Part shown: in pieces, positions 1-64,000 of the stretch
Layout of the letters: each line of letters opens with the position of its first letter
How positions within the stretch are numbered: position 1 is the stretch's first letter
Assembly (NCBI RefSeq): GCF_007743815.1
Contig: NZ_CP036265.1
Coordinates: forward strand, 3,924,823-3,988,822
Source of the DNA: Alienimonas californiensis
Lineage (GTDB): Bacteria > Planctomycetota > Planctomycetia > Planctomycetales > Planctomycetaceae
DNA: 64,000 bases
Reading direction: 5' to 3'
Translations under genes and position numbers: made by a program
The notes under the pieces: generated by a model
Told to the model about the DNA's origin: nothing
Database searches by the model: none
What the model saw: the letters and a program-made list of their open reading frames with translations, nothing else

Positions 1-2
1 AC

Positions 3-935
3 CTCTCAACCGGCGACTGGGACGAGGAACTGTGCGGCCTCCTGAACGTCCCGCGGGCCTGCCTGCCGGAGATCGTGGACTCCGCCGGCCGGCTGACCGA
101 GACCGACCCGGCCGTGCTGGGGGAACGGCTGCCGGTCTGCGGGTTGGCGGGCGATCAGCAGGCGGCGACCTTCGGGCAGGGCTGTCTGACGCCCGGCTCC
201 GCCAAGAACACCTACGGCACCGGCTGTTTCCTGTTGATGAACACCGGCGGCACGCCTGTCCCGTCGGCGAACCGCCTGCTGACGACCGTCGGCTGGCGGA
301 TCGGCGGGCGGACGACCTTCTGCCTGGAAGGGGCCGTGCTGGTCGCCGGGGCGGCGGTTCAATGGCTGCGGGACGGCCTGGGTCTTTTCGAGAACGCCGC
401 GGAGGTCGAAGCGCTGGCCGAGACCGTGCCGGACGCCGGCGGGGTGACGTTCGTGCCGGCGTTCGTGGGCCTCGGCGCCCCCTACTGGCGACCGGACGCC
501 CGAGGGACGATCGCCGGCATCACCCGCGGCACGACCCGCGGCCACATCGCCCGGGCGGCGCTGGAGGCAATCGCCCACCGCACCCGTGACGTGGTCGAGG
601 CCATGAACGCAGACCTCTCCGAAATGGGGAAGGACGGCGCCGGGCTCCCCCCCCTGACTCGGCTGAACGCCGACGGCGGGGCGAGCCGCAACGACCTGCT
701 GATGCAAACCCAGGCCGACCTGCTGGGCGTGCCGGTGCGGCGGACGGCCGTGGCAGAAATCACTGCCTTCGGAGCGGCCCGACTGGCCGGGCTCGGCACC
801 GGCGTCTGGCCGGAGGAGCCGCCGACGGCGCTGTGCGATCGGGACTTCCTCCCCCGCATCGACCCCGCCGAGGCCGACCGCCGCCACGCCGCCTGGGGCC
901 GGGCGGTGCGGGGGTGTTTGCCGACGGCCGAGTGA
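3..935 (+). CDS. glpK: Glycerol kinase, C-terminal part (cut by window start)
   Basis: This is the C-terminal 310 residues of an FGGY-family carbohydrate kinase, best matched to glycerol kinase, which phosphorylates glycerol to glycerol-3-phosphate in the cytoplasm. The visible part holds the family signatures: LAGDQQAA and a [12 protein letters not shown] segment, then [19 protein letters not shown], then [19 protein letters not shown] of the second ATPase-fold domain. The reading frame is open from base 3, so the N-terminal domain lies outside the window. No glycerol transporter or glpD lies downstream, so an operon cannot be judged. Family assignment is firm. Glycerol rather than another polyol as substrate is inferred from the motifs. 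Confidence 0.93.
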
Positions 936-1065
936 CGCCGAGGGCGATCGCCGGGGCGACGGCCGTTCGTCGGCGCGACCCGCCGGTCGTGGACGACTTG
1001 AGCCGTGGGCGACGATTGTCGAATTGCCATTTCCGGCGGCGGGGCATTCGGCTAACCCCGCCTTC

Positions 1066-1782
1066 ATGAACGCTTCATCCGAGGAGGCAAGCCGCTGGCA
1101 GATCGTCCGGTTCTTTGCGTACGTCCTCGCGGCGGGTCTCGCCGTTCAGGCGCTCTATCAACTGGTCGTCGCCCGCGGCCCGTCGATCGCGGAGGAGAAC
1201 GGCCTGCTCGAACTGTCGCAGGTCGGCGTCGCGGTGATCGGCGGGGCGACGCTCGCGGCGGCGGCGGCGTTCGCCCGTCGGGGACGGACCGCGCTCGCCC
1301 TGTGCAGCGGGGCGCTGCTGTACGCGGCGGCCCGGGAATCGGACCTCTGGATCGAACGGGTCGCCTTTGAAGACGCTTATAAATACTTGGCCGGCGGGCC
1401 GATCGCCGCTGCGGTGGCGTTGGTCGCGTGGCGGGATCGGCGGTGGTGGGCGGAATCGTTCCAGTGGGCGAATCACCCGGCTGCGGGGCTGCTTTTGTGC
1501 GGCGGCCTGCAAATCCTCGTGGTCGCGGCCCTGTTCGATCGCTCGGATCTGTGGGATTCCGTCACCAACGTCCATCAGGCGGACCCGATGAAGCGATTGG
1601 TGGAAGAATCGATCGAACTGTCCGGCTACCTCGCCCTGGCGATCGGCGCCCTGGAACTGTTCGTCACCTGTCGACGCGAGTACGCCGCCGCGTTCGAGAC
1701 GGAACTCGCCGTGGAACGTGTTCCGGCGCGGCCTCTCGTGCTGCATGCCCCCTCCGGCGAACGGCGGCGCCTCGCGGCCTGA
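1066..1782 (+). CDS. Multi-pass membrane protein of unknown function
   Basis: A 238-residue protein with about six hydrophobic stretches, for example FFAYVLAAGLAVQALYQLVV near residue 12, GVAVIGGATLAAAAAFA, LLLCGGLQILVVAALF and YLALAIGALELFV near the C-terminus, so an inner-membrane location is likely. I do not recognise a family. An upstream in-frame ATG at 1024 would add 14 residues without helping the topology, so the ATG at 1066 is chosen, which puts the charged segment MNASSEEASR before the first helix. The short space after glpK leaves room for its own promoter. The C-terminal tail is Arg-rich and probably cytoplasmic. Confidence 0.75.
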   Translation: MNASSEEASRWQIVRFFAYVLAAGLAVQALYQLVVARGPSIAEENGLLELSQVGVAVIGGATLAAAAAFARRGRTALALCSGALLYAAARESDLWIERVAFEDAYKYLAGGPIAAAVALVAWRDRRWWAESFQWANHPAAGLLLCGGLQILVVAALFDRSDLWDSVTNVHQADPMKRLVEESIELSGYLALAIGALELFVTCRREYAAAFETELAVERVPARPLVLHAPSGERRRLAA

Positions 1783-1810
1783 CGCGCCGGTCCCCCGGAG
1801 GGCGACGCCG

Positions 1811-2542
1811 TTACGGCAGCTTACGAATCTTCACCTCGCGGAACTCGATCGGGGAACCTTCCGCCTCGAAGCAGAGATAGCCCTCGGCCGGTTGGCAGTT
1901 CGTGCCGCCGGAGACCTCCTTGCCGTTCACCCACAGCCGGACTTCGCCGTTGATCGCGCGGACGTAGTAGTGGTTCCACTCGCCCACGCCTTTGCTGCGG
2001 CGTTCGGAGGGGAAGCTGCGGGAGCCGTTGGGGGAGAGCGGCGGGAAGGGGGTCATCTTGGAGGAGCCGACGGGGAACACGTCGCCGTCGGTGCTGAACC
2101 AGTCGCCGGGTTTGCCGGTGCCGGACTCGTACTTCTCGGTGTAGCCGTGGTCGAGAATCTGCACTTCGATGCCGCCGCCGGGCAGTCGGCCGGGGGGGAG
2201 GTCCGTCAGCTTCTCCTCCGGCACCCAGACGAAGGTGCCGGAGTTCCCGGCCGCTTTGAGGTGCCGCCATTGCAGGGACATCTCGAAGTTTTTCAGCGGC
2301 TCCCTGGTGCGGATCACGCCGACCGGCTTACCGGTGGAGTGCAGTTCGCCGTCCTGCCAGGTCCAGGTGTCCGGCTCGCCGTTGACGTCGACGAGGTCCG
2401 CCTCCGTCAGCGCCTCCCAGCCGGGGCCGGTTCCGTCGAGGAACGCGGCGGGGGCGGAGTCCTCGGCGGCGGCCGGCGGGGCCACGGGGGCGTCCTGCGG
2501 GGCCGCGGGGAGCAGGAGAGCGAGCAGGGCGAGCGGGGGCAT
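1811..2542 (-). CDS. DUF1080 (3-keto-disaccharide hydrolase family) secreted protein
   Basis: A 243-residue exported protein. The start MPPLALLALLLPAAPQ is a signal peptide. The rest is a single DUF1080 domain with a concanavalin/LamG-like fold: FLDGTGPGWEAL at the front, WTWQDGELHSTGKPVGVIRT, the NSGTFVW segment with GGGIEVQILDHG, and WNHYYVRAINGEVRLWVNGK toward the end. DUF1080 proteins are strongly expanded in planctomycetes and some members hydrolyse 3-keto-glucosides or bind carbohydrate outside the cytoplasm. It converges with the membrane protein upstream and is divergent from the HD phosphohydrolase. The substrate cannot be read from the sequence. Confidence 0.88.
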   Translation of the reverse strand: MPPLALLALLLPAAPQDAPVAPPAAAEDSAPAAFLDGTGPGWEALTEADLVDVNGEPDTWTWQDGELHSTGKPVGVIRTREPLKNFEMSLQWRHLKAAGNSGTFVWVPEEKLTDLPPGRLPGGGIEVQILDHGYTEKYESGTGKPGDWFSTDGDVFPVGSSKMTPFPPLSPNGSRSFPSERRSKGVGEWNHYYVRAINGEVRLWVNGKEVSGGTNCQPAEGYLCFEAEGSPIEFREVKIRKLP

Positions 2543-2719
2543 GGCGGACGTCCGTCGGTCGGGAAATCGTGACGTCGCCCAGCATCCGCGGTCGGGGCGT
2601 GCATTCCCACCTCCCCCGGACCGACCCGGCTCCCGCGGCCCAGGTCGCGCGGACCGACCGTCGGGCGATACGATCGGCTCCCAGAAACATTGCCGCTCCG
2701 CCCGACCCCGCTCGTTCCC

Positions 2720-4120
2720 ATGGCCCGCGACTACTCCCACGAAAGCCTCTCCCACGATCCGATCCACGGCTACATCCCCTTTACCAGCGGCGCCGGGCTG
2801 CCGGCGGGGGAGGTGGGCGAGGCCCAGATCATCGACCACCCCTGGGTCCAGCGGCTGCGGGCGATCCACCAACTGCAAACCGCTTGGTACGTCTTCCCCA
2901 GCGCGGAGCACATGCGGTTCCAGCACGTCCTCGGGGCGATGCACCTCGCCGGGCGGGTCAGCGACGAGTGGTACGACTCTCTCGCCGCCAGTTGCCCGAA
3001 CACGCCGTCGAAGCCGCTGGTCGTCACCCTCTGCCGGTTGGCCGCCCTATTGCACGACGTGGGGCACGGGCCGTTCGGGCACTTCTTCGACGACCACTAC
3101 CTCGACCAGTTCGGCCTGACCCACGAACGCCTCGGCGCTCAGATTATCGAGCACGAACTCGGCGACCTGATCCGCGGCGTGCGTCGCAACCCCGGCGGGG
3201 TGATCGGCCCGCTGGAGGAGGTCGAACCGCGGCAGGTCGCCTATCTGATCCAGCGTCCCCGGTTGGGCGAGCCTGACGACCAGCCGGACTGGCTCCGTAA
3301 GCTGCGGAGCCTGTTCAGCGGGATCTACACGGTCGACAACATGGATTTCGTCCTGCGGGACGCCTACATGAGCGGCTACAACACCCGGGCCTTCGACCTC
3401 TCCCGGCTGACGCATTACAGCTTCTTCACCCCCGCCGGACTGACGATCCACGCCCGCGGCCTGCCGGCACTGATCAACTTCATCGAGACCCGGGCGAACC
3501 TGTTTCGCACCGTCTACTTCCACCGCACCGTGCGGGCCTTCGATCTGGCGCTGGAGGAACTGTTCGCGGAGACGATGTCCCGCCTGTTCCCCGGCAACCC
3601 GCTGGAGCACCTGGACGCCTACCGCCGGCTGACGGAGCAGAGTTTTCTGGTCGACGTCTCCCGGCTGTCGCTGTCGGACGACCCGGCGGACAAGGCGCTG
3701 GGCGAGAAATGGGACGCGATCCTCGCCCGCCGGTTCGGCTGGAAGATGGCGGCGGAGCGCACGATCTCCTTCCACAGCGGGGCCGCGGAGCGGACCACGA
3801 TCTACTCCGAGCCGGAGCTGATCGAGGCCCGCGTGCGGCGGTATCTGCCGAAGGAGATTCGCGAGATCGAACTCGCCGTCGACAGCGCCCGCCACTACCA
3901 CCGCCCCAGCGCCGACCTGCCGGTCGCCGGCCTGAACTGGCTCCTCGACCCCGCCGCCGGCGGCCCGACGGAACTGCACGACGACGAGCTGTTCCGCAGT
4001 CTGCCGCTGGCCTTCGCGATCTTCCGCATCTACGCCCGCAACCACCAACACGACCGCGAGATCAACACGGCGCTGGCCAAGGCGGTGGGCGGGGCGGGGG
4101 ATACGAAGACGAATATGTGA
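2720..4120 (+). CDS. HD-domain phosphohydrolase (dGTPase-like)
   Basis: A 466-residue cytoplasmic protein of the HD superfamily. The N-terminal third has the metal-binding set: His 69 in RFQHVLGAMHLA, the HD doublet 112-113 in ALLHDVGHGPFGH, and a later Asp in TVDNMDFVLRDAYMSG. The order and spacing follow the SAMHD1/dGTP triphosphohydrolase-like branch, whose characterised members hydrolyse dNTPs or related nucleotides. The ATG at 2720 gives MARDYSHESLSHDPIHGYI, a normal start for this branch. The gene ends 10 bases before the inverted-repeat element starting near 4127. Nucleotide substrate is not determinable here. Confidence 0.88.
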   Translation: MARDYSHESLSHDPIHGYIPFTSGAGLPAGEVGEAQIIDHPWVQRLRAIHQLQTAWYVFPSAEHMRFQHVLGAMHLAGRVSDEWYDSLAASCPNTPSKPLVVTLCRLAALLHDVGHGPFGHFFDDHYLDQFGLTHERLGAQIIEHELGDLIRGVRRNPGGVIGPLEEVEPRQVAYLIQRPRLGEPDDQPDWLRKLRSLFSGIYTVDNMDFVLRDAYMSGYNTRAFDLSRLTHYSFFTPAGLTIHARGLPALINFIETRANLFRTVYFHRTVRAFDLALEELFAETMSRLFPGNPLEHLDAYRRLTEQSFLVDVSRLSLSDDPADKALGEKWDAILARRFGWKMAAERTISFHSGAAERTTIYSEPELIEARVRRYLPKEIREIELAVDSARHYHRPSADLPVAGLNWLLDPAAGGPTELHDDELFRSLPLAFAIFRIYARNHQHDREINTALAKAVGGAGDTKTNM

Positions 4121-4126
4121 GGGTCA

Positions 4127-4161
4127 AATCACCAAGGGACAAGACACAAGATACAAAGACG
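4127..4161 (+). repeat. Left inverted-repeat arm of the IVS-like element
   Basis: This 35-base arm pairs with 4519-4553, with three mismatches. It begins 7 bases after the stop codon of the HD phosphohydrolase and ends one base before an ATG at 4162. The four-helix-bundle frame remains open through this arm, but it contains no ATG, GTG or TTG in that frame. Confidence 0.85.
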
Positions 4162-4514
4162 ATGGACCGCGGTTCGATCTGGAGGAACGCACCGAACGGT
4201 TTGCCCGTGAGGTACGGGCACTGGTTCGTCGCCTGCCGCGAACGGTCGCCAATCAGGTAGACGGGCGGCAGCTGCTCCGCTCGTCAGGGTCGGTCGCTGC
4301 GAACTACTTCGAGGCGAACGACGCACTTGGCCCGAAAGACTTTCGGTTCCGCATCAAGATCAGCCGGAAGGAGGCGAAGGAAAGCGGCCTCTGGCTCCGG
4401 CTACTCGACGCTCGCGGAGAGGCGGCGATTTCGGACGAGCGGGATCGTCTCAACGACGAGGCCCTCCAACTGGTCCGGATCTTCACCGCGATCCTCCGCA
4501 AGCACAGCGGCTAG
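4162..4514 (+). pseudogene. Four-helix-bundle protein (23S rRNA IVP/S23 family), start out of frame
   Basis: From base 4173 to the TAG at 4512-4514 there is an uninterrupted 113-residue frame that begins FDLEERTERFAREVRALVRR and contains RSSGSVAANYFEAND and SRKEAKESGLWLRLL. This is the complete core of the four-helix-bundle family encoded by 23S rRNA intervening sequences, related in fold to the Avd accessory protein of diversity-generating retroelements. No ATG, GTG or TTG precedes it in frame. The only nearby ATG, at 4162 just after the left arm, is one base out of frame, as if a base had been lost within about ten bases of the start. The gene is either newly broken, uses a rare start, or needs a frameshift. 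The body is fully intact, which argues for recent inactivation or real expression. Confidence 0.7.
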
Positions 4515-4518
4515 AGCC

Positions 4519-4553
4519 CGTCTTTGTGTCTTGTGTCTTGTGCCTTGGTCATT
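4519..4553 (-). repeat. Right inverted-repeat arm of the IVS-like element
   Basis: This is the reverse complement of the left arm at 4127-4161 (32 of 35 identical). It begins 4 bases after the stop codon of the four-helix-bundle frame and ends 3 bases before the stop codon of the convergent ferredoxin gene. Confidence 0.85.
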
Positions 4554-4556
4554 CCT

Positions 4557-4913
4557 TTACACCCACTCCGGGCTCGGCTGAATCTCGTCCGCCACCGGGC
4601 TGCCGGCGTCTTTGCGGCCGCTGCCTTCGAAGCGGCTGATCACCTCGACGGTCATGTCGTGGTCGCACAGCAGTTGGCAGGAGAGGCGGATCTGCGGGTC
4701 TTCTAGGCCCTTCGCCTCGCGCACAGCCTTTTCGGCGGCGGTCATCTTGCTGGGCAGGCCGTCGGTGATCTTCACCCGGCAGGTGGTGCACTTCGCCACG
4801 CCGCCGCAGGCGTGCAGCTGGTCCTGGCCGGCGTCCTCGGTGAGGGCTTTGACGAGGCGCTTGTCGGCGGGGACGTCGAAGGAGCCGGCGTTCTTGACGG
4901 TGAGGGTGGGCAT
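4557..4913 (-). CDS. 2Fe-2S plant-type ferredoxin
   Basis: A 118-residue soluble electron carrier. The four cluster cysteines are visible at 36, 42, 45 and 79 in the order C-x5-C-x2-C-x33-C (LHACGGVAKCTTC, then IRLSC), the plant/adrenodoxin-type arrangement of the beta-grasp fold. The start MPTLTVKNAGSFDVP begins directly with the first strand. The C-terminal 30 residues after VEVISRF are a hydrophilic tail. It is divergent from the Mrp-type ATPase gene at 5061, with about 150 bases for promoters. The redox partner is not identifiable, although an Fe-S carrier-type neighbour makes a link to cluster metabolism plausible. Confidence 0.93.
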   Translation of the reverse strand: MPTLTVKNAGSFDVPADKRLVKALTEDAGQDQLHACGGVAKCTTCRVKITDGLPSKMTAAEKAVREAKGLEDPQIRLSCQLLCDHDMTVEVISRFEGSGRKDAGSPVADEIQPSPEWV

Positions 4914-5060
4914 CGGGCGGCGGGGGAAAAGATTGGGGCGGGAAAGATGTCGGACCATCTTGGGCTTCCCGGTATCGGTCGTCACCGGGGCGGCCCCGGT
5001 GTCGAAACGGTCCGATCGCCGTACGATCCCGCTTCGCCGCGTCTTTCTCCCCGTCCGTCC

Positions 5061-6134
5061 ATGCCGTTGCCGTCCGATCCCGTCGCCGCCGTTCGCAACG
5101 TCGTCGATCCCGCCTTCGGGAAATCGCTGGGGGAACTGAACGCCGTCGGCTCCGTCGAGGCCGCCGGCGACCGGGCGAACGTCATCCTGCATCCGCCTTG
5201 CGTGCTGCACCCGCTCCGGGAGCAGATTGAGGCGAAGGTCGCCGCGGCGCTGGGCGGCGGGGCGGTGACGATCGACTGGCAGCCGCGGGTGATCGGCCGG
5301 AACGCCGGCGGGCGGCTGGGGCTGACGGCCAAGAACATCATCGCGGTCGGCAGCGGTAAGGGCGGGGTCGGCAAGTCGACCGTCGCCGCCGGGCTGGCGA
5401 TCGCCTTCGCCGAGGCCGGGGCGAAGGTGGGTGTGGTGGACGCCGACATCCACGGGCCCTCGCTGCCGCACCTGTTCGGCGTCTCCAAGCACGGCCCGCC
5501 GGAGATGACCGAGCGCACCGGCCCGGACGGCCGGAAGGTGCCCCGACTGTTGCCGGTGCCGGTCTCGCTGCCGGGCGGGAAGTCGCTGGGGCTGCTCAGC
5601 GCCGCGTTCGTCATGCCGGAGCGGTCCGCCGCGGTGCTGCGGGGGCCGATGACGCAGAAATACGTGCTCTCCTTCCTCCAACAGGCGGAGTGGGGCGAAC
5701 TGGACTACCTCGTGATCGACCTACCGCCCGGCACCGGCGACGTGGCCCTCACCCTCGCCCAGAACGCGGCGCTGGGCGGGGCGGTGGTGGTCTGCACCCC
5801 GCAGAAGGTCGCCCTGCTGGACGCGGTGAAGGCGGTCTCGATGTACCGCCAACTGGAGATCCCCGTGCTGGGCATGGTTGAGAACATGGCCGGCGACCTG
5901 TTCGGCCGCGGCGGGGCGAAGGCTGAGGCCGAAGCGCTCGGCGTGCCGACGCTCGGCGAGATCCCCGCCGACGGCAGAGTGCGGGAACTGGGCGACGCCG
6001 GGACGTTCGCCAACGTGCTCTCTGAGGGCGGGGCGGTCGCGGACGAACTCCGCCGGGCCGCCGGCAAGGCGGCGCTGGAACTGGCCCGCGGGGCGCTGGA
6101 GAAGGCCCGCACGCCGACATTGGAAGTGCTGTGA
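5061..6134 (+). CDS. Mrp/ApbC/NBP35-type P-loop ATPase
   Basis: A 357-residue protein with an N-terminal MIP18/DUF59-like domain (about 1-75) followed by a ParA/MinD-type ATPase. The deviant Walker A GSGKGGVGKST lies at about residues 97-107, then VVDADIHGPSLPHL, then LVIDLPPGTGDVALTLAQ. Family members act as Fe-S cluster carriers or scaffolds in the cytoplasm. The usual CxxC pair after the VENM motif, which bridges a cluster in the dimer, is missing: the sequence runs VENMAGDLFGRGGA. An Fe-S role is therefore uncertain for this copy. The ATG at 5061 fits the DUF59 start MPLPSDPVAAVRNVVDPAFG. Its end overlaps a possible GTG of the next gene. Confidence 0.9.
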   Translation: MPLPSDPVAAVRNVVDPAFGKSLGELNAVGSVEAAGDRANVILHPPCVLHPLREQIEAKVAAALGGGAVTIDWQPRVIGRNAGGRLGLTAKNIIAVGSGKGGVGKSTVAAGLAIAFAEAGAKVGVVDADIHGPSLPHLFGVSKHGPPEMTERTGPDGRKVPRLLPVPVSLPGGKSLGLLSAAFVMPERSAAVLRGPMTQKYVLSFLQQAEWGELDYLVIDLPPGTGDVALTLAQNAALGGAVVVCTPQKVALLDAVKAVSMYRQLEIPVLGMVENMAGDLFGRGGAKAEAEALGVPTLGEIPADGRVRELGDAGTFANVLSEGGAVADELRRAAGKAALELARGALEKARTPTLEVL

Positions 6135-6238
6135 GCCCGCTTCGCCCCGATCGCGTCGTGAACCCGGGAAACCGCGGTTCCCGCGCCCGGGGCGAATCCC
6201 TAGGGTCCGGCGACTCCTCGCAGCCGAAGGACCGGCCG

Positions 6239-7159
6239 GTGCCCCACGTCGCTCACTGCTTCACCGCCGCCCTGCTGCTGACCCTCTGCGGCGCCGACTC
6301 CGCCGCCGGTCAGGAGCGGGCCGTGCTCCGCCCCCGGCTGGAGGCGAACCGCCTGCCCCCGGCCCTGCCGGCGCACGCGGAAGCCTTCGAGTTCACCCTC
6401 CCCCGGCCCCCGGCCGACCGCACGACGGTGCCGGCGCTGGCGGCGGGGCTGGACGATCCGAGTGTGCGGAACGCCTGCCTCGCCGGGTTAGTGCGGTTGG
6501 ACCTCGCCACGCTGCGGCGGCACGCCGCCGACCTGCCCGCGGCCCGGCTGCGGCAACTGCTCGCCGACCCGGCGACCGACGCGGACGCCGCAGACGCCTG
6601 CGGGTTCCTGTTCGGCGTGGCCGACCCGAACGCGGGCAACGCCGTTCTCTCCCAAGCGATCCTCGAACGGGCCAAGCGGGGCGACGCCGCCGCCGGCTGC
6701 GTGACGGGTCTGCTGCTCTGCGGCGGTGAGCCGGCGGTGAGCTGGCTGGAGAACCTCTGCGAGCGGCCCCGCTGTCCGCTGGGGTTCACGCTGTCCGCGT
6801 TGAACGCCGCGGACGTCGCCCGGCGGGACCGCGGCTTTGGCTTGGAGGCCGACCGCCTCGACCGCTTCGCCGCCGCCCTGCTGACCAGCGACGCCGCCGC
6901 GGAGGCGGCCGTCGATCAACTCGCCGCGTGGCGGGCCTGGGCGCACGCCCCGGCCGTGCTGGCCGCCGCGGCGAACTCGCGGGACGCGGACGAGCTGCGG
7001 CGGCGCTCGTTGCAGGTGGGCGCCGCCCGGTTCGCTCTGAACTGCGCCGCCGATCCGGCCGGCGGGCCGCACGGTCGACTGTGCCGGGAATGGCTGTCCG
7101 AAACGGCCGTGACGGACGCCGATCTGGTCCGCCGGGCGAAGCGGATCGCCGGCCGGTAG
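6239..7159 (+). CDS. Secreted helical protein of unknown function
   Basis: A 306-residue Ala/Leu/Arg-rich protein. The GTG at 6239 starts a clean signal peptide (MPHVAHCFTAALLLTLCGAD, cleavage probably near DSAAG), whereas the GTG at 6131, overlapping the mrp stop, would place 36 charged residues in front of it. After the signal the protein is almost wholly helical, with short repeated helices containing Asp and Cys residues that suggest a HEAT-like solenoid, but no family is recognised. It sits between mrp and the M24 peptidase on the same strand and may be cotranscribed with both. Confidence 0.65.
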   Translation: MPHVAHCFTAALLLTLCGADSAAGQERAVLRPRLEANRLPPALPAHAEAFEFTLPRPPADRTTVPALAAGLDDPSVRNACLAGLVRLDLATLRRHAADLPAARLRQLLADPATDADAADACGFLFGVADPNAGNAVLSQAILERAKRGDAAAGCVTGLLLCGGEPAVSWLENLCERPRCPLGFTLSALNAADVARRDRGFGLEADRLDRFAAALLTSDAAAEAAVDQLAAWRAWAHAPAVLAAAANSRDADELRRRSLQVGAARFALNCAADPAGGPHGRLCREWLSETAVTDADLVRRAKRIAGR

Positions 7160-7200
7160 ACTGCGGCGGTTCGCTCCACCGCTTTGTCGCTGTTCGCCCG

Positions 7201-8388
7201 ATGCTTGATCCCGCCGCCGTTCGTGAGGAACTGACCGCCGCGGGGCTGGACGGCTGGCTGCTGTACGACTTCCGAGGCTCCAACCCGCTGGCCCATCGCC
7301 TGCTGGGGCTGGACGAACGGCCGTCGCAGAGCCGCCGGCTGTTCTACTTCATTCCCGCCGTGGGCGAACCGCGGGCGCTGGTGCACCGCATCGAACGCGG
7401 CAGTCTGGACCACCTGCCCGGCGCGAAGCACGTCTACCTTTCCCGGCAGGAACTGCGGGCGGGGTTGGTAGCTGTGCTCGGCGAGGCCGGCCGGGTGGCG
7501 ATGGAGTACGTCCCGAACGCCGGCAACCCATACGTCTCCACGGTCGACGCCGGCACGGTGGATCTGGTGCGGGCCTGCGGGACGGAGGTCGTCAGCAGCG
7601 GGGACCTGATCGGCCGGTTCCTCTCCACCCTGACCGAGGCCCAGCGGACCGATCACCTGCGGGCGGCGGCGGTGGTGGAGGACGCCTTCGCGTTCGCCAC
7701 GTCGCTGATCCACGAGACGACCGTCGGCGGGGGGACGATCGAGGAGGGAGAGATCCGCGACCGGCTGCTCGCCTTCTTCAGTCGGAAGGGGTGCATGTCG
7801 TATTCCCCGCCGATTGTCGCGCGGGGCGTCCACGGGGCCGACTGCCACTACGAAACTGGAACCGGCCAGGACACCGCCCTCCGCCGCGGCGACTTTCTGC
7901 TGCTGGATATGTGGTGCAAGGTCGACCGCCCGTCGGCCCCCTATGCGGACATCACCCGCTGTTTCACCTTCGGTCGAGACCCGTCGCCGCGGGAGGCGGA
8001 GGCCTTCGCCGCCGTCGTGCGGGGGCGGGACGCGGCGTTGAACCTCATCCGCGACCGCTTCGCCGCGGACGAACCCGTCCGGGGGTGGGAAGCGGATCGC
8101 GTGGCCCGGGACCTTATTGACGCCGCCGGGTACGGCGAGGCGTTCGTGCACCGCACCGGGCACAGCATGGGCGTGAACACGACCCACGGCGAGGGCACGC
8201 ACCTGGACGATCTGGAGACGCGGGACGAACGGCTGTTCCTGCCGAACACCTGTTTCACGATCGAACCGGGGGTGTACGTGGACGGGGAAGTGGGCGTCCG
8301 CAGCGAGATCGACGTGCTGATCGAGCCGGACGGAACGGTGCGGGTGACCGGCGGCGACCCGCAGATGCGGATCGAGCGGGTGGGCTGA
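7201..8388 (+). CDS. M24-family metallopeptidase (Xaa-Pro aminopeptidase type)
   Basis: A 395-residue two-domain enzyme with a creatinase-like N-terminal domain (MLDPAAVREELTAAGLDGWL) and a C-terminal pita-bread catalytic domain. The expected metal ligands appear in order: Asp in LLLDMW, Asp in YADITRCFTFG, His in HRTGHSMG, Glu in TIEPGVYV and Glu in RSEIDVLI. Family members remove N-terminal residues from X-Pro peptides in the cytoplasm using two Mn or Co ions. The ATG at 7201 gives the standard N-terminus; longer frames into the preceding gene are not credible. Confidence 0.9.
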   Translation: MLDPAAVREELTAAGLDGWLLYDFRGSNPLAHRLLGLDERPSQSRRLFYFIPAVGEPRALVHRIERGSLDHLPGAKHVYLSRQELRAGLVAVLGEAGRVAMEYVPNAGNPYVSTVDAGTVDLVRACGTEVVSSGDLIGRFLSTLTEAQRTDHLRAAAVVEDAFAFATSLIHETTVGGGTIEEGEIRDRLLAFFSRKGCMSYSPPIVARGVHGADCHYETGTGQDTALRRGDFLLLDMWCKVDRPSAPYADITRCFTFGRDPSPREAEAFAAVVRGRDAALNLIRDRFAADEPVRGWEADRVARDLIDAAGYGEAFVHRTGHSMGVNTTHGEGTHLDDLETRDERLFLPNTCFTIEPGVYVDGEVGVRSEIDVLIEPDGTVRVTGGDPQMRIERVG

Positions 8389-8528
8389 GCGGCGGCGCCG
8401 CGGAGCGGCAATCGCGGATGGGGTGACGAAACGACTGCGGGGCGATACGATCCGCGGTCTGCCCTCGTTCACCGTCCGTCTCCCCCCGTCGTCGCGTCGC
8501 CGTACGACGCCCCCCGGTCCCTGTATCT

Positions 8529-8807
8529 ATGGCCCGCAGCAACCGACTGAACCTTCGCAAGCTCCGTAAGAAGCGGGCTCGCGTCAAAAAGCCGATGAAG
8601 TGCCGCTTCACCGGCGGCGGCGAAGTGCCGCGCCCGGTGTACGTGGACTACAAGGACGTCAAGCTGCTGAAGACCCTCGTGGACCGCGAAGGCCGGATCA
8701 TGCCGCGTCGCCGCACCGGAACCTGCGCCCTGTACCAGCGGGCCGTCCGCGAAGCCGTGCTGCGGGCCCGGTTCATCGGCCTGATGCCCTACGTCCCGGA
8801 AGAATAG
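8529..8807 (+). CDS. rpsR: 30S ribosomal protein bS18
   Basis: A 92-residue ribosomal protein. The centre [20 protein letters not shown] and [19 protein letters not shown] is the bS18 signature that binds 16S rRNA next to bS6 on the 30S platform. The basic N-terminus ([20 protein letters not shown]) is typical. It stands alone here, without the usual rpsF, ssb or rplI neighbours, and is followed by a G-C hairpin that probably ends its transcript. Confidence 0.96.
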
Positions 8808-8861
8808 AGCCGGGAGAGCGGGGGGCGTTGAGCCCCCTAAGCTTGACCGATCGATTTGCAG

Positions 8862-8881
8862 CGGGGGGCGAGAGCCCCCCG
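8862..8881 (+). terminator. Hairpin terminator after rpsR
   Basis: A perfect 8-bp stem (8862-8869 with 8874-8881) closes a gaga tetraloop and is followed by tcttcg. A weaker 6-bp G/C hairpin at 8821-8837 precedes it. Both lie 14-75 bases downstream of the rpsR stop. Confidence 0.6.
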
Positions 8882-8908
8882 TCTTCGTAGGCAGTTCGCA
8901 TTGGCGAT

Positions 8909-8961
8909 GCCCTCGGGTGGGGGCGCCCCTCGGGCGAGGGCACGGGGGACTGACGCCCCCT
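8909..8961 (-). terminator. Hairpins downstream of mcsA
   Basis: Two stems lie just past the mcsA stop on the minus strand: gggggc/gccccc-type pairing within 8945-8961 and a 7-bp stem at 8909-8915 with 8935-8941. No clear T run follows, so termination is inferred from structure and position between converging genes. Confidence 0.4.
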
Positions 8962-8968
8962 CGCTCGC

Positions 8969-9496
8969 CTACTCGGCCTCGACGCCGCCCAGGCCGCCGA
9001 TTTCGTCCCGCAGACTGGCGGCGCGTTCGTAGTCCTCGGCGGCGATGGCCTCGGCCAGTTCCTTCCGCAGACGGATGAGCTGGAACTGGCGGCTCTTTTC
9101 CCCGCCCGCGGCGCCGGCGGGCGTTTTGCCGACGTGCCGGGTCGCGTCGTGGATGTTCTCTACCAGCGGGACGAGTTGCTCGCGGAAGGCGTCGTAATCG
9201 CCGGGGCAGCCGAAGCGGCCCTTCTCGCGGAACTCGTGAAAGCTGATGCCGCAGTGCGGGCAGCGTTTGCCGGCCCCCTTCTTCACGGCGGCGGCCTCGG
9301 AGATCTCCTGCATCGCCTGAACGGCTTTGAGAGTGTCCGCGGCCAGATCCGGGGGCAGTTCCGCCGGGGAATCCTCCTCCGCCTTCATGTAGGCGTGGAA
9401 GTGCTCTTCGCAGAAATGCACCTCGGACGGCTCGTCGTCCTCGATTTCGGTGACGTGAAAGACCGCCGGTTTGGCGCAGCGTTGGCACTTCTTCAT
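8969..9496 (-). CDS. mcsA: McsA-like zinc-finger protein with UVR motif
   Basis: A 175-residue protein with paired zinc-ribbon cysteines (MKKCQRCAKPAVFHV, then HFCEEHFHAY; later KRCPHCGISFHEFREKGRFG) and a C-terminal UvrB/UvrC motif, LRKELAEAIAAEDYERAASL. In Firmicutes McsA activates the arginine kinase McsB and modulates CtsR and ClpC. No mcsB, ctsR or clpC is in this window, so its partner here is unknown. The start at 9496 is fixed by an AGGAGG 8 bases upstream, and a TATAAT-type promoter lies about 100 bases upstream. It converges with rpsR across paired hairpins. Confidence 0.88.
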   Translation of the reverse strand: MKKCQRCAKPAVFHVTEIEDDEPSEVHFCEEHFHAYMKAEEDSPAELPPDLAADTLKAVQAMQEISEAAAVKKGAGKRCPHCGISFHEFREKGRFGCPGDYDAFREQLVPLVENIHDATRHVGKTPAGAAGGEKSRQFQLIRLRKELAEAIAAEDYERAASLRDEIGGLGGVEAE

Positions 9497-9504
9497 CGCG
9501 GGCG

Positions 9505-9510
9505 CCTCCT
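9505..9510 (-). promoter_or_regulatory. Ribosome binding site of mcsA
   Basis: A full AGGAGG on the minus strand, 8 bases before the ATG at 9496-9494, fixes the mcsA start against longer frames. Confidence 0.8.
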
Positions 9511-9595
9511 CATCAATGTGGCCGGCAGGTTGCAGGATCGTCGCGGCGGGGTGGGAACGAACGTCGCGCCCGAAGGACCCGAGCCCGATCGAATG

Positions 9596-9624
9596 ATTAT
9601 ACCGAACGAATCCGTTCGAACCGG
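9596..9624 (-). promoter_or_regulatory. mcsA promoter with a dyad between -10 and -35
   Basis: On the minus strand a perfect TATAAT (9601-9596) lies about 100 bases before the mcsA start. The 17-base spacer is almost filled by a perfect dyad, cgaacg-aatc-cgttcg (9603-9618). The -35 hexamer expected at 9619-9624 reads ccggtt, a poor match. A strong -10, weak -35 and spacer dyad is the layout of a regulated promoter. The dyad matches neither the CIRCE nor the CtsR consensus, and the regulator is unknown. Confidence 0.55.
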
Positions 9625-9754
9625 CAGGTGCGTCAGGATGCTCCCGAACCAGGGGCAAGAGGCGGCGGGGCGCTGGCCGATGAGACGGCTCGGGGACGGC
9701 TTCCCGACGTCGGCCCATGGACGGGACCGTATCGCACCACCGCACGGACTCAGC

Positions 9755-11488
9755 GTGATTCCTTCCCGCCCCCATCCCGACCGGCCGAACGCACGCAAAG
9801 CGGCCGCGAGCCGCGGACCCCTGGGGCGGGGCGTCGCCCTGGCGGCGTGGCTGACGGCGACCGGGCTCGGCGGCGTCGCGGCTTCGGCAAACGACGCTCC
9901 CCGCACCCCGCTGGTCGCCCCCAGACCGGCCGTCCGGGTGACGATCAGCAGTCCGACGGCGGACCCGCAGGTCGTGCGGCAGCGGCTCGAAGGGTTCTTC
10001 ACCCCCCCGCGCGATCCGTTCGCCAAGCCGGGCGTCGAGAACGGCGCCGCCTACCTCCGCAGCCCCGCCGGCCGCACCGGCCCGGCGCTGAATCAACCCG
10101 CCGTCACGGCCCCGTCGTTCGACACGACCTCGTCGCCCGTTGCGCAGTCGTCGCCCGTCGCGGAGCCCGCCCGGCTGGCGGACTCCGAGGGCATGCCCGT
10201 GCGCCGGATCGAGCCGGTTCCCGCGACGATTCGGATCGGCATTCCGCTGGACACGCGGGACGTCGAGGGGCGGGTGATGGTCGTCGCCGAGCCCAGCGGC
10301 CCCGTGGCCCGGGTTCGCGGGGTGGAGGGGGAAGCCCGGGCGACGGACGACGGGTTCGACGGGACGACCGTGACCGTCGTCGACGCGCTGGACGGCCCGG
10401 CGGTGCCGGCCGATCCGCAGGCGCTGGACCTGCCGCAGGAACTGCCGACGGCGAAGCCGCTGGATTCGCTGGCCGTCGCCTGCGATCAGGCGATCGAGAT
10501 CACCTCCGCCCGGCTGCTGACCGGCGAGAGCCGCACGACCGCCAGCAACTCCCCCTGGCAGATCGGCCACGGGCTGATGGCCCTGCGGGAGGACTACACG
10601 CTGATCGTCGACGGCCGCCGCGTCTCCGCCCTGGACTGGATCGCCAGCGGGCCGAGCTTCAAGGGCGAGCCCTGGTTCGTGCGGGGCCAGTACGGGCCGA
10701 AGGCCCACGAGTACAGCGGGGTGATGTACGACTTTGAAGGCCACCCCAACCAGATCCTCGCCTTCCTGGCGATGAGCGATCTGCCCAAGACGTTCGTCCT
10801 GAAGGACGGCGCCGGCCGGCCCTTCACGATCGCCGACTGGATTGAGACCGCCAAGCGGGAGGTGCGGTTGAACCGCACCGAGGAGATCACCTGGACCCTG
10901 TGGGCGTTCAGCGTCTACCTCGACAGCGAATCGCAGTGGGTCAACGCCCGCCGCGAGCCCTGGAGCATGGAGCGGCTCGTTCAGGAAGAGATCAAGAGCG
11001 ACCCCACCAAGCACGCCTGCGGCGGCACGCACGGTCTGTACGCCCTCGCCAGCGCCCGCAACGCCCGGTTGCAGGAGGGGAAGCCGCTGCGGGGGCACTG
11101 GCTGCTCGCCCATGAGAAGGTCGGCCGGTACACGAACCTGGCCCGCAGCCTGCAGAACCCGGACGGGTCCTTCAGCGACAAGTACTTCATGGGGCGGTCG
11201 CACCAGCGGGACCTCGTGACCCGCATCGGCTCCAGCGGGCACACGCTGGAGTTCCTGATGATGGCCCTCCCGCAGAGCGAACTGGACAGCCCCTGGGTGC
11301 GGGCCGGCGTCGGCCGCGTCGCCGCCGACCTGCTGGCCGGCCGGCACGCCGAAGTCGGCGGGAAAGCGGTCGGCGGGATGTATCACGCGGTCCACGCCCT
11401 CAAGCTGTACCGCGAACGCACCGCGGAGGACTTCACCCCGGTCCGCCTGCAAACCGCCGAGGGCGGCCGGCATCGCGTGATTCGCTGA
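9755..11488 (+). CDS. Large secreted protein, probable alpha/alpha-toroid domain
   Basis: About 577 residues. The GTG at 9755 gives an N-terminus with basic residues and the hydrophobic run GVALAAWLTATGLGGVAASA, a signal peptide; an in-frame ATG at 9680 would only add 25 residues in front. Residues about 50-230 are Pro/Ala-rich. From LDSLAVACDQAIEI onward there is a conserved helical domain with ACGGTHGLYALASARN, LARSLQNPDGSFSDKYF and IGSSGHTLEFLMMALP, a pattern like terpenoid-cyclase/prenyltransferase toroids (the QNPDGSF motif is typical). I recall similar proteins in planctomycetes but no established function. It is probably periplasmic. Confidence 0.7.
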   Translation: MIPSRPHPDRPNARKAAASRGPLGRGVALAAWLTATGLGGVAASANDAPRTPLVAPRPAVRVTISSPTADPQVVRQRLEGFFTPPRDPFAKPGVENGAAYLRSPAGRTGPALNQPAVTAPSFDTTSSPVAQSSPVAEPARLADSEGMPVRRIEPVPATIRIGIPLDTRDVEGRVMVVAEPSGPVARVRGVEGEARATDDGFDGTTVTVVDALDGPAVPADPQALDLPQELPTAKPLDSLAVACDQAIEITSARLLTGESRTTASNSPWQIGHGLMALREDYTLIVDGRRVSALDWIASGPSFKGEPWFVRGQYGPKAHEYSGVMYDFEGHPNQILAFLAMSDLPKTFVLKDGAGRPFTIADWIETAKREVRLNRTEEITWTLWAFSVYLDSESQWVNARREPWSMERLVQEEIKSDPTKHACGGTHGLYALASARNARLQEGKPLRGHWLLAHEKVGRYTNLARSLQNPDGSFSDKYFMGRSHQRDLVTRIGSSGHTLEFLMMALPQSELDSPWVRAGVGRVAADLLAGRHAEVGGKAVGGMYHAVHALKLYRERTAEDFTPVRLQTAEGGRHRVIR

Positions 11489-11639
11489 GGGACCGCGGAC
11501 GGGGGAAGCGTTCGTTCCGAACGAGCGGGTCCGACGACCGCAAACCGTCCGCCGTTCCGCCGAGACGGCGCTGAAGCGGTATGAGAGGGACGGCCGCGGG
11601 GATAGGATCGCGTTCCCGTTCCGCAGATTTGTCCCGCCG

Positions 11640-12677
11640 ATGCTGTCCCCCGCCGTCGTTCCGCCGCCCGCCGGTCGTGCGGACGCCCACCCGACCGCGG
11701 CGCCCCCGCTCCCCGCGGCGACGGTCTCTCCCGCGGCGGCGGACACCGTCCGTCCGGCCGACGGGCCGTTGCCGGACGTGGCGGTCTCCACGGCCCCCGG
11801 CGTCCGCGGACGGTTGGACCGGGTCGGGATGAGCGGCGTGCAGGCCGTCGCCGCGGTGACGGTCGACGGCCGGCCCGCCCTGCTGCCGGCGCTGTGCGAT
11901 CTCGCGGTGAGCCTCGACGACCCGCACAGCCGCGGCATCCACATGTCCCGGCTCTACCTCCGAGCCCAGGACGCGTTGGAGCAGGGCCTCGCCCCGGCCC
12001 GGCTGGCTCGGCTGGTCGAGGAGATGGTGCAGTCCCACGCCGGTGTCAGCGAGGGGGCCTTCTGCGACGTCTCGCTCACGCTCCCGGTGCGGCAACCGTC
12101 GCTGGTCTCCGGCGAGTCCGGCTGGCGGCACTACCCGGTCCGCTGCGGCGCCGCCCTGACCCGGGCAGGTCTGACGCTCACCGCGTCGGTGCGGGTCGAA
12201 TATTCCAGTACCTGCCCGTGCAGCGCCGCCCTCTCCCGCGATCTCACGGACGAAGCCTTCCGCGAAGCCTTCGGCACGACCGGCGAAGTTTCCGCGGAGG
12301 CCGTGCGGGCCTGGCTGGCGAAGCCCGGTTCGATCGCCGGGCACCCGCACAGTCAGCGGAGCCTCGCCGACGTGACCGTCACCCTCGACGCCGCCGCGGC
12401 GAGCTTCGGCTGGCAGGATCTGATCGAAGCCTCCGAGGCCGCCCTCGGCACGGCGACGCAGGGGGCTGTGAAACGGGCCGACGAACGGGAGTTCGCCCGC
12501 CTGAACGCCGCCAATCCGATGTTCTGCGAAGACGCCGCCCGCCGGCTCGCCCCGGCGGTCGTCGGGCTGGCCGACGTGCGGAGCTACGAGATCAGCGTCC
12601 GGCACCTCGAAAGCCTGCACCCGCACGACGCCGTCGCTTCCGTCCGCGGCGAGGCGAACCGAGACGCGGCCGCCTGA
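11640..12677 (+). CDS. folE2: GTP cyclohydrolase FolE2 (type IB)
   Basis: A 345-residue enzyme converting GTP to 7,8-dihydroneopterin triphosphate, the first step of folate and of tetrahydromethanopterin synthesis. FolE2 hallmarks are present: RGIHMSRLYL, the metal-site cysteine in YSSTCPCSAALSRDL, and GHPHSQRSLADVTV. Length is near the family norm after an Ala/Pro-rich N-terminal 50 residues. The ATG at 11640 is kept because no better start follows before PDVAVSTAPG. FolE2 works with metals other than zinc and often substitutes for FolE under zinc limitation. folP lies about 32 kb away at 44208, so the pathway is scattered. Confidence 0.94.
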   Translation: MLSPAVVPPPAGRADAHPTAAPPLPAATVSPAAADTVRPADGPLPDVAVSTAPGVRGRLDRVGMSGVQAVAAVTVDGRPALLPALCDLAVSLDDPHSRGIHMSRLYLRAQDALEQGLAPARLARLVEEMVQSHAGVSEGAFCDVSLTLPVRQPSLVSGESGWRHYPVRCGAALTRAGLTLTASVRVEYSSTCPCSAALSRDLTDEAFREAFGTTGEVSAEAVRAWLAKPGSIAGHPHSQRSLADVTVTLDAAAASFGWQDLIEASEAALGTATQGAVKRADEREFARLNAANPMFCEDAARRLAPAVVGLADVRSYEISVRHLESLHPHDAVASVRGEANRDAAA

Positions 12678-12689
12678 GCGGCCGATTCG

Positions 12690-13169
12690 TTACGGTTCGA
12701 GCTGACTGCGGTTCCGCAGGTCGTCGGCCCGGATGAGGACGTCCTCCGTCGGGGCCAACACCTTCGGGGCCAGATTGCGGAAGATCACCCGCCGATCTTC
12801 CACCTGATGCGGCAGGAAGTTGTCGGTGACGAAGTCCGCCGGCGGGATCTGCCACCAGGGGGCTTCGATCGGCTGGAGGAAGCTTTGGGTTTCGTACCCG
12901 TCCTTCACCAGCGTGATGCGGCGGGTGGCGTAGTAGTCGTAGCTGATGGAGGCGGGCGTGTAGCCGATCCGTTCGCCGTCGACCATCACCAGGGCGCCGC
13001 GGGGCTGACTGTCGATCGTCAGCCGGCGGTGCACGGAGTTGCAGCCGGACCCCAGCAGCGTCGCCGCCGCGGCGAGCGCCCACAGGCGCGCGATCGCGGC
13101 CCGGCGGCGAACGGCCGGACGGCCGCCCGCGGGGCGGGAGGTGCGGCGGGGGTGCGGGGCGGGATTCAT
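12690..13169 (-). CDS. PEGA-domain lipoprotein
   Basis: A 159-residue exported protein with an Arg-rich N-terminus, hydrophobic core ALAAAATLLG and lipobox cysteine at residue 43 (LLGSGC). Immediately after comes a PEGA domain: RRLTIDSQPRGALVMVDGER, IGYTPASISYDYYATRRITL and VKDGYET. PEGA domains are small surface beta-folds of unclear role. The rest (IEAPWWQIPPADFVTDNF) looks like a conserved planctomycete tail I have seen but cannot name. It converges with folE2, 12 bases apart, and is divergent from the PP2C gene. Confidence 0.85.
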   Translation of the reverse strand: MNPAPHPRRTSRPAGGRPAVRRRAAIARLWALAAAATLLGSGCNSVHRRLTIDSQPRGALVMVDGERIGYTPASISYDYYATRRITLVKDGYETQSFLQPIEAPWWQIPPADFVTDNFLPHQVEDRRVIFRNLAPKVLAPTEDVLIRADDLRNRSQLEP

Positions 13170-13341
13170 CGCCGCGGGTTCTAGCGCGAGGTCGCCAAGC
13201 GACGGAAGACCGGTTCCGGTGCCGACGCCTTCGATCCCGCGGAGACGGCCCCGGGATCGCCGTGATGGCGGCGGTCGGGGGGAAGCCTTAGAGTTTCCTT
13301 CCCCATCGTTTCGCGTCGTTTCCGTTGCCGTCGGGTTCCTC

Positions 13342-14691
13342 TTGCTGTTCGAGCAACCGCTTCGCTACGCCGTTCGGACGGACGTGGGGCTTCGGCGCCA
13401 GAACAACGAGGACGCTTCCGCGGTGCGGCTGGCCGGTTCGCGGGAGTCGTTCGCCGATCACGGCCACCTGTTATTGGTGGCGGACGGCATGGGCGGGCAT
13501 GCGGTCGGCGAGTTGGCCAGCGGCATCGCCGCGGAGGTCGTGCCGCAGGACTATCTGAGAGACACCACCGGCGGCGACCCCGCCGACCGCCTCGCCGCCG
13601 CGGTCGTCCGGGCCAACGCGGCGATCTACGCCAAGGGCGAGAGCACGCCGGACTTCTCCCGGATGGGCACGACCTGCACGGCCCTGGCCCTCACGCCGCA
13701 GGGCGCCGCGATCGCCCACGTCGGCGACAGCCGGTGTTACCGCATCCGCGGGCAGCGCTGCGATCAGCTGACGTTCGATCACAGTTTGCAGTGGGAACTG
13801 ATCCGGCAGGGGATGGACCCGCAGTCGGTCATGCTGAACGAGCCGCGGAACGTCATCACCCGCTCGCTCGGGCCGGCCCCGGACGTGGCGGTGGACGTCG
13901 AGGGGCCGTTCGCCATCCTGCCGGGCGACGTCTACGTGCTGTGCAGCGACGGCCTGACGGGGCACGTGCAGGATCACGAGATCGGCGCCATCGCCGGATC
14001 CCTGCCGCCGGAGGAGGCGGCGAAAACCTTGGTGAACCTCGCGAACCTGCGGGGCGGCTCCGACAACACCACCGTCGTGGTGGCCCAGGTGGGCGAGATC
14101 CCCGAGGGCGTCGCCCATAACCCGACCCGCGATCCGACCCGCCCGATGAACCCCTGGCTGCTGGCGGCCGCGTGGGCGCTGGCGGCGGTGCTGGTCACCG
14201 GGTTGGCGTTGCTGCTGTTCGGGCACTACGTCGCCGGAACGCTGGTGACGGGGGCGGGCGGGGCGCTGCTGGCGGCGGCGGGCTTTCGCATCTGGCAGAA
14301 GTGGTACCGCGGCCCGCGGGAGCGCCCGCTGCACACCGCCGGCAGCGAGACCGCCGTCTGGCGGGCCTACCGCAGCGCCCCGGCGGTGGTGGATCGGGCG
14401 ATCGTCGCCGAGGCGGGACAACTCGCCTCGCAACTTCAACGCACCGCCGCGGAGGAGCGCTGGCCGATCGACCCGAAGCGGGTGGAGAAACACCGCGCTC
14501 GGGCAGCCGCCAGCGCCTCCGAGGCCGACCTGCAGGGGGCGTTTCAGCACCTCTGCCGGATGATCGACGTGCAGATGAAGGGACTCGTGCAGACCCGCCG
14601 CGCGGGCGCCGACCGGCTGGCCCCGCCCCGGCCCAAGCCGCCCCCGCCGCCGCCCGATCTGTCGCCCAGCCCCGCGGCCAGACCGGAGTAA
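13342..14691 (+). CDS. PP2C-type protein phosphatase with membrane anchor
   Basis: About 449 residues from a TTG at 13342 (MLFEQPLRYAVRTDVGLRRQ). The N-terminal 240 residues are a complete PPM/PP2C Ser/Thr phosphatase: Asp in NNEDA, VADGMGGHAVGELAS, the GDSRCYRI segment, LCSDGLTGH and GGSDNTTVVV, giving all the metal-binding aspartates. Two hydrophobic helices follow (LLAAAWALAAVLVTGLALLL and LVTGAGGALLAAAGF), then a helical cytoplasmic domain and a Pro-rich tail. No Hanks-type kinase lies nearby. It is followed by a histidine kinase on the same strand. Start choice is uncertain because the frame is open upstream, but the upstream residues are not conserved. Confidence 0.85.
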   Translation: MLFEQPLRYAVRTDVGLRRQNNEDASAVRLAGSRESFADHGHLLLVADGMGGHAVGELASGIAAEVVPQDYLRDTTGGDPADRLAAAVVRANAAIYAKGESTPDFSRMGTTCTALALTPQGAAIAHVGDSRCYRIRGQRCDQLTFDHSLQWELIRQGMDPQSVMLNEPRNVITRSLGPAPDVAVDVEGPFAILPGDVYVLCSDGLTGHVQDHEIGAIAGSLPPEEAAKTLVNLANLRGGSDNTTVVVAQVGEIPEGVAHNPTRDPTRPMNPWLLAAAWALAAVLVTGLALLLFGHYVAGTLVTGAGGALLAAAGFRIWQKWYRGPRERPLHTAGSETAVWRAYRSAPAVVDRAIVAEAGQLASQLQRTAAEERWPIDPKRVEKHRARAAASASEADLQGAFQHLCRMIDVQMKGLVQTRRAGADRLAPPRPKPPPPPPDLSPSPAARPE

Positions 14692-14834
14692 GGGCACCGG
14701 GCGTCTCGTCCCCGGTCCGTCGTGTGCGAAACTTCCGGTAGGTCGCCGGGGCGGGGAGTGGTACTGTTTGCCGCGACCCCCCGCGGTCGGCCGTCGGGGG
14801 TCGATCGGCGGGGGTGATTCCCCCCTCACCGGCC

Positions 14835-14840
14835 AGGAGG
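14835..14840 (+). promoter_or_regulatory. Ribosome binding site of the histidine kinase
   Basis: AGGAGG 8 bases before the GTG at 14849. It decides the start in favour of this GTG over an upstream ATG at 14768. Confidence 0.8.
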
Positions 14841-14848
14841 CGCCGCCC

Positions 14849-16498
14849 GTGTTTTTCGCTCGAAGCCTGCGGCTGCGACTGTACGGCGGCGTGGCCCTCG
14901 CGGCGGCGATGCTGGTGCTGCTCAGCGGGGCGGCGCTGGTCACGCTGAACCAGAGCCATCAGGCCACCCGGGAGATCTACGCCCGGCTGACCAATCTGCC
15001 GAACCGGGCCGCCCTCGACCGGGCGGTCGACAATCTGCAGGCGCACACCCTGCCGCAGAACGCGCCGCCGACTCGGGAGGTCGCCGAGGGACTTCAGCGG
15101 GAGGTCCGCGGGCTGCTCGCCGCCGCGGAGCAGGCTCGGGTCATGATGATTCGCGATTACGACGCCGCCCCCCTGGGCAGCCCGCAGCGTGGGCAGTGGG
15201 TCGTCGCGGGGCCGGTGCTCGGCACGATTGGCAATCGGTTCAACTCAATGGCCGCCGTCGCCAACGTGCTCGTGCCTCCGTCCGGGCAGGAATTCGATCG
15301 AAAGAAGACCGACGCCGCCCGGGCCGAACTCTTCCGGCTCGCCGTGCTGAGCAAAAGCGAACTGCACGCGATCCCGGACCCGCACGTGAACCTGCACCGC
15401 AGTCTCTCCCAGCACCATCGCCACCACCGCCGATTGCTGCTCTGGGTGATCGGGCTGACGGCCCTCGTGGTGCTTGGCTGCGGGTGGCTGGTGTATTACG
15501 GCTATCGCCGCCTAGGCGTTCCGTTGCGGGACCTGCACCGCAGCGCCCGGCAGATCGCCGGCGGAGACGTCGGGCACCGCGTCAAGCAGTGGTACAACGA
15601 CGAGGTCGGCGAACTGGTCGGGGCCGTTAATCACATGGCTGACCGCTTCAGCGAGATGAACGAGGAGCTGGACCGCCGCGTCTACGAGCAGTCCCGCCAA
15701 CTGGTCCGCAGCGAACGCCTCGCCGGCGTGGGCACCCTCTCCGCCGGGCTGGCCCACGAGATCAACAACCCGCTGTCCGCGATCGGCATGGCGGCCCAGA
15801 GCCTCACGCAGCGGTCCGCTTCCCTGCTGTCCGGCTGCTCCGCTCAGGAGCGGGCTCTCGCCGAGCGCTACCTGGAGATGATCGCCCGGGAGACGGATCG
15901 GTGCAGCGGCATCACCCGCAAGCTGCTGACCTTCGCCAAGGGTAACGGCGGCGTGCGCGAGCCCACGGACGTGCGGACCCTCGCCGAGGAGGTGCTGGAA
16001 ATGGTCCGCCCGATGAGCAAATACGCCGATCGCCGCGTCGAGTTTGATCCCGGCCCGGCCGGCTGCGTCGGCGTGGCCGCGACCGGGGCCGGCGGACCGG
16101 AGGATCGGGCCGGCGGCTCCATCGCTCATGTCAACGGGCCGGAGATCAAACAGGTGTTGCTCAACCTGACCCTCAACGCCCTGGAAGCGACGCCGGACGG
16201 CGGCGCCGTCACCCTGCGGGTCCGCCCGGGGGCCGACGCCGTCGAGGTCTCGGTCGAAGACACCGGCTGCGGCATGACGGACGAGGTCCGCGAGCACCTG
16301 TTCGAACCCTTCTTCACCCGCCGCGGCGACGGCACCGGCACCGGGCTGGGGCTCTCGATGACGCACCGTATCGTCACCGACCACGGCGGCACGATCGAGG
16401 CGGACAGTGACGGCGAGGGCCGCGGCAGCGTGTTCCGCGTCCGCCTGCCCCGTCAGGTCGCCGAACCCGCCCGCCGGCCACTGCGCAAAGCGGCCTGA
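14849..16498 (+). CDS. Membrane sensor histidine kinase
   Basis: A 549-residue kinase. Helix 1 (GVALAAAMLVLLSGAALVTL, about 13-33) and helix 2 (LLLWVIGLTALVVLGCGWLV, about 196-215) bracket a roughly 160-residue periplasmic sensor region that ends in a His-rich stretch, HHRHHRR. A HAMP domain follows (PLRDLHRSARQIAGGDVGHR), then HisKA with phospho-acceptor His 303 in GLAHEINNPLSAIGMA, and HATPase_c with NLTLNALEATPDGG, EDTGCGM and GTGTGLGLSM. It is of the NtrB/ZraS-like type. No response regulator is adjacent; the nearest is the lone receiver at 20086. Confidence 0.92.
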   Translation: MFFARSLRLRLYGGVALAAAMLVLLSGAALVTLNQSHQATREIYARLTNLPNRAALDRAVDNLQAHTLPQNAPPTREVAEGLQREVRGLLAAAEQARVMMIRDYDAAPLGSPQRGQWVVAGPVLGTIGNRFNSMAAVANVLVPPSGQEFDRKKTDAARAELFRLAVLSKSELHAIPDPHVNLHRSLSQHHRHHRRLLLWVIGLTALVVLGCGWLVYYGYRRLGVPLRDLHRSARQIAGGDVGHRVKQWYNDEVGELVGAVNHMADRFSEMNEELDRRVYEQSRQLVRSERLAGVGTLSAGLAHEINNPLSAIGMAAQSLTQRSASLLSGCSAQERALAERYLEMIARETDRCSGITRKLLTFAKGNGGVREPTDVRTLAEEVLEMVRPMSKYADRRVEFDPGPAGCVGVAATGAGGPEDRAGGSIAHVNGPEIKQVLLNLTLNALEATPDGGAVTLRVRPGADAVEVSVEDTGCGMTDEVREHLFEPFFTRRGDGTGTGLGLSMTHRIVTDHGGTIEADSDGEGRGSVFRVRLPRQVAEPARRPLRKAA

Positions 16499-16565
16499 TC
16501 GCAGGTCTTTCAGTGCCTGGGTACCGGTCGTAAACTGCGGGCGTCGTTCTCCATCTGGCTGGCTG

Positions 16566-17240
16566 ATGTTCCCCGCCGCTCCGGCCGCCCCGCCTGCCCC
16601 TCCGCAGCAAACCGCGCGGCGCCTCGTCCCGCCGTTGGTGCTGCGGGGGGTCTCGTGGCGGAGTTACCGCGAACTGCGAGACGATCCCGGGAACGAGCGA
16701 GTGCGGCTGACCTACGACGCAGCCTCCCGCCGACTGGAGATCTCCGTGCCGGGCAAGCGTCACGAAAACGTCGCCGAACTGTTGGGGTACTTCGTCGCGG
16801 CGTTCGGCCGGATCAGACGTTTGAACATCATCCCTGTCGGCAGCACGACTTGGCGGAAGGCGGACGTGGGAGGCGCGGAGGGGGATAAAGCCTTTTACGT
16901 GGGCCGTTCCGCTGCCGATCTAGCCCTTAACGGCAACTTCCCTGACCTCGACGGCGGCGACGTGCCACCCGACCTCGTGCTGGAGGTTGACGTGACGAGC
17001 CCCGGCGTCGAAAAGCTGCCGATCTACGCCGGTCTCGGCGTGCCGGAGGTTTGGACCTGGGAAAATGACGTGGTCGTCGCCCGCCGCCTCGGGGACGGCG
17101 GATATCGGGTCGTCGCGGATAGCGTCGAACTGCCCGGCTTCCCGCTGGCGTTCGCGGCGGAGTTGGTCGCCACGCGGGCCGACGCCGCAACGTTCGAGTT
17201 GGAAGAGGCCTTCGCGGCACATTTGCGAGCCGACGGCTGA
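16566..17240 (+). CDS. Uma2-family (DUF820) restriction-endonuclease-fold protein
   Basis: A 224-residue protein of the Uma2/DUF820 family, a PD-(D/E)XK nuclease-like fold widely expanded in cyanobacteria and planctomycetes. The core is visible: a Glu in LTYDAASRRLEISVPGKRHE, then PDLVLEVDVTSPGVEKLPIY (the D/E-x-E pair) and VPEVWTWEND near the end. The Pro/Ala-rich N-terminus (MFPAAPAAPPAPPQQT) before LRGVSWRSYREL is low complexity. DNA cleavage has been proposed for the fold, but cellular roles are unknown. It stands alone. Confidence 0.82.
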   Translation: MFPAAPAAPPAPPQQTARRLVPPLVLRGVSWRSYRELRDDPGNERVRLTYDAASRRLEISVPGKRHENVAELLGYFVAAFGRIRRLNIIPVGSTTWRKADVGGAEGDKAFYVGRSAADLALNGNFPDLDGGDVPPDLVLEVDVTSPGVEKLPIYAGLGVPEVWTWENDVVVARRLGDGGYRVVADSVELPGFPLAFAAELVATRADAATFELEEAFAAHLRADG

Positions 17241-17375
17241 CGTCCGCGCGGGACGCCGGTTTCGCTCACCCCCGCTTCCCGAAATCGGTCGACTTCTCCT
17301 ACACTTCGGCCGCGCCGTGACGAACGGGCCCCCGTCCGGCACGGCGCCGCTGTCGCTCCTTCCAGATCGGTTCCC

Positions 17376-18668
17376 ATGCGTCGTCGCGTCGTCATCACAG
17401 GTCTCGGGGCGGTCACGCCGGTCGGCAACGACGTGCAGTCGGTGTGGGACGCCGTCCGGGAAGGGAGGAGCGGCATCGGGCCGATCACCCGGTTCGACGC
17501 CTCCAAGTTCCCCACCACCTTCGCCGCGGAGGTGAAGGGCTTCGACTTCGAGTCGCTGGTGGACGACCCCGCCGCCTTCGAGTCGGCCGGGCCGAACATC
17601 CGCTTCGCCGTCGCCGCCGCCCAGCAGGCGATCCGCGAGAGCGGCCTGCTGGACGACCCCGCCCACGCCCCCGACCCGACCCGCTTCGGCGTGTACCTCG
17701 GCGCCGGCGAGGGGCAGCAGAACTTCCCGACCTTCATGCAGATGGTCGCCGAAGCCCAGGCCAGCGGCGATCTGGACCTGGCGAAGTTCAGCGAACTCGG
17801 CCTGGAACGGCTCGACGCCAAGTTCGAGTTGGAGCAGGAACCGAACATGCCGGCGGCCCACCTGTCGGCGCTGTTCGACGCCCAGGGGCCGAACCTGAAC
17901 TGCCTGACCGCCTGCGCCGCCAGCAGTCAGGCGATCGGCGAGGCGACCGAGATCATCCGCCGCGGCGACGCCGACGTGATGCTCTCCGGCGGCGCCCACA
18001 GCATGATTCATCCCTTCGGACTGACGGGCTTCAATCTGCTGACCAGCCTGTCCACCCGCAACAACGACCCGCAGGCCGCCAGCCGGCCGTTCGACGCCGA
18101 CCGCGACGGCTTCGTGCTCGGCGAGGGCGCCGGGATGGTGGTGCTCGAGGAACTCTCCCGGGCGAAGGCCCGCGGGGCGGAGATCCTCGGCGAGGTGCTC
18201 GGCTACGGCTCCTCCGCGGACGCCTACCGCATCACCGACATTCACCCCGAGGGCCGCGGCGCCGTCGCCTGCATCACCGGCGCCCTGCAGGACGCGGAAA
18301 TGAATCGGGATCAGGTGGACTACGTGAACGCCCACGGCACCAGCACGCAGGTCAACGACCGCACCGAAACCGCCGCCATCAAGCAGGCACTGGGCGACTC
18401 TGCCGCGAAGACGCCCGTGAGCTCCACGAAGAGCATGATGGGCCACCTGATCGCCGCCGCCGGCAGCGTGGAGGCGATCCTGTGCCTATTGGCGATCCGC
18501 GACGGCGTACTGCCGCCGACGATCAATTACAGCACGCCGGACCCGCAGTGCGATCTGGACTACGTCCCGAACGCCGCTCGGGACGGCCGCGTGCAGCGGA
18601 CGCTCTCCAACAGCTTCGGCTTCGGCGGGCAGAACGTCTCGCTGATCCTGGGCCGCTTCACCGGCTGA
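17376..18668 (+). CDS. fabF: Beta-ketoacyl-ACP synthase II-like (FabF family)
   Basis: A 430-residue thiolase-fold condensing enzyme. The catalytic triad is present: Cys 180 in NCLTACAASSQ, His 320 in DYVNAHGTSTQVND and His 357 in STKSMMGHLIAAAGS; the C-terminal GFGGQN loop is also present. The enzyme elongates acyl-ACP with malonyl-ACP. The region after GVYLGAGEG (about residues 112-165) differs from the usual FabF sequence, being longer and rich in acidic residues, so this may be a paralogue with a special acyl substrate. No acpP, fabG or fabD lies beside it. The ATG at 17376 starts the standard MRRRVVITGLGAVTPVG. Confidence 0.9.
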   Translation: MRRRVVITGLGAVTPVGNDVQSVWDAVREGRSGIGPITRFDASKFPTTFAAEVKGFDFESLVDDPAAFESAGPNIRFAVAAAQQAIRESGLLDDPAHAPDPTRFGVYLGAGEGQQNFPTFMQMVAEAQASGDLDLAKFSELGLERLDAKFELEQEPNMPAAHLSALFDAQGPNLNCLTACAASSQAIGEATEIIRRGDADVMLSGGAHSMIHPFGLTGFNLLTSLSTRNNDPQAASRPFDADRDGFVLGEGAGMVVLEELSRAKARGAEILGEVLGYGSSADAYRITDIHPEGRGAVACITGALQDAEMNRDQVDYVNAHGTSTQVNDRTETAAIKQALGDSAAKTPVSSTKSMMGHLIAAAGSVEAILCLLAIRDGVLPPTINYSTPDPQCDLDYVPNAARDGRVQRTLSNSFGFGGQNVSLILGRFTG

Positions 18669-18846
18669 ATCCCGACCCGCTGCGTCGGCCGAACCCGCCT
18701 CGGTCGTCGTGAGGGGCGGGCGGGGAGGGCCGGCGGCGGGAAATGGCCGTTTCGGGTTCGCCCACGGCTGCCGAGTTCGGATCGGAAACGTAGGATGCCG
18801 CGACCCGCAACGGCGGGCGCTTCTCCTGCGGAACCCGGAACGGCCT

Positions 18847-19911
18847 GTGATTCTCGTCCCGCTGGCGCTCGCCGAACCGGCTGCCGGTCTGGCGTCTGAG
18901 CCGCCCGGACCGGGGGCCGTCGGCCTGTGGGACGGTTGGGTCCTGTGGGCGATCGTCGGGATCGTTCTCCTGCTGATTGTGCTGGCGTTCGAGGTGGTGA
19001 GCCGCCGGGCGGTGGTGCGGTTCGCCCTCCCGTTCTTCGAACGGGAGCCGCCGTTCAATCTCGTCCCGGAGCCGGCCACCACGGGGGCGCTCGTCACGGA
19101 GGTGGCGCTGGACGAGGCGACGAACGCGCGGGGCGAACCGCTGAAGCTGTCGGTCGCGGTCATTCCCGCGGAGGGTCCGCCCCGCGGAGTGGTCATGTTC
19201 TGCCCGGAAACCGGCGGCTCGAAGTGGTATTGGCGTCGGTACGCCGAGGCGTTGCCGTCGGCGGGATTCGCGGTGGTGTCGTTCGAGCATCGCGGGATGT
19301 TCGAGAGTGACGAGGACCCGCGACATGTGCCGGGCCATTGGCCGGCCGAGCCGGAGGTGGAAGACGCCCTCGCCGTCGTGCGGGCCGTGCTGGACGACCC
19401 GGGGCGTTTCGGGCTGCCCCCCGGCCTGCCGCTGGGGGCGTTCGGCGTCAGCCGCGGCGCCTGCGTTTCGTTGGCGGCGGCGGCCCGCGAGCCGCGGATC
19501 GCCGCGGTCGCCGCGGACGGCGGCTTCGTCACCGACAGCGTCGTCACGGAGTTCGCCCGCAAATGGGCGATGCTGGCGGTCCCGAAGTGGTTCGTCCCGC
19601 TGATCCCCACGTGGCACCTGCGCCAGTCCATGTGGATGATGCGGAAATCGGCCGACCGCAAGAAGGGGATCCGGCACCTCGCCCTCCAGCGCGACCTCCG
19701 CGCTCTGCGGGACCGGCCGGTGTGGCTGGTGAGCGGCGCCCGCGACAGCTACGTCACCCCGGAGCAGGCCCGCCGACTGGCCCGTGCCGTCGACGGCACG
19801 GTCTGGCTGGTGCCCAAGGCGAAACACAACCAGAGCCGCGATATCGCCGGGGCGGAGTACGACAGGCGTCTGACCGCATTCTTCAACTCCGCCTTCGATC
19901 GCACCGCCTAA
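18847..19911 (+). CDS. Membrane-anchored alpha/beta hydrolase
   Basis: A 354-residue serine hydrolase. The GTG at 18847 gives a short N-terminal segment followed by a membrane helix (WVLWAIVGIVLLLIVLAFEV), after which the catalytic domain begins. The triad is complete: nucleophile in GVSRGA, Asp in SGARDSYVTPEQ and His in VPKAKHNQSRD. FEHRGMFESDEDPRHVPG follows the oxyanion strand. The substrate is unknown; esterase or peptidase activity is possible. Its orientation in the membrane is not certain. Confidence 0.83.
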   Translation: MILVPLALAEPAAGLASEPPGPGAVGLWDGWVLWAIVGIVLLLIVLAFEVVSRRAVVRFALPFFEREPPFNLVPEPATTGALVTEVALDEATNARGEPLKLSVAVIPAEGPPRGVVMFCPETGGSKWYWRRYAEALPSAGFAVVSFEHRGMFESDEDPRHVPGHWPAEPEVEDALAVVRAVLDDPGRFGLPPGLPLGAFGVSRGACVSLAAAAREPRIAAVAADGGFVTDSVVTEFARKWAMLAVPKWFVPLIPTWHLRQSMWMMRKSADRKKGIRHLALQRDLRALRDRPVWLVSGARDSYVTPEQARRLARAVDGTVWLVPKAKHNQSRDIAGAEYDRRLTAFFNSAFDRTA

Positions 19912-20085
19912 TCGTGCGGCGCGGTCTGCCGAACCGGCGGACGACCGTACAGCGACGTCTGTGGGGCGGATTTCGTAACCTGTTGGTCTCGATGAGGTTA
20001 TGGTCTGATTTCGGGGTGTGCGGCCAACGGCGGCACGGCAGATGCACGTAGGAAAGGGTCCGTCCCCTGACCTGAGGCGTCTGCG

Positions 20086-20628
20086 ATGTCCCCTCCAACC
20101 CCGCCGCCCCGGCAGGCCGGAGTGGTGCGCCTCGACGAGCTCCCCGTGCCCGGCCGCGTCCGGCTGGACGACCTTGAGCCCGCGGCCGCGGCGCACGCCC
20201 TGCCGAGGGGGCAGGAAGCGTTGATCGAACCCCCGTTCCGCGTGCTGGTGGCCGAGGACAACGACGCCCTGCGGGAAGTCGTGCTTGCCGTGCTGGAGCG
20301 GTTCGCGGGGGTGCTTGAACTGCTGGAGGCCTGCCACGGCGGCGAGGCGGTCCGCATCATCCGCGCCGAGCGGGTGGACGTGGCCGTGCTGGACTTCCGC
20401 ATGCCGCAGAACACAGGCCTGGAAGCCTATGCCGAGTTGCGGGCGATCAACCCGGCCGCCCCGGGCATCCTCATCTCCGCGGAAACGGACGAGGCGATGC
20501 GGCGGGACGCGGCGGCCCTGACGGTGCACCGTGTGCTCGCCAAGCCGGTCGCCCGCCGCGATTTGCTCGCCGCGTTGGACTCGGCGTTGCGAACCGCCTA
20601 CCAGGCGGCCCTCCCCGCCGCCGCCTGA
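20086..20628 (+). CDS. Single-domain response regulator with N-terminal extension
   Basis: A 180-residue protein whose residues 51-170 form a CheY-like receiver: acidic pair E57/D58 in VLVAEDND, phospho-acceptor Asp 103 in VAVLDFRMPQNTGLEAY, Ser 131 in LISAE and Lys 153 in LAKPV. There is no output domain; the first 50 residues are Pro/Asp/Ala-rich and unmatched. It may act through protein interaction or as a phospho-sink. It is an orphan, since no kinase adjoins it, although histidine kinases lie 4 kb on either side. A strong hairpin terminator follows 38 bases after the stop. Confidence 0.88.
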   Translation: MSPPTPPPRQAGVVRLDELPVPGRVRLDDLEPAAAAHALPRGQEALIEPPFRVLVAEDNDALREVVLAVLERFAGVLELLEACHGGEAVRIIRAERVDVAVLDFRMPQNTGLEAYAELRAINPAAPGILISAETDEAMRRDAAALTVHRVLAKPVARRDLLAALDSALRTAYQAALPAAA

Positions 20629-20666
20629 CAGTTCGCCACGGGGTGCCGTGCCGTCTGGGAACGAGA

Positions 20667-20698
20667 ACAGCCCGCGTCCCTCCCGGGACGCGGGCTGT
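20667..20698. terminator. Bidirectional intrinsic terminator
   Basis: A perfect 14-bp stem (20667-20680 with 20685-20698) with a tccc loop, followed by ttctc on the plus strand and preceded by cgagaa, which reads ttctcg on the minus strand. It lies between the converging receiver gene and the Cys-rich protein gene and can serve both. Confidence 0.85.
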
Positions 20699-20739
20699 TT
20701 CTCTGCGACGGGTCGTTCCCTGCGACGGGCCGGCGGCGG

Positions 20740-22167
20740 TCAGAACTGGCGGGCCGGAGCGGCCTGCTCGGTCCAGCCGCGGGCGGCGGTGCGGGAGGGG
20801 ACGGGCGACAGCATCGAGGTGCGGTCGGTTTCCCCGGACTGCGGGGCGGCGCCGCCGGAGCCTTCCTTGAAGTCGTCGTTCGGGATCGGCCGCAGCGGGA
20901 CCGGGGACGGGGCGGCGTGCGAGGGCATGTATTCTTCCACCCCGGGGACGCCCGTGCCGTACGCGTCCGGCATGCTGCCGTAGTTCCCGCCGTGGTAGCT
21001 GCCGGCGTCGTACGCCTCGGCGCCGTAGTAGGAGCCCGCGGGCGGGGCGCCGGGGGGCGTGCCGGCCGGGCCGTAGCTGGGGTAGGACGGCATCAGGTCC
21101 GGGGCGCCGCAGTCCGGTTCGGGCAGGCAGGCGGAGACGGGCCGCGGCACGTAGGTGGTCGCACAGTAGGGCACGATCTTCTCGCACCGCTCCGCGACCT
21201 GCTTGGTGTAGGTGTAGGGCACCCGGCGGACGCGGCAGCGGCGGACGTAATCGGTCGTCGTGTACTGCTCCGTCACCAGGTTCGGCACCCAGATCTGCTT
21301 CCAGCACCCCTTGTCGACGACGCGGCACTCCGTCTTGCAGACCGGTTCGACGTACTCCTCCTTGCAGTTGCGGTAGGCGACGCACTCCACCTCTTTCCAC
21401 GTCACGCACTCCCGCCGGGCGTATTTCGTGGTCGTCTGGGGCACCAGTTCCACGTCGCACACCGGCGGGGCGGCACAGACCGGCGGGGCGACGCAACTCG
21501 GGGGGGCGACGCAGCTCGGCGGGGCGGCGCACATCGGCGGCGGAGCGGCACAGATCGGCGCCGGGGCGGCGCAGATCGGCGGCGGGCACAGCGGGGCGAC
21601 GCAGGAAGGCGCCGCACAGACGGGCGGGCCGGCGTTGACCGATTGGAAGCGGAGCTGCGGGACCACGCAGGTGGGCGGGGGGCAGTAGCCCGCGCCGCCT
21701 CCGCACAGCGGGGCGCCGACCGGGCCGAGCAGCAGGTCGTCCGCCACCGCCCCCACGGTCGCCCCCACCGCCCCGACGCCCGCCCCGATCGCGGAGCCGA
21801 CCTCGGACAGCATCGGCAGACCGAACGGCCGGTAGGCCGGCAGGCCGCTGATGCGGCGGGAGCCGTCGTACGGGCGGCCGTTCACCAACCCGCAGCCCGG
21901 CGGCGGGCCGCAGGCCGGGCCGCCGTACGACGGACCCATCATCGTCGGGGCGGCGAAGGCGTGACTTTGCAGCACCGGGGAGGCCTGCACGTAACCGGCC
22001 GGCTGCAGAGAGGCGTCGGCGAAGCTCACGCTCTGCGGCAACGCCGGCATGAGATACTCCGCGTACTCCGCTCCCCCGGCGGCGGGAACGAAGGCGGAAA
22101 GAGTTCCCAACACGCCGGCGAACGCGGAGGCCGCACGGCGCCGGGCGGAGACGGGGGAGCGAAGCAT
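20740..22167 (-). CDS. Secreted Cys/Pro-rich surface protein
   Basis: A 475-residue exported protein (signal sequence MLRSPVSARRRAASAFAGVL and following). The middle holds a tract of CAAPP, CVAPP and CAAP units repeated about 12 times, then a cysteine-rich part with regularly spaced cysteines (ECVTWKEVECVAYRNCKEEY, VCKTECRVVDKGCW) and VTEQYTTTDYVRRCRVRRVP. The C-terminal part is Gly/Tyr/Pro-rich. Cysteine-rich wall proteins are a known feature of planctomycetes, where disulfide-linked protein layers were described, and this looks like one. No enzymatic motif is visible. Conversion to a cross-linked coat is an inference. Confidence 0.78.
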   Translation of the reverse strand: MLRSPVSARRRAASAFAGVLGTLSAFVPAAGGAEYAEYLMPALPQSVSFADASLQPAGYVQASPVLQSHAFAAPTMMGPSYGGPACGPPPGCGLVNGRPYDGSRRISGLPAYRPFGLPMLSEVGSAIGAGVGAVGATVGAVADDLLLGPVGAPLCGGGAGYCPPPTCVVPQLRFQSVNAGPPVCAAPSCVAPLCPPPICAAPAPICAAPPPMCAAPPSCVAPPSCVAPPVCAAPPVCDVELVPQTTTKYARRECVTWKEVECVAYRNCKEEYVEPVCKTECRVVDKGCWKQIWVPNLVTEQYTTTDYVRRCRVRRVPYTYTKQVAERCEKIVPYCATTYVPRPVSACLPEPDCGAPDLMPSYPSYGPAGTPPGAPPAGSYYGAEAYDAGSYHGGNYGSMPDAYGTGVPGVEEYMPSHAAPSPVPLRPIPNDDFKEGSGGAAPQSGETDRTSMLSPVPSRTAARGWTEQAAPARQF

Positions 22168-22427
22168 CGAGATCCCTTTGCGGGTCGGTCAGCGGTCGTT
22201 TCACGCGTCCTGACCGGCGACGGCCGGGGGCGGGAAACGAGGGCGGGCGAACGGTTGGGGCGCGACAGGCGCCCCGCACCGAACGAATCGACCCTTCGGA
22301 CTCGAACCTTGAGGACGATTCTGCGGAATCGGAGGAAATTTCCGTCCGCCGCGGCCCGGGTCGAATCCGGGGGGGCGGTCGCTCATGCTGCTCGGCCCCC
22401 GTTTCTCCCTCGAACCGAGCCTCACCG

Positions 22428-22907
22428 ATGTCCGACTCCGCCGCCGCCGTTGCCTCTCCCGCCGCCCGCCGCGGGCGGTCCCGCCGGTTCGCCGTCGTCG
22501 CCGGGCTGTCCTGCGCCGCCGCGGCGTTGCTGGCGACGGCTCCGGCCGCTTTGCTGGGCGAAGATCCCGCCCCCGCCCAATCCGCCTCGCCGATGATCAA
22601 CCACAGCGTCTACTTCACTCTGAACGAGTCCACCCCCGAGGGGCGGGCCGAACTGGTCGCCGCCTGCCAGAAGTACCTCACCGACCACGAGGGCACGGTC
22701 TACTTCGCCGCCGGCCCGCGGGCCGAGGAGTTCTCCCGGGAAGTGAACGACCAGACCTTCGACGTCTCGCTGCTGGTCGTGTTCGAGTCCAAGGAGGCCC
22801 ACGACAAGTACGCCGTCGCCCCGCGGCACTTGGAGTTCATCAAGGAGCAGAAGGCGAACTGGAAGACGGTGCGCGTGTTCGACTCCGAAGTCGCCCCGAG
22901 CAAGTAA
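22428..22907 (+). CDS. Exported Dabb-domain (stress-responsive A/B barrel) protein
   Basis: A 159-residue protein with an N-terminal signal segment (RFAVVAGLSCAAAALLATAP) followed by a dimeric alpha-beta barrel domain beginning SPMINHSVYFTLNESTPEGR and containing FDVSLLVVFESKEAHDKYAV. Dabb proteins are small ferredoxin-like dimers; most known ones are cytoplasmic, and exported versions are common in planctomycetes with no settled role. A frame start at ATG 22428 is the only good choice. It converges with the histidine kinase gene, 29 bases away. Confidence 0.85.
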   Translation: MSDSAAAVASPAARRGRSRRFAVVAGLSCAAAALLATAPAALLGEDPAPAQSASPMINHSVYFTLNESTPEGRAELVAACQKYLTDHEGTVYFAAGPRAEEFSREVNDQTFDVSLLVVFESKEAHDKYAVAPRHLEFIKEQKANWKTVRVFDSEVAPSK

Positions 22908-22936
22908 CGGTTCGCCCGTCACGGCTCGGCCGCCGC

Positions 22937-24673
22937 TCACGCGGCGGAGGCGGGCGAACGCGGCAGACGCAGTTCGCCCGGCTCCTCCGCGGGGCCGGGC
23001 GGCTCAGGGTCCGGGCAGCGGACCGGCAGCCGCACGGTGAACAGGCTGCCGCGGCCGTACTCGCTGGTGCAGGTCACCTCACCCCCGAGCAGGCGGCAGA
23101 GTTCCTTGACGATGGAAAGCCCCAGCCCGGTGCCGCCGTGCTCGCGGGTCATGGCGTCGGCGGCGCGACCGTCGGCGGAGGGGCCGCGGGCCTGCCGGAA
23201 CTTCTCGAAGATCGCCGCCTGATCTTCCAGCGGGATGCCGATGCCGGTGTCCGAGACGGCGAGTTCGAACCAGCGTTCGGCGTGCCGGCCGCTGCCGATC
23301 GGGCCGATCAGCGCCCCGCCGCGGCGGTCCCGCGGGCCGAGGTCCCGGCCGCGGACCCGCACCTGACCGCCGGAGGGGGTGAACTTCAGGGCGTTCGACA
23401 GCAGGTTGTTGAGAATCTGCTGCAACTTGCCGGCGTCCTGATGCAGTTCCGGCAGGGAGCGATCGATCTCCACGGCCATCTCGATGCCCTTCCGCTCCGC
23501 GATCGGCCGCAGGGCGTCCGCCTGCCGGTGGCAGAGGCGTTCCAGATCGACCGGCGCGGGGTTCACGTCCAGTTTGCCGCTTTCGATCTTGGCTAAATCG
23601 AGGATGTCGTCGATCAGCACCTTCAGGTCGCGGCCGCCGTTGCGGATGTTACCGACCCACTTCTTCTGCTTGACGTCCAGGGCCGGCGAGTTCTCCAGGA
23701 CTTCGCTGAAGCCCAGGATGCTGTTGAGCGGGGTGCGCAGCTCGTGGCTCATTGTGGCCAGGAACTCGTCCTTCAGCCGGTTCGTCTCGTACAGCTCCAT
23801 ATTCGCTTGGGCGAGGCGGTCGGCCCGGGTGTCCAGCTCCACGTTCTTGTCCCGCAGTTCGTCCTGCAGGGTAATGAGGTGGCGGAGCATCCGGTTGAAC
23901 GCCTGGGACAGCTCCTCGAACTCGTCCCCGGTGCGGATGTCGCTGCGGCGGTCGAGGGTGCCGCGGGCGATCTCGTCGGCGACCTCCTTGAGGTGCAGCA
24001 CCGGCTTGACGATCACGTACCGCACGATCGCCCAGGCGGCGAGCATCGCCAGCACGGCGGTGACCACGCCGGTCGTCAGCAGGAACACGTCGTTGCGGGC
24101 GAGGCTGGCCCGGGTGCGGCCCAGCGGCAGCGTGACGTGCACCGCCCCCAGCAGGGCGCCCGGCGCCGCCCCCGTGTGGCAGGCCGCGCAGCGGGCCGGA
24201 TCGTTGCGGGCGGCGGCGTAGAAGTGGAACCGCGGGCCGTCGTCGGTCTCTTCGATCCGGGTCACCTCTTCTTCGCCGGCGCGCAGGTCAGCGAGGGCGT
24301 CCAGGCCCTCCTTATCTGGCGGGGTCAGCAGGGCGTCGGCCCGGCTGGGGTCCGGGGCGTAGACGCGGTACAGGTAGCCCCGCAGGTCGTCCGGCAGCGT
24401 GGCGGGGGCGAAGTCCGCCAGATCGCCCTGCGACGCCGCCTCGTCGGCGTCGCCGCCGGACTGCTTCAGCCGTTCGTGGAACTCCCGCAACACCGACCCG
24501 ACGTGCAGCCGGGCGACGTCCCGGTTCTGATCCCAAACCACCCGCCGGTTCAGCCCGCGGTACAGCAGGAAGGAGCCGATGATGAGCGCCAGCAACCCGC
24601 TGCCGAACAGCAGCCGGCACTTCCGCTCCAGGCTCGTCTCGCCGAGCAGCCGCTTGAGGGTGCGGTAGGACAT
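22937..24673 (-). CDS. Sensor histidine kinase with CXXCH haem motif in the sensor
   Basis: A 578-residue hybrid-type kinase without a receiver. Helix 1 (LLFGSGLLALIIGSFLLYRG) and helix 2 (VFLLTTGVVTAVLAMLAAWA) frame a sensor domain of about 150 residues containing Cys 162, Cys 165 and His 166 in ARCAACHTG, a c-type haem attachment motif, as in DUF3365/Tll0287-type sensors. HAMP (KPVLHLKEVADEIARGTLDR), HisKA with His 310 in FLATMSHELRTPLNSILGF, and HATPase_c with NNLLSNALKFTPSGG and HGGTGLGLSIVKEL follow. A role in redox, gas or haem sensing is inferred. No regulator gene adjoins it. It is followed at its 5' side by an empty inverted-repeat hairpin and frr. Confidence 0.92.
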   Translation of the reverse strand: MSYRTLKRLLGETSLERKCRLLFGSGLLALIIGSFLLYRGLNRRVVWDQNRDVARLHVGSVLREFHERLKQSGGDADEAASQGDLADFAPATLPDDLRGYLYRVYAPDPSRADALLTPPDKEGLDALADLRAGEEEVTRIEETDDGPRFHFYAAARNDPARCAACHTGAAPGALLGAVHVTLPLGRTRASLARNDVFLLTTGVVTAVLAMLAAWAIVRYVIVKPVLHLKEVADEIARGTLDRRSDIRTGDEFEELSQAFNRMLRHLITLQDELRDKNVELDTRADRLAQANMELYETNRLKDEFLATMSHELRTPLNSILGFSEVLENSPALDVKQKKWVGNIRNGGRDLKVLIDDILDLAKIESGKLDVNPAPVDLERLCHRQADALRPIAERKGIEMAVEIDRSLPELHQDAGKLQQILNNLLSNALKFTPSGGQVRVRGRDLGPRDRRGGALIGPIGSGRHAERWFELAVSDTGIGIPLEDQAAIFEKFRQARGPSADGRAADAMTREHGGTGLGLSIVKELCRLLGGEVTCTSEYGRGSLFTVRLPVRCPDPEPPGPAEEPGELRLPRSPASAA

Positions 24674-24680
24674 GAACTAG

Positions 24681-24761
24681 GGCGGAAGGGGGAGGGCGGA
24701 ATGCGGAGGGAAGCGGCGGATCGGAGTCGTGCCTTCCGCCTTCCGCCTTCGCCCCTCCGCC
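24681..24761. repeat. Imperfect inverted repeat with iterated purine-rich arms
   Basis: Arms 24681-24710 and 24732-24761 are inverted repeats with 25 of 30 positions identical and a 21-base loop. Each arm is built from ggcggaa/gggagg-type words. It fills the gap between frr and the histidine kinase, and resembles in design, though not in sequence, the arms at 4127-4553. Confidence 0.7.
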
Positions 24762-24767
24762 GTCGGA

Positions 24768-25322
24768 TCAGTCCTCCATCACCTCTTCTTCCTTGGTCTT
24801 CGCCGCGTCGGCCACCTTGCCCTCGAACTTCTTGGTGAGTTCCTGCACCTCGTCCTTGACCCGCTTCACCTCGTCCTCGCCGATCTCCTTCTCCAGACCG
24901 TCGGCGCTCTTGTTGGCGTCGCGGCGGACGTTACGGATGGAGACCTTCGCCTCCTCCGCCAGCGAGTTCACTCGGGAGACCAGTTGCTTGCGACGCTCCG
25001 TGGAGAGCGGCGGCACGTTCAACCGCACCATCCGGCCGTCGCTGTTGGGGGCCAGGCCGAGGTCGCTGGCCTGAATCGCCTTGACCACCGCGTTGATCTG
25101 GCTGGCGTCGTAGGGACGAATGGCGATCTGCTGCGGCTCCGGCGTGCTGATCGTGGCGCACTGCTTCAGCGGCGTGGGGCTGCCGTACAGGTCGACCCGC
25201 ACGCTCTCCACCAGCCCGGCGCTCGCCCGGCCGGTGCGGATGCCGGTGAGTTGGTGCTGATACACGTCCGCCGCCTTGCCCATGCGTTCTTCGGCGTCGA
25301 GAAGAATTTCGTCGGGATCCAT
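24768..25322 (-). CDS. frr: Ribosome recycling factor
   Basis: A 184-residue protein that, with EF-G, splits post-termination ribosomes. The whole family profile is visible: MDPDEILLDAEERMGKAADV, the HQLTGIRTGRASAGLVESV loop, VDLYGSPTPLKQCATISTPE, AIRPYDASQINAVVKAIQAS and the C-terminal helix NVRRDANKSADGLEKEIGED. Length is normal for RRF. Its usual partner pyrH is not adjacent in the window. Confidence 0.97.
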   Translation of the reverse strand: MDPDEILLDAEERMGKAADVYQHQLTGIRTGRASAGLVESVRVDLYGSPTPLKQCATISTPEPQQIAIRPYDASQINAVVKAIQASDLGLAPNSDGRMVRLNVPPLSTERRKQLVSRVNSLAEEAKVSIRNVRRDANKSADGLEKEIGEDEVKRVKDEVQELTKKFEGKVADAAKTKEEEVMED

Positions 25323-25457
25323 CGGAGGAGCGGCCTGTCAGCGGGGCGAGCGGGAAAGGAACGCAAACGGTAACGCCCGGCGGCGCGGGGGGAAAGAACC
25401 CCCGGCGGCGTTCGGCGTCGCAGTTGCTCACGGGCCCGACCCTCACGGTGCCGACGC

Positions 25458-25781
25458 TCAGGGCCAGTGCCAGCCGGTGTTGCCGACCCACAGCGGCAGC
25501 ACGACGAAATGGTGCAGCAGATCGCTGGCGACCAGCCCGAACGCGACCCCCGCCAGCGCCCGCCCAAGCCGCGGGAACCGGCGCCACGCCGCCCCGGCGA
25601 CCGCCGCGACCGGGATCGCCCAGAACATGTGGTGAATCTGGAGCCACAGCGGCGGCTCCGTGCGTTCAATCCACTCCGCCGCCGACCCGCCGGAGAGCAG
25701 CCGTCCCGCAATCGTGATCCCCTCAAAGATCGCCGTGCTGACGAGGGTGGAGAGGACGAGCGCGCGTCGGGACGGAAGCAT
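25458..25781 (-). CDS. Small membrane protein
   Basis: A 107-residue protein with three to four hydrophobic segments ([35 protein letters not shown] and [20 protein letters not shown]) and a HH pair in the last. No family recognised. It begins at an ATG at 25781 and is divergent from ffh, sharing the 174-base gap with it. Confidence 0.65.
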
Positions 25782-25955
25782 GGCGGCCGGTTCGAGGCAT
25801 ACGATCGCACTCCGGAGCCCGTTCGTCCGTCCGTTGACCGGCCCGCTGCGTTGTCCCGTCGCGGCTGGGCGGATACGGTGTTCCGCTTCCCGCCGCCGTC
25901 CCGTTCTGCGCCCGCCACCCGCGGGGGCCCGTCGAGAGTTCCCCCCTCCGCCGCC

Positions 25956-27461
25956 TTGTTCGAGAGTTTTTCCGAGCGCCTGCAGAAGGCGATGTCCTTC
26001 ATCGACCGCGGTCGCCTCACGGAGGCGACCGTCCGGGAGGGCATGAAGCAGGTCCGGCAGGCGCTGCTGGAGGCGGACGTCGCCTACGACGTCGCCCGGG
26101 ACTTCACCAAGCGGGTCTCCGAGCAGGCGGTCGGCGACCGTGTGCTCAAATCGCTGAAGCCCAGCGAGCAGATCGTCGGGATCGTCTACCGGGAGCTCGT
26201 CGCCCTGATGGGCGGCGACCCGGACAGCGAGTTTCAGCCGTCCTCCGTCGCCGCCCAGATCGGCGTGAAGCGGGACGGCGTGACCGTGCTGATGATGTGC
26301 GGTCTGCAGGGCGCCGGCAAAACGACCACCTGCGGCAAGCTGGCCCGGGCCCTGAAGAAGGACGGCTTCGCCCCGCTGCTGGTCGCCGCCGACCTCCAGC
26401 GCCCGGCCGCCATCGAGCAGTTGAAGACGCTCGGCGAGCAGGTCGGCGTGCCGGTCTACACCGAGGACCCGGCGAACAGCACGCCGGTCAAGGTGTGCCA
26501 GAACGGCGTGAAGGAGGCCCAGCGTCGCGGGGACGTGCGGGTCGTGATTCTCGACACCGCCGGCCGGCTGGGCGTCGACGAAGACCTGATGCGGGAGCTG
26601 TCCGCGATTGACCGGAAGGTCGGCCCGGACGCGGCGTTCCTCGTCGCCGACGCAATGACCGGCCAGGACGCCGTCAACAGCGCCAAGGCCTTCAACGAGG
26701 CGTTGGAGCTGGACGGCGTCGTTCTCACCAAGATGGACGGCGACACTCGCGGCGGTGCCGCGCTGTCGATCAAGGCGGTCACGGGCGTCCCGCTGAAGTT
26801 CGTGGGCACCGGCGAGACGCTGGACGGGCTGGAGGCCTTCCACCCGGATCGCATGGCCGGCCGCATCCTCGGCGGCGGCGACATGGCGACCCTGCTGGAA
26901 AAGGCCCAGCGGGAGTTCGACGCCGACGAGATGGCCGAGCAGCAGGCTCGGATGGCCGAGGGGAAGTTCACCCTGTTGGACTTCCAGAAGGCCATGCGGC
27001 AGATCGGCAAGCTGGGGTCGATGCGCTCCGTGATGAAGATGATCCCCGGGATGGGGCAGCTCGCGGAGTTGGATCCGGAGGCCGACATGGACCGCGAGGT
27101 CGGCCGGGTCAACGCGATGATCGGGTCGATGACGCAGGAGGAGCGGCTCAACCCGGACCGCATCGACCGCTCCCGCCGCAACCGCATTGCCTCCGGCGCC
27201 GGCGTCCAGCCGCACGAAGTCCACAAGCTGCTGAAGGACTTCAAAGGGATGTCCGGCATGATGCAGAACATGGCTGGCTTGGGCATGCGCGACCGGATGG
27301 CCGCCGTGAAGGGTCTTGCCGGGCAGATGTCCGCCAACCCCGGCGGGCAGCTTCAGTCCCGCAAGCAGTCCACGAAGACCGACGTGGATCTCGCCCGGCT
27401 CCGCGAAGAGCGCAAGCGCAAAAAAAAGCTCGCCAAGAAGAGCCGCAAGAAGAACCGCTGA
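25956..27461 (+). CDS. ffh: Signal recognition particle protein Ffh
   Basis: A 501-residue GTPase that targets ribosome-nascent chain complexes to FtsY and the membrane. NG domain: TTG start giving [21 protein letters not shown]1 [50 protein letters not shown] domain from about residue 300: [37 protein letters not shown] and the methionine-rich [16 protein letters not shown]. It has the usual lysine-rich tail. The frame is open upstream, but homology begins at this TTG (25956). It heads the rpsP-trmD-rplS row. Confidence 0.96.
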
Positions 27462-27553
27462 TTCGTTCGCGGGTCGCGCTCCCGAGCCCGGCCCGCCCCC
27501 CGTTCACCACCCGTTTTCGACTTTCCGCCTCCCACCTCCTCCCGCTCCGTCGT

Positions 27554-27922
27554 ATGGCTGTTCGTATCCGCATGAAGCGCCTCGGGCGCACGCACCGTCC
27601 CTTCTATCGCATCTGCGTGATGGACTCCCGCGTTCAGCGGGACGGGAAGGCCATCGAGGAGGTCGGCCACTACGACCCGATGGTCCCCGACAAGTCCAAG
27701 CGGGTGAAGCTGGACCTGGAGCGGATCGACTATTGGGTCGGCGTCGGCGCCCAGCCCAGCCACAAGGTCGGCGTGCTGATCAAGAAGGTTCGCAAGAACG
27801 ACTTCGGCACCGCCAAGGCCCCGCCGCCGCTGACCGCTCCGAAGGAAGAGGCGAAGCCCGTCGAGGAGGCTCCCGCCGAGGAGACGGCCGAGGCTCCCGC
27901 CGAAGAGACCGCTGCGGAATGA
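27554..27922 (+). CDS. rpsP: 30S ribosomal protein bS16
   Basis: A 122-residue ribosomal protein. The first 80 residues, MAVRIRMKRLGRTHRPFYRI to KLDLERIDYWVGVGAQPS, are the complete bS16 fold. A 40-residue acidic, Ala/Pro/Glu-rich tail (APAEETAEAPAEETAAE) is longer than the usual 80-90-residue protein and probably disordered. It lies 92 bases after ffh and 82 bases before trmD, and the latter gap is filled by an inverted repeat rather than by rimM. Confidence 0.96.
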   Translation: MAVRIRMKRLGRTHRPFYRICVMDSRVQRDGKAIEEVGHYDPMVPDKSKRVKLDLERIDYWVGVGAQPSHKVGVLIKKVRKNDFGTAKAPPPLTAPKEEAKPVEEAPAEETAEAPAEETAAE

Positions 27923-27982
27923 CGAATGACGAATGGGCAATGACGAACGGTTTGCCCTTCGTCGTTCCCCGTTCCTCGTTCG
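27923..27982. repeat. Inverted repeat between rpsP and trmD
   Basis: Arms 27923-27947 and 27958-27982 match as inverted repeats at 20 of 25 positions with a 10-base loop. In RNA three of the five mismatches are G-U pairs, so the transcript can form a near-continuous 25-bp stem. The arm is made of iterated gaatgac words. It begins directly after the rpsP stop and could tune expression of trmD. Confidence 0.7.
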
Positions 27983-28004
27983 GATTTCCGGGCTTCGCCC
28001 GGCA

Positions 28005-28676
28005 ATGCGCTTCGACGTCTGCACGCTGTTTCCGGGGCTGTTCGACGGCTTTCTCTCCGAAAGTCTCGTCGCCAAGGCGATCGAACGCGGGCTGATCGAC
28101 GTCCGGTTGTGGAACTACCGCGACCGGACGTTGAACAAGCACCACCGCGTCGACGACAGCCCCTACGGCGGCGGCCCCGGCATGCTGCTGGCCTGCCAGC
28201 CCGTCTTCCACACCGTGGAAGCCGTGCGGGAAAGTCGGCCGGAAGTGCCCGGCGAGTTGCTGATGCTGACCCCCACCGGCGAGCGGCTCACCCAGCCGCT
28301 CGTGGAGGAGCTGGCGACCAGAAAGCGGCTGATCCTGCTCTGCGGCCGTTACGAGGGGTTCGACCACCGCGTCAAGGAGGGGTTGCAACCGCGGGAGATC
28401 AGCGTGGGGGACTTCGTCCTCAACGGCGGGGAGGTTCCGGCGATGCTGTTGATCGAAGCCTGCATGCGACTGATCCCCGGCGTCCTTGGCGATGCCGACA
28501 GCGCCCGTTACGATTCCCACAGTGCGCCGGGTCGGCTGGAGTTCCCCCAATACACCCGCCCGCGCGACTTCCGGGGCCTGACCGTCCCGGACGTGCTGCT
28601 CTCCGGCGATCACGCCAAAATCGCCGCCTGGCGCGAGCAGCAAAGCGACGCCCGTTCCGCCGGGCACGAGTTGTAG
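28005..28676 (+). CDS. trmD: tRNA (guanine-N1)-methyltransferase
   Basis: A 223-residue SPOUT methyltransferase that forms m1G37 in tRNAs with SAM. The deep-trefoil-knot motifs are present: [33 protein letters not shown], and [20 protein letters not shown] near the end. The ATG at 28005 gives [17 protein letters not shown], the canonical start; the upstream frame into the hairpin is not coding. It stands in the standard order before rplS. Confidence 0.96.
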
Positions 28677-28764
28677 TCTAAGAGTAGTCCAGAGTCCGCC
28701 CGTTCCCGATCGTTCGACGGCCCGTTCGTCCCGAACCGCCGTCCGCCTGCCCGCCCCGTTTCCG

Positions 28765-29148
28765 ATGCGCCATCCCCTCCTCGACGCCGCCGAAGCCTCC
28801 AGCCTGCGGGAGAAGCCGCTCCGGTTCTCGGTCGGCGACACCGTCGACGTGCACACCCGCATCCTCGAAGGCGAGAAGGAGCGGATTCAGATCTTCTCCG
28901 GCATCGTGATCGCCACCCGCGGCAGCGGCACCCGGGAGATGTTCACCGTCCGCCGAATCGTCGCCGGCCAGGGCGTCGAGCGGCAGTTCCCGACCAACAG
29001 CCCCAAGATCGCCAAGGTCGAAGTGAAGCGGCACGGCCGCGTCCGCCGGGCGAAGTTGTTCTACCTCCGCGACCGCGTCGGCAAGGCGACCCGCCTCCGC
29101 GAGCGCGCCCCCCGCAAGGGCGAGGTGGAGGCTAAGGAAGCGGTTTGA
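28765..29148 (+). CDS. rplS: 50S ribosomal protein bL19
   Basis: A 127-residue ribosomal protein at the 30S-50S interface. Family motifs: [60 protein letters not shown] and [19 protein letters not shown]. The stop codon overlaps the start of the next small gene in a tgatg arrangement, suggesting translational coupling. Confidence 0.97.
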
Positions 29149-29399
29149 TGGATGCCGGACTGTTCACCGACACCGTCAATCGGCTGGTGCGGCGTCAGCC
29201 GTTCCAGCCGTTTACGATCCGGCTGAATGACGGCAGTCACTTCGAGGTCGACCGTCCGCACTCCCTCACCTCGCTCGATGGATTGGCCGTCGGCTTCGGT
29301 CCTGGAAACGTGCCGGTCTGGTTCGATCACGACGCGGTGGCGAAGATCGTGGAGGATCTCGCCTCGAACTCTGCCGCGGCCGGCATGGAAGAGGAGTGA
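29148..29399 (+). CDS. Small protein of unknown function in the rplS-yraN operon
   Basis: An 83-residue protein starting at the ATG that overlaps the rplS stop by one base. It has a compact alpha/beta look: RLVRRQPFQPFTIRLNDGSH, then FEVDRPHSLTSLDGLAVGF and VPVWFDHDAVAKIVEDL. Similar short proteins with the QPFxPFxIRLxDG opening are common in planctomycete genomes and occur in many contexts, but no function is established. Overlaps on both sides place it firmly in the operon. Confidence 0.75.
   Translation: MDAGLFTDTVNRLVRRQPFQPFTIRLNDGSHFEVDRPHSLTSLDGLAVGFGPGNVPVWFDHDAVAKIVEDLASNSAAAGMEEE
29391..29396 (+). promoter_or_regulatory. Ribosome binding site of yraN
   Basis: GAGGAG inside the end of the preceding small gene, 7 bases before the GTG at 29404. 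It supports that start over frames beginning further upstream. Confidence 0.7.
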
Positions 29400-29403
29400 G
29401 GCG

Positions 29404-29823
29404 GTGCTCCAGGGCCTCCGCAACCGCTGGCTCGGCGACCGCGGGGAGCGGATTGCGGAGCGGGCACTGCGGGAGGCCGGGGTCAAGATTCTCCACCGGC
29501 AACGCCGGACTCGCTGCGGGGAGCTCGATCTGATCGGCCGCGACGGCGACGGTCGGTTCGTCTTCTGCGAGGTGAAGACCCGCACCGCCGGCCCCGGCGA
29601 GACGCCCCGTTTCGGCCGCCCCGCGGAGGCGGTCACCCTCGCCAAGCAGCGGCAGATCACCCGCTCCGCGTTGGCGTTTCTCAAAGCCGAGGGCCTGTTG
29701 GGCGAGGCCGCCTGCCGGTTCGACGTGGTCGAGGTCGTCACGCCGGAGGACGGCGGCGAGCCCGTCGTGACGCACCTGCCGCACGCCTTCGAGGCGACGG
29801 GCGTCGACTCAATGTTCTCCTGA
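29404..29823 (+). CDS. yraN: YraN/UPF0102 family nuclease-fold protein
   Basis: A 139-residue protein of the UPF0102 family, which has a Holliday-junction-resolvase-like PD-(D/E)XK fold. The expected pattern is present: RGERIAERALREAG, RTRCGELDLIGRDGDGRFVF, and CEVKTR. Its position behind trmD and rplS is the ancestral one, where rnhB is often found too; rnhB is absent here. The biochemical role is not settled. Confidence 0.92.
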   Translation: MLQGLRNRWLGDRGERIAERALREAGVKILHRQRRTRCGELDLIGRDGDGRFVFCEVKTRTAGPGETPRFGRPAEAVTLAKQRQITRSALAFLKAEGLLGEAACRFDVVEVVTPEDGGEPVVTHLPHAFEATGVDSMFS

Positions 29824-29834
29824 GGACTGTGTGC

Positions 29835-30767
29835 TCACTCCGCGGGCAGCACGTCCGTCAGGAAGGCTCGCTCCGCGGCGGCGTAGGCTGCTCCCCCCTC
29901 GATCCGCACCGCGTTATGCCCGGTCGCCGGCAGGGCCAGCCAGCACTTGGAGACGCCGTGGGCGCTCTCGGACGGAAAGGCCGCGAACAGCCGTTCGCCC
30001 AGTTCCAGCGGCACGATTCCGTCCGCCTCCCCGTGGGCCTGGAACACCGGGCAGGCGACCCGTCCCGCCGCGGCGGCCGAGTCGAAGCGGTCGCGGAGCA
30101 GCAGGCCCACCGGCAGCCACGGGAAGCGGCCCGAGGCGGCGCTGACGAGCGAGTTGAACGTGCTCCGCAGCAGGAGCCCGGCCGGCGGTGTGCCGGCCTC
30201 GCAGAGCCGCGCCGCCAGCGGGGTCGCCACGCCGCCGCCCAGACTGGTCCCGGCGATCACGATTCGCTCCGGCGGATAGCCGAGGGTCCGCGTCGCCTCC
30301 CAAAAGGCCCGGCCGTCCCTGTGCAGGCCGGGTTCGCTGGGGGAGCCTGGGTTCTCGCCGTAGCCGCGGTAGTCGAACAGCAGCACGTCCCAGCCGAGGG
30401 CGTTGTAGGCGTCGGTTTCCCCAAGACGGATGCGGCGATCGCCCCCGTTGCCGTGCAGGTACAGAATCGCCCGGCGGTCCGCGGCCTTTGCCGGCCCGCC
30501 GGGCGCCCGGGTCAGCCAGCCGTGCAGCGCGAGGCCGTCGGCGGTCGTCGCGGTCACGTCCCGCAGATCGCGGCCGCCCGCAAAGTCCGCCGCCTCCAGT
30601 CGGACGTCGCTGCGGCCGGCGGGGTAGATCATCCGCCGTTGCAGGACGAATAGAGCCGCCGCGACGAACAGGTACGTCACGGCTAGGATGACGAGCAGTC
30701 GCACGCTCGACTTCGCCCACCACGGCCAGTCTGCATAACGGGCGGCGAGGGTCGCGGCAGCGGGCAT
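29835..30767 (-). CDS. Membrane-anchored alpha/beta hydrolase (BEM46-like)
   Basis: A 310-residue serine hydrolase with one N-terminal transmembrane helix (LLVILAVTYLFVAAALFVLQ) followed by RRMIYPAGRSDVR, the usual entry of the BEM46/ABHD13-like family. Catalytic residues: oxyanion motif LYLHGNGGDRR, nucleophile in GTSLGGG, Asp in HGEADGIVP and His in LPATGHNAVRIEGG. An exported orientation of the catalytic domain is usual. It converges with yraN with 11 bases between stops and is divergent from the HisA-like gene. Confidence 0.87.
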   Translation of the reverse strand: MPAAATLAARYADWPWWAKSSVRLLVILAVTYLFVAAALFVLQRRMIYPAGRSDVRLEAADFAGGRDLRDVTATTADGLALHGWLTRAPGGPAKAADRRAILYLHGNGGDRRIRLGETDAYNALGWDVLLFDYRGYGENPGSPSEPGLHRDGRAFWEATRTLGYPPERIVIAGTSLGGGVATPLAARLCEAGTPPAGLLLRSTFNSLVSAASGRFPWLPVGLLLRDRFDSAAAAGRVACPVFQAHGEADGIVPLELGERLFAAFPSESAHGVSKCWLALPATGHNAVRIEGGAAYAAAERAFLTDVLPAE

Positions 30768-30887
30768 GACAATGGGTTCCGAGGCGAGCGGCGCCCCGTT
30801 GTACCCGGTTCGCCACCCATCGGTTGCCCACTTTTCCCGCCCGTCCGAATGGAACGCTTCGCCGCTCCTCCCGTCGCGGCGGCGGCG

Positions 30888-31607
30888 ATGAGGATTCTGC
30901 CCGTCATCGACGTGCGGCACGGCCTTGCAGTGCGGGCCGTCGGCGGGCGCCGCGCGCACTACCGCCCGTTCCGCTCCCCGCTCTCCCCGGACGCGGACCC
31001 GCTCACGCTCGCCCGCCGCATCCGGGAGCGGTGGGGGACGAACGCCCTGTACCTCGCAGACCTCGACGCCGTCGAGCAAGGCGGCCCCGCCTACTCGCAG
31101 GCCAACGCGGCGCTCTGGCACGCGTTGATCGACGACGGGTTCCGCCTCCTCCTCGACCCGGGGGTGCGGGGGGCGGGCGACTTGGACGCCGGGTTGACTC
31201 CCGGGGACTCCCGGGTCGTGATTGCTTCGGAGACAATTGAGAGTCTCCCCGCGTTGCGCTCCTGTCTGCGGGACGAGCGGAGCGTGCTGGGCTGCGATCT
31301 GCGGGCCGGCGAGGCGGTCGGGCCGGAGGGCCTCCTGGACGCCGTTCGCGTCAGCGACGCGCCCGTATTGCTGCTGGACGTGGCCGCGGTCGGCGTGGGG
31401 CAGGGGGTGCCGACGCTGCCGCTGTGCCGCGAACTGCGGGCGGCGCAACCGTCGCGGGCCGTGCTGACCGGGGGCGGGGTGCGCTCGATTGCGGACGTGC
31501 GGGCCGCGGAGGCGGCGGGGGTTTCGGAACTGCTCGTCGCCTCCGCCCTGTACGACGGGCGGCTTTCCGCGCAGGATCTCCGCCCGTATCTCCCGCCGAC
31601 CGTATGA
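30888..31607 (+). CDS. HisA/HisF-like TIM-barrel protein
   Basis: A 239-residue beta/alpha barrel related to HisA. It starts MRILPVIDVRHGLAVRAVGG and shows LYLADLDAVEQGG, LLLDPGVRGAGDLDAG, DLRAGEAVGPEG and the phosphate-binding VLTGGGVRSIADVRAAE. The catalytic Asp of strand 1 and the GGGVRS loop are kept. There are no other his genes near. The divergence from HisA and the isolated setting fit the HisAF-related group found in organisms with tetrahydromethanopterin C1 enzymes, including planctomycetes. The ATG at 30888 is preferred to 30849 by homology. It overlaps truD by four bases (atga). Confidence 0.8.
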   Translation: MRILPVIDVRHGLAVRAVGGRRAHYRPFRSPLSPDADPLTLARRIRERWGTNALYLADLDAVEQGGPAYSQANAALWHALIDDGFRLLLDPGVRGAGDLDAGLTPGDSRVVIASETIESLPALRSCLRDERSVLGCDLRAGEAVGPEGLLDAVRVSDAPVLLLDVAAVGVGQGVPTLPLCRELRAAQPSRAVLTGGGVRSIADVRAAEAAGVSELLVASALYDGRLSAQDLRPYLPPTV

Positions 31608-32707
31608 CCGACGCTCCCGCCCCCCATCACGTCCCCCGCCTGCACGGCGACCTGCCCGGCGTGGGCGGGGCGCTCAAGGCGGAGCCGGCCGACTTCCGCG
31701 TCTCCGAGGTGCCCGCCTACGAACCCTGCGGCGAGGGGCCCCACCTCTACCTGCGGGTCCGCAAGACGGACGTCAGCGCGGAGGCCCTCACGGCCCACCT
31801 CGCCCGCACGCTGGAGGTCGGCAAGCGGGACGTCGGCGTGGCCGGGCTGAAGGATCGGCGGGCGATCACGGAACAGTGGGTCAGCGTGCCCGCGACCGCG
31901 GAGCCGCGACTGGCCGAGGCGAACGCCGCCGGCGTCGAGGTGCTGGAGGCCCGCCGGCACACGAACAAGCTGAAAACCGGCCACCTCCGCGGCAATCGCT
32001 TCGACGTCCGGCTCCGCGGCGTCTTGCCGGACGCCGTCGACCGGGCGGCGCCGATCGTGGAGCGGCTGCGAACCGTCGGCTTCGCCAACGCCTTCGGGGA
32101 CCAGCGGTTCGGCAAGGGCAACTCCACGCTCGCCCTCGGCCTCGGCCTATTGCGGGGGGAGAAGACGGACCGGGACGTGCCGGCGAAGCGGCGGAAGTTC
32201 CTCGTGCGGCTGGCCCTGTCCGCCGCTCAATCCGACCTGTTCAACGCCTGCCTCGCCGATCGGCTCTCCGACGGGACCGCAGGAACCGTCCTGCCCGGCG
32301 ACGTGATGCAGGTCCGCGGCAGCGGCGGGCTGTTCCTCGTCCCCGAACTGCCCATGAAGCAGGACCTCGCCGAGGAGCAGAGCCGGGCCGACCTGGACGA
32401 AACCGCCGTCACCGGTCCGCTGTTCGGCCCCCGCATGAAGGGGCCGACGGGTGATCCCGCCCGCCGGGAAGCCGCCATCCTGGCGGCCGCCGGCCTGCCG
32501 GACAACGCCTTCCGCCGCTTCGCCAAGCTCACCCCCGGCGCCCGGCGGCCCTACCTCGTGCGGCCCGCGGACCTCGCCGTGACGGCAGTCTCGGACGAGG
32601 ACGGCGTCCCGGGCCTGCGCATCCGCTTCTATCTCCCCTCCGGCAGCTACGCGACCGTGCTGCTGCGGGAGCTCATCGGCGACGAATCGCCCTCCGAGAC
32701 TTCTTAG
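31604..32707 (+). CDS. truD: tRNA pseudouridine(13) synthase TruD
   Basis: A 367-residue enzyme isomerising U13 of tRNA-Glu and others. The N-terminal part matches the family (PGVGGALKAEPADFRVSEVP) and the catalytic Asp 84 is in VGVAGLKDRRAITEQ; RRHTNKLKTGHLRGNRFDV and NAFGDQRFGKGN follow. The TRUD insertion domain is present in the second half, and PSGSYATVLLRELIGD ends it. The ATG overlaps the stop of the HisA-like gene, so the two are translationally coupled. Confidence 0.95.
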   Translation: MTDAPAPHHVPRLHGDLPGVGGALKAEPADFRVSEVPAYEPCGEGPHLYLRVRKTDVSAEALTAHLARTLEVGKRDVGVAGLKDRRAITEQWVSVPATAEPRLAEANAAGVEVLEARRHTNKLKTGHLRGNRFDVRLRGVLPDAVDRAAPIVERLRTVGFANAFGDQRFGKGNSTLALGLGLLRGEKTDRDVPAKRRKFLVRLALSAAQSDLFNACLADRLSDGTAGTVLPGDVMQVRGSGGLFLVPELPMKQDLAEEQSRADLDETAVTGPLFGPRMKGPTGDPARREAAILAAAGLPDNAFRRFAKLTPGARRPYLVRPADLAVTAVSDEDGVPGLRIRFYLPSGSYATVLLRELIGDESPSETS

Positions 32708-32721
32708 AACGCCCCGACGGC

Positions 32722-33552
32722 ATGACGAACGACCCCACGATCGGCTTTCTCGGCTGCGGCAAGATGGCCACGGCGCTCGCCGGCGGGCTGGTGAAAACCG
32801 GCTTCGCCGGCCCGGAGCGGGTGCTCGGCTCCGCCCGCTCCGCCGCCAGCCGGGACGCCTTCGCGGCCGGGACCGGCGAGGCGAAAACCTTCGACGCCAC
32901 CGACGGCGGCAACGCCCAGCTCGCGGCGGCGTCGGACGTGCTCGTGCTCTCTGTCAAACCCTATCAGTTGCGGGAGATGCTGCGGGCGACGGCGAACGAC
33001 CGGAAGCCGGAGGCGCTGATCGTCAGCGTCGCCGCCGGGGTGACGCTGGAAACGCTGGAGGCCGCCGCCGGGAAGGGAGCCCGGGTGGTGCGGGTGATGC
33101 CGAACACGCCTTCGCTGGTCGGTGCCGGGGCGGCGGGGTTCACCCGCGGCACGCACGCCACGGCCGAAGACGCCGCCTTCGTGCGGTCGATGCTGGAATG
33201 CGTGGGCGTGGCGGAGGAGGTCTCCGAACCGCTGCTGAACGCGGTCACGGCGGTTTCCGGCAGCGGGCCGGCGTACGGATTTCTGTTCCTCGAAGCCCTC
33301 GCCGACGCCGGCGTGAAGGCCGGCTTGCCGCGGGACACGGCCCAGCGCCTGGCCGCCGCGACGCTGCGGGGGGCCGCGGCGATGGTCGAGGAAACCGGCG
33401 AGCACCCCGCGGTGCTGAAGGACCGTGTGTGCAGCCCCGGCGGCACGACAATCGCCGCCGTCGCCGCCCTGGAGGAGCACGGCCTGCGACGGGCCGTCCA
33501 CGCCGCCGTCGCCGCCGCCGCCGCCCGCAGCAAAGAGATGGCGAACGAGTGA
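32722..33552 (+). CDS. proC: Pyrroline-5-carboxylate reductase
   Basis: A 276-residue NAD(P)H enzyme for the last step of proline synthesis. Rossmann motif IGFLGCGKMATALAGGL, SVKPYQL, RVMPNTPSLVGAGAAGF, and the family signature in the dimer domain, AVSGSGPAYGFLFLEALADA with CSPGGTTIAAVAALE. It starts 14 bases after truD and is probably cotranscribed. Length is normal. Confidence 0.96.
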   Translation: MTNDPTIGFLGCGKMATALAGGLVKTGFAGPERVLGSARSAASRDAFAAGTGEAKTFDATDGGNAQLAAASDVLVLSVKPYQLREMLRATANDRKPEALIVSVAAGVTLETLEAAAGKGARVVRVMPNTPSLVGAGAAGFTRGTHATAEDAAFVRSMLECVGVAEEVSEPLLNAVTAVSGSGPAYGFLFLEALADAGVKAGLPRDTAQRLAAATLRGAAAMVEETGEHPAVLKDRVCSPGGTTIAAVAALEEHGLRRAVHAAVAAAAARSKEMANE

Positions 33553-33571
33553 GGCCGCCGGTCTCTCACGG

Positions 33572-34741
33572 TCAGGCGTCGGCGTTTCTGCCCCGCCGGG
33601 CCGGGTGCCGACGCCGCACGACCCAGATCAGCAGGGCGGTGAGGACCAACCCCACGGGCGGACCGAGCGCCCAGTACGGCCCGTCCCGGCTGCCGGTCGT
33701 CAGGATCAGCCAGGACCATAGCCTGGTCGCCCCCGCGATTCGGCCGGGGCCGGGCCGACCGTTGTTCACGTAGACGCCCTCCGGCGGGTCGATCCACAAC
33801 TCGGCCGTCGGGTCGAGCGGCTCCAGCGCCTGCACCCGCCATTCGCTCAACCGACTCACCCAGACCGCCGGGTGATCCGGGGCGCCGCCTTCTTCCGTCA
33901 CGCCCCTGGCGAGCAGCGCGCCGTTCGGTTGGCGGTAGGCGGTCGTCGTGCCGGCGAAGGGCATGCGGCCGCCGTCGGGGAGCGGCCGGTATTCCCTCAA
34001 CTGACTGATCGTCACATCGCCCATCCGGCGGCCGGCGGCTTCATCGCCGGCGACGTCGCCCCGAAGGTGGAGGGCGTGTTCGACCCGGAATAGGTCGTGG
34101 TGAGCGTCGTCCGTAAACCAAGCCAGGAAACCCTCGGACGGAGCCCGGCGCTCCGCCGGCCGCCCTTGGACGGCGGGGGGCTCGTTCAGCGGAAGCCACA
34201 CCCGAACTGCGGCGCGTCCGTCCTTCACCTCCCGCCGTTCGACAATCCACTTCGCCGGGTCGGAGGAGACGAACTTGACGTAAGGGACCTGCGACAGATT
34301 GGCCTGCCGCCAGTCGTTCGCCCATCCGCGGCCTGCGAACAGCGGCGGAGCCCAGGGGGTCGCCTGCGGGAGTTCCGACGGCTCCTCCCGCACCGAGACG
34401 CGCATGTCGAAGGGTGAGTCGGCCCTCATGCCGCTCGGCCGGCGATAGGAGACGAGCAGAGTTTCCGCGGGGCCTGCACTCTGCGGTTGCAGGCAGAACA
34501 CCTGCCCGACGACGTTCCGAATCGTTCGATGATCTAACGGACGACCGACCGGCTTGCCGGCGGGCCAATTTTGCTTCGCGGGGAGCGGGCCGAAGCCCTG
34601 GGGAGTCACGAATTGCGCCCGCTCCCCGCTGAGGAACATCTCGGACCACATGGCGAACGAGCGGGCCGCGTCGTCCGCCGCGTCCCGCCGAATCTGCCGC
34701 TCGGCGACCTCCGCCCGCACGCTGTGCAGGCCGTCCGTCAT
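33572..34741 (-). CDS. Secreted or membrane protein with C-terminal helix; start uncertain
   Basis: From the ATG at 34741 the protein has 389 residues, ends in a transmembrane helix (LGPPVGLVLTALLIWVVRRR) and has a large Trp/Pro-rich extracytoplasmic-type domain with no family I recognise. Upstream of that ATG the same frame stays open and reads IAAALLLALAAADPAAPLPP, a clear signal peptide, but no ATG, GTG or TTG precedes it; the frame would have to begin at an ATC near 34831. Either a rare start codon or a sequence change at the start codon is involved. A signal plus C-terminal anchor would make a type I topology. Confidence 0.65.
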   Translation of the reverse strand: MTDGLHSVRAEVAERQIRRDAADDAARSFAMWSEMFLSGERAQFVTPQGFGPLPAKQNWPAGKPVGRPLDHRTIRNVVGQVFCLQPQSAGPAETLLVSYRRPSGMRADSPFDMRVSVREEPSELPQATPWAPPLFAGRGWANDWRQANLSQVPYVKFVSSDPAKWIVERREVKDGRAAVRVWLPLNEPPAVQGRPAERRAPSEGFLAWFTDDAHHDLFRVEHALHLRGDVAGDEAAGRRMGDVTISQLREYRPLPDGGRMPFAGTTTAYRQPNGALLARGVTEEGGAPDHPAVWVSRLSEWRVQALEPLDPTAELWIDPPEGVYVNNGRPGPGRIAGATRLWSWLILTTGSRDGPYWALGPPVGLVLTALLIWVVRRRHPARRGRNADA

Positions 34742-34876
34742 CGCCCGCAGCCCGGCCGCTAACTCCGCCGCAGGCGGCAGCGGGGCGGCGGGGTCGGCCG
34801 CGGCGAGGGCGAGCAGCAGGGCAGCGGCGATGACGGACCTTTCGTGCCGAGGACCACGCGGCCGACGGCCGGGGGG

Positions 34877-35497
34877 TTACTTCAGCGCGAACGGTTTCTC
34901 GCTCGCCTTGTCGCCGCCGATGCTGGCGCGGAAGGCGTCGACCTGGGCGTCCACGGTCTTCGACGGGCCGGCCATTTTCAGGAAGTAGTTGCCCTGACCC
35001 GGCACGGCGACGATCGCGGCGAGCATGCGGGAATCCGGCTGCCGCTTGGTTTTGCCCATCATCGGGGGGCCGTCCGGGGCGTTCCAGACGCCGCTGGCGT
35101 CCAGCAGCTTGTAGGCGCCCTCACGGCCCTTGCCCTGCACCACGGTCACTTTGCGGCCCTCTTCGACGAACTGGTCGGCCCAACGCTGGAGGTTGTCCGC
35201 GTCCGAGCCGCCGAAGCCGCCGAAGACCGTCAGTTCCGTCTCGTCCTTCACCCCCTCGGGGGCCGGGATCGTGAACTGGGCCAGTCGCAGGCGGTTGGCG
35301 GCGGGCTCCTTCTTCCACGTTTCCGGCACCGTCAGCGTGAGATCGCCGGCGGCGACCTCGACCGTCTTCGGCTCGCCCTCCTCCGGCTCTTGGGCGGGCG
35401 CCGCGGTCTCCGGCAGGCAGACGGCGGCGGCCAGTCCGAGCAGCGCCCACTTCGAGGCGCGCCGAGCGGCGGAGGAGGTCAGGCGAGGGCGGAACAT
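34877..35497 (-). CDS. Secreted protein of unknown function
   Basis: A 206-residue exported protein with signal peptide (KWALLGLAAAVCLPETAAPA) and a following beta-rich domain: KTVEVAAGDLTLTVPETWKK, FTIPAPEGVKDETELTVFGG, AYKLLDASGVWNAPDG and VPGQGNYFLKMAGPSKTVDA. The pattern of a short beta sheet with an internal PETWK motif recurs in planctomycete predicted signal-peptide proteins. Its first 19 bases overlap the end of murA, so translational coupling is likely. Function unknown. Confidence 0.75.
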   Translation of the reverse strand: MFRPRLTSSAARRASKWALLGLAAAVCLPETAAPAQEPEEGEPKTVEVAAGDLTLTVPETWKKEPAANRLRLAQFTIPAPEGVKDETELTVFGGFGGSDADNLQRWADQFVEEGRKVTVVQGKGREGAYKLLDASGVWNAPDGPPMMGKTKRQPDSRMLAAIVAVPGQGNYFLKMAGPSKTVDAQVDAFRASIGGDKASEKPFALK

Positions 35498-36993
35498 GCG
35501 GAGGTCTCCGGGGAAACGGGGCGAGTTCGGCCCAGTATCCGCCGGGGTCCCGCCGGCCGCCACCCGCCGCGTCCCGGCCGGGCCGCGGGCCGTTTCCCGA
35601 CGCGCCAGTTCGGGGCGCCCAACGTCGCGCCCAACGCCCGTAGCTTCTCCGCCGGGCGTTCGTAGCCCCGCAGCAGCACCGAGGCCCGGCCGATGCGGCT
35701 GGAACCTTCCGCGGCGAGGGCGGCGATCAGCAGGGCGGCGGCGGCCCGCAGGTCCGGGGCGTGCACTTCGCCGCCGTGCAGGTCGCCGCCGGTGATCACC
35801 GCGGTCGCGCCGGCCCGCTCGACCGAGGCGTGAAAGCGGGGCAGGCGGCTGAGGTGGGCGTTGCGATCGGGGAATACGTCGTCCGTCAGCAGACTGGTGC
35901 CGTCGGCGACGGCGGCCAACGCGGCCAGTTGGGGCAACACGTCCGTCGGCAGGCCGGGGAAAGCGGCGGAGCGCACCTCGAACGCGGTCGGGCGCCCGCA
36001 GGAGTCCACACGGATCGACCGATGGCCCGCGGAACCACAGATCGAGACCCGGGCGCCGCTGGCCCGCAGGGCGGCGGCCACCGCGGCGACTTCGGAGGGC
36101 TCCACGCCGTCGACAACGATTCGGCCGCCGGTGGCGGCGGCGGCGATCATCCAGGTGGCGGCCTCAATGCGGTCGCCCGGCACCACGGCGGCGGGGCAGC
36201 GGCCGCTCACGCCCCGCAGGCGCCGCACGCCGGTGACGGTGAGGACGTCCGTGCCGAGGCCCTCGATCCGGGCGCCGGCGGCGTTCAGCAACTCGCCCAC
36301 CGCGACGACTTCCGGCTCCCGGGCGGCGCCGTGTAACACGGACACGCCGTCGGCAATCGCCGCGGCGCACAGGGCGTTCGCGGTGCCGGTGACCGTCGGC
36401 GCCGGCGGCAGGCCGGGGGCCGGGGGAGCGGAAAGATAAATCTCCGCGCCCCTCAGCCGATCCACGGAGACCGTCACGCCGCCGTGGTCCCGGGCGACGG
36501 TCGCCCCTAGCGCCTCGAAGGCGGCGAGGTGCCGGTCGATCGGGCGGGGGCCGAGGTCGCAGCCGCCGACGGTCGCCAACCGCACCGAGCCGCCGCCGGA
36601 CATCGCGCAGCGGGCGAGCAGCGGGCCGAGCAGACAGACGGCCCCCCGCATCGCGGCGACGCGTCCGGGGCTGGGCTCGAACGGCCGGTCGCCGGGACGG
36701 ACGTGGGCGGCGTCGATCCGCACCGTGCCGCGGTCGTCCTCGACGCTCGCCCCCAGCCCGCGGAGCAGTTCCAGCATCAGGCCGGTGTCGGTCAGGTCCG
36801 GCACCCGTCGCAGCGTGGTGGGGCCGTCCGTCAGCAGGGCGGCGGCGAGCATCGGGAGGGCGGCGTTCTTCGAACCGCCAACCCGGACCCGACCCCGCAA
36901 CGGGGTCCCGCCGGTTACGGCCAGCGTGCCAGTTCGACCAATATCGCTGGACCGCTTCATGCTGCGCAGCGTTGCCGTCGGGAATGCGTCCAT
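35479..36993 (-). CDS. murA: UDP-N-acetylglucosamine 1-carboxyvinyltransferase
   Basis: A 504-residue enzyme that adds enolpyruvate to UDP-GlcNAc, the first committed step of peptidoglycan synthesis. Substrate-binding GGSKNAALP with Lys 42, catalytic Cys 145 in TVGGCDLGPRP, and GYERPAEKLRALGA are intact, so it is the fosfomycin-sensitive Cys type. An N-terminal leader of about 20 residues and a 45-residue Arg/Pro-rich C-terminal tail make it longer than the usual 420 residues. The start at 36993 is fixed by GAGGAG 7 bases upstream; an internal ATG at 36960 has no such site. It shows that this organism makes peptidoglycan. Confidence 0.95.
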   Translation of the reverse strand: MDAFPTATLRSMKRSSDIGRTGTLAVTGGTPLRGRVRVGGSKNAALPMLAAALLTDGPTTLRRVPDLTDTGLMLELLRGLGASVEDDRGTVRIDAAHVRPGDRPFEPSPGRVAAMRGAVCLLGPLLARCAMSGGGSVRLATVGGCDLGPRPIDRHLAAFEALGATVARDHGGVTVSVDRLRGAEIYLSAPPAPGLPPAPTVTGTANALCAAAIADGVSVLHGAAREPEVVAVGELLNAAGARIEGLGTDVLTVTGVRRLRGVSGRCPAAVVPGDRIEAATWMIAAAATGGRIVVDGVEPSEVAAVAAALRASGARVSICGSAGHRSIRVDSCGRPTAFEVRSAAFPGLPTDVLPQLAALAAVADGTSLLTDDVFPDRNAHLSRLPRFHASVERAGATAVITGGDLHGGEVHAPDLRAAAALLIAALAAEGSSRIGRASVLLRGYERPAEKLRALGATLGAPNWRVGKRPAARPGRGGWRPAGPRRILGRTRPVSPETSACSALA

Positions 36994-37000
36994 CCTTGGA

Positions 37001-37006
37001 CTCCTC
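37001..37006 (-). promoter_or_regulatory. Ribosome binding site of murA
   Basis: GAGGAG on the minus strand, 7 bases before the ATG at 36993. It decides between this ATG and the one at 36960. Confidence 0.75.
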
Positions 37007-37089
37007 TGAGGGTGTGTTCCGTCCGCCAAGATACTACGCGCGCCAGGAGATTCCCCACAAGGGGTTACCGATTTCACCCGGGAGTTTCC

Positions 37090-38259
37090 TCAGGAGAGCA
37101 ACGCCGTCACCGCCTCCGCGGCGGCGTCGATCTCCGCGGGGGTGGTGAACGGGCCGACGGAAAAGCGAACGGCCCCGCCTTCCGCCCGCGTGCCGTATCG
37201 GGCGTGGGCGCCGGGGGCGCAGTGCAGGCCGGCCCGGCACTCGACGCCGAAGCTGGCGTCCAGCACGGCGGCGGCCTCCATCGATTCCCACCCCGGCAGC
37301 GTCACAGAGACCAGCCCGCACCGCTGGGCGGCGTCCGGCGGGCCGAGAATCCGCACGCCGGGCAGGGCGGCGAGGCGGTCGATCAGCCGGCCGAGGCACT
37401 CGACCGAGCGGGCGTGCAACGCCCCGACGCCTTCCCCCTCGATCCACTCGACCGCCGCCAGCAGCCCGGCGATGCCCGGCAGGTTGGGCGTACCGGGTTC
37501 CAACCGGTGCGGCAGTTCGGCGGGCATGTCGTCCCCGCCGCCGCCGCCCGTGCCGCCCAGCCGGGTGGGGGTGAGGCGCCGTTCGGCTCGTTCGCCGACG
37601 ATCAGCACGCCCACGCCCGGCGGGCCGAGCAGCCCCTTGTGGGCGCCGGTCGCCAGTAGGTCCACGCCCCAGCCGTCGACGTCGATCGGCACGTGCCCCG
37701 CGGTCTGGCAGGCATCGAGCAGCAGCAAGGCGCCCCGCTCCCGGCAGACGGCAGCCAATTCGGCGACCGGCTGAACCGTGCCGACGACGTTCGAACCGTG
37801 CGACAGCGCCACCAACGGAGCGGCCGGCGGCGCGGACAGCAGCGCGTCGAGTTCGTCCGGCCGGTACAGCCCGTCTTCGTCACTCGAGAGCGTCGACAGG
37901 ACGCCGCCGCCCCCCCGCAGCGCCGCCAGCGGCCGCGTGACGGAGGTGTGCTCCAGGTCGCCGACGACCGCGTGCTCGCCCGGCTTCAGCAGACCGAACA
38001 GAGCGAGGTTGAGGGCGTCGGTCCCGCCGGCGGTGAAGACGATCCGGTCCGGCGAACCGACGCCCAGCAGCCGGGCGACGGCGCTGCGGCAGCGGGTCAA
38101 CAGAGCGGCGGCCTCCGCCCCGCGGCGGGTGTTGCCGCGGCCGGGGGAGGGCAATTCCAGCGCCGCCCGCACGGCGTCGGCGACGCCGGGGGCTTTTGGC
38201 AAGCTGGTCGCCGCGTGGTCGAGGTAGACGGTCTGCACGGCGGCCGCCCTCAGTTCCAC
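37090..38259 (-). CDS. Cysteine desulfurase (class V aminotransferase)
   Basis: A 389-residue PLP enzyme releasing sulfur from cysteine as a persulfide. MELRAAAVQTVYLDHAATS starts the fold; the PLP lysine is Lys 208 in GAHKGLLGPPG; the persulfide cysteine is Cys 347 in AGLHCAPGAH, a loop typical of the SufS-like TIGR01977 branch. No sufE, sufBCD or iscU lies nearby. Its start overlaps the end of the LON-domain gene by 10 bases. Downstream is murA after a gap of about 96 bases. Confidence 0.92.
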   Translation of the reverse strand: MELRAAAVQTVYLDHAATSLPKAPGVADAVRAALELPSPGRGNTRRGAEAAALLTRCRSAVARLLGVGSPDRIVFTAGGTDALNLALFGLLKPGEHAVVGDLEHTSVTRPLAALRGGGGVLSTLSSDEDGLYRPDELDALLSAPPAAPLVALSHGSNVVGTVQPVAELAAVCRERGALLLLDACQTAGHVPIDVDGWGVDLLATGAHKGLLGPPGVGVLIVGERAERRLTPTRLGGTGGGGGDDMPAELPHRLEPGTPNLPGIAGLLAAVEWIEGEGVGALHARSVECLGRLIDRLAALPGVRILGPPDAAQRCGLVSVTLPGWESMEAAAVLDASFGVECRAGLHCAPGAHARYGTRAEGGAVRFSVGPFTTPAEIDAAAEAVTALLS

Positions 38260-39158
38260 TGCGGGTCGGCCATGCCCGTGCGGCCCGTCTTGAACCCGGC
38301 CTTCACGAGGTGCCGCCGCAGGTGACGGAGCACCACGTCGGTGCGGACGTCCGGGTCGGTCTGGTCCAGCAGTTCCTGGGATTCGTCCGGCGAGAGCTGC
38401 AACACGCTCGCCACCACGTCGCAGACCATCCCCGGCGTCACGCAGCGGCCGAAAGCCCGCGCGAGGACGTCCGGCAGGTCGACGTCCGGGAACAGGCCGA
38501 CGAACCGATCGGTGATCTGTTTGGTGCGGGCGGGGCGGTCGAGGTCCGGGCGGGGGCCGCAGCAGTCCGGCAGCGGGGCCACGGCGGCGAGGCGGTAGCC
38601 GGCTTCGGTCACCCGTTCGCTCTTCACGGCGGCCCGGACGACGCCCCGCAGCACGATGTGGAAGCGGCCGTCGGGTAGTTCCTGCTCCGCGACGATCTTA
38701 CCGATGCAGACCGTGTCGTGGATCGGCGAGCGGTCGCTCTCGGTGACGGAGTCCTCGCCATGCGTCAGTTCGGTGTCGAACCCCTCCCGCAGCCGGGCCA
38801 TCGCGATCAGCCGCTCGCCGCGACGGCCCGCCCGGACCGGCCCGCCCGGTTCGTCCCACGCTTCTAGGCCGAGGGCGTCGCGGGTCATGGCCCGGTACCG
38901 CGGCTCGAACACGTGCAGCGGGAGCAGGGTGTGAGGGAAGAACACGCACCCCGGCAGCGGGAACAGCGGCACCTTGCCGCTGAAGTCGCGGGGCAGACGC
39001 TCCGGCCCCTTGGTGGCGTGGGGCGCGATGGGTTCAGGCACGCCGCAGTCGTCGTCGTCCTCGCCGGAGCCGCGGCCAGCCCCGTCGTCGCCGCTCCGGC
39101 CCGACAGACCGCCCCCGGGGCGGTCGTCGTCGTCGGGGGGGAAGTCGGGGGGCGTCAT
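38250..39158 (-). CDS. LON substrate-binding-domain protein
   Basis: A 302-residue protein made of an acidic 50-residue N-terminal segment, then a LON N-terminal (substrate-binding) domain: KVPLFPLPGCVFFPHTLLPL, HVFEPRYRAMTRDAL and GRFHIVLRGVVRA. It lacks the AAA+ ATPase and protease parts of Lon, as do many stand-alone LON-domain proteins whose role is unclear. The ATG at 39158 gives MTPPDFPPDDDDRPGGG. It is divergent from nth and overlaps the cysteine desulfurase gene downstream by 10 bases. Confidence 0.9.
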   Translation of the reverse strand: MTPPDFPPDDDDRPGGGLSGRSGDDGAGRGSGEDDDDCGVPEPIAPHATKGPERLPRDFSGKVPLFPLPGCVFFPHTLLPLHVFEPRYRAMTRDALGLEAWDEPGGPVRAGRRGERLIAMARLREGFDTELTHGEDSVTESDRSPIHDTVCIGKIVAEQELPDGRFHIVLRGVVRAAVKSERVTEAGYRLAAVAPLPDCCGPRPDLDRPARTKQITDRFVGLFPDVDLPDVLARAFGRCVTPGMVCDVVASVLQLSPDESQELLDQTDPDVRTDVVLRHLRRHLVKAGFKTGRTGMADPQWN

Positions 39159-39256
39159 TCGTGCGGCGTCGGCGTGGCGGGCGTTGAAGCGTAGACGCCC
39201 GCCGGATTCTGACACCGGCCTCGGAACGATCGGACGACGGTTGCTAGGTTGCGGCG

Positions 39257-39931
39257 ATGCCTTCTGCCCCTCCACCCGACGCCCCTGCCGAGCGCCGCGT
39301 GCGCACCGTACTCAGCCGCCTGAAGGCTGCGTATCCGGTCGCGGAGTGCGCGCTGCATCACGAGTCGCCCTTCCAACTGCTGGCCGCGACGATTCTCTCC
39401 GCCCAGTGCACCGACGCCCGGGTGAACCAGACGACGCCCGCCCTGTTCGCCCGCTTCCCGGACGCCCCCGCCCTGGCCACGGCGGACGTGAAGGAGGTTG
39501 AAACCTTGGTGCAGAGCTGCGGGTTCTTCCGCTCCAAGGCGAAGAACCTCGTGGGGATGGCGACCGCCCTGGTGGAGCGGCACGGCGGGGAGGTGCCCCG
39601 GCGGCTGGAGGACCTCGTGACGTTGCCCGGCGTGGGGCGGAAGACAGCGAACGTGGTGCTGGGCGTCTGCTTCGGGATCGCGGAGGGGGTGGTGGTGGAC
39701 ACGCACGTCGGCCGGATCAGCCGCCGGCTGGCCTTCACCACGGAGTCGGACGCCGTGAAGGCGGAGCGGGATCTCTGCGAACTGCTGCCGAGATCGCGGT
39801 GGGTGAGTTTCTCGCACCGCCTGATCCTGCACGGCCGCAGCGTGTGCGACGCGCGTAAGCCGCGGTGCGGGGAGTGCGTGTTGCGGTCCGTCTGCCCGCG
39901 AGTGGGGGTGGGAGGGACAGGGGAGGAGTGA
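39257..39931 (+). CDS. nth: Endonuclease III
   Basis: A 224-residue base-excision-repair glycosylase/AP lyase. Helix-hairpin-helix [15 protein letters not shown] with catalytic Lys, catalytic Asp in [13 protein letters not shown], and the 4Fe-4S site C-x6-C-x2-C-x5-C in [18 protein letters not shown] are intact. The last residues (VGVGGTGEE) are encoded within an inverted-repeat arm, so the C-terminus may have been captured from repeat sequence. Confidence 0.95.
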
Positions 39932-40017
39932 GGAGTGAGGGGGGAGGAGTGGACGAATCGGCCGCGTCACGCCGACAGGGACGAACCCCTCTCCCTCCTC
40001 ACCCCTCCCTCCTCCCC
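39920..40017. repeat. Inverted repeat spanning the nth-dcd junction
   Basis: Arms 39920-39950 and 39987-40017 are inverted repeats with 25 of 31 positions identical. Each arm is a run of ggagtga/gggagg words. The left arm overlaps the nth stop codon and the right arm ends 3 bases before the TTG of dcd, so the hairpin lies over the likely ribosome-binding region of dcd. Confidence 0.65.
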
Positions 40018-40020
40018 GCC

Positions 40021-40596
40021 TTGATCCTCACCGGCCCCGCGATCGAAGCCCGGCGGCAGCGCGGAGACATCATCATCGACCCCTATCTCCCCGAGCGGCT
40101 CAACCCGAACAGCTACAACCTGAGCCTGCACGACGAGTTGTTGGTCTACGACGACCTGGAACTCGATATGGCGAAGCCGGCCCGCTACACGCGGCACCGG
40201 ATTCCGAAGGAGGGGCTGATGCTGGCCCCGCACCGGCTCTATCTGGCCCGCACCGTGGAGCGGACGGAGACCCGGAATCTCGTGCCGATGCTCGAGGGCC
40301 GCAGCAGCGTGGGGCGGCTGGGCCTGTTCATTCACGTCACCGCGGGCTTCGGCGACGTGGGCTTCTGCGGGTTCTGGACGCTGGAGATGTTCTGCGTCCA
40401 GCCGGTGCGAATCTACGCCGGCGTGGAGATCGGCCAGATCTTCTATCACACCCTCGAAGGCGAGCCGCTGAACTACGCCGAGGCCCCCGGCGCCGGCGGC
40501 AAGTACCAGCACAACCGCGACATCCAGCCAAGCCTGCTGTACCGCGAGTTCCAGCAGGACCCGCAGGGCGAATTATTCGAGCACGCGGGCGGCTGA
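40021..40596 (+). CDS. dcd: dCTP deaminase
   Basis: A 191-residue trimeric enzyme making dUTP from dCTP (or dUMP if bifunctional). The family core is present: MLAPHRLYLARTVERTET, EGRSSVGRLGLFIHVTAGFG, and FCGFWTLEMF carrying the catalytic Glu, then GVEIGQIFYHTLEG. The usual DPGF triplet before the Glu reads GDVGF. The TTG at 40021 gives MILTGPAIEARRQRGDIIID, the standard start. It converges with ligA, 9 bases between stops. Confidence 0.93.
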   Translation: MILTGPAIEARRQRGDIIIDPYLPERLNPNSYNLSLHDELLVYDDLELDMAKPARYTRHRIPKEGLMLAPHRLYLARTVERTETRNLVPMLEGRSSVGRLGLFIHVTAGFGDVGFCGFWTLEMFCVQPVRIYAGVEIGQIFYHTLEGEPLNYAEAPGAGGKYQHNRDIQPSLLYREFQQDPQGELFEHAGG

Positions 40597-40605
40597 CAGG
40601 CGGCG

Positions 40606-42822
40606 CTAGCCGTCCGCGGCGGGGGACTCTGCGACTCCGGCGGGCAGGCCGATCAGGTCCGCGAATTGGTCCTCGGTCAGCACCGGCACGCCGGCCTTCT
40701 CCGCCTTTTCCAGCTTGGAACCGGCCCGGGTGCCGGCGACGAGGTAGTCGGTCCGTTTGCTGACGGACGAACTCGCCTTGCCGCCGTGCTGCCGGATGAG
40801 CTCTTCGATCTCGTCCCGTTTGAAGCGGTTCAGCGTGCCGGTGACGACGACGCTTTTGCCGCCCAGCGCCCCCGCGGCCTCCGCTTTGGGTTTCTTCTCG
40901 GCCTCGCTGCCGAGGTTCAGGCCGAGGGCGCGGAATTCCTCGACCGTCGCCCGGTTGGCCGGGTCGGCGAACCAGGCGGACAGGCTGGCGGCAATCACCC
41001 CGCCGATCTCCTCCGTGGCGGCGAGGCTGTCCGCGTCGTGCCGCATGATCTCGTCCAGCGTGCCGAACTCGTTCGCCAGCGCCCGCGAAACCGTGTTGCC
41101 GACGTGCCGGATATTCAGGCTCGTCAGCAAGCGCCAGAGCGGCCGCGATTTGCTCGCTTCCAACCCCACCAGCAGGTTGTCCACGCTCGTCTCGCCCATC
41201 CGTTCCAGGGCGAGCAACTCCTCGCGGCGGTCTTTCAGGCGGTAGAGGTCCGGCAGGCTCGTCACGAGGCCGCTGGTCAGCAGGGCGTCGATCAGCTTCT
41301 CGCCCAGGCCGTCCACGTCCATCGCCTTCCGGCTGGCGAAGTATTTGATGCTGCCCCGCAGGCGGCCCGGACAGGCTTCGTTGGGGCAGCGGAAATCGAC
41401 GCCGCCCTCCTCCCGCAGCAGCATCGAACCGCAGACCGGGCAGTCGACCGGAAAGCGGATCGGCGTTTCGGCTCCGGTGCGGGCCTCCAGTTCGACCCGC
41501 ACGACGTGGGGAATGATTTTGCCCGCCTTCTCCATCACGACGCGGTCGCCGATGCGCAAGTCGAGGCGCTCGATCTCGTCGCGGTTGTGCAGGCTGGCGC
41601 GGGAGACGGTGGTGCCGGCGATCTCCACCGGCTCCAGCGCCGCGACGGGCGTGACGCGGCCGGTTTTGCCCACCTGGAAGGTGACGTCCGTCAGCGTGGT
41701 CTCGGCCTCCCACTTCTCCCACTTGAAGGCCACCGCCCAGCGGGGCGACTTCGACCGCAGGCCCAGCGTCTCCCGTTGCGCGTGCGAATCGACCTTCACG
41801 ACGATGCCGTCGACCTCGAAGTCCAACTCGGGGACGGCCTCCACCATCTCCCCGATCGCCGCGACGAGGCCGGCCATGTCTACGGCGGTCCGCACCTGCG
41901 GGGTGGGGGCGATGCCCCACTCCCGGAGCCGGTCGAGGAACGCCCCGTGCGTGCCGAAGGCGGCGGCGTCTCCGCCGGTGACGTATCCGGTCCCGTGGCC
42001 GAGGAACCGCAGCTTCCGCTCAGCACAGAGCGTCGGGTCAAGCAGCTTCAGCGAACCCGCCGTGAGGTTCCGCGGGTTGGCGTAGACCTCGTCCCCGGCG
42101 GCCTGACGGGCGGCCCGCAGTTTGGCGAAGTCGCTGTTGCGGATGTAGGCCTCGCCGCGGACCTCGCACTCCTCCGGCACGTCCTCCCGGGAAGCGTCCA
42201 GCCGCAGCGGCACGCCGCCCAGCGTGCGGGCGTTGTGGGTCACGTCGTCCCCCCGCGAACCGTCGCCCCGCGTGACGGCCCGGGCCAGCAGGCCGCGTTC
42301 GTAGATCAGGGCGAGGGCCACGCCGTCGATCTTGTATTCCAGCAGATAGGTCACCGCCGGCTCCGGGAGCGCCTCGCCCTCGGCCGGTTCGACCCCGGCG
42401 GCTTTCGCCTCCGCGGCGGCCTGTTCCCGCAGGCGTTTGCGGACGCGGGCGTCCCACTCGGCCAGCCCGGTTTCGTCGTAGACGTTCTCCACCGAGAGCA
42501 TCGGCGTGCGGTGCTCGACGGTGACGAATCCCTCGATCGGCTCCCCGCCCACCCGCCGACTCGGGCTGTCCGCGGCGACCAGCTCCGGGAAGGACTCCTC
42601 CAGTTCGATCAGCCGCCGCATCAGGCGGTCGTACTCCCGGTCCGGGATCTCCGGCTTCGCTTCGACGTAGTACAGCCGGTTGTGGCGTCGCAGTTCCCTT
42701 CGCAGCGCCTCGACCTCCGCGGCAGGGTCGTCGGCGGCCGGATCATCGGCCGTGGGGTCGCTGGGAGACGGGGGCGGGTCGTCGGCGAAGGGGAGGCCGG
42801 CGGACGGGACGTTCGATGCCAA
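40606..42822 (-). CDS. ligA: NAD-dependent DNA ligase
   Basis: A 738-residue replicative ligase. Domains in order: Ia (RRELRRHNRLYYVEAKPEIP, about 41-60), adenylation domain with nucleophile Lys 164 in LEYKIDGVAL, OB fold (FQVGKTGRVTPVAALEPVEI), a four-Cys zinc finger (PVDCPVCGSMLL and FRCPNEACPG), helix-hairpin-helix repeats, and a C-terminal BRCT domain (GALGGKSVVVTGTLNRFKRD). A short acidic Pro-rich leader precedes domain Ia. The TTG at 42822 is chosen because GGAGG lies 5 bases before it; an upstream ATG at 42903 falls in a neighbouring terminator. Confidence 0.95.
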   Translation of the reverse strand: MASNVPSAGLPFADDPPPSPSDPTADDPAADDPAAEVEALRRELRRHNRLYYVEAKPEIPDREYDRLMRRLIELEESFPELVAADSPSRRVGGEPIEGFVTVEHRTPMLSVENVYDETGLAEWDARVRKRLREQAAAEAKAAGVEPAEGEALPEPAVTYLLEYKIDGVALALIYERGLLARAVTRGDGSRGDDVTHNARTLGGVPLRLDASREDVPEECEVRGEAYIRNSDFAKLRAARQAAGDEVYANPRNLTAGSLKLLDPTLCAERKLRFLGHGTGYVTGGDAAAFGTHGAFLDRLREWGIAPTPQVRTAVDMAGLVAAIGEMVEAVPELDFEVDGIVVKVDSHAQRETLGLRSKSPRWAVAFKWEKWEAETTLTDVTFQVGKTGRVTPVAALEPVEIAGTTVSRASLHNRDEIERLDLRIGDRVVMEKAGKIIPHVVRVELEARTGAETPIRFPVDCPVCGSMLLREEGGVDFRCPNEACPGRLRGSIKYFASRKAMDVDGLGEKLIDALLTSGLVTSLPDLYRLKDRREELLALERMGETSVDNLLVGLEASKSRPLWRLLTSLNIRHVGNTVSRALANEFGTLDEIMRHDADSLAATEEIGGVIAASLSAWFADPANRATVEEFRALGLNLGSEAEKKPKAEAAGALGGKSVVVTGTLNRFKRDEIEELIRQHGGKASSSVSKRTDYLVAGTRAGSKLEKAEKAGVPVLTEDQFADLIGLPAGVAESPAADG

Positions 42823-42827
42823 CGCGG

Positions 42828-42832
42828 CCTCC
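42828..42832 (-). promoter_or_regulatory. Ribosome binding site of ligA
   Basis: GGAGG on the minus strand, 5 bases before the TTG at 42822. It sets the ligA start at TTG rather than at the ATG at 42903. Confidence 0.65.
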
Positions 42833-42904
42833 GGTCGGAAGTGGTGGACGGGAGAATACCGTTTTGGCCTGCTTCGGGAACAGCGATCCTGCGGCCGGCG
42901 CATG

Positions 42905-42936
42905 AAAAAACGGACCCGCCCCGGGGGGCGAGTCCG
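42905..42936 (-). terminator. Intrinsic terminator of the Cys/Ser/Tyr repeat protein gene
   Basis: On the minus strand a 10-bp stem (42936-42927 with 42920-42911, one mismatch) with a GC loop is followed by six T residues (42910-42905). It lies 60 bases after the stop of the repeat-protein gene. A second GC stem (about 42947-42982) precedes it. Confidence 0.85.
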
Positions 42937-42995
42937 TGAAGATTCGCCCCGCCGATCGATCGCTCCGCGAGCGAGAATCGGCGGGGTCGCGGGAT

Positions 42996-43844
42996 TCAGG
43001 CGTCGTCGCCGCCGATGTCGCCCGGGGTCTCCGGAGCTTCAGTGGCGGGGCCGGCGTCCGGGGAGGTGTTCGGCAGGGTGCCGTTGGAGGAGCCGCCCGC
43101 GTTGACGTTCGGGGCGTTCTGCACCGGAGCGGCGTTCTGCACCGGGGCGTTGGGCTGGGTGGTGCTTTCCAGCGGCTGCGGCTGGATCACACCGCCCTGC
43201 TGCAACGGCTGGGCGAAGTTGGTGGTGCCGTCGACGACGGTGCCGGTGGTGCAGTTCGGGCAGTTGGACATGGCCGGGGAGCCGTAGACCGGCTGGCCGT
43301 AGGACTGACCGTAGCTGGCGCCGTAGGACTGACCGCAGGGGGAGGCGTAGGAGGAGGAGGTCACGCCGGAGCAGCTGCCGCAGGAGCCGGAGGTCTGCAC
43401 GACGCCGCAGCTCGGCTGAGCGTAGGCGACGGACGCGGAGCCGCAGGTGCTCGTCGCGCAGGGGGAGCAGCTCGACGCGGCGTAGCTGTTGCCGCAGGAC
43501 GAGCTGGGGTAGCTATTGCCGCAGGGCGAGCTGCCGTAGCTGTTGCCGCAGGACGAGCTGGGGTAGCTGTTGCCGCAGGACGAGCTGGGGTAGGTCGTGC
43601 CGCAGGAGGAAGGGGCGGCGTAGCTGGTCTGGGTGGCGTAGCCGGTGGAGCCGCAGCGGCTGGCCGGGGCGCTGTGGCCGTAGCTCGGGGCGCTGTGGCC
43701 GTAGCTCGGGGCGCTGTGGCTGTAGGACGGGGCGCTGTGGCTGTAGGACGGGGCGGCGTTGCCGCAGCAGTTGCCGTAGCTACCGGCAAGAGCGGGGGCC
43801 GCGGTCAGGGCGGCGGCGCCGGCGAAAAGTGCGAAGCGGATCAT
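42996..43844 (-). CDS. Secreted Cys/Ser/Tyr repeat protein
   Basis: A 282-residue exported protein with signal peptide MIRFALFAGAAALTAAPALA. Two repeat families follow: about four copies of a 7-residue SYSHSAP/SYGHSAP unit, then five copies of a 9-residue SYPSSSCGN-type unit, then further Ser/Cys/Tyr-rich sequence with pairs such as SCGSCSG and NCPNC. The C-terminal third is Asn/Gln/Pro-rich and ends in an acidic GGDDA. Many evenly spaced Cys and Tyr residues suggest cross-linking in an outer proteinaceous layer. No known family is recognised. A strong terminator follows it. Confidence 0.78.
   Translation of the reverse strand: MIRFALFAGAAALTAAPALAGSYGNCCGNAAPSYSHSAPSYSHSAPSYGHSAPSYGHSAPASRCGSTGYATQTSYAAPSSCGTTYPSSSCGNSYPSSSCGNSYGSSPCGNSYPSSSCGNSYAASSCSPCATSTCGSASVAYAQPSCGVVQTSGSCGSCSGVTSSSYASPCGQSYGASYGQSYGQPVYGSPAMSNCPNCTTGTVVDGTTNFAQPLQQGGVIQPQPLESTTQPNAPVQNAAPVQNAPNVNAGGSSNGTLPNTSPDAGPATEAPETPGDIGGDDA
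43483..43617 (-). repeat. 27-bp tandem coding repeats
   Basis: Five near-identical 27-base units encode the SYPSSSCGN repeats of the secreted protein. Differences between copies are mostly single bases, which indicates recent expansion. Confidence 0.8.
43667..43756 (-). repeat. 21-bp tandem coding repeats
   Basis: About four 21-base units encode SYGHSAP/SYSHSAP near the N-terminus of the same secreted protein. Adjacent copies are almost identical. Confidence 0.75.
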
Positions 43845-44207
43845 GGGAGCGGATCTGGGTTTTCAGGGAGGGGTGCGAACGGCGGGCGCGACCGCCGTGG
43901 GGATCGTCCCGTCCTGACCCGGCGAACCCGGTCGGGGAGACGGCACCTGTGTCGGATGTGACTCGCGCTTCGAAACCACCGACTGGCGCTGCGGCAAGCA
44001 GACGTCGCCCGTCGTTCCGAACGTCCTAACCTTGACAGTCCCCCCAAACCTTCGCAACGAACACGGCGCCTGCCGTCGTCGGACCGGCAGGGACATCCGG
44101 CAATCTCGGAGTTTCCCCTACCACCTGCACCCGGGCCGGGCCGACAGTCGGTATGAAGAGGCTCCGCCCCCGCCTTTGCGTCACGTTCTCTCCCGCGGCC
44201 GTCAGCC
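43845..44207. other. Divergent intergenic region (363 bases)
   Basis: It lies between the repeat-protein gene (minus) and folP (plus) and must hold both promoters. A TTGACA stands at 44032-44037 on the plus strand, but the hexamer 17 bases further reads caacga, so a sigma-70 promoter is not convincing. No RNA gene or coding frame is supported here. Confidence 0.5.
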
Positions 44208-45095
44208 ATGTCCTCGCCCCTGCCTCCGTCCGCGGTCCGGTGGTCGTTTCGTGACGCCTCCGGTGCCGCGGCGACCTTCGGCCCCGCTCCCGTGCCGCGG
44301 CTGATGGGGATCGTCAACGTCACGCCGGACAGCTTCTCCGACGGCGGCCGCTGGGCCACGGTCGACGCCGCCGTCGAGCACGCTCTCGCGCTGGCCGACG
44401 CCGGGGCGGCGATGCTGGACGTCGGTGGGGAGTCCACCCGGCCCGGCGCCGAGCCGGTGGGAGAAGAGGAGGAACGCCGCCGCGTCGTCCCGGTGATCAC
44501 GGCTCTGGCGGAGCGGACGGCCGTGCCGATCTCCATCGACACCACCAAGGCCGCCGTCGCCGCCGCCGCTCTCGACGCGGGCGCGGGAGTGGTGAACGAC
44601 GTGTCCGGCCTCACCCACGATCCAGCGATGACGCCGCTGTGCGCCCAACGCGGGTGCGGGGTCGTGGCGATGCACATGATCGGCACGCCGCGGACGATGC
44701 AGCTCAATCCCCGCTACGACGACGTACTGGCGGAGGTCTCAGCCCACCTGGCGATGCGGCTGGACGAACTGGAGGAGGCCGGGGTGAAACGGGAGGCCGT
44801 GCTGACGGACCCGGGCATCGGCTTCGGCAAAACCGCCGCCCACAACCTCGCCCTGCTGCGGGGCGTGCCGACCCTGAAGCGGCTCGGCCGGCCGGTGCTG
44901 ATCGGCCACAGCCGCAAGGGGTTCCTCAAGGCCCTGCTGGGCCGGGAGGTGGAGGAGCGCACCGCGGGCACGATCGGCGTCTCCGTGGCGCTGGCGGGGC
45001 TGGGGACCGACTGGCTGCGGGTGCACGACGTCGCCGCCGTGCGGGACGCCCTCGCCGCGTGGAACGCGATCGCCGGCGCTCCTCGCAAACTGTAA
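44208..45095 (+). CDS. folP: Dihydropteroate synthase
   Basis: A 295-residue TIM-barrel enzyme condensing p-aminobenzoate with dihydropterin pyrophosphate in folate synthesis (target of sulfonamides). Motifs: MGIVNVTPDSFSDGGRW, DVGGESTRPGAEPV, ISIDTTKA, VVNDVSG, DPGIGFGKTAAHN and GHSRKGFLKALLG. All substrate-binding loops are intact. A perfect hairpin begins at its stop codon. Confidence 0.96.
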   Translation: MSSPLPPSAVRWSFRDASGAAATFGPAPVPRLMGIVNVTPDSFSDGGRWATVDAAVEHALALADAGAAMLDVGGESTRPGAEPVGEEEERRRVVPVITALAERTAVPISIDTTKAAVAAAALDAGAGVVNDVSGLTHDPAMTPLCAQRGCGVVAMHMIGTPRTMQLNPRYDDVLAEVSAHLAMRLDELEEAGVKREAVLTDPGIGFGKTAAHNLALLRGVPTLKRLGRPVLIGHSRKGFLKALLGREVEERTAGTIGVSVALAGLGTDWLRVHDVAAVRDALAAWNAIAGAPRKL

Positions 45096-45124
45096 CGCAG
45101 AGGCCCGGCTGGGCCTCTGCGTTA
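45093..45124. terminator. Hairpin at the folP / cls convergence
   Basis: A perfect 14-bp stem (45093-45106 with 45111-45124) with a ggct loop starts on the folP stop codon itself. T-rich sequence is poor on the plus strand. It lies between converging genes and may act on both. Confidence 0.7.
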
Positions 45125-45132
45125 GCAAACGC

Positions 45133-46677
45133 TTAAAACACCGGCGCGAACATCCGACAAAAATTCTCCGCCAGCACCCGCCAGTGGGCGCGGGCGGCGC
45201 GGGCCTCCGGGGTGATCTGCGTCGCCTTCTTCAGGTCGGCGTCGAACCGTTCCACGAGCCGTTCGGCGGTCTGATCGTCGAAGAGGGCGAGGTTCACCTC
45301 GAAGTTCAGGAAGAAGCTGCGGGAGTCGAGGTTGGCGCTGCCGACCAAACTCCAGGTGCCGTCCACGGTCAGCGTTTTGGCGTGCAGGGTGCCGGCGGCG
45401 TATTCGTGGATCTCCACGCCGGCCCGCAGGAGGATGTCGTAGTCGCTGCGGCCGGCGAAAATTGTCCAAGGTTTGCCGCCCACCCCGGGCACCAGCAATC
45501 GCACCCGCACGCCGCGCCACGCCGCCGCTTCGAGCGCCTGCACGATCGGCAGCGGCGGGACGAAGTAGCCGGTCGTCAGGTCGATCGTTTTCTTCGCCCC
45601 GGTGATCGCCGTGAAGAACAGGTTCGGCAGCCCCCGCGGCACGGCCCGCTCCCCGACCGGCGTCCGGCCGCCCGGCCCGCCGGGCACGCACTGCACGACC
45701 GCATTCCCCACGCTGCCGGAATCCGGATAGAGGTTCTGCCGGCCTTTCGCCCCGTCGGAGGCCTGTTCCCCAAGCACCTTGCCGGTGGCGAAGTACCAGT
45801 CCTCCGCGAATACCTGTTGGAGTTGCAGGACCCCCGGCCCCTCGATCCGCAGGTGGGTGTCCCGCCACCAGCGGCGGCGCTCGTTGGCGGCCCCGCCGAA
45901 CCACTGCCGCCAGCCGCCGATGCGGGCCAGCCCGAGGTACTCGTCGCCGACGTTCATCCCCCCGGTGAAGGCGACCCGGCCGTCGACCACCACAATCTTG
46001 CGGTGATTGCGGAGGTTCAGGCTCCACCGCTCTCGGAAGCTGGCGCCAGGTAGGAACGAGGCCACCTTCGCCCCGGCGTCCCGCAGCGGGCGGAGCCAGC
46101 GGCGGGTCAGCCAGACGGAGCCGATGCCGTCGTACAGGAACCGCACCTGCACGCCCTCGGCCGCCTTTCTCACCAGCAGGTCCCGCAACGCCGTGCCGGT
46201 GCGGTCCGGCTTCCAGATGTAGTATTCGAGGTGAATGGAAGAGGTCGCCGCTTCGATCTCCCGCCGAATCAGCCCAAGCGTGCGATTCGTGTCGTCCAGC
46301 ACCTCGACGCGATTGCCCCGGACGGCGGGGAAGCGGCCGACCGCCGTTTGCAGCCGCATCAGGGTGCGGTCCGGCTCCTGGTGGGACTCCGACGGGAAGA
46401 CGCGGTACTCGTTCAGCGAGGGGGTGACGGCGTCGATGCGCGCGTCGCCGATCGCCTTCAGTTCCGCCCGGCGGTTCACCCGGTTCACCCCGAACAGGAG
46501 GAACAGCAGCCCGCCGAAGTACGGCACCAGCATGATCGCCATGATCCAGGCGACGGTGCTGGCCGGGCTGTCCTTCTTGAGCAGCAACACCCACCGCACG
46601 AGGACCAGCGTGAGCAAATACCCCCCCACGGTCACGACCGCGGCCAGCCAGCCGGACACCGGGAGCCAGTCGAACAT
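45133..46677 (-). CDS. cls: Cardiolipin synthase (PLD superfamily)
   Basis: A 514-residue membrane enzyme joining phosphatidylglycerol units into cardiolipin. Two N-terminal helices (WLAAVVTVGGYLLTLVLVRW and WIMAIMLVPYFGGLLFLLF) are followed by two phospholipase-D domains with both HKD motifs: LRNHRKIVVVDGRVAFTGG and GTLHAKTLTVDGTWSLVGSA. The linker of about 20 residues near PGGPGGRTPVGERA is unusual. It starts 6 bases after the stop of the DUF368 gene, so the two form an operon. Confidence 0.94.
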   Translation of the reverse strand: MFDWLPVSGWLAAVVTVGGYLLTLVLVRWVLLLKKDSPASTVAWIMAIMLVPYFGGLLFLLFGVNRVNRRAELKAIGDARIDAVTPSLNEYRVFPSESHQEPDRTLMRLQTAVGRFPAVRGNRVEVLDDTNRTLGLIRREIEAATSSIHLEYYIWKPDRTGTALRDLLVRKAAEGVQVRFLYDGIGSVWLTRRWLRPLRDAGAKVASFLPGASFRERWSLNLRNHRKIVVVDGRVAFTGGMNVGDEYLGLARIGGWRQWFGGAANERRRWWRDTHLRIEGPGVLQLQQVFAEDWYFATGKVLGEQASDGAKGRQNLYPDSGSVGNAVVQCVPGGPGGRTPVGERAVPRGLPNLFFTAITGAKKTIDLTTGYFVPPLPIVQALEAAAWRGVRVRLLVPGVGGKPWTIFAGRSDYDILLRAGVEIHEYAAGTLHAKTLTVDGTWSLVGSANLDSRSFFLNFEVNLALFDDQTAERLVERFDADLKKATQITPEARAARAHWRVLAENFCRMFAPVF

Positions 46678-46683
46678 CGGCGG

Positions 46684-47742
46684 TTAGCCGTCCTCTTCAA
46701 GAGGGCGGCCGACCGTCTGCACGTCCTCCGCCATCGTCGGTTCGCCCGGCTCCTCGCCCCGTGCCCGGCCCAGCCAGTCGAGCAGCAGCACGGCGGCGAA
46801 GCCCGCCCCGGCGACCGACAGCGCCAGCCACGTTTCGGGATCGGCGGGGGAGGGGAGGAACGGCTCCGGCCGCCACTCTTTGAACGTCACGCCCTCCGGC
46901 CGCGGTTCGACGAACGGCCACAGGCGCCGCAGCGAGCCGAGCATCGCCCCCGTCAGCGCCGCGAGCGTCGCCGGCCCGTGCGTCGCCAGCAGCCAGCGGA
47001 GCAGCTTCGAGAACAGGGCCAGCCCCAGAACCATCCCCGCCCCGAAGCAGATCCCCTCGATCAGCATCGTCGCGTCGACGTCGCCGCTTGTCAGCCGCTT
47101 CGCCCAGCCGCTGACGTGGTGGTAGCCGCCGAGGACCAACAGCAGGAACGCCCCGCTGATCCCGGGCAGGATCATCGCGCAAATCGCGATCGCCCCGCAG
47201 ATGAAGAGGTACGCCGGCCCGATCGGCGGGTTCTCTAAGGCCTCCAAACCGACGACCCAATACGCGCCCGCCGTCGCGGCGAGGAGCAGGCCGATTCGCA
47301 ACGGGGTCCAGCCGGTCAGCGTTCGGCCCGTTTCGCCCACCAGCCGGGCGACCAGCAGCACGCTGCCGGCGATCAGACCCGTGAACAGGGCGAAGGTGAG
47401 GGTGAACTGCGTCTCCATCGCCGTGCGAGTGACGCTCGCCAGCGTGAGCGCCCCGGCGCCGATCCCCGCCAGCAGCCAGAACAGGAAGCGGCAGTCCAGA
47501 TAGACCCACACCTCCCGGAGCCGCCCCCGCCGCAGCAGGGATAAGAGGTGCAGGTCGACCCGGCTGACGGCCGTCACCAGCCGCGTGTAGATGCCCAGCA
47601 CCAGCGCGACCGTCCCGCCGGAGACGCCGGGCACGGTGTCGGCGGCGCCCATCAGCAGCCCCCGGGCGAACTGGGCGAGGTCGGTTTTCGGTTCGAAGGG
47701 GCGTCCCGGCCCCGGTGAAAGCGACGGCGGGGAAGTCGTCAC
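46684..47742 (-). CDS. DUF368 membrane protein (polyprenyl-phosphate transporter family)
   Basis: A 352-residue protein with about eight membrane helices and the two re-entrant signatures of the family: LLMGAADTVPGVSGGTVALV and AICAMILPGISGAFLLLVLG. DUF368 proteins (PopT) have been implicated in returning undecaprenyl phosphate across the cytoplasmic membrane, which matters for wall and glycan synthesis. The GTG at 47742 overlaps the isochorismatase stop by four bases (gtga), so translation is coupled. It is followed by cls, giving a lipid-carrier and phospholipid operon. Confidence 0.92.
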   Translation of the reverse strand: MTTSPPSLSPGPGRPFEPKTDLAQFARGLLMGAADTVPGVSGGTVALVLGIYTRLVTAVSRVDLHLLSLLRRGRLREVWVYLDCRFLFWLLAGIGAGALTLASVTRTAMETQFTLTFALFTGLIAGSVLLVARLVGETGRTLTGWTPLRIGLLLAATAGAYWVVGLEALENPPIGPAYLFICGAIAICAMILPGISGAFLLLVLGGYHHVSGWAKRLTSGDVDATMLIEGICFGAGMVLGLALFSKLLRWLLATHGPATLAALTGAMLGSLRRLWPFVEPRPEGVTFKEWRPEPFLPSPADPETWLALSVAGAGFAAVLLLDWLGRARGEEPGEPTMAEDVQTVGRPLEEDG

Positions 47743-48344
47743 GCCGACTTCACCAGGTCGCGGAGGACTGCGAACGCCGGGTGCTTCGCGGAGCAACACC
47801 ATTCGAACAGCACGGCCTCGGCGCTGGTGACGGTGGCGCCCTCGGCGGTCAGCCGGGCGAGGGCGATCTCGTGATCCTGCGTCCGCCGGCTGCCGCAGGC
47901 GTCCGCGGCGACGTGCACCGCGTAGCCGGCGCTCATCAACTCCAACGCCGTCTGGGCGACGCAGACGTGCGTCTCGACCCCGCAGAGCACCGCCTGATGC
48001 CGCCGATCGCTGATCGCCTCCGTCAGCCCGACCGCCGCGGCCGCCCCGAACGTCGTCTTGGCCGCGGGAGCGGCGCCCGCCTCGGCCAGCGCCGCGGCGA
48101 TGGGCTCCACGGTGGTGCCCAGTTTGTCGGGGGCCTGCTCGGCGGCCCGCACCTCCACCCCCAGAGCGTGGGCGCCCCGAATCAACAGCGCCGCCCGGGC
48201 CGCGACGGCGTCGCCGCCGTCCACGTGCGGCAGGAGTTTCGCCTGCAAATCGACGACGATCAGTCGCCCCGCCGACGGCGCCAGCAGGGCGGGGTGCTCC
48301 GGCGGGAGTTCCGGCCGGTCGGCGGGATCGCGTTCAGCAGGCAC
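47739..48344 (-). CDS. Isochorismatase-family cysteine hydrolase
   Basis: A 201-residue cytoplasmic hydrolase with the Asp-Lys-Cys triad of the family: Asp in RLIVVDLQAKLLPHVDGGD, Lys in AAKTTFGAAAAVG and Cys in LCGVETHVCVAQTALEL. This is the YcaC-like branch, whose substrates are mostly unknown. The GTG at 48344 is chosen because the longer frame to 48467 adds a Pro/Arg-rich stretch without homology. It is first in a three-gene operon with DUF368 and cls; a link to lipid metabolism is only contextual. Confidence 0.88.
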   Translation of the reverse strand: MPAERDPADRPELPPEHPALLAPSAGRLIVVDLQAKLLPHVDGGDAVAARAALLIRGAHALGVEVRAAEQAPDKLGTTVEPIAAALAEAGAAPAAKTTFGAAAAVGLTEAISDRRHQAVLCGVETHVCVAQTALELMSAGYAVHVAADACGSRRTQDHEIALARLTAEGATVTSAEAVLFEWCCSAKHPAFAVLRDLVKSA

Positions 48345-48670
48345 GGCGGGGCGTTTCGCGGCGAGCCGGCGCCGATCGGGGGGCGAACCGGCGACAGGGA
48401 ATGGGAACGAAAAAGGGGACGGATCGGTGACGGCGAGGAAAGCGGTACGGCCCTGAGCGTCGCGCATTTTTTCGCGGACGCAACCCCACGGGGCTGGTCA
48501 GTGGAGATTGCCGGCCGCAGGCCGTATCGTCGCGCGCATCACGGAGTGCGTGCCGCCGTGGGGCGCTCCCGTTTCATGCGTACACAGTAGGGCTTCGCCG
48601 CCCGGCCTCCCACCAGGGACGCCGCCTGGGCCGGCGAAGTCGGCGACGACGAGAACAGGACCGGCCGGCG
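48345..48670. other. Divergent intergenic region (326 bases)
   Basis: It separates the isochorismatase operon (minus) from the S1-domain gene (plus). An A-rich patch, gaacgaaaaagggg, lies near 48410 and a T-run near 48470; either may belong to the minus-strand promoter. I see no convincing -10/-35 pair, RNA gene or extra coding frame. Confidence 0.45.
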
Positions 48671-50851
48671 ATGACCCCCGACCCTTCGACCAACCCGCTC
48701 GATTTCTCCACGGCCGCCTCCGGGCCCACGCCGCCGGAGAAGTTCGAACCCACGCCCCCGCCCGGGCCAACCGCCTCCGGGCCCTCGGCGCCCGGCGGTT
48801 CCGGCCCCGGCGGCTCCGGCGCTCCCCCGTCGGGGTCGACGGCCACGCCGCAGCAGGCCGCCGCGGCGGGGACGATCGCCCACACCGGCGTCGCCGCTCC
48901 CAAGCACGCCCCGCCGCCCCCGACGGCGCTGCCGACCCCGCCGGTCTCCGCGGCGCCACAGTCTTCGGCGCCGGCGGGCGTCGCGCCGGCCCCCGGGCAG
49001 GTGGAAGCCGCCGCGGAAACCGTGACCCACACCGGTCAGTCGGAAGAGCACGGCCTCAGCACGGCGGCGAAGGTCGGCATCGCCGCCGCCGCCACCGCGG
49101 CGACGGCCGCCGCCGGAGCCGCGGTCGCCGCCATGGCCTCCGCTTTCTCCAGCGACGACACGGACAAGGCCACCAAAGAGAGCGGAGACGAGGAGAAGGC
49201 GACCTCCGCCGACGGGGAACCGCCGAAGGTCGAGGAGGAATCGCCCGCTCCGACCCCCGCCGCCGCCGCCGCTCCGGCCGCCACCACCGCCCCGCTGGCC
49301 GCCCGCATGAAGGGCGTCGCCGACTCCGGCGAGACGAAGCCGGCCGCCCCCCAGCCGAACGTCCCGCACGTTCCCAAAGAGGGCGAACTGGGCGGCGAGG
49401 ACCTCGTGAAGGCGGAGACGGTGCCGGAACCCGCCGCCAAGGCCGCCCCGGCCCCGCCGTCGCGGTCGCAGGGCATCGCGATCCCGAAGTCTGCGGAGCT
49501 CGACAAGAGCTTCGAGGAGGAACTCGCCGCCGGGATGAGCGACGACGCCCTCTCCCTGCAGATGAACTCCGGCGCCAAGAAGGCCGGCGCCGGCGGCCCG
49601 AACATTTCCGGGACCGATCCCGCCACCGGCAAGGGCCCCGGCCAGCCGATCGGCGGCGACGAGGCCGCCACCCCGGCTCCGATGATCGGCGACGAGGAGA
49701 ACATCGAGCCCGGCACCAAGCTGATGGGCAAGGTCGACTCCAAGACCGACAGCGACATCTTCGTCAATCTGGAGACCAGCCGCCTGCAGGGCATCATCCC
49801 CCGCACCGACTACCCGGACGGCAACGGCCCGCCGGAGGGCTTCAGCGGCGCCTTCTACGTCGATCGCGTCGACGTCGAGAACGGCCTGATCCACCTCAGC
49901 AGCCCCCGCGGTCGCCGCAAGGTGACCGGCGACTGGGACAGCGTGAACGTCGGCCAGACGGTCGAGTGCAGCGTGACCGGAACCAACAAGGGCGGCCTGC
50001 AGGTGCAGGTCGGCCAGTTGCGCGGCTTCATGCCCGCCAGCCAGATCGACATCGGCTTCGTCTCCGACATGAGCCAGTTCGTCGGCCAGCGGATCCAGGC
50101 CCGCGTGATCGAGGTCAAGCCGGAGAAGAAGAACCTCGTGCTCTCCCGGGCCGCCGTCATCAAGGAGGAGCGGAAGGGGCTCGAACAGGAGCTGTGGGAA
50201 ACGCTCAAGGTCGGCGAAACCCGCGACGGCATCGTCCGGGCGATGAAGCCCTACGGCGCCTTCGTGGACATCGGCGGGGTGGACGGGTTCCTTCACATCG
50301 GCGAGATCTCCCACAACCGCATCGGGCACCCGTCCGACGTGTTGAGCGACGGCCAGAAGATCCAGGTCAAGATCCTGAAGATCGATCCCGAGAGCCGCAA
50401 AGTCGGCCTCGGCATGAAGCAGTTGGAGAAGGACCCCTGGCGTCAGCTCGAAGAGAGCTACCCGGTCGGCAGCACGCTGAAGGGGAAGGTCACCCGCTGC
50501 ACGGAGTTCGGGGCCTTCATCGAGATCGAAGAAGGCGTCGAGGGCCTGATCCACATCTCGGAACTGGACCACGCGCGGGTCAGCCGGGTCTCCGACGTGG
50601 TGCGGGTCAACGAGGAGATCGAGGTGAAAGTCCTCACCGTCGAGCCGAACCGCAAACGGGTCTCCCTATCCCTGAAGGCCCTGAAGGACAAGCCGGCATC
50701 CGCCGCCCCTCGCGGCGGCAAGGGCAAGAAGAAGGACGAGGAGCCCGAACTGCCGGCCTACGAGCGCCAGCGGAAGGGCCCCCTGAAGGGCGGCACCGGC
50801 GGCAAGAACGCCGGCGGCCTGTTCGGCGACCCGACCGAGTTCGGCGCCTAA
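48671..50851 (+). CDS. rpsA: S1-domain ribosomal protein with long disordered N-terminus
   Basis: A 726-residue protein. The C-terminal half has four S1 RNA-binding domains at about 348-410, 428-493, 514-583 and 600-670; the third and fourth carry the classic GAFVDIGGVDGFLHIGEISH and GLIHISELDHARVSRVSDVV. This matches the ribosomal protein S1 group, which helps mRNA onto the 30S. The first 345 residues are Pro/Ala/Gly/Glu-rich and predicted disordered, and include a hydrophobic Ala-rich helix near 131-158 (KVGIAAAATAATAAAGAAVA) that could touch a membrane. The C-terminus is basic and Gly-rich. Ribosomal versus other S1-type role is uncertain. Confidence 0.88.
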   Translation: MTPDPSTNPLDFSTAASGPTPPEKFEPTPPPGPTASGPSAPGGSGPGGSGAPPSGSTATPQQAAAAGTIAHTGVAAPKHAPPPPTALPTPPVSAAPQSSAPAGVAPAPGQVEAAAETVTHTGQSEEHGLSTAAKVGIAAAATAATAAAGAAVAAMASAFSSDDTDKATKESGDEEKATSADGEPPKVEEESPAPTPAAAAAPAATTAPLAARMKGVADSGETKPAAPQPNVPHVPKEGELGGEDLVKAETVPEPAAKAAPAPPSRSQGIAIPKSAELDKSFEEELAAGMSDDALSLQMNSGAKKAGAGGPNISGTDPATGKGPGQPIGGDEAATPAPMIGDEENIEPGTKLMGKVDSKTDSDIFVNLETSRLQGIIPRTDYPDGNGPPEGFSGAFYVDRVDVENGLIHLSSPRGRRKVTGDWDSVNVGQTVECSVTGTNKGGLQVQVGQLRGFMPASQIDIGFVSDMSQFVGQRIQARVIEVKPEKKNLVLSRAAVIKEERKGLEQELWETLKVGETRDGIVRAMKPYGAFVDIGGVDGFLHIGEISHNRIGHPSDVLSDGQKIQVKILKIDPESRKVGLGMKQLEKDPWRQLEESYPVGSTLKGKVTRCTEFGAFIEIEEGVEGLIHISELDHARVSRVSDVVRVNEEIEVKVLTVEPNRKRVSLSLKALKDKPASAAPRGGKGKKKDEEPELPAYERQRKGPLKGGTGGKNAGGLFGDPTEFGA

Positions 50852-50867
50852 TCTCGTCGTTGATCGT

Positions 50868-50910
50868 GAGAAACGCCGTGATCGCCCCCGTGGGCGGTCG
50901 CGGCGTTCTC
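50868..50910 (+). terminator. Hairpin terminator after the S1 gene
   Basis: A long stem (about 50868-50887 with 50892-50910, with one bulged A and G-U pairs) around a short gt-rich loop lies 17 bases after the stop codon. It is followed by ttgcg only, so a weak intrinsic terminator. Confidence 0.6.
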
Positions 50911-50953
50911 TTGCGCAGGGAAGAATTTCTTCCCGCGGCAGCACGGCCGGGGA

Positions 50954-51943
50954 CTAATTCCGAATCGCCGCGGCGATCTCGCTTTTCGAGATCGGCTGAG
51001 CGAGGCGGGCGCCCATCTGGCCGACCACCTTCGCCGCGGCCAGCGAACCCAGCCGGCCGGCCTGCTCCCATTCCAGGCCGTTCGTGATGCCGTAGAGCAT
51101 CCCGGCGGCGTACATGTCGCCGGCCCCGGTGGTGTCGATCGCCTTTACCGGCACGCCCGGCACGTGATCGAGCCCCAGCGGATCGACCAGCACGGAGCCT
51201 TCCTTGCCCATCGTCAGGGCAATCCGCGGCCCGAAGGCGGCGAGGGCGTCGGCGCAGTCACGGGCGGATTCCTTGCCGGTCAGCCCGCGGGCCTCCTCCA
51301 GGTTACAGAACAGCAGGTCGACCGGGCCGCCGATTAGTTCCAGGAAGTCCGCCTTGAAGGCGTTGACGAGGAACGGGTCGGAGACCGTCAGGGCCACCTT
51401 CACCCCGGCCTGCTTCGCTTCGCGGATCGCCGCCCGGGCCGCGGCCTGATTGTCCGGCGTGCCGAACAGGTAGCCCTCGACGTAGATCCATTCCGCGGCG
51501 TCCAGGTCGCGGTTCACCACGTCCGCCTCGCCCAATTCGGCGGAGACGCCCAGGTGGGTGAGCATTGTGCGTTCGGCGTCCTCGGTGATCAGTACCACGC
51601 AAGTGCCGGTGTGACCCTCCGCGGCGGGCGGGACCTCGATGAGGACCCCGGCCTCCCGCATGTCCTTCAGGAAGAACTCGCCCAGGTCGTCCGCCGCCGT
51701 TTTGCCGGCGTAGGCGGCTTTGCCGCCGAACTGTTGGACGCCGAGGATCGTGTTCGCGGCGCTGCCCCCGGCGCAGCGAAAGGTGTCGATCTCGCCCAGT
51801 TCCGACAGCACGCGGATCTGCACGCTGTCGTCCACCAGCGTCATCACCCCCTTCTCGTAGCCGATGCGGGTCAGCAGTTCGTCCGGCACCCGGGCCTGCA
51901 CGTCGACCAGGGCGTTACCGATACCGTAGACGTTCAGCGGCAT
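50954..51943 (-). CDS. PfkB-family sugar/nucleoside kinase (adenosine kinase-like)
   Basis: A 329-residue ribokinase-fold enzyme. MPLNVYGIGNALVDVQARVP starts it; RCAGGSAANTILGVQQFGG binds the sugar; and IDTTGAGDMYAAGMLYG is the catalytic anion-hole motif with its Asp. The closest pattern is the adenosine kinase-like group (ribokinase family members of planctomycetes), but the phosphate acceptor cannot be fixed. The ATG at 51943 is chosen; a longer frame upstream is not conserved. Confidence 0.88.
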   Translation of the reverse strand: MPLNVYGIGNALVDVQARVPDELLTRIGYEKGVMTLVDDSVQIRVLSELGEIDTFRCAGGSAANTILGVQQFGGKAAYAGKTAADDLGEFFLKDMREAGVLIEVPPAAEGHTGTCVVLITEDAERTMLTHLGVSAELGEADVVNRDLDAAEWIYVEGYLFGTPDNQAAARAAIREAKQAGVKVALTVSDPFLVNAFKADFLELIGGPVDLLFCNLEEARGLTGKESARDCADALAAFGPRIALTMGKEGSVLVDPLGLDHVPGVPVKAIDTTGAGDMYAAGMLYGITNGLEWEQAGRLGSLAAAKVVGQMGARLAQPISKSEIAAAIRN

Positions 51944-51977
51944 GGAAAAGAGGAGGGGGCGAAGCGGGGGGAGAGGG

Positions 51978-53432
51978 TCAGTCGCGTTCGACCAAGACCC
52001 CGACCGTGCCGCGGTTGTCGGCGCGGCGGTCCGGGCGGTCGTTGATCCGAAGGTACAGGGTTCCGTCCCGCGGGGCGACGAACGTGCCCTCGGCCCCCAC
52101 CGGGATCGGCTCCGCCAGCCCGACCGGCGGGGCGGGGGCGTCCGCCAGCACCGCCGCCTGCACCTCGCCGATCCGGCGGCCGCGGTGGTAGTCGACGCTG
52201 ATCCCGTCCGCCGTGCTTTCCCACGGCTTCGGCTCCTCCGCGAGGGTGAACCGGCCGAAGGCTTTGACCGTGACTTCCTGTCCCGCCCGCACCGAATCGA
52301 AGGCCTGCCAGCCACGCTCGGCAAACACGGGGGCGGGAACCTGCGCGAGGGTCGGCCTGAACTGCACCGCGTTCGCCGCCACGTCGTAGCTCGGCGTCAG
52401 CTCTGTCACGAACGTCCGCCACTCGGCTTCGATCTGCCGCCGCTGCTCCGGGGTGAACACGGAGAGGTCCCCCCGCCGGCCCGGTTCGGCGAGGGAGCGG
52501 AATGTCCCCCGGTAAGCCGGGTGGCCGTCGAGGAACGCGCACAGCGCCCACGCCCAGGCGTAGCCGCGGTCGTCGCCTAGGAAGTCCGCGTCGGTCAGTC
52601 GGGCGATCTGGTCGAGCGACAGGGCGGCATTCGCCGCCACGTCCGCCCGCACCCGTTCGATGCGGTCCCACCCTCCGGCGGCGGCCTCCTCGCCCGGCAC
52701 GACCCGCACCGTCAGCGTGTCGTCCGGTTGGAACCGGTGGGCTCCGAACCGCTCCGCCATGCCCTCCAGATACCACAGCGGCCCGGCGTCGCGGCGGTCG
52801 ACGTGCAGGCCCATGAACACGTGCGTCGCTTCGTGCAGCGTCAGCGCCCGGCGAAAATAGTCCTCCTCCACGTCGTACATCCAGAACCGACGCCCCCGCT
52901 GCCGCCCGGTGAGGAACGGCGGCAGATCGTCCGGCAGCAGTCCGGCGGAGCGAAAACGATCCGGCTCGTCCATCAGGAACGCGGTCATCAAGGGACCGTC
53001 GTCCGGGGCGTCGGCCCGGCGGGGGGGCGGTTCGCCGAAGTAGTCGACCCACGCCGGCCAGGCGGCGTCGATCAGCGCCGGCAGGGTCTCGGCGTGCTCC
53101 GGCCGATCGGTGACGACCGTCAGCCGGTCCCCGTCGATTCGGGTCAGGCCGAAGGCGGCGAGGCGGGCGGCCGACGGCAGCGGCGGCTCGCGGTCCCGCG
53201 GTTGGGCGACCGGGCGAAGCGGCTCCTCGGGCTCCTCATCCACCGCGGGGAACATGACGGGGGACGGTTTCGGCTCGTCGAGGTCCGCGGCCGGCGGCTT
53301 CCACGGGGCCGGGGCGTCCACGACGGGCGGCGGCGGCGCTTCGCCGGTGCAGCCCGGCAGCGCGAGGGCGCCAAGCAGTGCCGCGACGACCAGCGACGCC
53401 GCGGGATGCGGGGGGGGAGCGGATCGCGTCAC
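51978..53432 (-). CDS. Lipoprotein with HExxH protease-like domain and PA-IL-like domain
   Basis: A 484-residue exported protein with lipobox Cys 28 (LALPGC). Residues about 90-350 form a gluzincin-like domain: the zinc motif is HEATH at 200-204, followed by the third ligand candidate Glu 223 in PLWYLEGMAERFG. Residues about 375-484 resemble the galactose-binding lectin LecA/PA-IL: AGQEVTVKAFGRFTLA, ISVDYHRGRRIG, PIPVGAEGTFVAPRDGTLYL and RINDRPDRRADNRGT, the last matching the N-N-S calcium/sugar loop in position. A surface-attached peptidase with a sugar-binding tail is inferred. Enzyme activity is unproven. Confidence 0.78.
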   Translation of the reverse strand: MTRSAPPPHPAASLVVAALLGALALPGCTGEAPPPPVVDAPAPWKPPAADLDEPKPSPVMFPAVDEEPEEPLRPVAQPRDREPPLPSAARLAAFGLTRIDGDRLTVVTDRPEHAETLPALIDAAWPAWVDYFGEPPPRRADAPDDGPLMTAFLMDEPDRFRSAGLLPDDLPPFLTGRQRGRRFWMYDVEEDYFRRALTLHEATHVFMGLHVDRRDAGPLWYLEGMAERFGAHRFQPDDTLTVRVVPGEEAAAGGWDRIERVRADVAANAALSLDQIARLTDADFLGDDRGYAWAWALCAFLDGHPAYRGTFRSLAEPGRRGDLSVFTPEQRRQIEAEWRTFVTELTPSYDVAANAVQFRPTLAQVPAPVFAERGWQAFDSVRAGQEVTVKAFGRFTLAEEPKPWESTADGISVDYHRGRRIGEVQAAVLADAPAPPVGLAEPIPVGAEGTFVAPRDGTLYLRINDRPDRRADNRGTVGVLVERD

Positions 53433-53518
53433 GGCCGCAGGATAGCGAGAGGCTGCGGCCGACGGCGGTTTTCGGAGCGGTTCCCGGGGCCGGTCCGTCG
53501 AAACGAGTCACGAATCGG

Positions 53519-53546
53519 TTGACGACGCGTCGACCCCCGGTAAACT
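53519..53546 (+). promoter_or_regulatory. Promoter of tRNA-Asp
   Basis: TTGACG (53519-53524) and TAAACT (53541-53546) are separated by 16 bases, a good sigma-70-type match, rare in this GC-rich sequence. The tRNA begins 87 bases further on, leaving a leader that contains a cgcgaaccc/gggttcgcg stem. Confidence 0.7.
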
Positions 53547-53632
53547 CACCGCCCCGCTGACGCGAACCCGGCACCGCCGGCGAGTGTCCGGCGGGGGACC
53601 GTCGGGTTCGCGTTGAACCCAGCCGGTTGCAC

Positions 53633-53706
53633 GGGGCCGTAGCTCAATTGGTTAGAGTATCGGACTGTCGATCCGAGGGTTGCGGGTTCAAGTCCCGTCG
53701 GCCTCG
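53633..53706 (+). tRNA. tRNA-Asp (anticodon GTC)
   Basis: A 74-base gene without encoded CCA. Acceptor stem ggggccg pairs with cggcctc (one G-U pair), discriminator G; D-arm gctcaattggttagagt; anticodon stem tcgga/tccga with loop ctgtcga giving anticodon GTC; T-arm gcgggttcaagtcccgt. All four arms fold. Confidence 0.97.
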
Positions 53707-53798
53707 CTTCCGTGCCCACAGCGCCGCCCCCGGACGGTCCGCCGTCCGGGGGCGGTTTGCGTATCCGCCCCGCGTTTTTCGTGCCTGCGCTCGCTTCG

Positions 53799-54305
53799 AT
53801 GAAAACCTCCCGCCCCTTCCAGGACACCGGCAACCCGGTGCTCGACAGCACTGTCAATCTCGTCGCGGCGTACCTCAGCGGTCCGGCAGCGGAGATGGAG
53901 CCGAGTCGGCTGGCAGACTTCATCCGCGAGGTGCACGTCGCCGTCAGCCGCGTGGCCGGCGAGGAGCCGAACGGCCTGAAGCGCCGTCTGGACGAACCGA
54001 AACCGAAGGCGCCGTTCGCCGATCGTCCCCCCTTCAAGAAACCCGGCGGCTTCAAGCCGAGCGGCGGCGGGGGCGGCTACAAGGGCGGCGGCAGTAGCGG
54101 CGGCGGCGGCTACAAGGGCGGCGGAAGCAGCGGCGGAGGCGGGTACAAGGGCGGCGGTTCGGGCGGCGACTCCGGCGGCGGCGGCTATCAGGGCGGCGGG
54201 GGCGGCGGCGGTTACCAGGGCGGCGGCGGCGGCGGCGGCTATTCCGGCGGCGGTGGCGGGTACTCCTCCGGCGGCGGCGGCTACAAGAAGCGGGACGACG
54301 ACTGA
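53799..54305 (+). CDS. MucR-like domain fused to a Gly/Tyr-rich tail
   Basis: A 168-residue protein. Residues about 15-52 (LDSTVNLVAAYLSGPAAEME, then RLADFIREVHVAVSRVAG) match the N-terminal dimer domain of the Ros/MucR zinc-finger regulators, where the pattern is TAxIVxAYVSxNxVxxxDLPxLIxxVHxAL. No zinc finger follows. Instead comes a short basic Pro/Lys/Phe linker (residues 60-88), then about ten copies of GGGGYKGGG-type Gly/Tyr/Lys units ending KKRDDD. Such tails resemble low-complexity RNA-binding proteins. It follows tRNA-Asp by 92 bases on the same strand and ends in a strong terminator. Confidence 0.75.
   Translation: MKTSRPFQDTGNPVLDSTVNLVAAYLSGPAAEMEPSRLADFIREVHVAVSRVAGEEPNGLKRRLDEPKPKAPFADRPPFKKPGGFKPSGGGGGYKGGGSSGGGGYKGGGSSGGGGYKGGGSGGDSGGGGYQGGGGGGGYQGGGGGGGYSGGGGGYSSGGGGYKKRDDD
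54061..54293 (+). repeat. Gly-rich coding repeats of the MucR-like fusion protein
   Basis: Iterated ggcggcggcggctacaaggg-type units encode the GGGGYKGGG/GGGGYQGGG tail. The copies are similar at the DNA level, consistent with recent slippage expansion. Confidence 0.75.
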
Positions 54306-54314
54306 CGCCCCCCG

Positions 54315-54349
54315 CCGTGAGCCGCCCTCTTGAAGAGGGCGGCTCACGG
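54315..54349 (+). terminator. Intrinsic terminator, 16-bp stem
   Basis: A perfect 16-bp stem (54315-54330 with 54334-54349) with a 3-base loop, followed by tgtgtttcctc. It lies 10 bases after the stop of the MucR-like fusion gene and just before the convergent export gene. Confidence 0.85.
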
Positions 54350-54362
54350 TGTGTTTCCTCCC

Positions 54363-55712
54363 TCAGAAGGCGCCCCGCAGCAGCAGGGCCGGGAGCAGGG
54401 AGACGGTCGTGTTCGCAATCTCTTCGCAGAGCGTGAACTGCACGATGATTACGTCCTCTGGCTGAATCAGGATGCGTTCCCGCGGGTCGGTCAGGGCCCG
54501 GTTGAGGTCGACGCGGATCACGATCTCGCCGCAGTCGTTGGGCAGCTGGCGAATGACGATCGCCTGGCTGGGCGGGAAGATCGGCTGCCGGTTGCCGCCG
54601 GTCAGGCTCAGCCCGCCCACGCCGGTGCCGCTGGAGCCGACGGCGCCCTTCGCGGTGGCGATCGCCTGGAGGATGTTCAGGTCGTAGTCGCGGGGCAGCA
54701 GGTATTCGCCCCCGCCCAGCACGCCGCCGGTGTAATACTTCTCGCGGTCGCGGGCCGGGATGTACACGATGTCCCCGGCTTCGAGGACGATGTCCTCCTC
54801 CGTGAAGGTCGGCGGGTTCTCCGGGAAGAACCGCAGCGGGATGCGGACGGCGCCGGGGCCGTAGGGGTCCGGCAGCGGCGGTTTGCACCCGCAGGGGTTC
54901 GGACGATTGCGGAGGGCGGCGACGCGGGCGTCGAAATCGGCGCCGCCGTCCTCGCCGCCCTTGAAGATGATCACCTCGTTCTGGGCGTCGGTGCCCGGCA
55001 GGCCGCCGGTGGCGCTCAGGGCGGTCAGCAGATCGTTCTCGCCGGCCTTCAGGTCGACGAGGAATCCGGCGCCGCGTTTGGCGGGGGCGTCCGAGCCGAT
55101 GGCGGACTTCGCCACGCCGCCGGCCTCTTCCCGGATCACCAGCACCCGCACTTCGCGTTGCCGCTGGAGCGTGACGATGATGCCGGTGTTCGACAGCGCC
55201 TCCGGGCGGAGGATGTTGCCGTCGATGTAGGCCCGGCGAACCAGTTCCTCCGCCTGGGCGAGGGTGGAGCCGGTCACGGAGACCGGCGCGATCAGGGGCA
55301 GGGAGACGGTCCCATCCTCCCGCACCGGCACCGGGAAGCCGATCGACGGCGGGATCGAGGCGTCCTCGGGGAAGTTCACCGGCGGCACGCTGTCCTCGTC
55401 GCCGAGGATGCCCTCGATATACACGCCCAGCACGTCGCCGGCGGCGAGGGTGTAGACCTCCTGACGACGTTGCCGCAGGCGGGATTTGCTGGTTTCGAGC
55501 AGATCCTCCTTCGGCCGGGCCAGCACCCCGGGGGGCAGGCGACGGGCCGGGATCGCGTCGATGTTGCAGGCGGCGAACGGGCCGGAGGCGAGGCTCTGGC
55601 AGCCCGGCGCCAGCAGGACGGCCGCGAGCAGCAGGGCGACGCGGCCGCCCAACCGTCCGATCAGACGACCGGCGGGCGAAGCTGCGGGCGAATCGACGGG
55701 GCGAGCAGGCAT
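54363..55712 (-). CDS. Polysaccharide export outer-membrane lipoprotein (Wza-like)
   Basis: A 449-residue lipoprotein (lipobox LLAPGC after LGGRVALLLAAVL). It has the Poly_export domain (YTLAAGDVLGVYIEGILGDE, then VREDGTVSLPLIAPVSVTGS and LAQAEELVRRAYID), and SLBB-type beta-grasp segments further on (VTLQRQREVRVLVIREEAGG, DIVLEAGDIVYIPARDREKY and ILIQPEDVIIVQF). The C-terminus ends LLPALLLRGAF. Wza-like proteins form the outer-membrane channel for capsule or exopolysaccharide. The ATG at 55712 is chosen as it precedes the signal peptide best. It is last in a three-gene row with two lipoproteins, and there is no Wzc, polymerase or glycosyltransferase in the window. Confidence 0.9.
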   Translation of the reverse strand: MPARPVDSPAASPAGRLIGRLGGRVALLLAAVLLAPGCQSLASGPFAACNIDAIPARRLPPGVLARPKEDLLETSKSRLRQRRQEVYTLAAGDVLGVYIEGILGDEDSVPPVNFPEDASIPPSIGFPVPVREDGTVSLPLIAPVSVTGSTLAQAEELVRRAYIDGNILRPEALSNTGIIVTLQRQREVRVLVIREEAGGVAKSAIGSDAPAKRGAGFLVDLKAGENDLLTALSATGGLPGTDAQNEVIIFKGGEDGGADFDARVAALRNRPNPCGCKPPLPDPYGPGAVRIPLRFFPENPPTFTEEDIVLEAGDIVYIPARDREKYYTGGVLGGGEYLLPRDYDLNILQAIATAKGAVGSSGTGVGGLSLTGGNRQPIFPPSQAIVIRQLPNDCGEIVIRVDLNRALTDPRERILIQPEDVIIVQFTLCEEIANTTVSLLPALLLRGAF

Positions 55713-55804
55713 GGCGGGCGTCCGGAGGTCCCCGACCGGGGCGGTCGGCGGGAGCGGCGGGGAGCGGAACGGAAGGGGGGAGGGCGACGCGGCGGCGGGA
55801 GCGA

Positions 55805-56776
55805 TCATTCGGACGCTCCCCACAGGGCGGTCACGCGGGGGCCGTCGGCGCCCGGTCCGGAGACCGGGTCGGCGTGCAGCGTCGGGATCGCCCCGGCCGG
55901 GGTGAACCGGGTCACAGGGCCCTCGGCCTCCCGGAACGGATCGTCCAGAGGCGGAAAGTCCGGCTCGGCGTCGCCGGCCGGCGGTTCGACCGGGGCCGGA
56001 TCGGCCGGGAACTCCGGCAGCGGTTCCGGGGCCGGCAGCGGGCGGTAGCCGTCGGCGTCGAGCAGGCGTTGCAGGGCGTCGTCGCCGGTCGCCCCGCCGA
56101 CGCTCTCCTCGCCGTCGGCGGGGGGCAGCAGGGGAATCGGGGCGGGCGTGGGGCCGCCGTCCAGCGGTTCGTCCCACACGGGGGCCCGCAGGGGCGCCGC
56201 CGGGGCGGCCGGAACGGATCGCTGCGATCCCTCCAGCCCGGGGGGAGCGTAGGGCGGCGGTCCGCCGAACGTCGGCCGGCCCGGGGCGTGATCGAAGCCG
56301 GGGGGCATGTGCCCGAGATCGCCGCAGATGTTACGAACCGGGACGGTGTTCATCCCGACGACGCCGTCCTGGGCGGCGGCGATCGCGCCGTGGGCCCAGC
56401 CGTCGTAGTAGCAGTTCAGCAGTTCGGTGCGGCTGCAGGCGTCGCCCGTCCCACAGCCCCAGTAGCAGGAGGGCGGCGTGGGGGAGGCGCACACGTCGTC
56501 CCCGTTCAGGGCCACCTCGACGTAGCCGTCCTTGAACCCGTGCTTGAAGTCGAGCGGCGAGGAGCAGCAGTTATGGAACAGGTCCCCGCGATGCAGGAAG
56601 GCTTTCTCCGCCGCGTAGATCGCCCGCAGGTGCACCGTCGTCTCCCGAACGCCCTCCTGGACGCCGCCGGCGCAACCGACCAGCGTCGCCACCACGGCGG
56701 CGGGGATCAGCCACAGGGCCAGCGGAACCGGGCGCCGCGGCGAGTCCGGGGCGGCGGGAGGGGGGGAGAGGGGCAT
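55805..56776 (-). CDS. Lipoprotein next to the export gene
   Basis: A 323-residue exported protein with signal ALWLIPAAVVATLVGC (lipobox cysteine). The front half has the pattern DFKHGFKDGYVEVALNGDDV with cysteines at FHNCCSSP, SCYWGCGTGDACSR and LLNCYYDGWAHGAIAAA, a module I have seen beside planctomycete export genes but cannot name. The second half is Pro/Asp-rich and probably disordered. Position 92 bases upstream of the Wza-like gene on the same strand suggests cooperation in surface polysaccharide secretion. Confidence 0.75.
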   Translation of the reverse strand: MPLSPPPAAPDSPRRPVPLALWLIPAAVVATLVGCAGGVQEGVRETTVHLRAIYAAEKAFLHRGDLFHNCCSSPLDFKHGFKDGYVEVALNGDDVCASPTPPSCYWGCGTGDACSRTELLNCYYDGWAHGAIAAAQDGVVGMNTVPVRNICGDLGHMPPGFDHAPGRPTFGGPPPYAPPGLEGSQRSVPAAPAAPLRAPVWDEPLDGGPTPAPIPLLPPADGEESVGGATGDDALQRLLDADGYRPLPAPEPLPEFPADPAPVEPPAGDAEPDFPPLDDPFREAEGPVTRFTPAGAIPTLHADPVSGPGADGPRVTALWGASE

Positions 56777-56849
56777 GACGAGCTTCAGGGGTGACGGGGG
56801 GGAGCCGCACTCGAGGGGGCGAACCGGGCGGGCGGGAGCCCGCGGGGCG

Positions 56850-57518
56850 TCACGGAGCGGGGGCGGTCGCGTCGAGACGCGGGATCGGCCGCATGCCGGC
56901 CTCCGGCGGGGCCGCGGCGCCGGCGAGGGGCACCCGTCGCACGGCGAACGCCTCCGGCTCGGGCCGGGCGATCGGCCGCCAGGCGGCGCCGCTGGACGTC
57001 GGCCCCCACTGGGGACCGTCTTGGGCGGCGTCCTCGAAGCCCGCCGCCGTCACAACGCCGGCCCGCGTCACGGGGGCGGCGGCCTCGACGTCTGCCGAGA
57101 CCTGCTGCACCCGCCCGGGCGCCGGACGAGCGGCCGGACCCGTCGGGGCCGGGGCCGCGGGCGGCGCCTGGGCGAGTTGGGTGGCCGCCGGGGGAACGGG
57201 GGAGGGCGGCTCAGCCGGCGGCTCCATCGGACGCGGGGCGCCGGGGGGGGCCGGCCGGACGCCGGCGCGGCGGTCGGCGACGGCGAACAGGCGGTCGGCC
57301 CGTTCCTCCCGCCCCTGCGATTCAAAGGTCGCGGCGACCTGCCGGAGTTGTTCCGGGCTCAGCGTGCGGGCCGCCGCGTTCTTCCCGCCGCTCATGCTGG
57401 GCGTTTGCAGCGCCGAGCACCCGCCCACGCCGAGAACGGCCGCCGCCACGGCGGCGGCGGCGGGGCGATGGACGTTCCGCCATGCGGCGACGAGTCGCCA
57501 GGGGGATCGGGTCGGCAC
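56850..57518 (-). CDS. Ala/Pro-rich lipoprotein
   Basis: A 222-residue protein from a GTG at 57518 with signal AAAAVAAAVLGVGGCSALQT (lipobox cysteine). The mature part has a short helical stretch (LSPEQLRQVAATFESQGREE), then a Pro/Ala-rich spacer and a C-terminal part with RRVPLAGAAAPPEAG. No family is recognised. It is first in the row with the second lipoprotein and the Wza-like export protein. Confidence 0.68.
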   Translation of the reverse strand: MPTRSPWRLVAAWRNVHRPAAAAVAAAVLGVGGCSALQTPSMSGGKNAAARTLSPEQLRQVAATFESQGREERADRLFAVADRRAGVRPAPPGAPRPMEPPAEPPSPVPPAATQLAQAPPAAPAPTGPAARPAPGRVQQVSADVEAAAPVTRAGVVTAAGFEDAAQDGPQWGPTSSGAAWRPIARPEPEAFAVRRVPLAGAAAPPEAGMRPIPRLDATAPAP

Positions 57519-57778
57519 GGGGGCTCCTCCGGCCCGCGTCGGAACGCGGGGTGGGATCTGCGGGACGAACGGGCGAGCGCCGACCGAAGCCGGGCTCCGC
57601 GGTTCGTCATCGGTCCCCGCGTTCGCGCGCCATCACCCCGCGCGCCCCGAATCCCGGAAAAATCCTCAAAAACCTCCCGGCCGTCGCGGTTCCTCTCATC
57701 CGTTCGCGGACGAAGCCGACCCCTTCGCTCCCGAAGCGACTGGAACCGTAGGGGATACGCCGTTCGGGCCGCCGGCGC

Positions 57779-58324
57779 TCAGCCGTCGGACAGGGAGATG
57801 GACTGCACGCCCTCCGCCGCGAAGATCTCCTCGGCGGCCTTCAGCCGGGCGGCGGCGCCGGCGCCGTGGACCTCCACGCCAATCAGCATCTGCCCCTCGC
57901 GGACGGCCTGGTCGTAGAAGTCCGCCAGTTCGCCTTCGCCGCCGCGGGTGAGCATCGCCCCGATCAGGCTGCCGGAAATCCCGCCGGCGCCGGCCACGGC
58001 CGCGGCGCCGATCACCGCCAGCCCGCCGGTCGCCGCCCCGAAGGCCGCCACGGCGCCGGCCAGCAGCAGGCCGGCCACCCCGCCGGCGGTCGCCGCCTCC
58101 GCCGCGTGATCGCCGGCCGGGTCCTCGTGCTCGAAGCGGCGGAAGTGGGCCTCCTTCACCTCGTCGCTGCACAGCACGGTGATCTCCTTCACGCTGAAGC
58201 CGGCGTCCTGCAGGCGTTCGACCACGCGATTCGCCGCGGCCACCTCCGAGACGAGCGCCGCCCGAACCGGCAGGTCCTCCGGCGAGGCGGGGGCGGCGGA
58301 CGAAGGTGACACGGGCGCGGACAT
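57779..58324 (-). CDS. YflT/GSP17M-like general-stress membrane protein
   Basis: A 181-residue protein. Residues 20-60 match the general-stress domain (LVSEVAAANRVVERLQDAGF, SVKEITVLCSDEVKEAHF), followed by a Gly/Ala-rich hydrophobic hairpin (GVAGLLLAGAVAAFGAATGG, LAVIGAAAVAGAGGISGSLI) and a second soluble domain (GQMLIGVEVHGAGAAARLKA). Such proteins are usually induced by osmotic or oxidative stress. It is divergent from the alkaline-phosphatase-superfamily gene. Role not known. Confidence 0.8.
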   Translation of the reverse strand: MSAPVSPSSAAPASPEDLPVRAALVSEVAAANRVVERLQDAGFSVKEITVLCSDEVKEAHFRRFEHEDPAGDHAAEAATAGGVAGLLLAGAVAAFGAATGGLAVIGAAAVAGAGGISGSLIGAMLTRGGEGELADFYDQAVREGQMLIGVEVHGAGAAARLKAAEEIFAAEGVQSISLSDG

Positions 58325-58465
58325 CGGGGGGCGATCGAAACGGGGACGGGCGCGGGCGGCGGAGCGGGCGTTTCCGGGACGCGTCGGGACGGGACCGTCG
58401 ACAGGGAAACGGGCGCATGTAGGTTAGGCTGCCTCGACCGATCCGACTGTCCCGCGAGCCCCCCG

Positions 58466-60085
58466 ATGTCCGAATCCGTCGAACCCCGCCCGCCCAAGCC
58501 GGTCGTGCAGGTGATCGTCGACGCCCTCGCCTCCCGGGTGGTGCGGCCGGCGCTGGAGGACGGAAAGCTGCCTCACATCGCCAAGCTCGTGGAGCGGGAG
58601 GGCGTCCGCTGGGACTGCACCTCGATCTTCCCCTCCATCACGCCCGCCGCCACCTGCGCCCTCACGACCGGCCAGTACCCGGACCGCACCCACATCGCCG
58701 GCGCCTACTGGTACGACCCGGAGGAGAAGGACGTCGCCTACTTCGGCGACGACATCTGGACGATCCTGGCGGAAAATCCCGGGGAGTACGTCAACGACTT
58801 CCAGATCGGGCTGAACTTCCACCGCCTCAAGGCGGACACCGTCTTCGAAATGCTGGAGGAGGCCGGACACCCCACGGCGGCCTTGAACAGTATGTGGTTC
58901 CGCGGTCCGCACCGGCACGAAATCTCCCCGCCGGCGGAACTGGAGCTCGCCCCCGGGGTGGAGTTCGCCAAGGAACTGACAGGGCCGACCGTCCTGACGC
59001 TGGCGGACTTCTGCCGCTCCGGCGGCGTCGACGGCGGCCCGGCCCTGGAGGGTCCAGGCGGCCCGACCCGCCGCTACGGGTTCCACGATCAGACCACGTC
59101 CGCCTTCCTGCTCAACCTGTTCGGGCAGATGCATCTGCCGGCGTACACCCTCGCCTATTTTCCGAACAACGATTTCGTGAGTCATGAGGATGGCCCCCGC
59201 AACGCGGTGCACGTCCTCGAGAAATTGGATCGCACGTTGGGCGGATTGTTCGCCCTGTTCGGCGGCGTGGAGAAGTTCCTGGAGACGTTCGCCTTCCTGA
59301 TGACGGGCGACCACAGCCAGACGGACTGTGCGGAGAACCCGAAGGCCCGGGAGATCGACCTGACGGACGTGCTGGCCGAATTCACCGTCGTCCACGGGGG
59401 CGAGTCCTGGAAGGGCGGCGAGGACATCCTGGCCTGCCCGAACATGCGGGCCGCCCAGCTCTACCTGTCTGAGGACGGCCCCTCGCTGGAGACGGTTCGC
59501 GACGCCCTGCTGCGGTGCGAACGGGTCGACCAAGTGATCTGGCGAACGCCGATCCACCGGGCCGGCGGACCGGGCCCGGGGGAGGAACGGACGACGTTCC
59601 ACGTCGCCACCGCCGAGCGCGGCACGCTGCGATTCACCCCGGCCGACGGCCCTGAGGCGGCCGCCGCCCCGGGCTGGAAGCAGGCCGTCGACGACTACGG
59701 CAACCGCTGGCGGTACGAAGGCGACCTCGCCGCGTTGGACGGCGCCGTGACCGCGGGCGAGGACGGCGCCGACCTCATCCGGTTCAAGCACTACCCCAAC
59801 GCCTTCGAGCGAATCGCGACCTCCTTCTTTCAGGAGAGCGGGGCCCTCTGGGCGACGGCGATTCCGGGGGCGGAGTTCCGCCTGCCCCGCACCACGACGC
59901 ACGCCGGCGGGAGCCACGGGTCGCTGCACCTGTTCGACAGCGCCAGCCCGCTGATCTTCGGCGGGCTCCCGGACGACGTGATCGTGCCGGAGCATCCCCG
60001 CACCGTCGACGTCGTCCCGCTGGCGATGCGCTGCCTGCACGTCCAGCCGCCCTGGGAGCCGGGCCAGGGGCGCGTGTGCACCTGA
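58466..60085 (+). CDS. Alkaline-phosphatase-superfamily nucleotide pyrophosphatase/phosphodiesterase
   Basis: A 539-residue metallohydrolase. Metal and nucleophile sites are visible: Asp in VQVIVDALAS, Thr/Ser nucleophile region in IFPSITPAATCALTTGQYPD, Asp/His in YFPNNDFVSHEDG, and Asp/His in LMTGDHSQTD. This is the type I phosphodiesterase/NPP architecture. The absence of a signal peptide suggests a cytoplasmic enzyme. The substrate is unknown; nucleotide or phosphodiester bonds are likely. The ATG at 58466 is the natural start. Confidence 0.88.
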   Translation: MSESVEPRPPKPVVQVIVDALASRVVRPALEDGKLPHIAKLVEREGVRWDCTSIFPSITPAATCALTTGQYPDRTHIAGAYWYDPEEKDVAYFGDDIWTILAENPGEYVNDFQIGLNFHRLKADTVFEMLEEAGHPTAALNSMWFRGPHRHEISPPAELELAPGVEFAKELTGPTVLTLADFCRSGGVDGGPALEGPGGPTRRYGFHDQTTSAFLLNLFGQMHLPAYTLAYFPNNDFVSHEDGPRNAVHVLEKLDRTLGGLFALFGGVEKFLETFAFLMTGDHSQTDCAENPKAREIDLTDVLAEFTVVHGGESWKGGEDILACPNMRAAQLYLSEDGPSLETVRDALLRCERVDQVIWRTPIHRAGGPGPGEERTTFHVATAERGTLRFTPADGPEAAAAPGWKQAVDDYGNRWRYEGDLAALDGAVTAGEDGADLIRFKHYPNAFERIATSFFQESGALWATAIPGAEFRLPRTTTHAGGSHGSLHLFDSASPLIFGGLPDDVIVPEHPRTVDVVPLAMRCLHVQPPWEPGQGRVCT

Positions 60086-60113
60086 TCGGCGGCGACCCCG
60101 CCGAACCCCGCCC

Positions 60114-61529
60114 TCAGGCGGCCGGGACGGCGGCGACGTCCGTGCCGACGGCGTCGGTCTTCGCGGTATCGGCGGCGGCGGTCAATCGCTCGGAGTCCAT
60201 CCGCGGACCGAGCAACATCGCCAGCGGCCGCAGGAACTCCACGTCCTCGCAGACGATCTTCGTCATCGACAGCAGCGGCACCGCCAGCACAGCGCCCGTC
60301 GGACCCCAGATCCAGCCCCAGAACGCCAGACTCAGCAGCACCATCAGCGGGTTCAGGGCGATCGTTTTTCCCAGCACCGCCGGGGTGACGAAGTTGCCCT
60401 CCAGCAGGTTGATCCCCATGTAGCACAGCGGCGCCAGCGCCGCCTCGCCGAGGGAGAACTCCGGCTCCAGATAGGCCACGAGGAACACCGCCGCCGCCCC
60501 GACGAACGCCCCGACGTAAGGGATGAAGTTCAGCAGGCCGGCCATCACGCCCCACAGCACCGGGTTCGGCAGGCCGACCAGCCACATGGCGATGCCGATG
60601 CACACCCCCAACGCCGCGTTGATGATCGACACGAGCATCAGGTAACGGCTGACGCCCTTCTCCGCGGCCCGCGTCAGGCCGACGGCTTCGCGTTTGTCAG
60701 CGATCGTCGGCAGCAGGCCGATCACGTTGTTAAGAATGGCGTCCCCCTCCGCCAGCAGGAAGTAGAGGAACACGAACGCCAGGGCGAACCCGCCGAGGGC
60801 CTCCGGGGCGTCGTTGAACACGCGGTTCAGCAGGCTGGGCGGACGTTCCTCGACCACGAGGGCGGGGGTCTCCTCATCGAGCTGCAATTCGACGCCGCCG
60901 GCTTCGCGGACCTCGGCCGCGGCGGCCGGGCCGACCGCCCCCAGGGCCGCGTAGGCAGGATCTTCGCCGCTGATCTCCCCGGGCTCGCCGCCCGGATTCG
61001 GCCGCTTCGCCGCGGAGATTTCCCCGGAACTGTTGAGCTTGCGTTGCAGGCTTTGAAAGCTGCGGAACAAACGTTCGTTCTGCAGCTTGATCGTGGCGGC
61101 GTCAACCTTGTCCGGAATGCCGCGGACGAAGTCCTCCGCCGGCACCGCCAGCAGAAACATGCCGAACGCCAGCAGCGCCAGCGTGCCCACCAGCACCCCC
61201 GCGGCGCCGGCGTATTCGTTGAGGTGCCACCGTTTGCGGAGGTAGCGCACGACCGGCCGGAACAGCAGGGCCAGCACGAAGGCCAGCGTGAACGGAAGCA
61301 GCACCGCCCGGGCGAAAAACAGCGTGTAGGCCACGGCCAGCGCCGCCAGCACCTCCAGCGCCCGCGTGCGGGCCGTCCAGCCGGGGTCGATCGGTCGCGG
61401 GGGCGGCAGCGTGCCGCCCGGCGGCCCCAGTTCCGGGGGGATGGAGGTCAGCGGCGGAATCGCGTTCAACTCCGCCGGCAGGTCGGGCGAACCGGCGGGG
61501 TCGGGGGCGGCCTGCGAGGCGGTCGTCAT
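60114..61529 (-). CDS. AI-2E family transporter (TqsA/PerM-like)
   Basis: A 471-residue permease with about eight helices. The front half has ALEVLAALAVAYTLFFARAV and LPFTLAFVLALLFRPVVRYL; the C-terminal half has the signature LLNFIPYVGAFVGAAAVFLV, followed by NLLEGNFVTPAVLGKTIALN and PTGAVLAVPLLSMTKI. A large acidic hydrophilic insert sits between helices 3 and 4. Members export diverse small molecules, not only autoinducer-2. Its ATG overlaps the stop of the holin-like gene by four bases. Confidence 0.92.
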   Translation of the reverse strand: MTTASQAAPDPAGSPDLPAELNAIPPLTSIPPELGPPGGTLPPPRPIDPGWTARTRALEVLAALAVAYTLFFARAVLLPFTLAFVLALLFRPVVRYLRKRWHLNEYAGAAGVLVGTLALLAFGMFLLAVPAEDFVRGIPDKVDAATIKLQNERLFRSFQSLQRKLNSSGEISAAKRPNPGGEPGEISGEDPAYAALGAVGPAAAAEVREAGGVELQLDEETPALVVEERPPSLLNRVFNDAPEALGGFALAFVFLYFLLAEGDAILNNVIGLLPTIADKREAVGLTRAAEKGVSRYLMLVSIINAALGVCIGIAMWLVGLPNPVLWGVMAGLLNFIPYVGAFVGAAAVFLVAYLEPEFSLGEAALAPLCYMGINLLEGNFVTPAVLGKTIALNPLMVLLSLAFWGWIWGPTGAVLAVPLLSMTKIVCEDVEFLRPLAMLLGPRMDSERLTAAADTAKTDAVGTDVAAVPAA

Positions 61530-61987
61530 CGGGGCGAAGCCGGGCCGGCGGAGGCGGGGCGCCGAACCGCGGACGGTTCGCCGCTCAGCGAGGCCTTCAC
61601 CCAGGCCAGATTCTGCGAGAAGGCGTCGCTGCTGCGGCGGAACGTGCCCGCGGCCCGCGACAGCCCTTTCCACCCGGACCACGCGATCAGTCCGCCGACC
61701 AACAACCCCGCCGCCGCCGCGATCAGGAACGCCGCCCACTCCGGCAACCCGGCGGCCGCCAAGCCGAAACCGAGGGCGACCAGCGTCACCGGGAACGCGG
61801 AGGCGGCCAGCAGGACGCCGACCGCCACCAGCGCCAACGAACCCGCGGAGCGATTCGCCGCGACCTTGGCGTCAGCGGCCAGCAGCTTCGCCTGGAGTTC
61901 CCCCAACTCCGTCAGGTCCGCCAGCAACGCCGATCCGGTGCGGCCCAACTCGACGGGGGGCAGCGGCGGTCGACCGTTGGTGAACAT
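61526..61987 (-). CDS. Phage-holin-like (YqjE/DUF1469) membrane protein
   Basis: A 153-residue protein with an N-terminal amphipathic helix (LLADLTELGELQAKLLAADA) and two membrane helices (LALVAVGVLLAASAFPVTLV and WAAFLIAAAAGLLVGGLIAW), typical of YqjE-type proteins; the name holin comes from fold, not function. It overlaps the AI-2E permease by four bases. Such genes usually accompany DUF883 and DUF3618 proteins in stress-linked operons, as seen here. Confidence 0.87.
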   Translation of the reverse strand: MFTNGRPPLPPVELGRTGSALLADLTELGELQAKLLAADAKVAANRSAGSLALVAVGVLLAASAFPVTLVALGFGLAAAGLPEWAAFLIAAAAGLLVGGLIAWSGWKGLSRAAGTFRRSSDAFSQNLAWVKASLSGEPSAVRRPASAGPASPR

Positions 61988-62046
61988 GAACGCTCGAACG
62001 AAGAAACGAGGGGGCGGGAACCGGGCCGGGCGCGACCGTGACGGGC

Positions 62047-62346
62047 TCAGCGGCGCTTCAGCAACCAGCCGAGCAACACGCCCGCGGCCGCAGCGGCGCC
62101 AAGCCCGGCGGCCGGATGATTCGCCACCCAGCCGGCGGCGACGTCCTTGATCGTCGGCTCCGGCAGGCGAATCCCCGCCGCGGGCGGCCGCAAACCTGAC
62201 AGCGCCGGGCGAACCGGCGAGGCGCCGCCGCCTGCGGTACGGCCCGGTGCGGCCGAACGGGGGCGGGGGGAACCGGCCGCGGGGGAGGGCTGCGGCGGAG
62301 GGTTCACAGGCGGGGCGAGGACGGGAGGACGGGGGAAACGGTGCAT
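62047..62346 (-). CDS. DUF883-like small membrane protein
   Basis: A 99-residue protein whose last 30 residues (VANHPAAGLGAAAAAGVLLG, then WLLKRR) match the C-terminal anchor of ElaB/YqjD-type (DUF883) proteins. The front half is Pro/Ala/Arg-rich and not conserved. It starts 1 base after the stop of the upstream gene and is thus coupled to it. Related proteins bind ribosomes at the membrane in stationary phase in E. coli; whether this one does is unknown. Confidence 0.72.
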   Translation of the reverse strand: MHRFPRPPVLAPPVNPPPQPSPAAGSPRPRSAAPGRTAGGGASPVRPALSGLRPPAAGIRLPEPTIKDVAAGWVANHPAAGLGAAAAAGVLLGWLLKRR

Positions 62347-62347
62347 C

Positions 62348-62935
62348 TCAGCGGGGGCCGCCGAAGGGTCGGTCGGCGTTGCGGGCGGCGCGATCGCGGG
62401 AGTCGGGATCGCCGGAGGGAGAACCGGCAGCGGTTTGCGGGGGGGCGTCGGCCTTCTGCTCCGCGTCGGCCATGGCGCCGCCGAACATCGTGCCGGCCTT
62501 CTGAGAGAAGTACGCCGTCCCCGCCCGCACCGCGACGTTGCCCAGCACCGCCGCCAGACCCATCCACGGCCCCTTGCCGGAGACGGGGCGTTCGACCGAC
62601 TCGGCGGGACTGGCGCCGGAAGCGTCGGACGACCGGCCGGACCCCGCTTTGCGGGAGGACCTCCGCCCCTTCACCCGCACGACTTTCGGCGAGCGCGGCC
62701 TCGCCGGCACCACCAGGTAGCCCGCCGCCGCGGCCGCCGCGGCACAGGCCAGCGGGGCGGAGCGGACGTAACTGGTCCAGTCCTTCGACCGGCGGACCGC
62801 CTCGGACCACTCCGCCGCGTGGCCGTCCACCCGTTCCCGCACCGCCGCCATCGACGCCAGCAGGGCGGCGGCGTCGTCGGCGTCGGGGCCGGTCCCGGAC
62901 GAACCGGGAGCGAGGGGGGAGCGGGGTGAATCCAA
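62348..62935 (-). CDS. Membrane-associated protein of unknown function
   Basis: A 195-residue protein with an acidic N-terminal stretch, a short hydrophobic helix (APLACAAAAAAAGYLVVPAR), a basic central part (SPKVVRVKGRRSSRKAGS) and a second hydrophobic stretch (WMGLAAVLGNVAVRAGTAYF). I do not recognise a family. It overlaps neither neighbour but lies 1 base from the DUF883-like gene, so it is in the same stress-type operon. Confidence 0.65.
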   Translation of the reverse strand: MDSPRSPLAPGSSGTGPDADDAAALLASMAAVRERVDGHAAEWSEAVRRSKDWTSYVRSAPLACAAAAAAAGYLVVPARPRSPKVVRVKGRRSSRKAGSGRSSDASGASPAESVERPVSGKGPWMGLAAVLGNVAVRAGTAYFSQKAGTMFGGAMADAEQKADAPPQTAAGSPSGDPDSRDRAARNADRPFGGPR

Positions 62936-62982
62936 GGCGGAAACCGTGCGGCGGACGGGGGGGCGACCGGGTCCGGACGCGA

Positions 62983-63312
62983 TCAGTCGAGGTAACGGGC
63001 CACGCTGTCCGGCACCACGTCGCGCAGCGAGGCGAGCATTTTCTCGCCCAGCAGCTCCGCCCGGTTGGGCAGGCTCTTCGGCTGCTCGCGGACGATCCGC
63101 CCCAGCGCGAAGCCCAGGGCGGCGCCGAAGCCCACGCCCAACCCGAAGGCGGTCAGCACCGTGCCGGCGGGGTAGTCCGCGGCGGTCTGCTCGAACTGCT
63201 GACGGTAATGGGCCAGCAGTTGCTCGTCGGACACGTCGGCGGAGTTCTGCTCCGCTTCGGAGTCCGGCGTGTACAGGCCGGAGCCGGTTTGATCGAAAGC
63301 GCCTTCAGGCAT
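62983..63312 (-). CDS. Small membrane protein of the stress-type cluster
   Basis: A 109-residue protein from the ATG at 63312. It has an acidic N-terminus, an amphipathic helix (LLAHYRQQFEQTAADYPAG), one membrane helix (VLTAFGLGVGFGAALGFALG) and a basic helix ending RIVREQPKS. The arrangement is again of the DUF883/DUF3618 type. An upstream frame start at 63399 is not supported by homology. Confidence 0.68.
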   Translation of the reverse strand: MPEGAFDQTGSGLYTPDSEAEQNSADVSDEQLLAHYRQQFEQTAADYPAGTVLTAFGLGVGFGAALGFALGRIVREQPKSLPNRAELLGEKMLASLRDVVPDSVARYLD

Positions 63313-63564
63313 CGGAAACGTCCGGTGAGAGGGGGGCGGCGGGGGCGACGAAGCTCCGCGCTCGAACCCTATCACACCCATCAGGGGCACGGGGCACATG
63401 AGGGAAAGTCCCAGCCTTCGCCCCGGCCCTCCCCCGCCACGACGGCGGACGCCCGGCCGGGCGGTTTGCGGAGGACGTGACGACTCGTATGAAGACGCGA
63501 CGACGGCCGCCCCGCGGGGAGCGGAACGACCGTCGGGTCTCGATCTGCGGAACGCCGGACCGCC

Positions 63565-63999
63565 TCAGGCCGCCTGATAGGCGTCGCGGAGGTCGCGGAT
63601 CTGGTCGTGGTGGGCCTTCACCTCGGCCAGTTGGCGGTGCAGCACGTCGCTGACGGCGCTGCCCGGGTCGGCCTTCACGGCCTCCTCGTACTGGGCTTTG
63701 ATGTGGTCCTCGCCGCGTTCGGCCTCGGCCAGTACGGCGGCCTTATCGTTGCCGGACAGCTTGCTGCGCAGGTCCAGCCAGGTGCGGTGGAAGGCGGCGG
63801 CGATGCTGCCGCGTTCCTGCGGCTCCTTGTTGTTCAGGGCGACCAGGCCCTGCAGCTCGTCCGCGTTCTTGCTGCGGATCTGGCCGATCTGCCGGAACAG
63901 GGCCGCGATCCGGTCGTCGCCGATCTGCTCGGCGGCCTCGGCGAAGCCGTCCTTGCTGTCGATGTTGATCTGAATCAAGTCCTGCAAGTGCGAGAGCGA
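63565..63999 (-). CDS. PA2169-family four-helix-bundle protein (5' end beyond the window)
   Basis: At least 144 residues of a ferritin-like PA2169/DUF2383 protein: HLQDLIQINIDSKDGFAEAA, QIRSKNADELQGLV, FHRTWLDLRSKLSGND, AVLAEAERGEDHIKAQYEEA. The frame runs open to the window edge, and the family normally starts a few residues before the visible HLQDLI, so the true start is probably just outside. Such proteins are stress-linked and of unknown function. Confidence 0.8.
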   Translation of the reverse strand, partial: SLSHLQDLIQINIDSKDGFAEAAEQIGDDRIAALFRQIGQIRSKNADELQGLVALNNKEPQERGSIAAAFHRTWLDLRSKLSGNDKAAVLAEAERGEDHIKAQYEEAVKADPGSAVSDVLHRQLAEVKAHHDQIRDLRDAYQAA

Positions 64000-64000
64000 C

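Follow-up and report, generated by a model that had tools for sequence, protein, structure and literature searches.

What is an inverted-repeat element with the outline of a 23S rRNA intervening sequence (IVS) doing between two protein-coding genes of a planctomycete, and does such an element move? The element in question is 427 bases long and occupies positions 4127-4553 of the window, by which we mean the whole 64,000-nucleotide stretch of the Alienimonas californiensis genome that was analysed (contig NZ_CP036265.1, positions 3,924,823 to 3,988,822). Its left arm (4127..4161, + strand) and right arm (4519..4553, − strand) are inverted copies of each other, each 35 nt long with 32 identical positions (91%), across a spacer of 357 nt; remeasurement reproduced the dimensions given in the original prediction. 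Also as predicted, the element is placed cleanly between the stop codons of two convergent genes: an HD-domain phosphohydrolase gene (2720..4120, + strand), which stops 6 bases before the left arm, and a 2Fe-2S ferredoxin-like gene (4557..4913, − strand), which stops 3 bases past the right arm. In the predicted transcript, the arms close a hairpin (z = −7.45). The prediction had correctly described the arms as inverted repeats but overlooked their make-up, which is that of degenerate tandem heptamers. The left arm contains four such units of the CNAANNN type (CCAAGGG, ACAAGAC, ACAAGAT and ACAAAGA), and the units of both arms follow the pattern CAAGNNA, with an AA core that goes with protein subfamily II as defined below; the period-7 arms are matched within the copy.

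The spacer holds a frame (4170..4514, + strand, stop TAG 4512-4514) for a protein of the 23S_rRNA_IVP / S23 / TIGR02436 type, which scores above the cut-off with Pfam 23S_rRNA_IVP (PF05635, E-value 6e-10) and matches TIGR02436 (E-value 7e-17). Its AlphaFold model consists of four helices (pLDDT 95.4) and matches 2RLD (TM 0.78) and 2GSC (TM 0.77). The predicted kinship of fold with Avd of diversity-generating retroelements (DGRs) is real, albeit weaker (TM 0.71 to 4DWL, 0.69 to the DGR ribonucleoprotein). No match to the Avd family was found by sequence, the profile matches of the window protein being PF05635 and TIGR02436 only; relatives of subfamily I do give weak scores with Pfam bAvd and NCBIfam DivGenRetAVD. 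Profile searches of the element found neither a catalytic domain nor a transposase, but the IVP frame only.

That the frame is of the 23S-IVS four-helix-bundle type is thus confirmed; that it is complete, as had been claimed, is doubtful, as its N-terminus has no in-frame ATG, GTG or TTG. An ATG at 4163..4165 (+ strand) is offset by one base from the reading frame of the conserved protein and is a candidate for the original start, the offset then being due to a 1-nt frameshift or to a sequencing error. In the sister species (G003), a GTG is in frame with the orthologous protein. For the window copy, a frameshift, the use of a rare start codon and a sequencing error are therefore all conceivable; because a start codon is missing, the copy may be dying. 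Comparison of the two orthologues (dN 0.205, dS 1.48, dN/dS about 0.14) indicates that the protein has evolved under purifying selection.

The nearest known thing to this element is the 23S rRNA IVS with an S23p ORF of Coxiella, Leptospira and Brucella (PMC4990558), which encodes a protein of the same family, totals about 430 nt and has its one ORF flanked by terminal inverted repeats of about 28 bp, much as the window element has hairpin-closing arms. In Coxiella, tandem GACAGAT heptamers are found beside the ORF (PMC4990558); in our reading, they have an AG core. The defining feature of an IVS, however, is its location in an rRNA gene, whereas the window element is flanked by the HD and ferredoxin genes, which confirms the predicted stand-alone layout outside rRNA. 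The two differ further in that the window arms are wholly made of heptamers, their maintenance appears to take place at the DNA level, and the protein is under purifying selection.

To place the element among its relatives, we collected 110 loci of subfamily II, to which the window element belongs, from more than 15 phyla, and 87 loci of subfamily I. The loci were chosen by sequence score and the census is a non-random sample; the subfamily labels derive from two search queries, and the E-values and shuffle tests below ignore kinship. The arms show a plan that is common to the family. Arms above the 99% level of Markov-shuffled flanks were present at 77 of the 110 subfamily-II loci and 64 of the 87 subfamily-I loci, compared to 1 of 27 control HD genes with any arm above the same level. 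Among arms of at least 20 bases, the best period was 7 in 76 of 91 cases for subfamily II, and 50 of the 55 subfamily-I arms likewise had a best period of 7. The heptamer unit varies between copies, whereas the two arms of any one copy share it. No rRNA was detected in a search of the surroundings of the family loci. The window element thus probably belongs to a huge family of minimal mobile elements that is spread over many bacterial phyla and is apparently undescribed. The original prediction knew of no described element of this composition; we found no publication joining heptamer arms to S23/IVP genes in the open-licence literature, and an earlier account may exist elsewhere.

The core of the heptamer, read in the left arm on the strand of the gene, is linked to the protein subfamily: it is A-A in 71/71 subfamily-II arms and A-G in 45/47 subfamily-I arms. 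This rule also applies in genomes of 65-70% GC, that of A. californiensis included, and most of the 25 held-out plasmid loci, which had not been used in finding it, conform to it. Two held-out loci, L322 and L324, are clear exceptions, and their assignment by score to subfamily II is less decisive; several of the held-out arms contain AA and AG together, and L243 and L244 are devoid of clear arms of the expected strand. It is mainly because the core follows the subfamily that we infer a putative recognition, presumably by binding, of the heptamer repeats by the protein.

The two arms of an element also change in concert. In a 30-base ungapped core compared between the window element and its orthologue in the sister species, 9 of the 10 changes that separate the left arms have a counterpart in the right arm, with the same new base, and arm differences amount to 2 and 4 positions within the species as opposed to 10 and 13 between them. 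Several of the mirrored changes could stem from a single heptamer shift or from a few such events, which makes the number of events uncertain. Across 100 elements that share sites with relatives, the score of an element's own left and right arms exceeded that of its left arm paired with the right arms of same-site relatives in 74 cases (median 35 versus 22.7); these rows are not independent, and the shared-site clusters, made by tblastx, may merge neighbouring junctions.

Concerted change would also be expected if the heptamers were a by-product of replication slippage and the arms were equalised by template switching across the hairpin, with no recognition by the protein, and heptamer repeats are indeed over-represented in many bacteria (PMC4692102, PMC4679880). 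Such a process does not account for a core dinucleotide that follows the protein subfamily whatever the phylum and GC content, nor for a period of 7 that is seen around these genes and not around control genes, and we regard it as highly improbable.

The mismatches between arms bear on the level at which pairing is preserved. Overall, 182 are of the G-U type and 197 of the A-C type (117 versus 140 in subfamily II, 65 versus 57 in subfamily I), and near-perfect arms contain 22 and 20, respectively (8 versus 10 in subfamily II, 14 versus 10 in subfamily I); an excess of G-U over A-C was not found in either strand sense. The even balance argues that the arms are maintained as DNA, and their pairing fits either selection on sites in DNA or copying of DNA from one arm to the other. 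It counts against an element that operates as RNA, in which the hairpin would be cut from transcripts by RNase III and spread by reverse transcription with the help of an Avd-like protein. In favour of such a cycle are the Coxiella IVS, which carries S23p and tandem GACAGAT and whose 28-bp terminal stem is cut by RNase III (PMC4990558), the fold matches to Avd and the DGR ribonucleoprotein, and the strong RNA hairpin. The window locus, however, differs from DGRs, with which it has the four-helix-bundle fold in common and matches by fold only, in having no reverse transcriptase in cis. The occurrence of reverse transcriptases is uninformative, as 162 of the 170 family genomes encode at least one, and none is near the element: the single RVT_1 match of the A. 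californiensis genome, at 2,460,993, is 1.46 Mb away from the window, which starts at 3,924,823. We therefore consider an RNA-level cycle decidedly unlikely. The trans-acting reverse transcriptase envisaged in the original prediction gained no support beyond the Avd-like fold.

Insertion at new sites is apparent among the relatives, most clearly in an operon of Nostoc plasmids that comprises genes X, Y and Z. Plasmid pNsp_a is filled at the X|Y junction and empty at Y|Z, while pNsp_c carries a different element at Y|Z and is empty at X|Y. In pC052_A, about 210 bp from the end of Z have given way to a subfamily-II element whose arms are perfect (TAATTCG)n. Ten related plasmids were compared at X|Y: at least five are empty and three contain the element, in copies that are 98.3-99.1% identical, compared to 90-95% for the adjoining genes. 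Of the 60 bases beside the insertion, 13 differ between pC052_D and pNPM1, both of which are filled, whereas each of the two is nearly identical to an empty allele, with 2 differences for pC052_D and 1 for pNPM1. The simplest reading of these sequences is that the element would have inserted independently at the same site in two alleles; gene conversion with a tract that coincides exactly with the element could be an alternative. RTTCT(A) on both sides of the X|Y insertion may represent a target duplication of 5-6 bp; at Z, the target was deleted instead. In pNPM1 (locus L327), the X|Y element contains an extra 182 bases that interrupt its four-helix gene.

Other junctions have been entered more than once. 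In the planctomycete family, atpG|atpD has been invaded at least twice, its elements having two or more origins, and one junction of a microcompartment operon holds both subfamilies. One atpG|atpD locus (L096, G004:C1:1976911-1982571) contains two four-helix-bundle elements in tandem whose heptamers differ. A candidate empty site for L076, the sole PF05635 copy in a 17-species genus, was rejected, the one relative with the operon having another gene in the gap. In cyanobacterial plasmids, the elements often lie within defence operons (cas1/cas2, cas6/cas4, cas10/cmr3, DISARM drmD / MmeI), as at loci L243, L245, L244, L246, L314 and L319, and L076 is likewise in a DISARM-like operon.

At operon junctions shared between genomes, many copies have resided for a long time, which is compatible with a host function, too. 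The element could be a module that serves its host, the arms being DNA or RNA operators through which the small protein tunes the operon, with movement reflecting rare horizontal transfer rather than transposition in the element's own interest. Long residence at conserved junctions (atpG|atpD, the microcompartment operon, a rimM|trmN-like junction in Flavobacterium), purifying selection on the protein, and the proposal that heptamer arrays of Geobacter are global regulator sites (PMC2700814) all point in this direction. Against it, the same junctions hold different subfamilies or nothing at all in relatives, many unrelated junctions are occupied, and the insertion in pC052_A truncates a gene; on balance, we find a host-serving module unlikely.

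The mobility that was predicted for the window element thus stands for its class, in which empty and filled sites occur, and not for the window site, at which no movement of the copy itself was seen; the empty and filled sites all come from relatives. The sister species has the orthologous element at the same HD-ferredoxin junction. This gene adjacency was found only in the two available species of the genus, both of which are filled, and there is therefore no empty junction for comparison. As far as can be seen from these two genomes, the window copy would be a resident that has been inherited since before the two species split. The nearest relatives of its protein beyond the genus, at about 55% identity, belong to other families of the phylum and to other phyla, and this distribution favours an acquisition through transfer that predates the diversification of the genus. 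In the 5.48-Mb genome of A. californiensis, the gene of the window element is the sole PF05635 gene. The core of its arms has no further copy in that genome, nor a second one in the 64-kb window (chance expectation 0.00). The refuting condition named in the original prediction, conservation at this locus in all relatives with no copies in any genome, thus receives a mixed answer: the locus is filled in both species, but elements of the same plan abound in other genomes.

Combining these findings, we propose that the window element is a resident copy of an IVS-like mobile element that operates at the DNA level, with a protein that reads the heptamers and with catalysis supplied in trans; we put the probability of this reading at roughly two in three. 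The protein, which like its relatives of solved structure is probably a pentamer (the Xanthomonas homologue is cited as a homopentamer in PMC4990558, with reference to Lin et al. 2006), would read an AR dinucleotide every 7 bp in both arms. A protein ring on successive heptamers of both arms would then pair the ends of the element as DNA. With no catalytic domain of its own, the element would depend on host replication and repair, or on an enzyme of another element, for excision or cutting, copying and joining. Insertion would favour intergenic gaps, between a stop and the next start, where insertions would survive because damage to the host is least.

Inverted ends together with empty and filled sites, as seen in the relatives, are traits of IS elements and MITEs, and short inverted ends, a preference for intergenic sites and a possible short target duplication are held in common with IS elements, MITEs and REP/RAYT systems. 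The present elements differ from all of these in the absence of a transposase and in having ends that are heptamer arrays, which differ between copies and are matched within a copy. Similar arrays have been published with no link to S23/IVP genes: the GGGAATC heptamers of Xanthomonas (PMC4692102) and the heptamer ‘regulator sites’ of Geobacter (PMC2700814) are intergenic, tandem and often arranged as convergent inverted pairs, like the arms described here. The arms of one planctomycete element (L066) use GGGACCG, which is the heptamer of 49 unexplained arrays in Geobacter metallireducens (PMC2700814). The window itself contains two gene-less hairpins: one at 24681-24761, with 30-base heptamer-like arms (CGGAAGG units), fills the gap between two minus-strand genes, frr and one for a histidine kinase, and the other at 39920-40017, with 27-base heptamer arms (GGAGGAGTGAG...), lies between the genes for endonuclease III and a dCTP deaminase-like protein. 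In 864 kb of the A. californiensis genome, gene-less heptamer hairpins were not in clear excess over those of control periods 6, 8 and 9.

A more far-reaching idea, which we put forward tentatively and with less than even confidence, is that these elements represent a categorically new kind of transposase-free mobile DNA, in which a small pentameric Avd-like protein would read a dinucleotide every 7 bp in two inverted arrays by means of a coevolving AA/AG code, and of which the rRNA IVSs and the heptamer arrays of Xanthomonas, Nostoc and Geobacter would be special or gene-less cases.

Genes for ‘Four helix bundle protein’ (S23/IVP) are annotated with no function in very many bacterial genomes, and what 23S intervening sequences are for, and how they spread, has been a standing question since about 1990. 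With the protein tied to heptamer arrays that have a subfamily-specific core, and with empty sites at hand, both the target of the protein and the way in which a unit that lacks a catalytic gene moves become testable. The family furthermore offers an origin for unexplained heptamer repeats in several bacterial groups.
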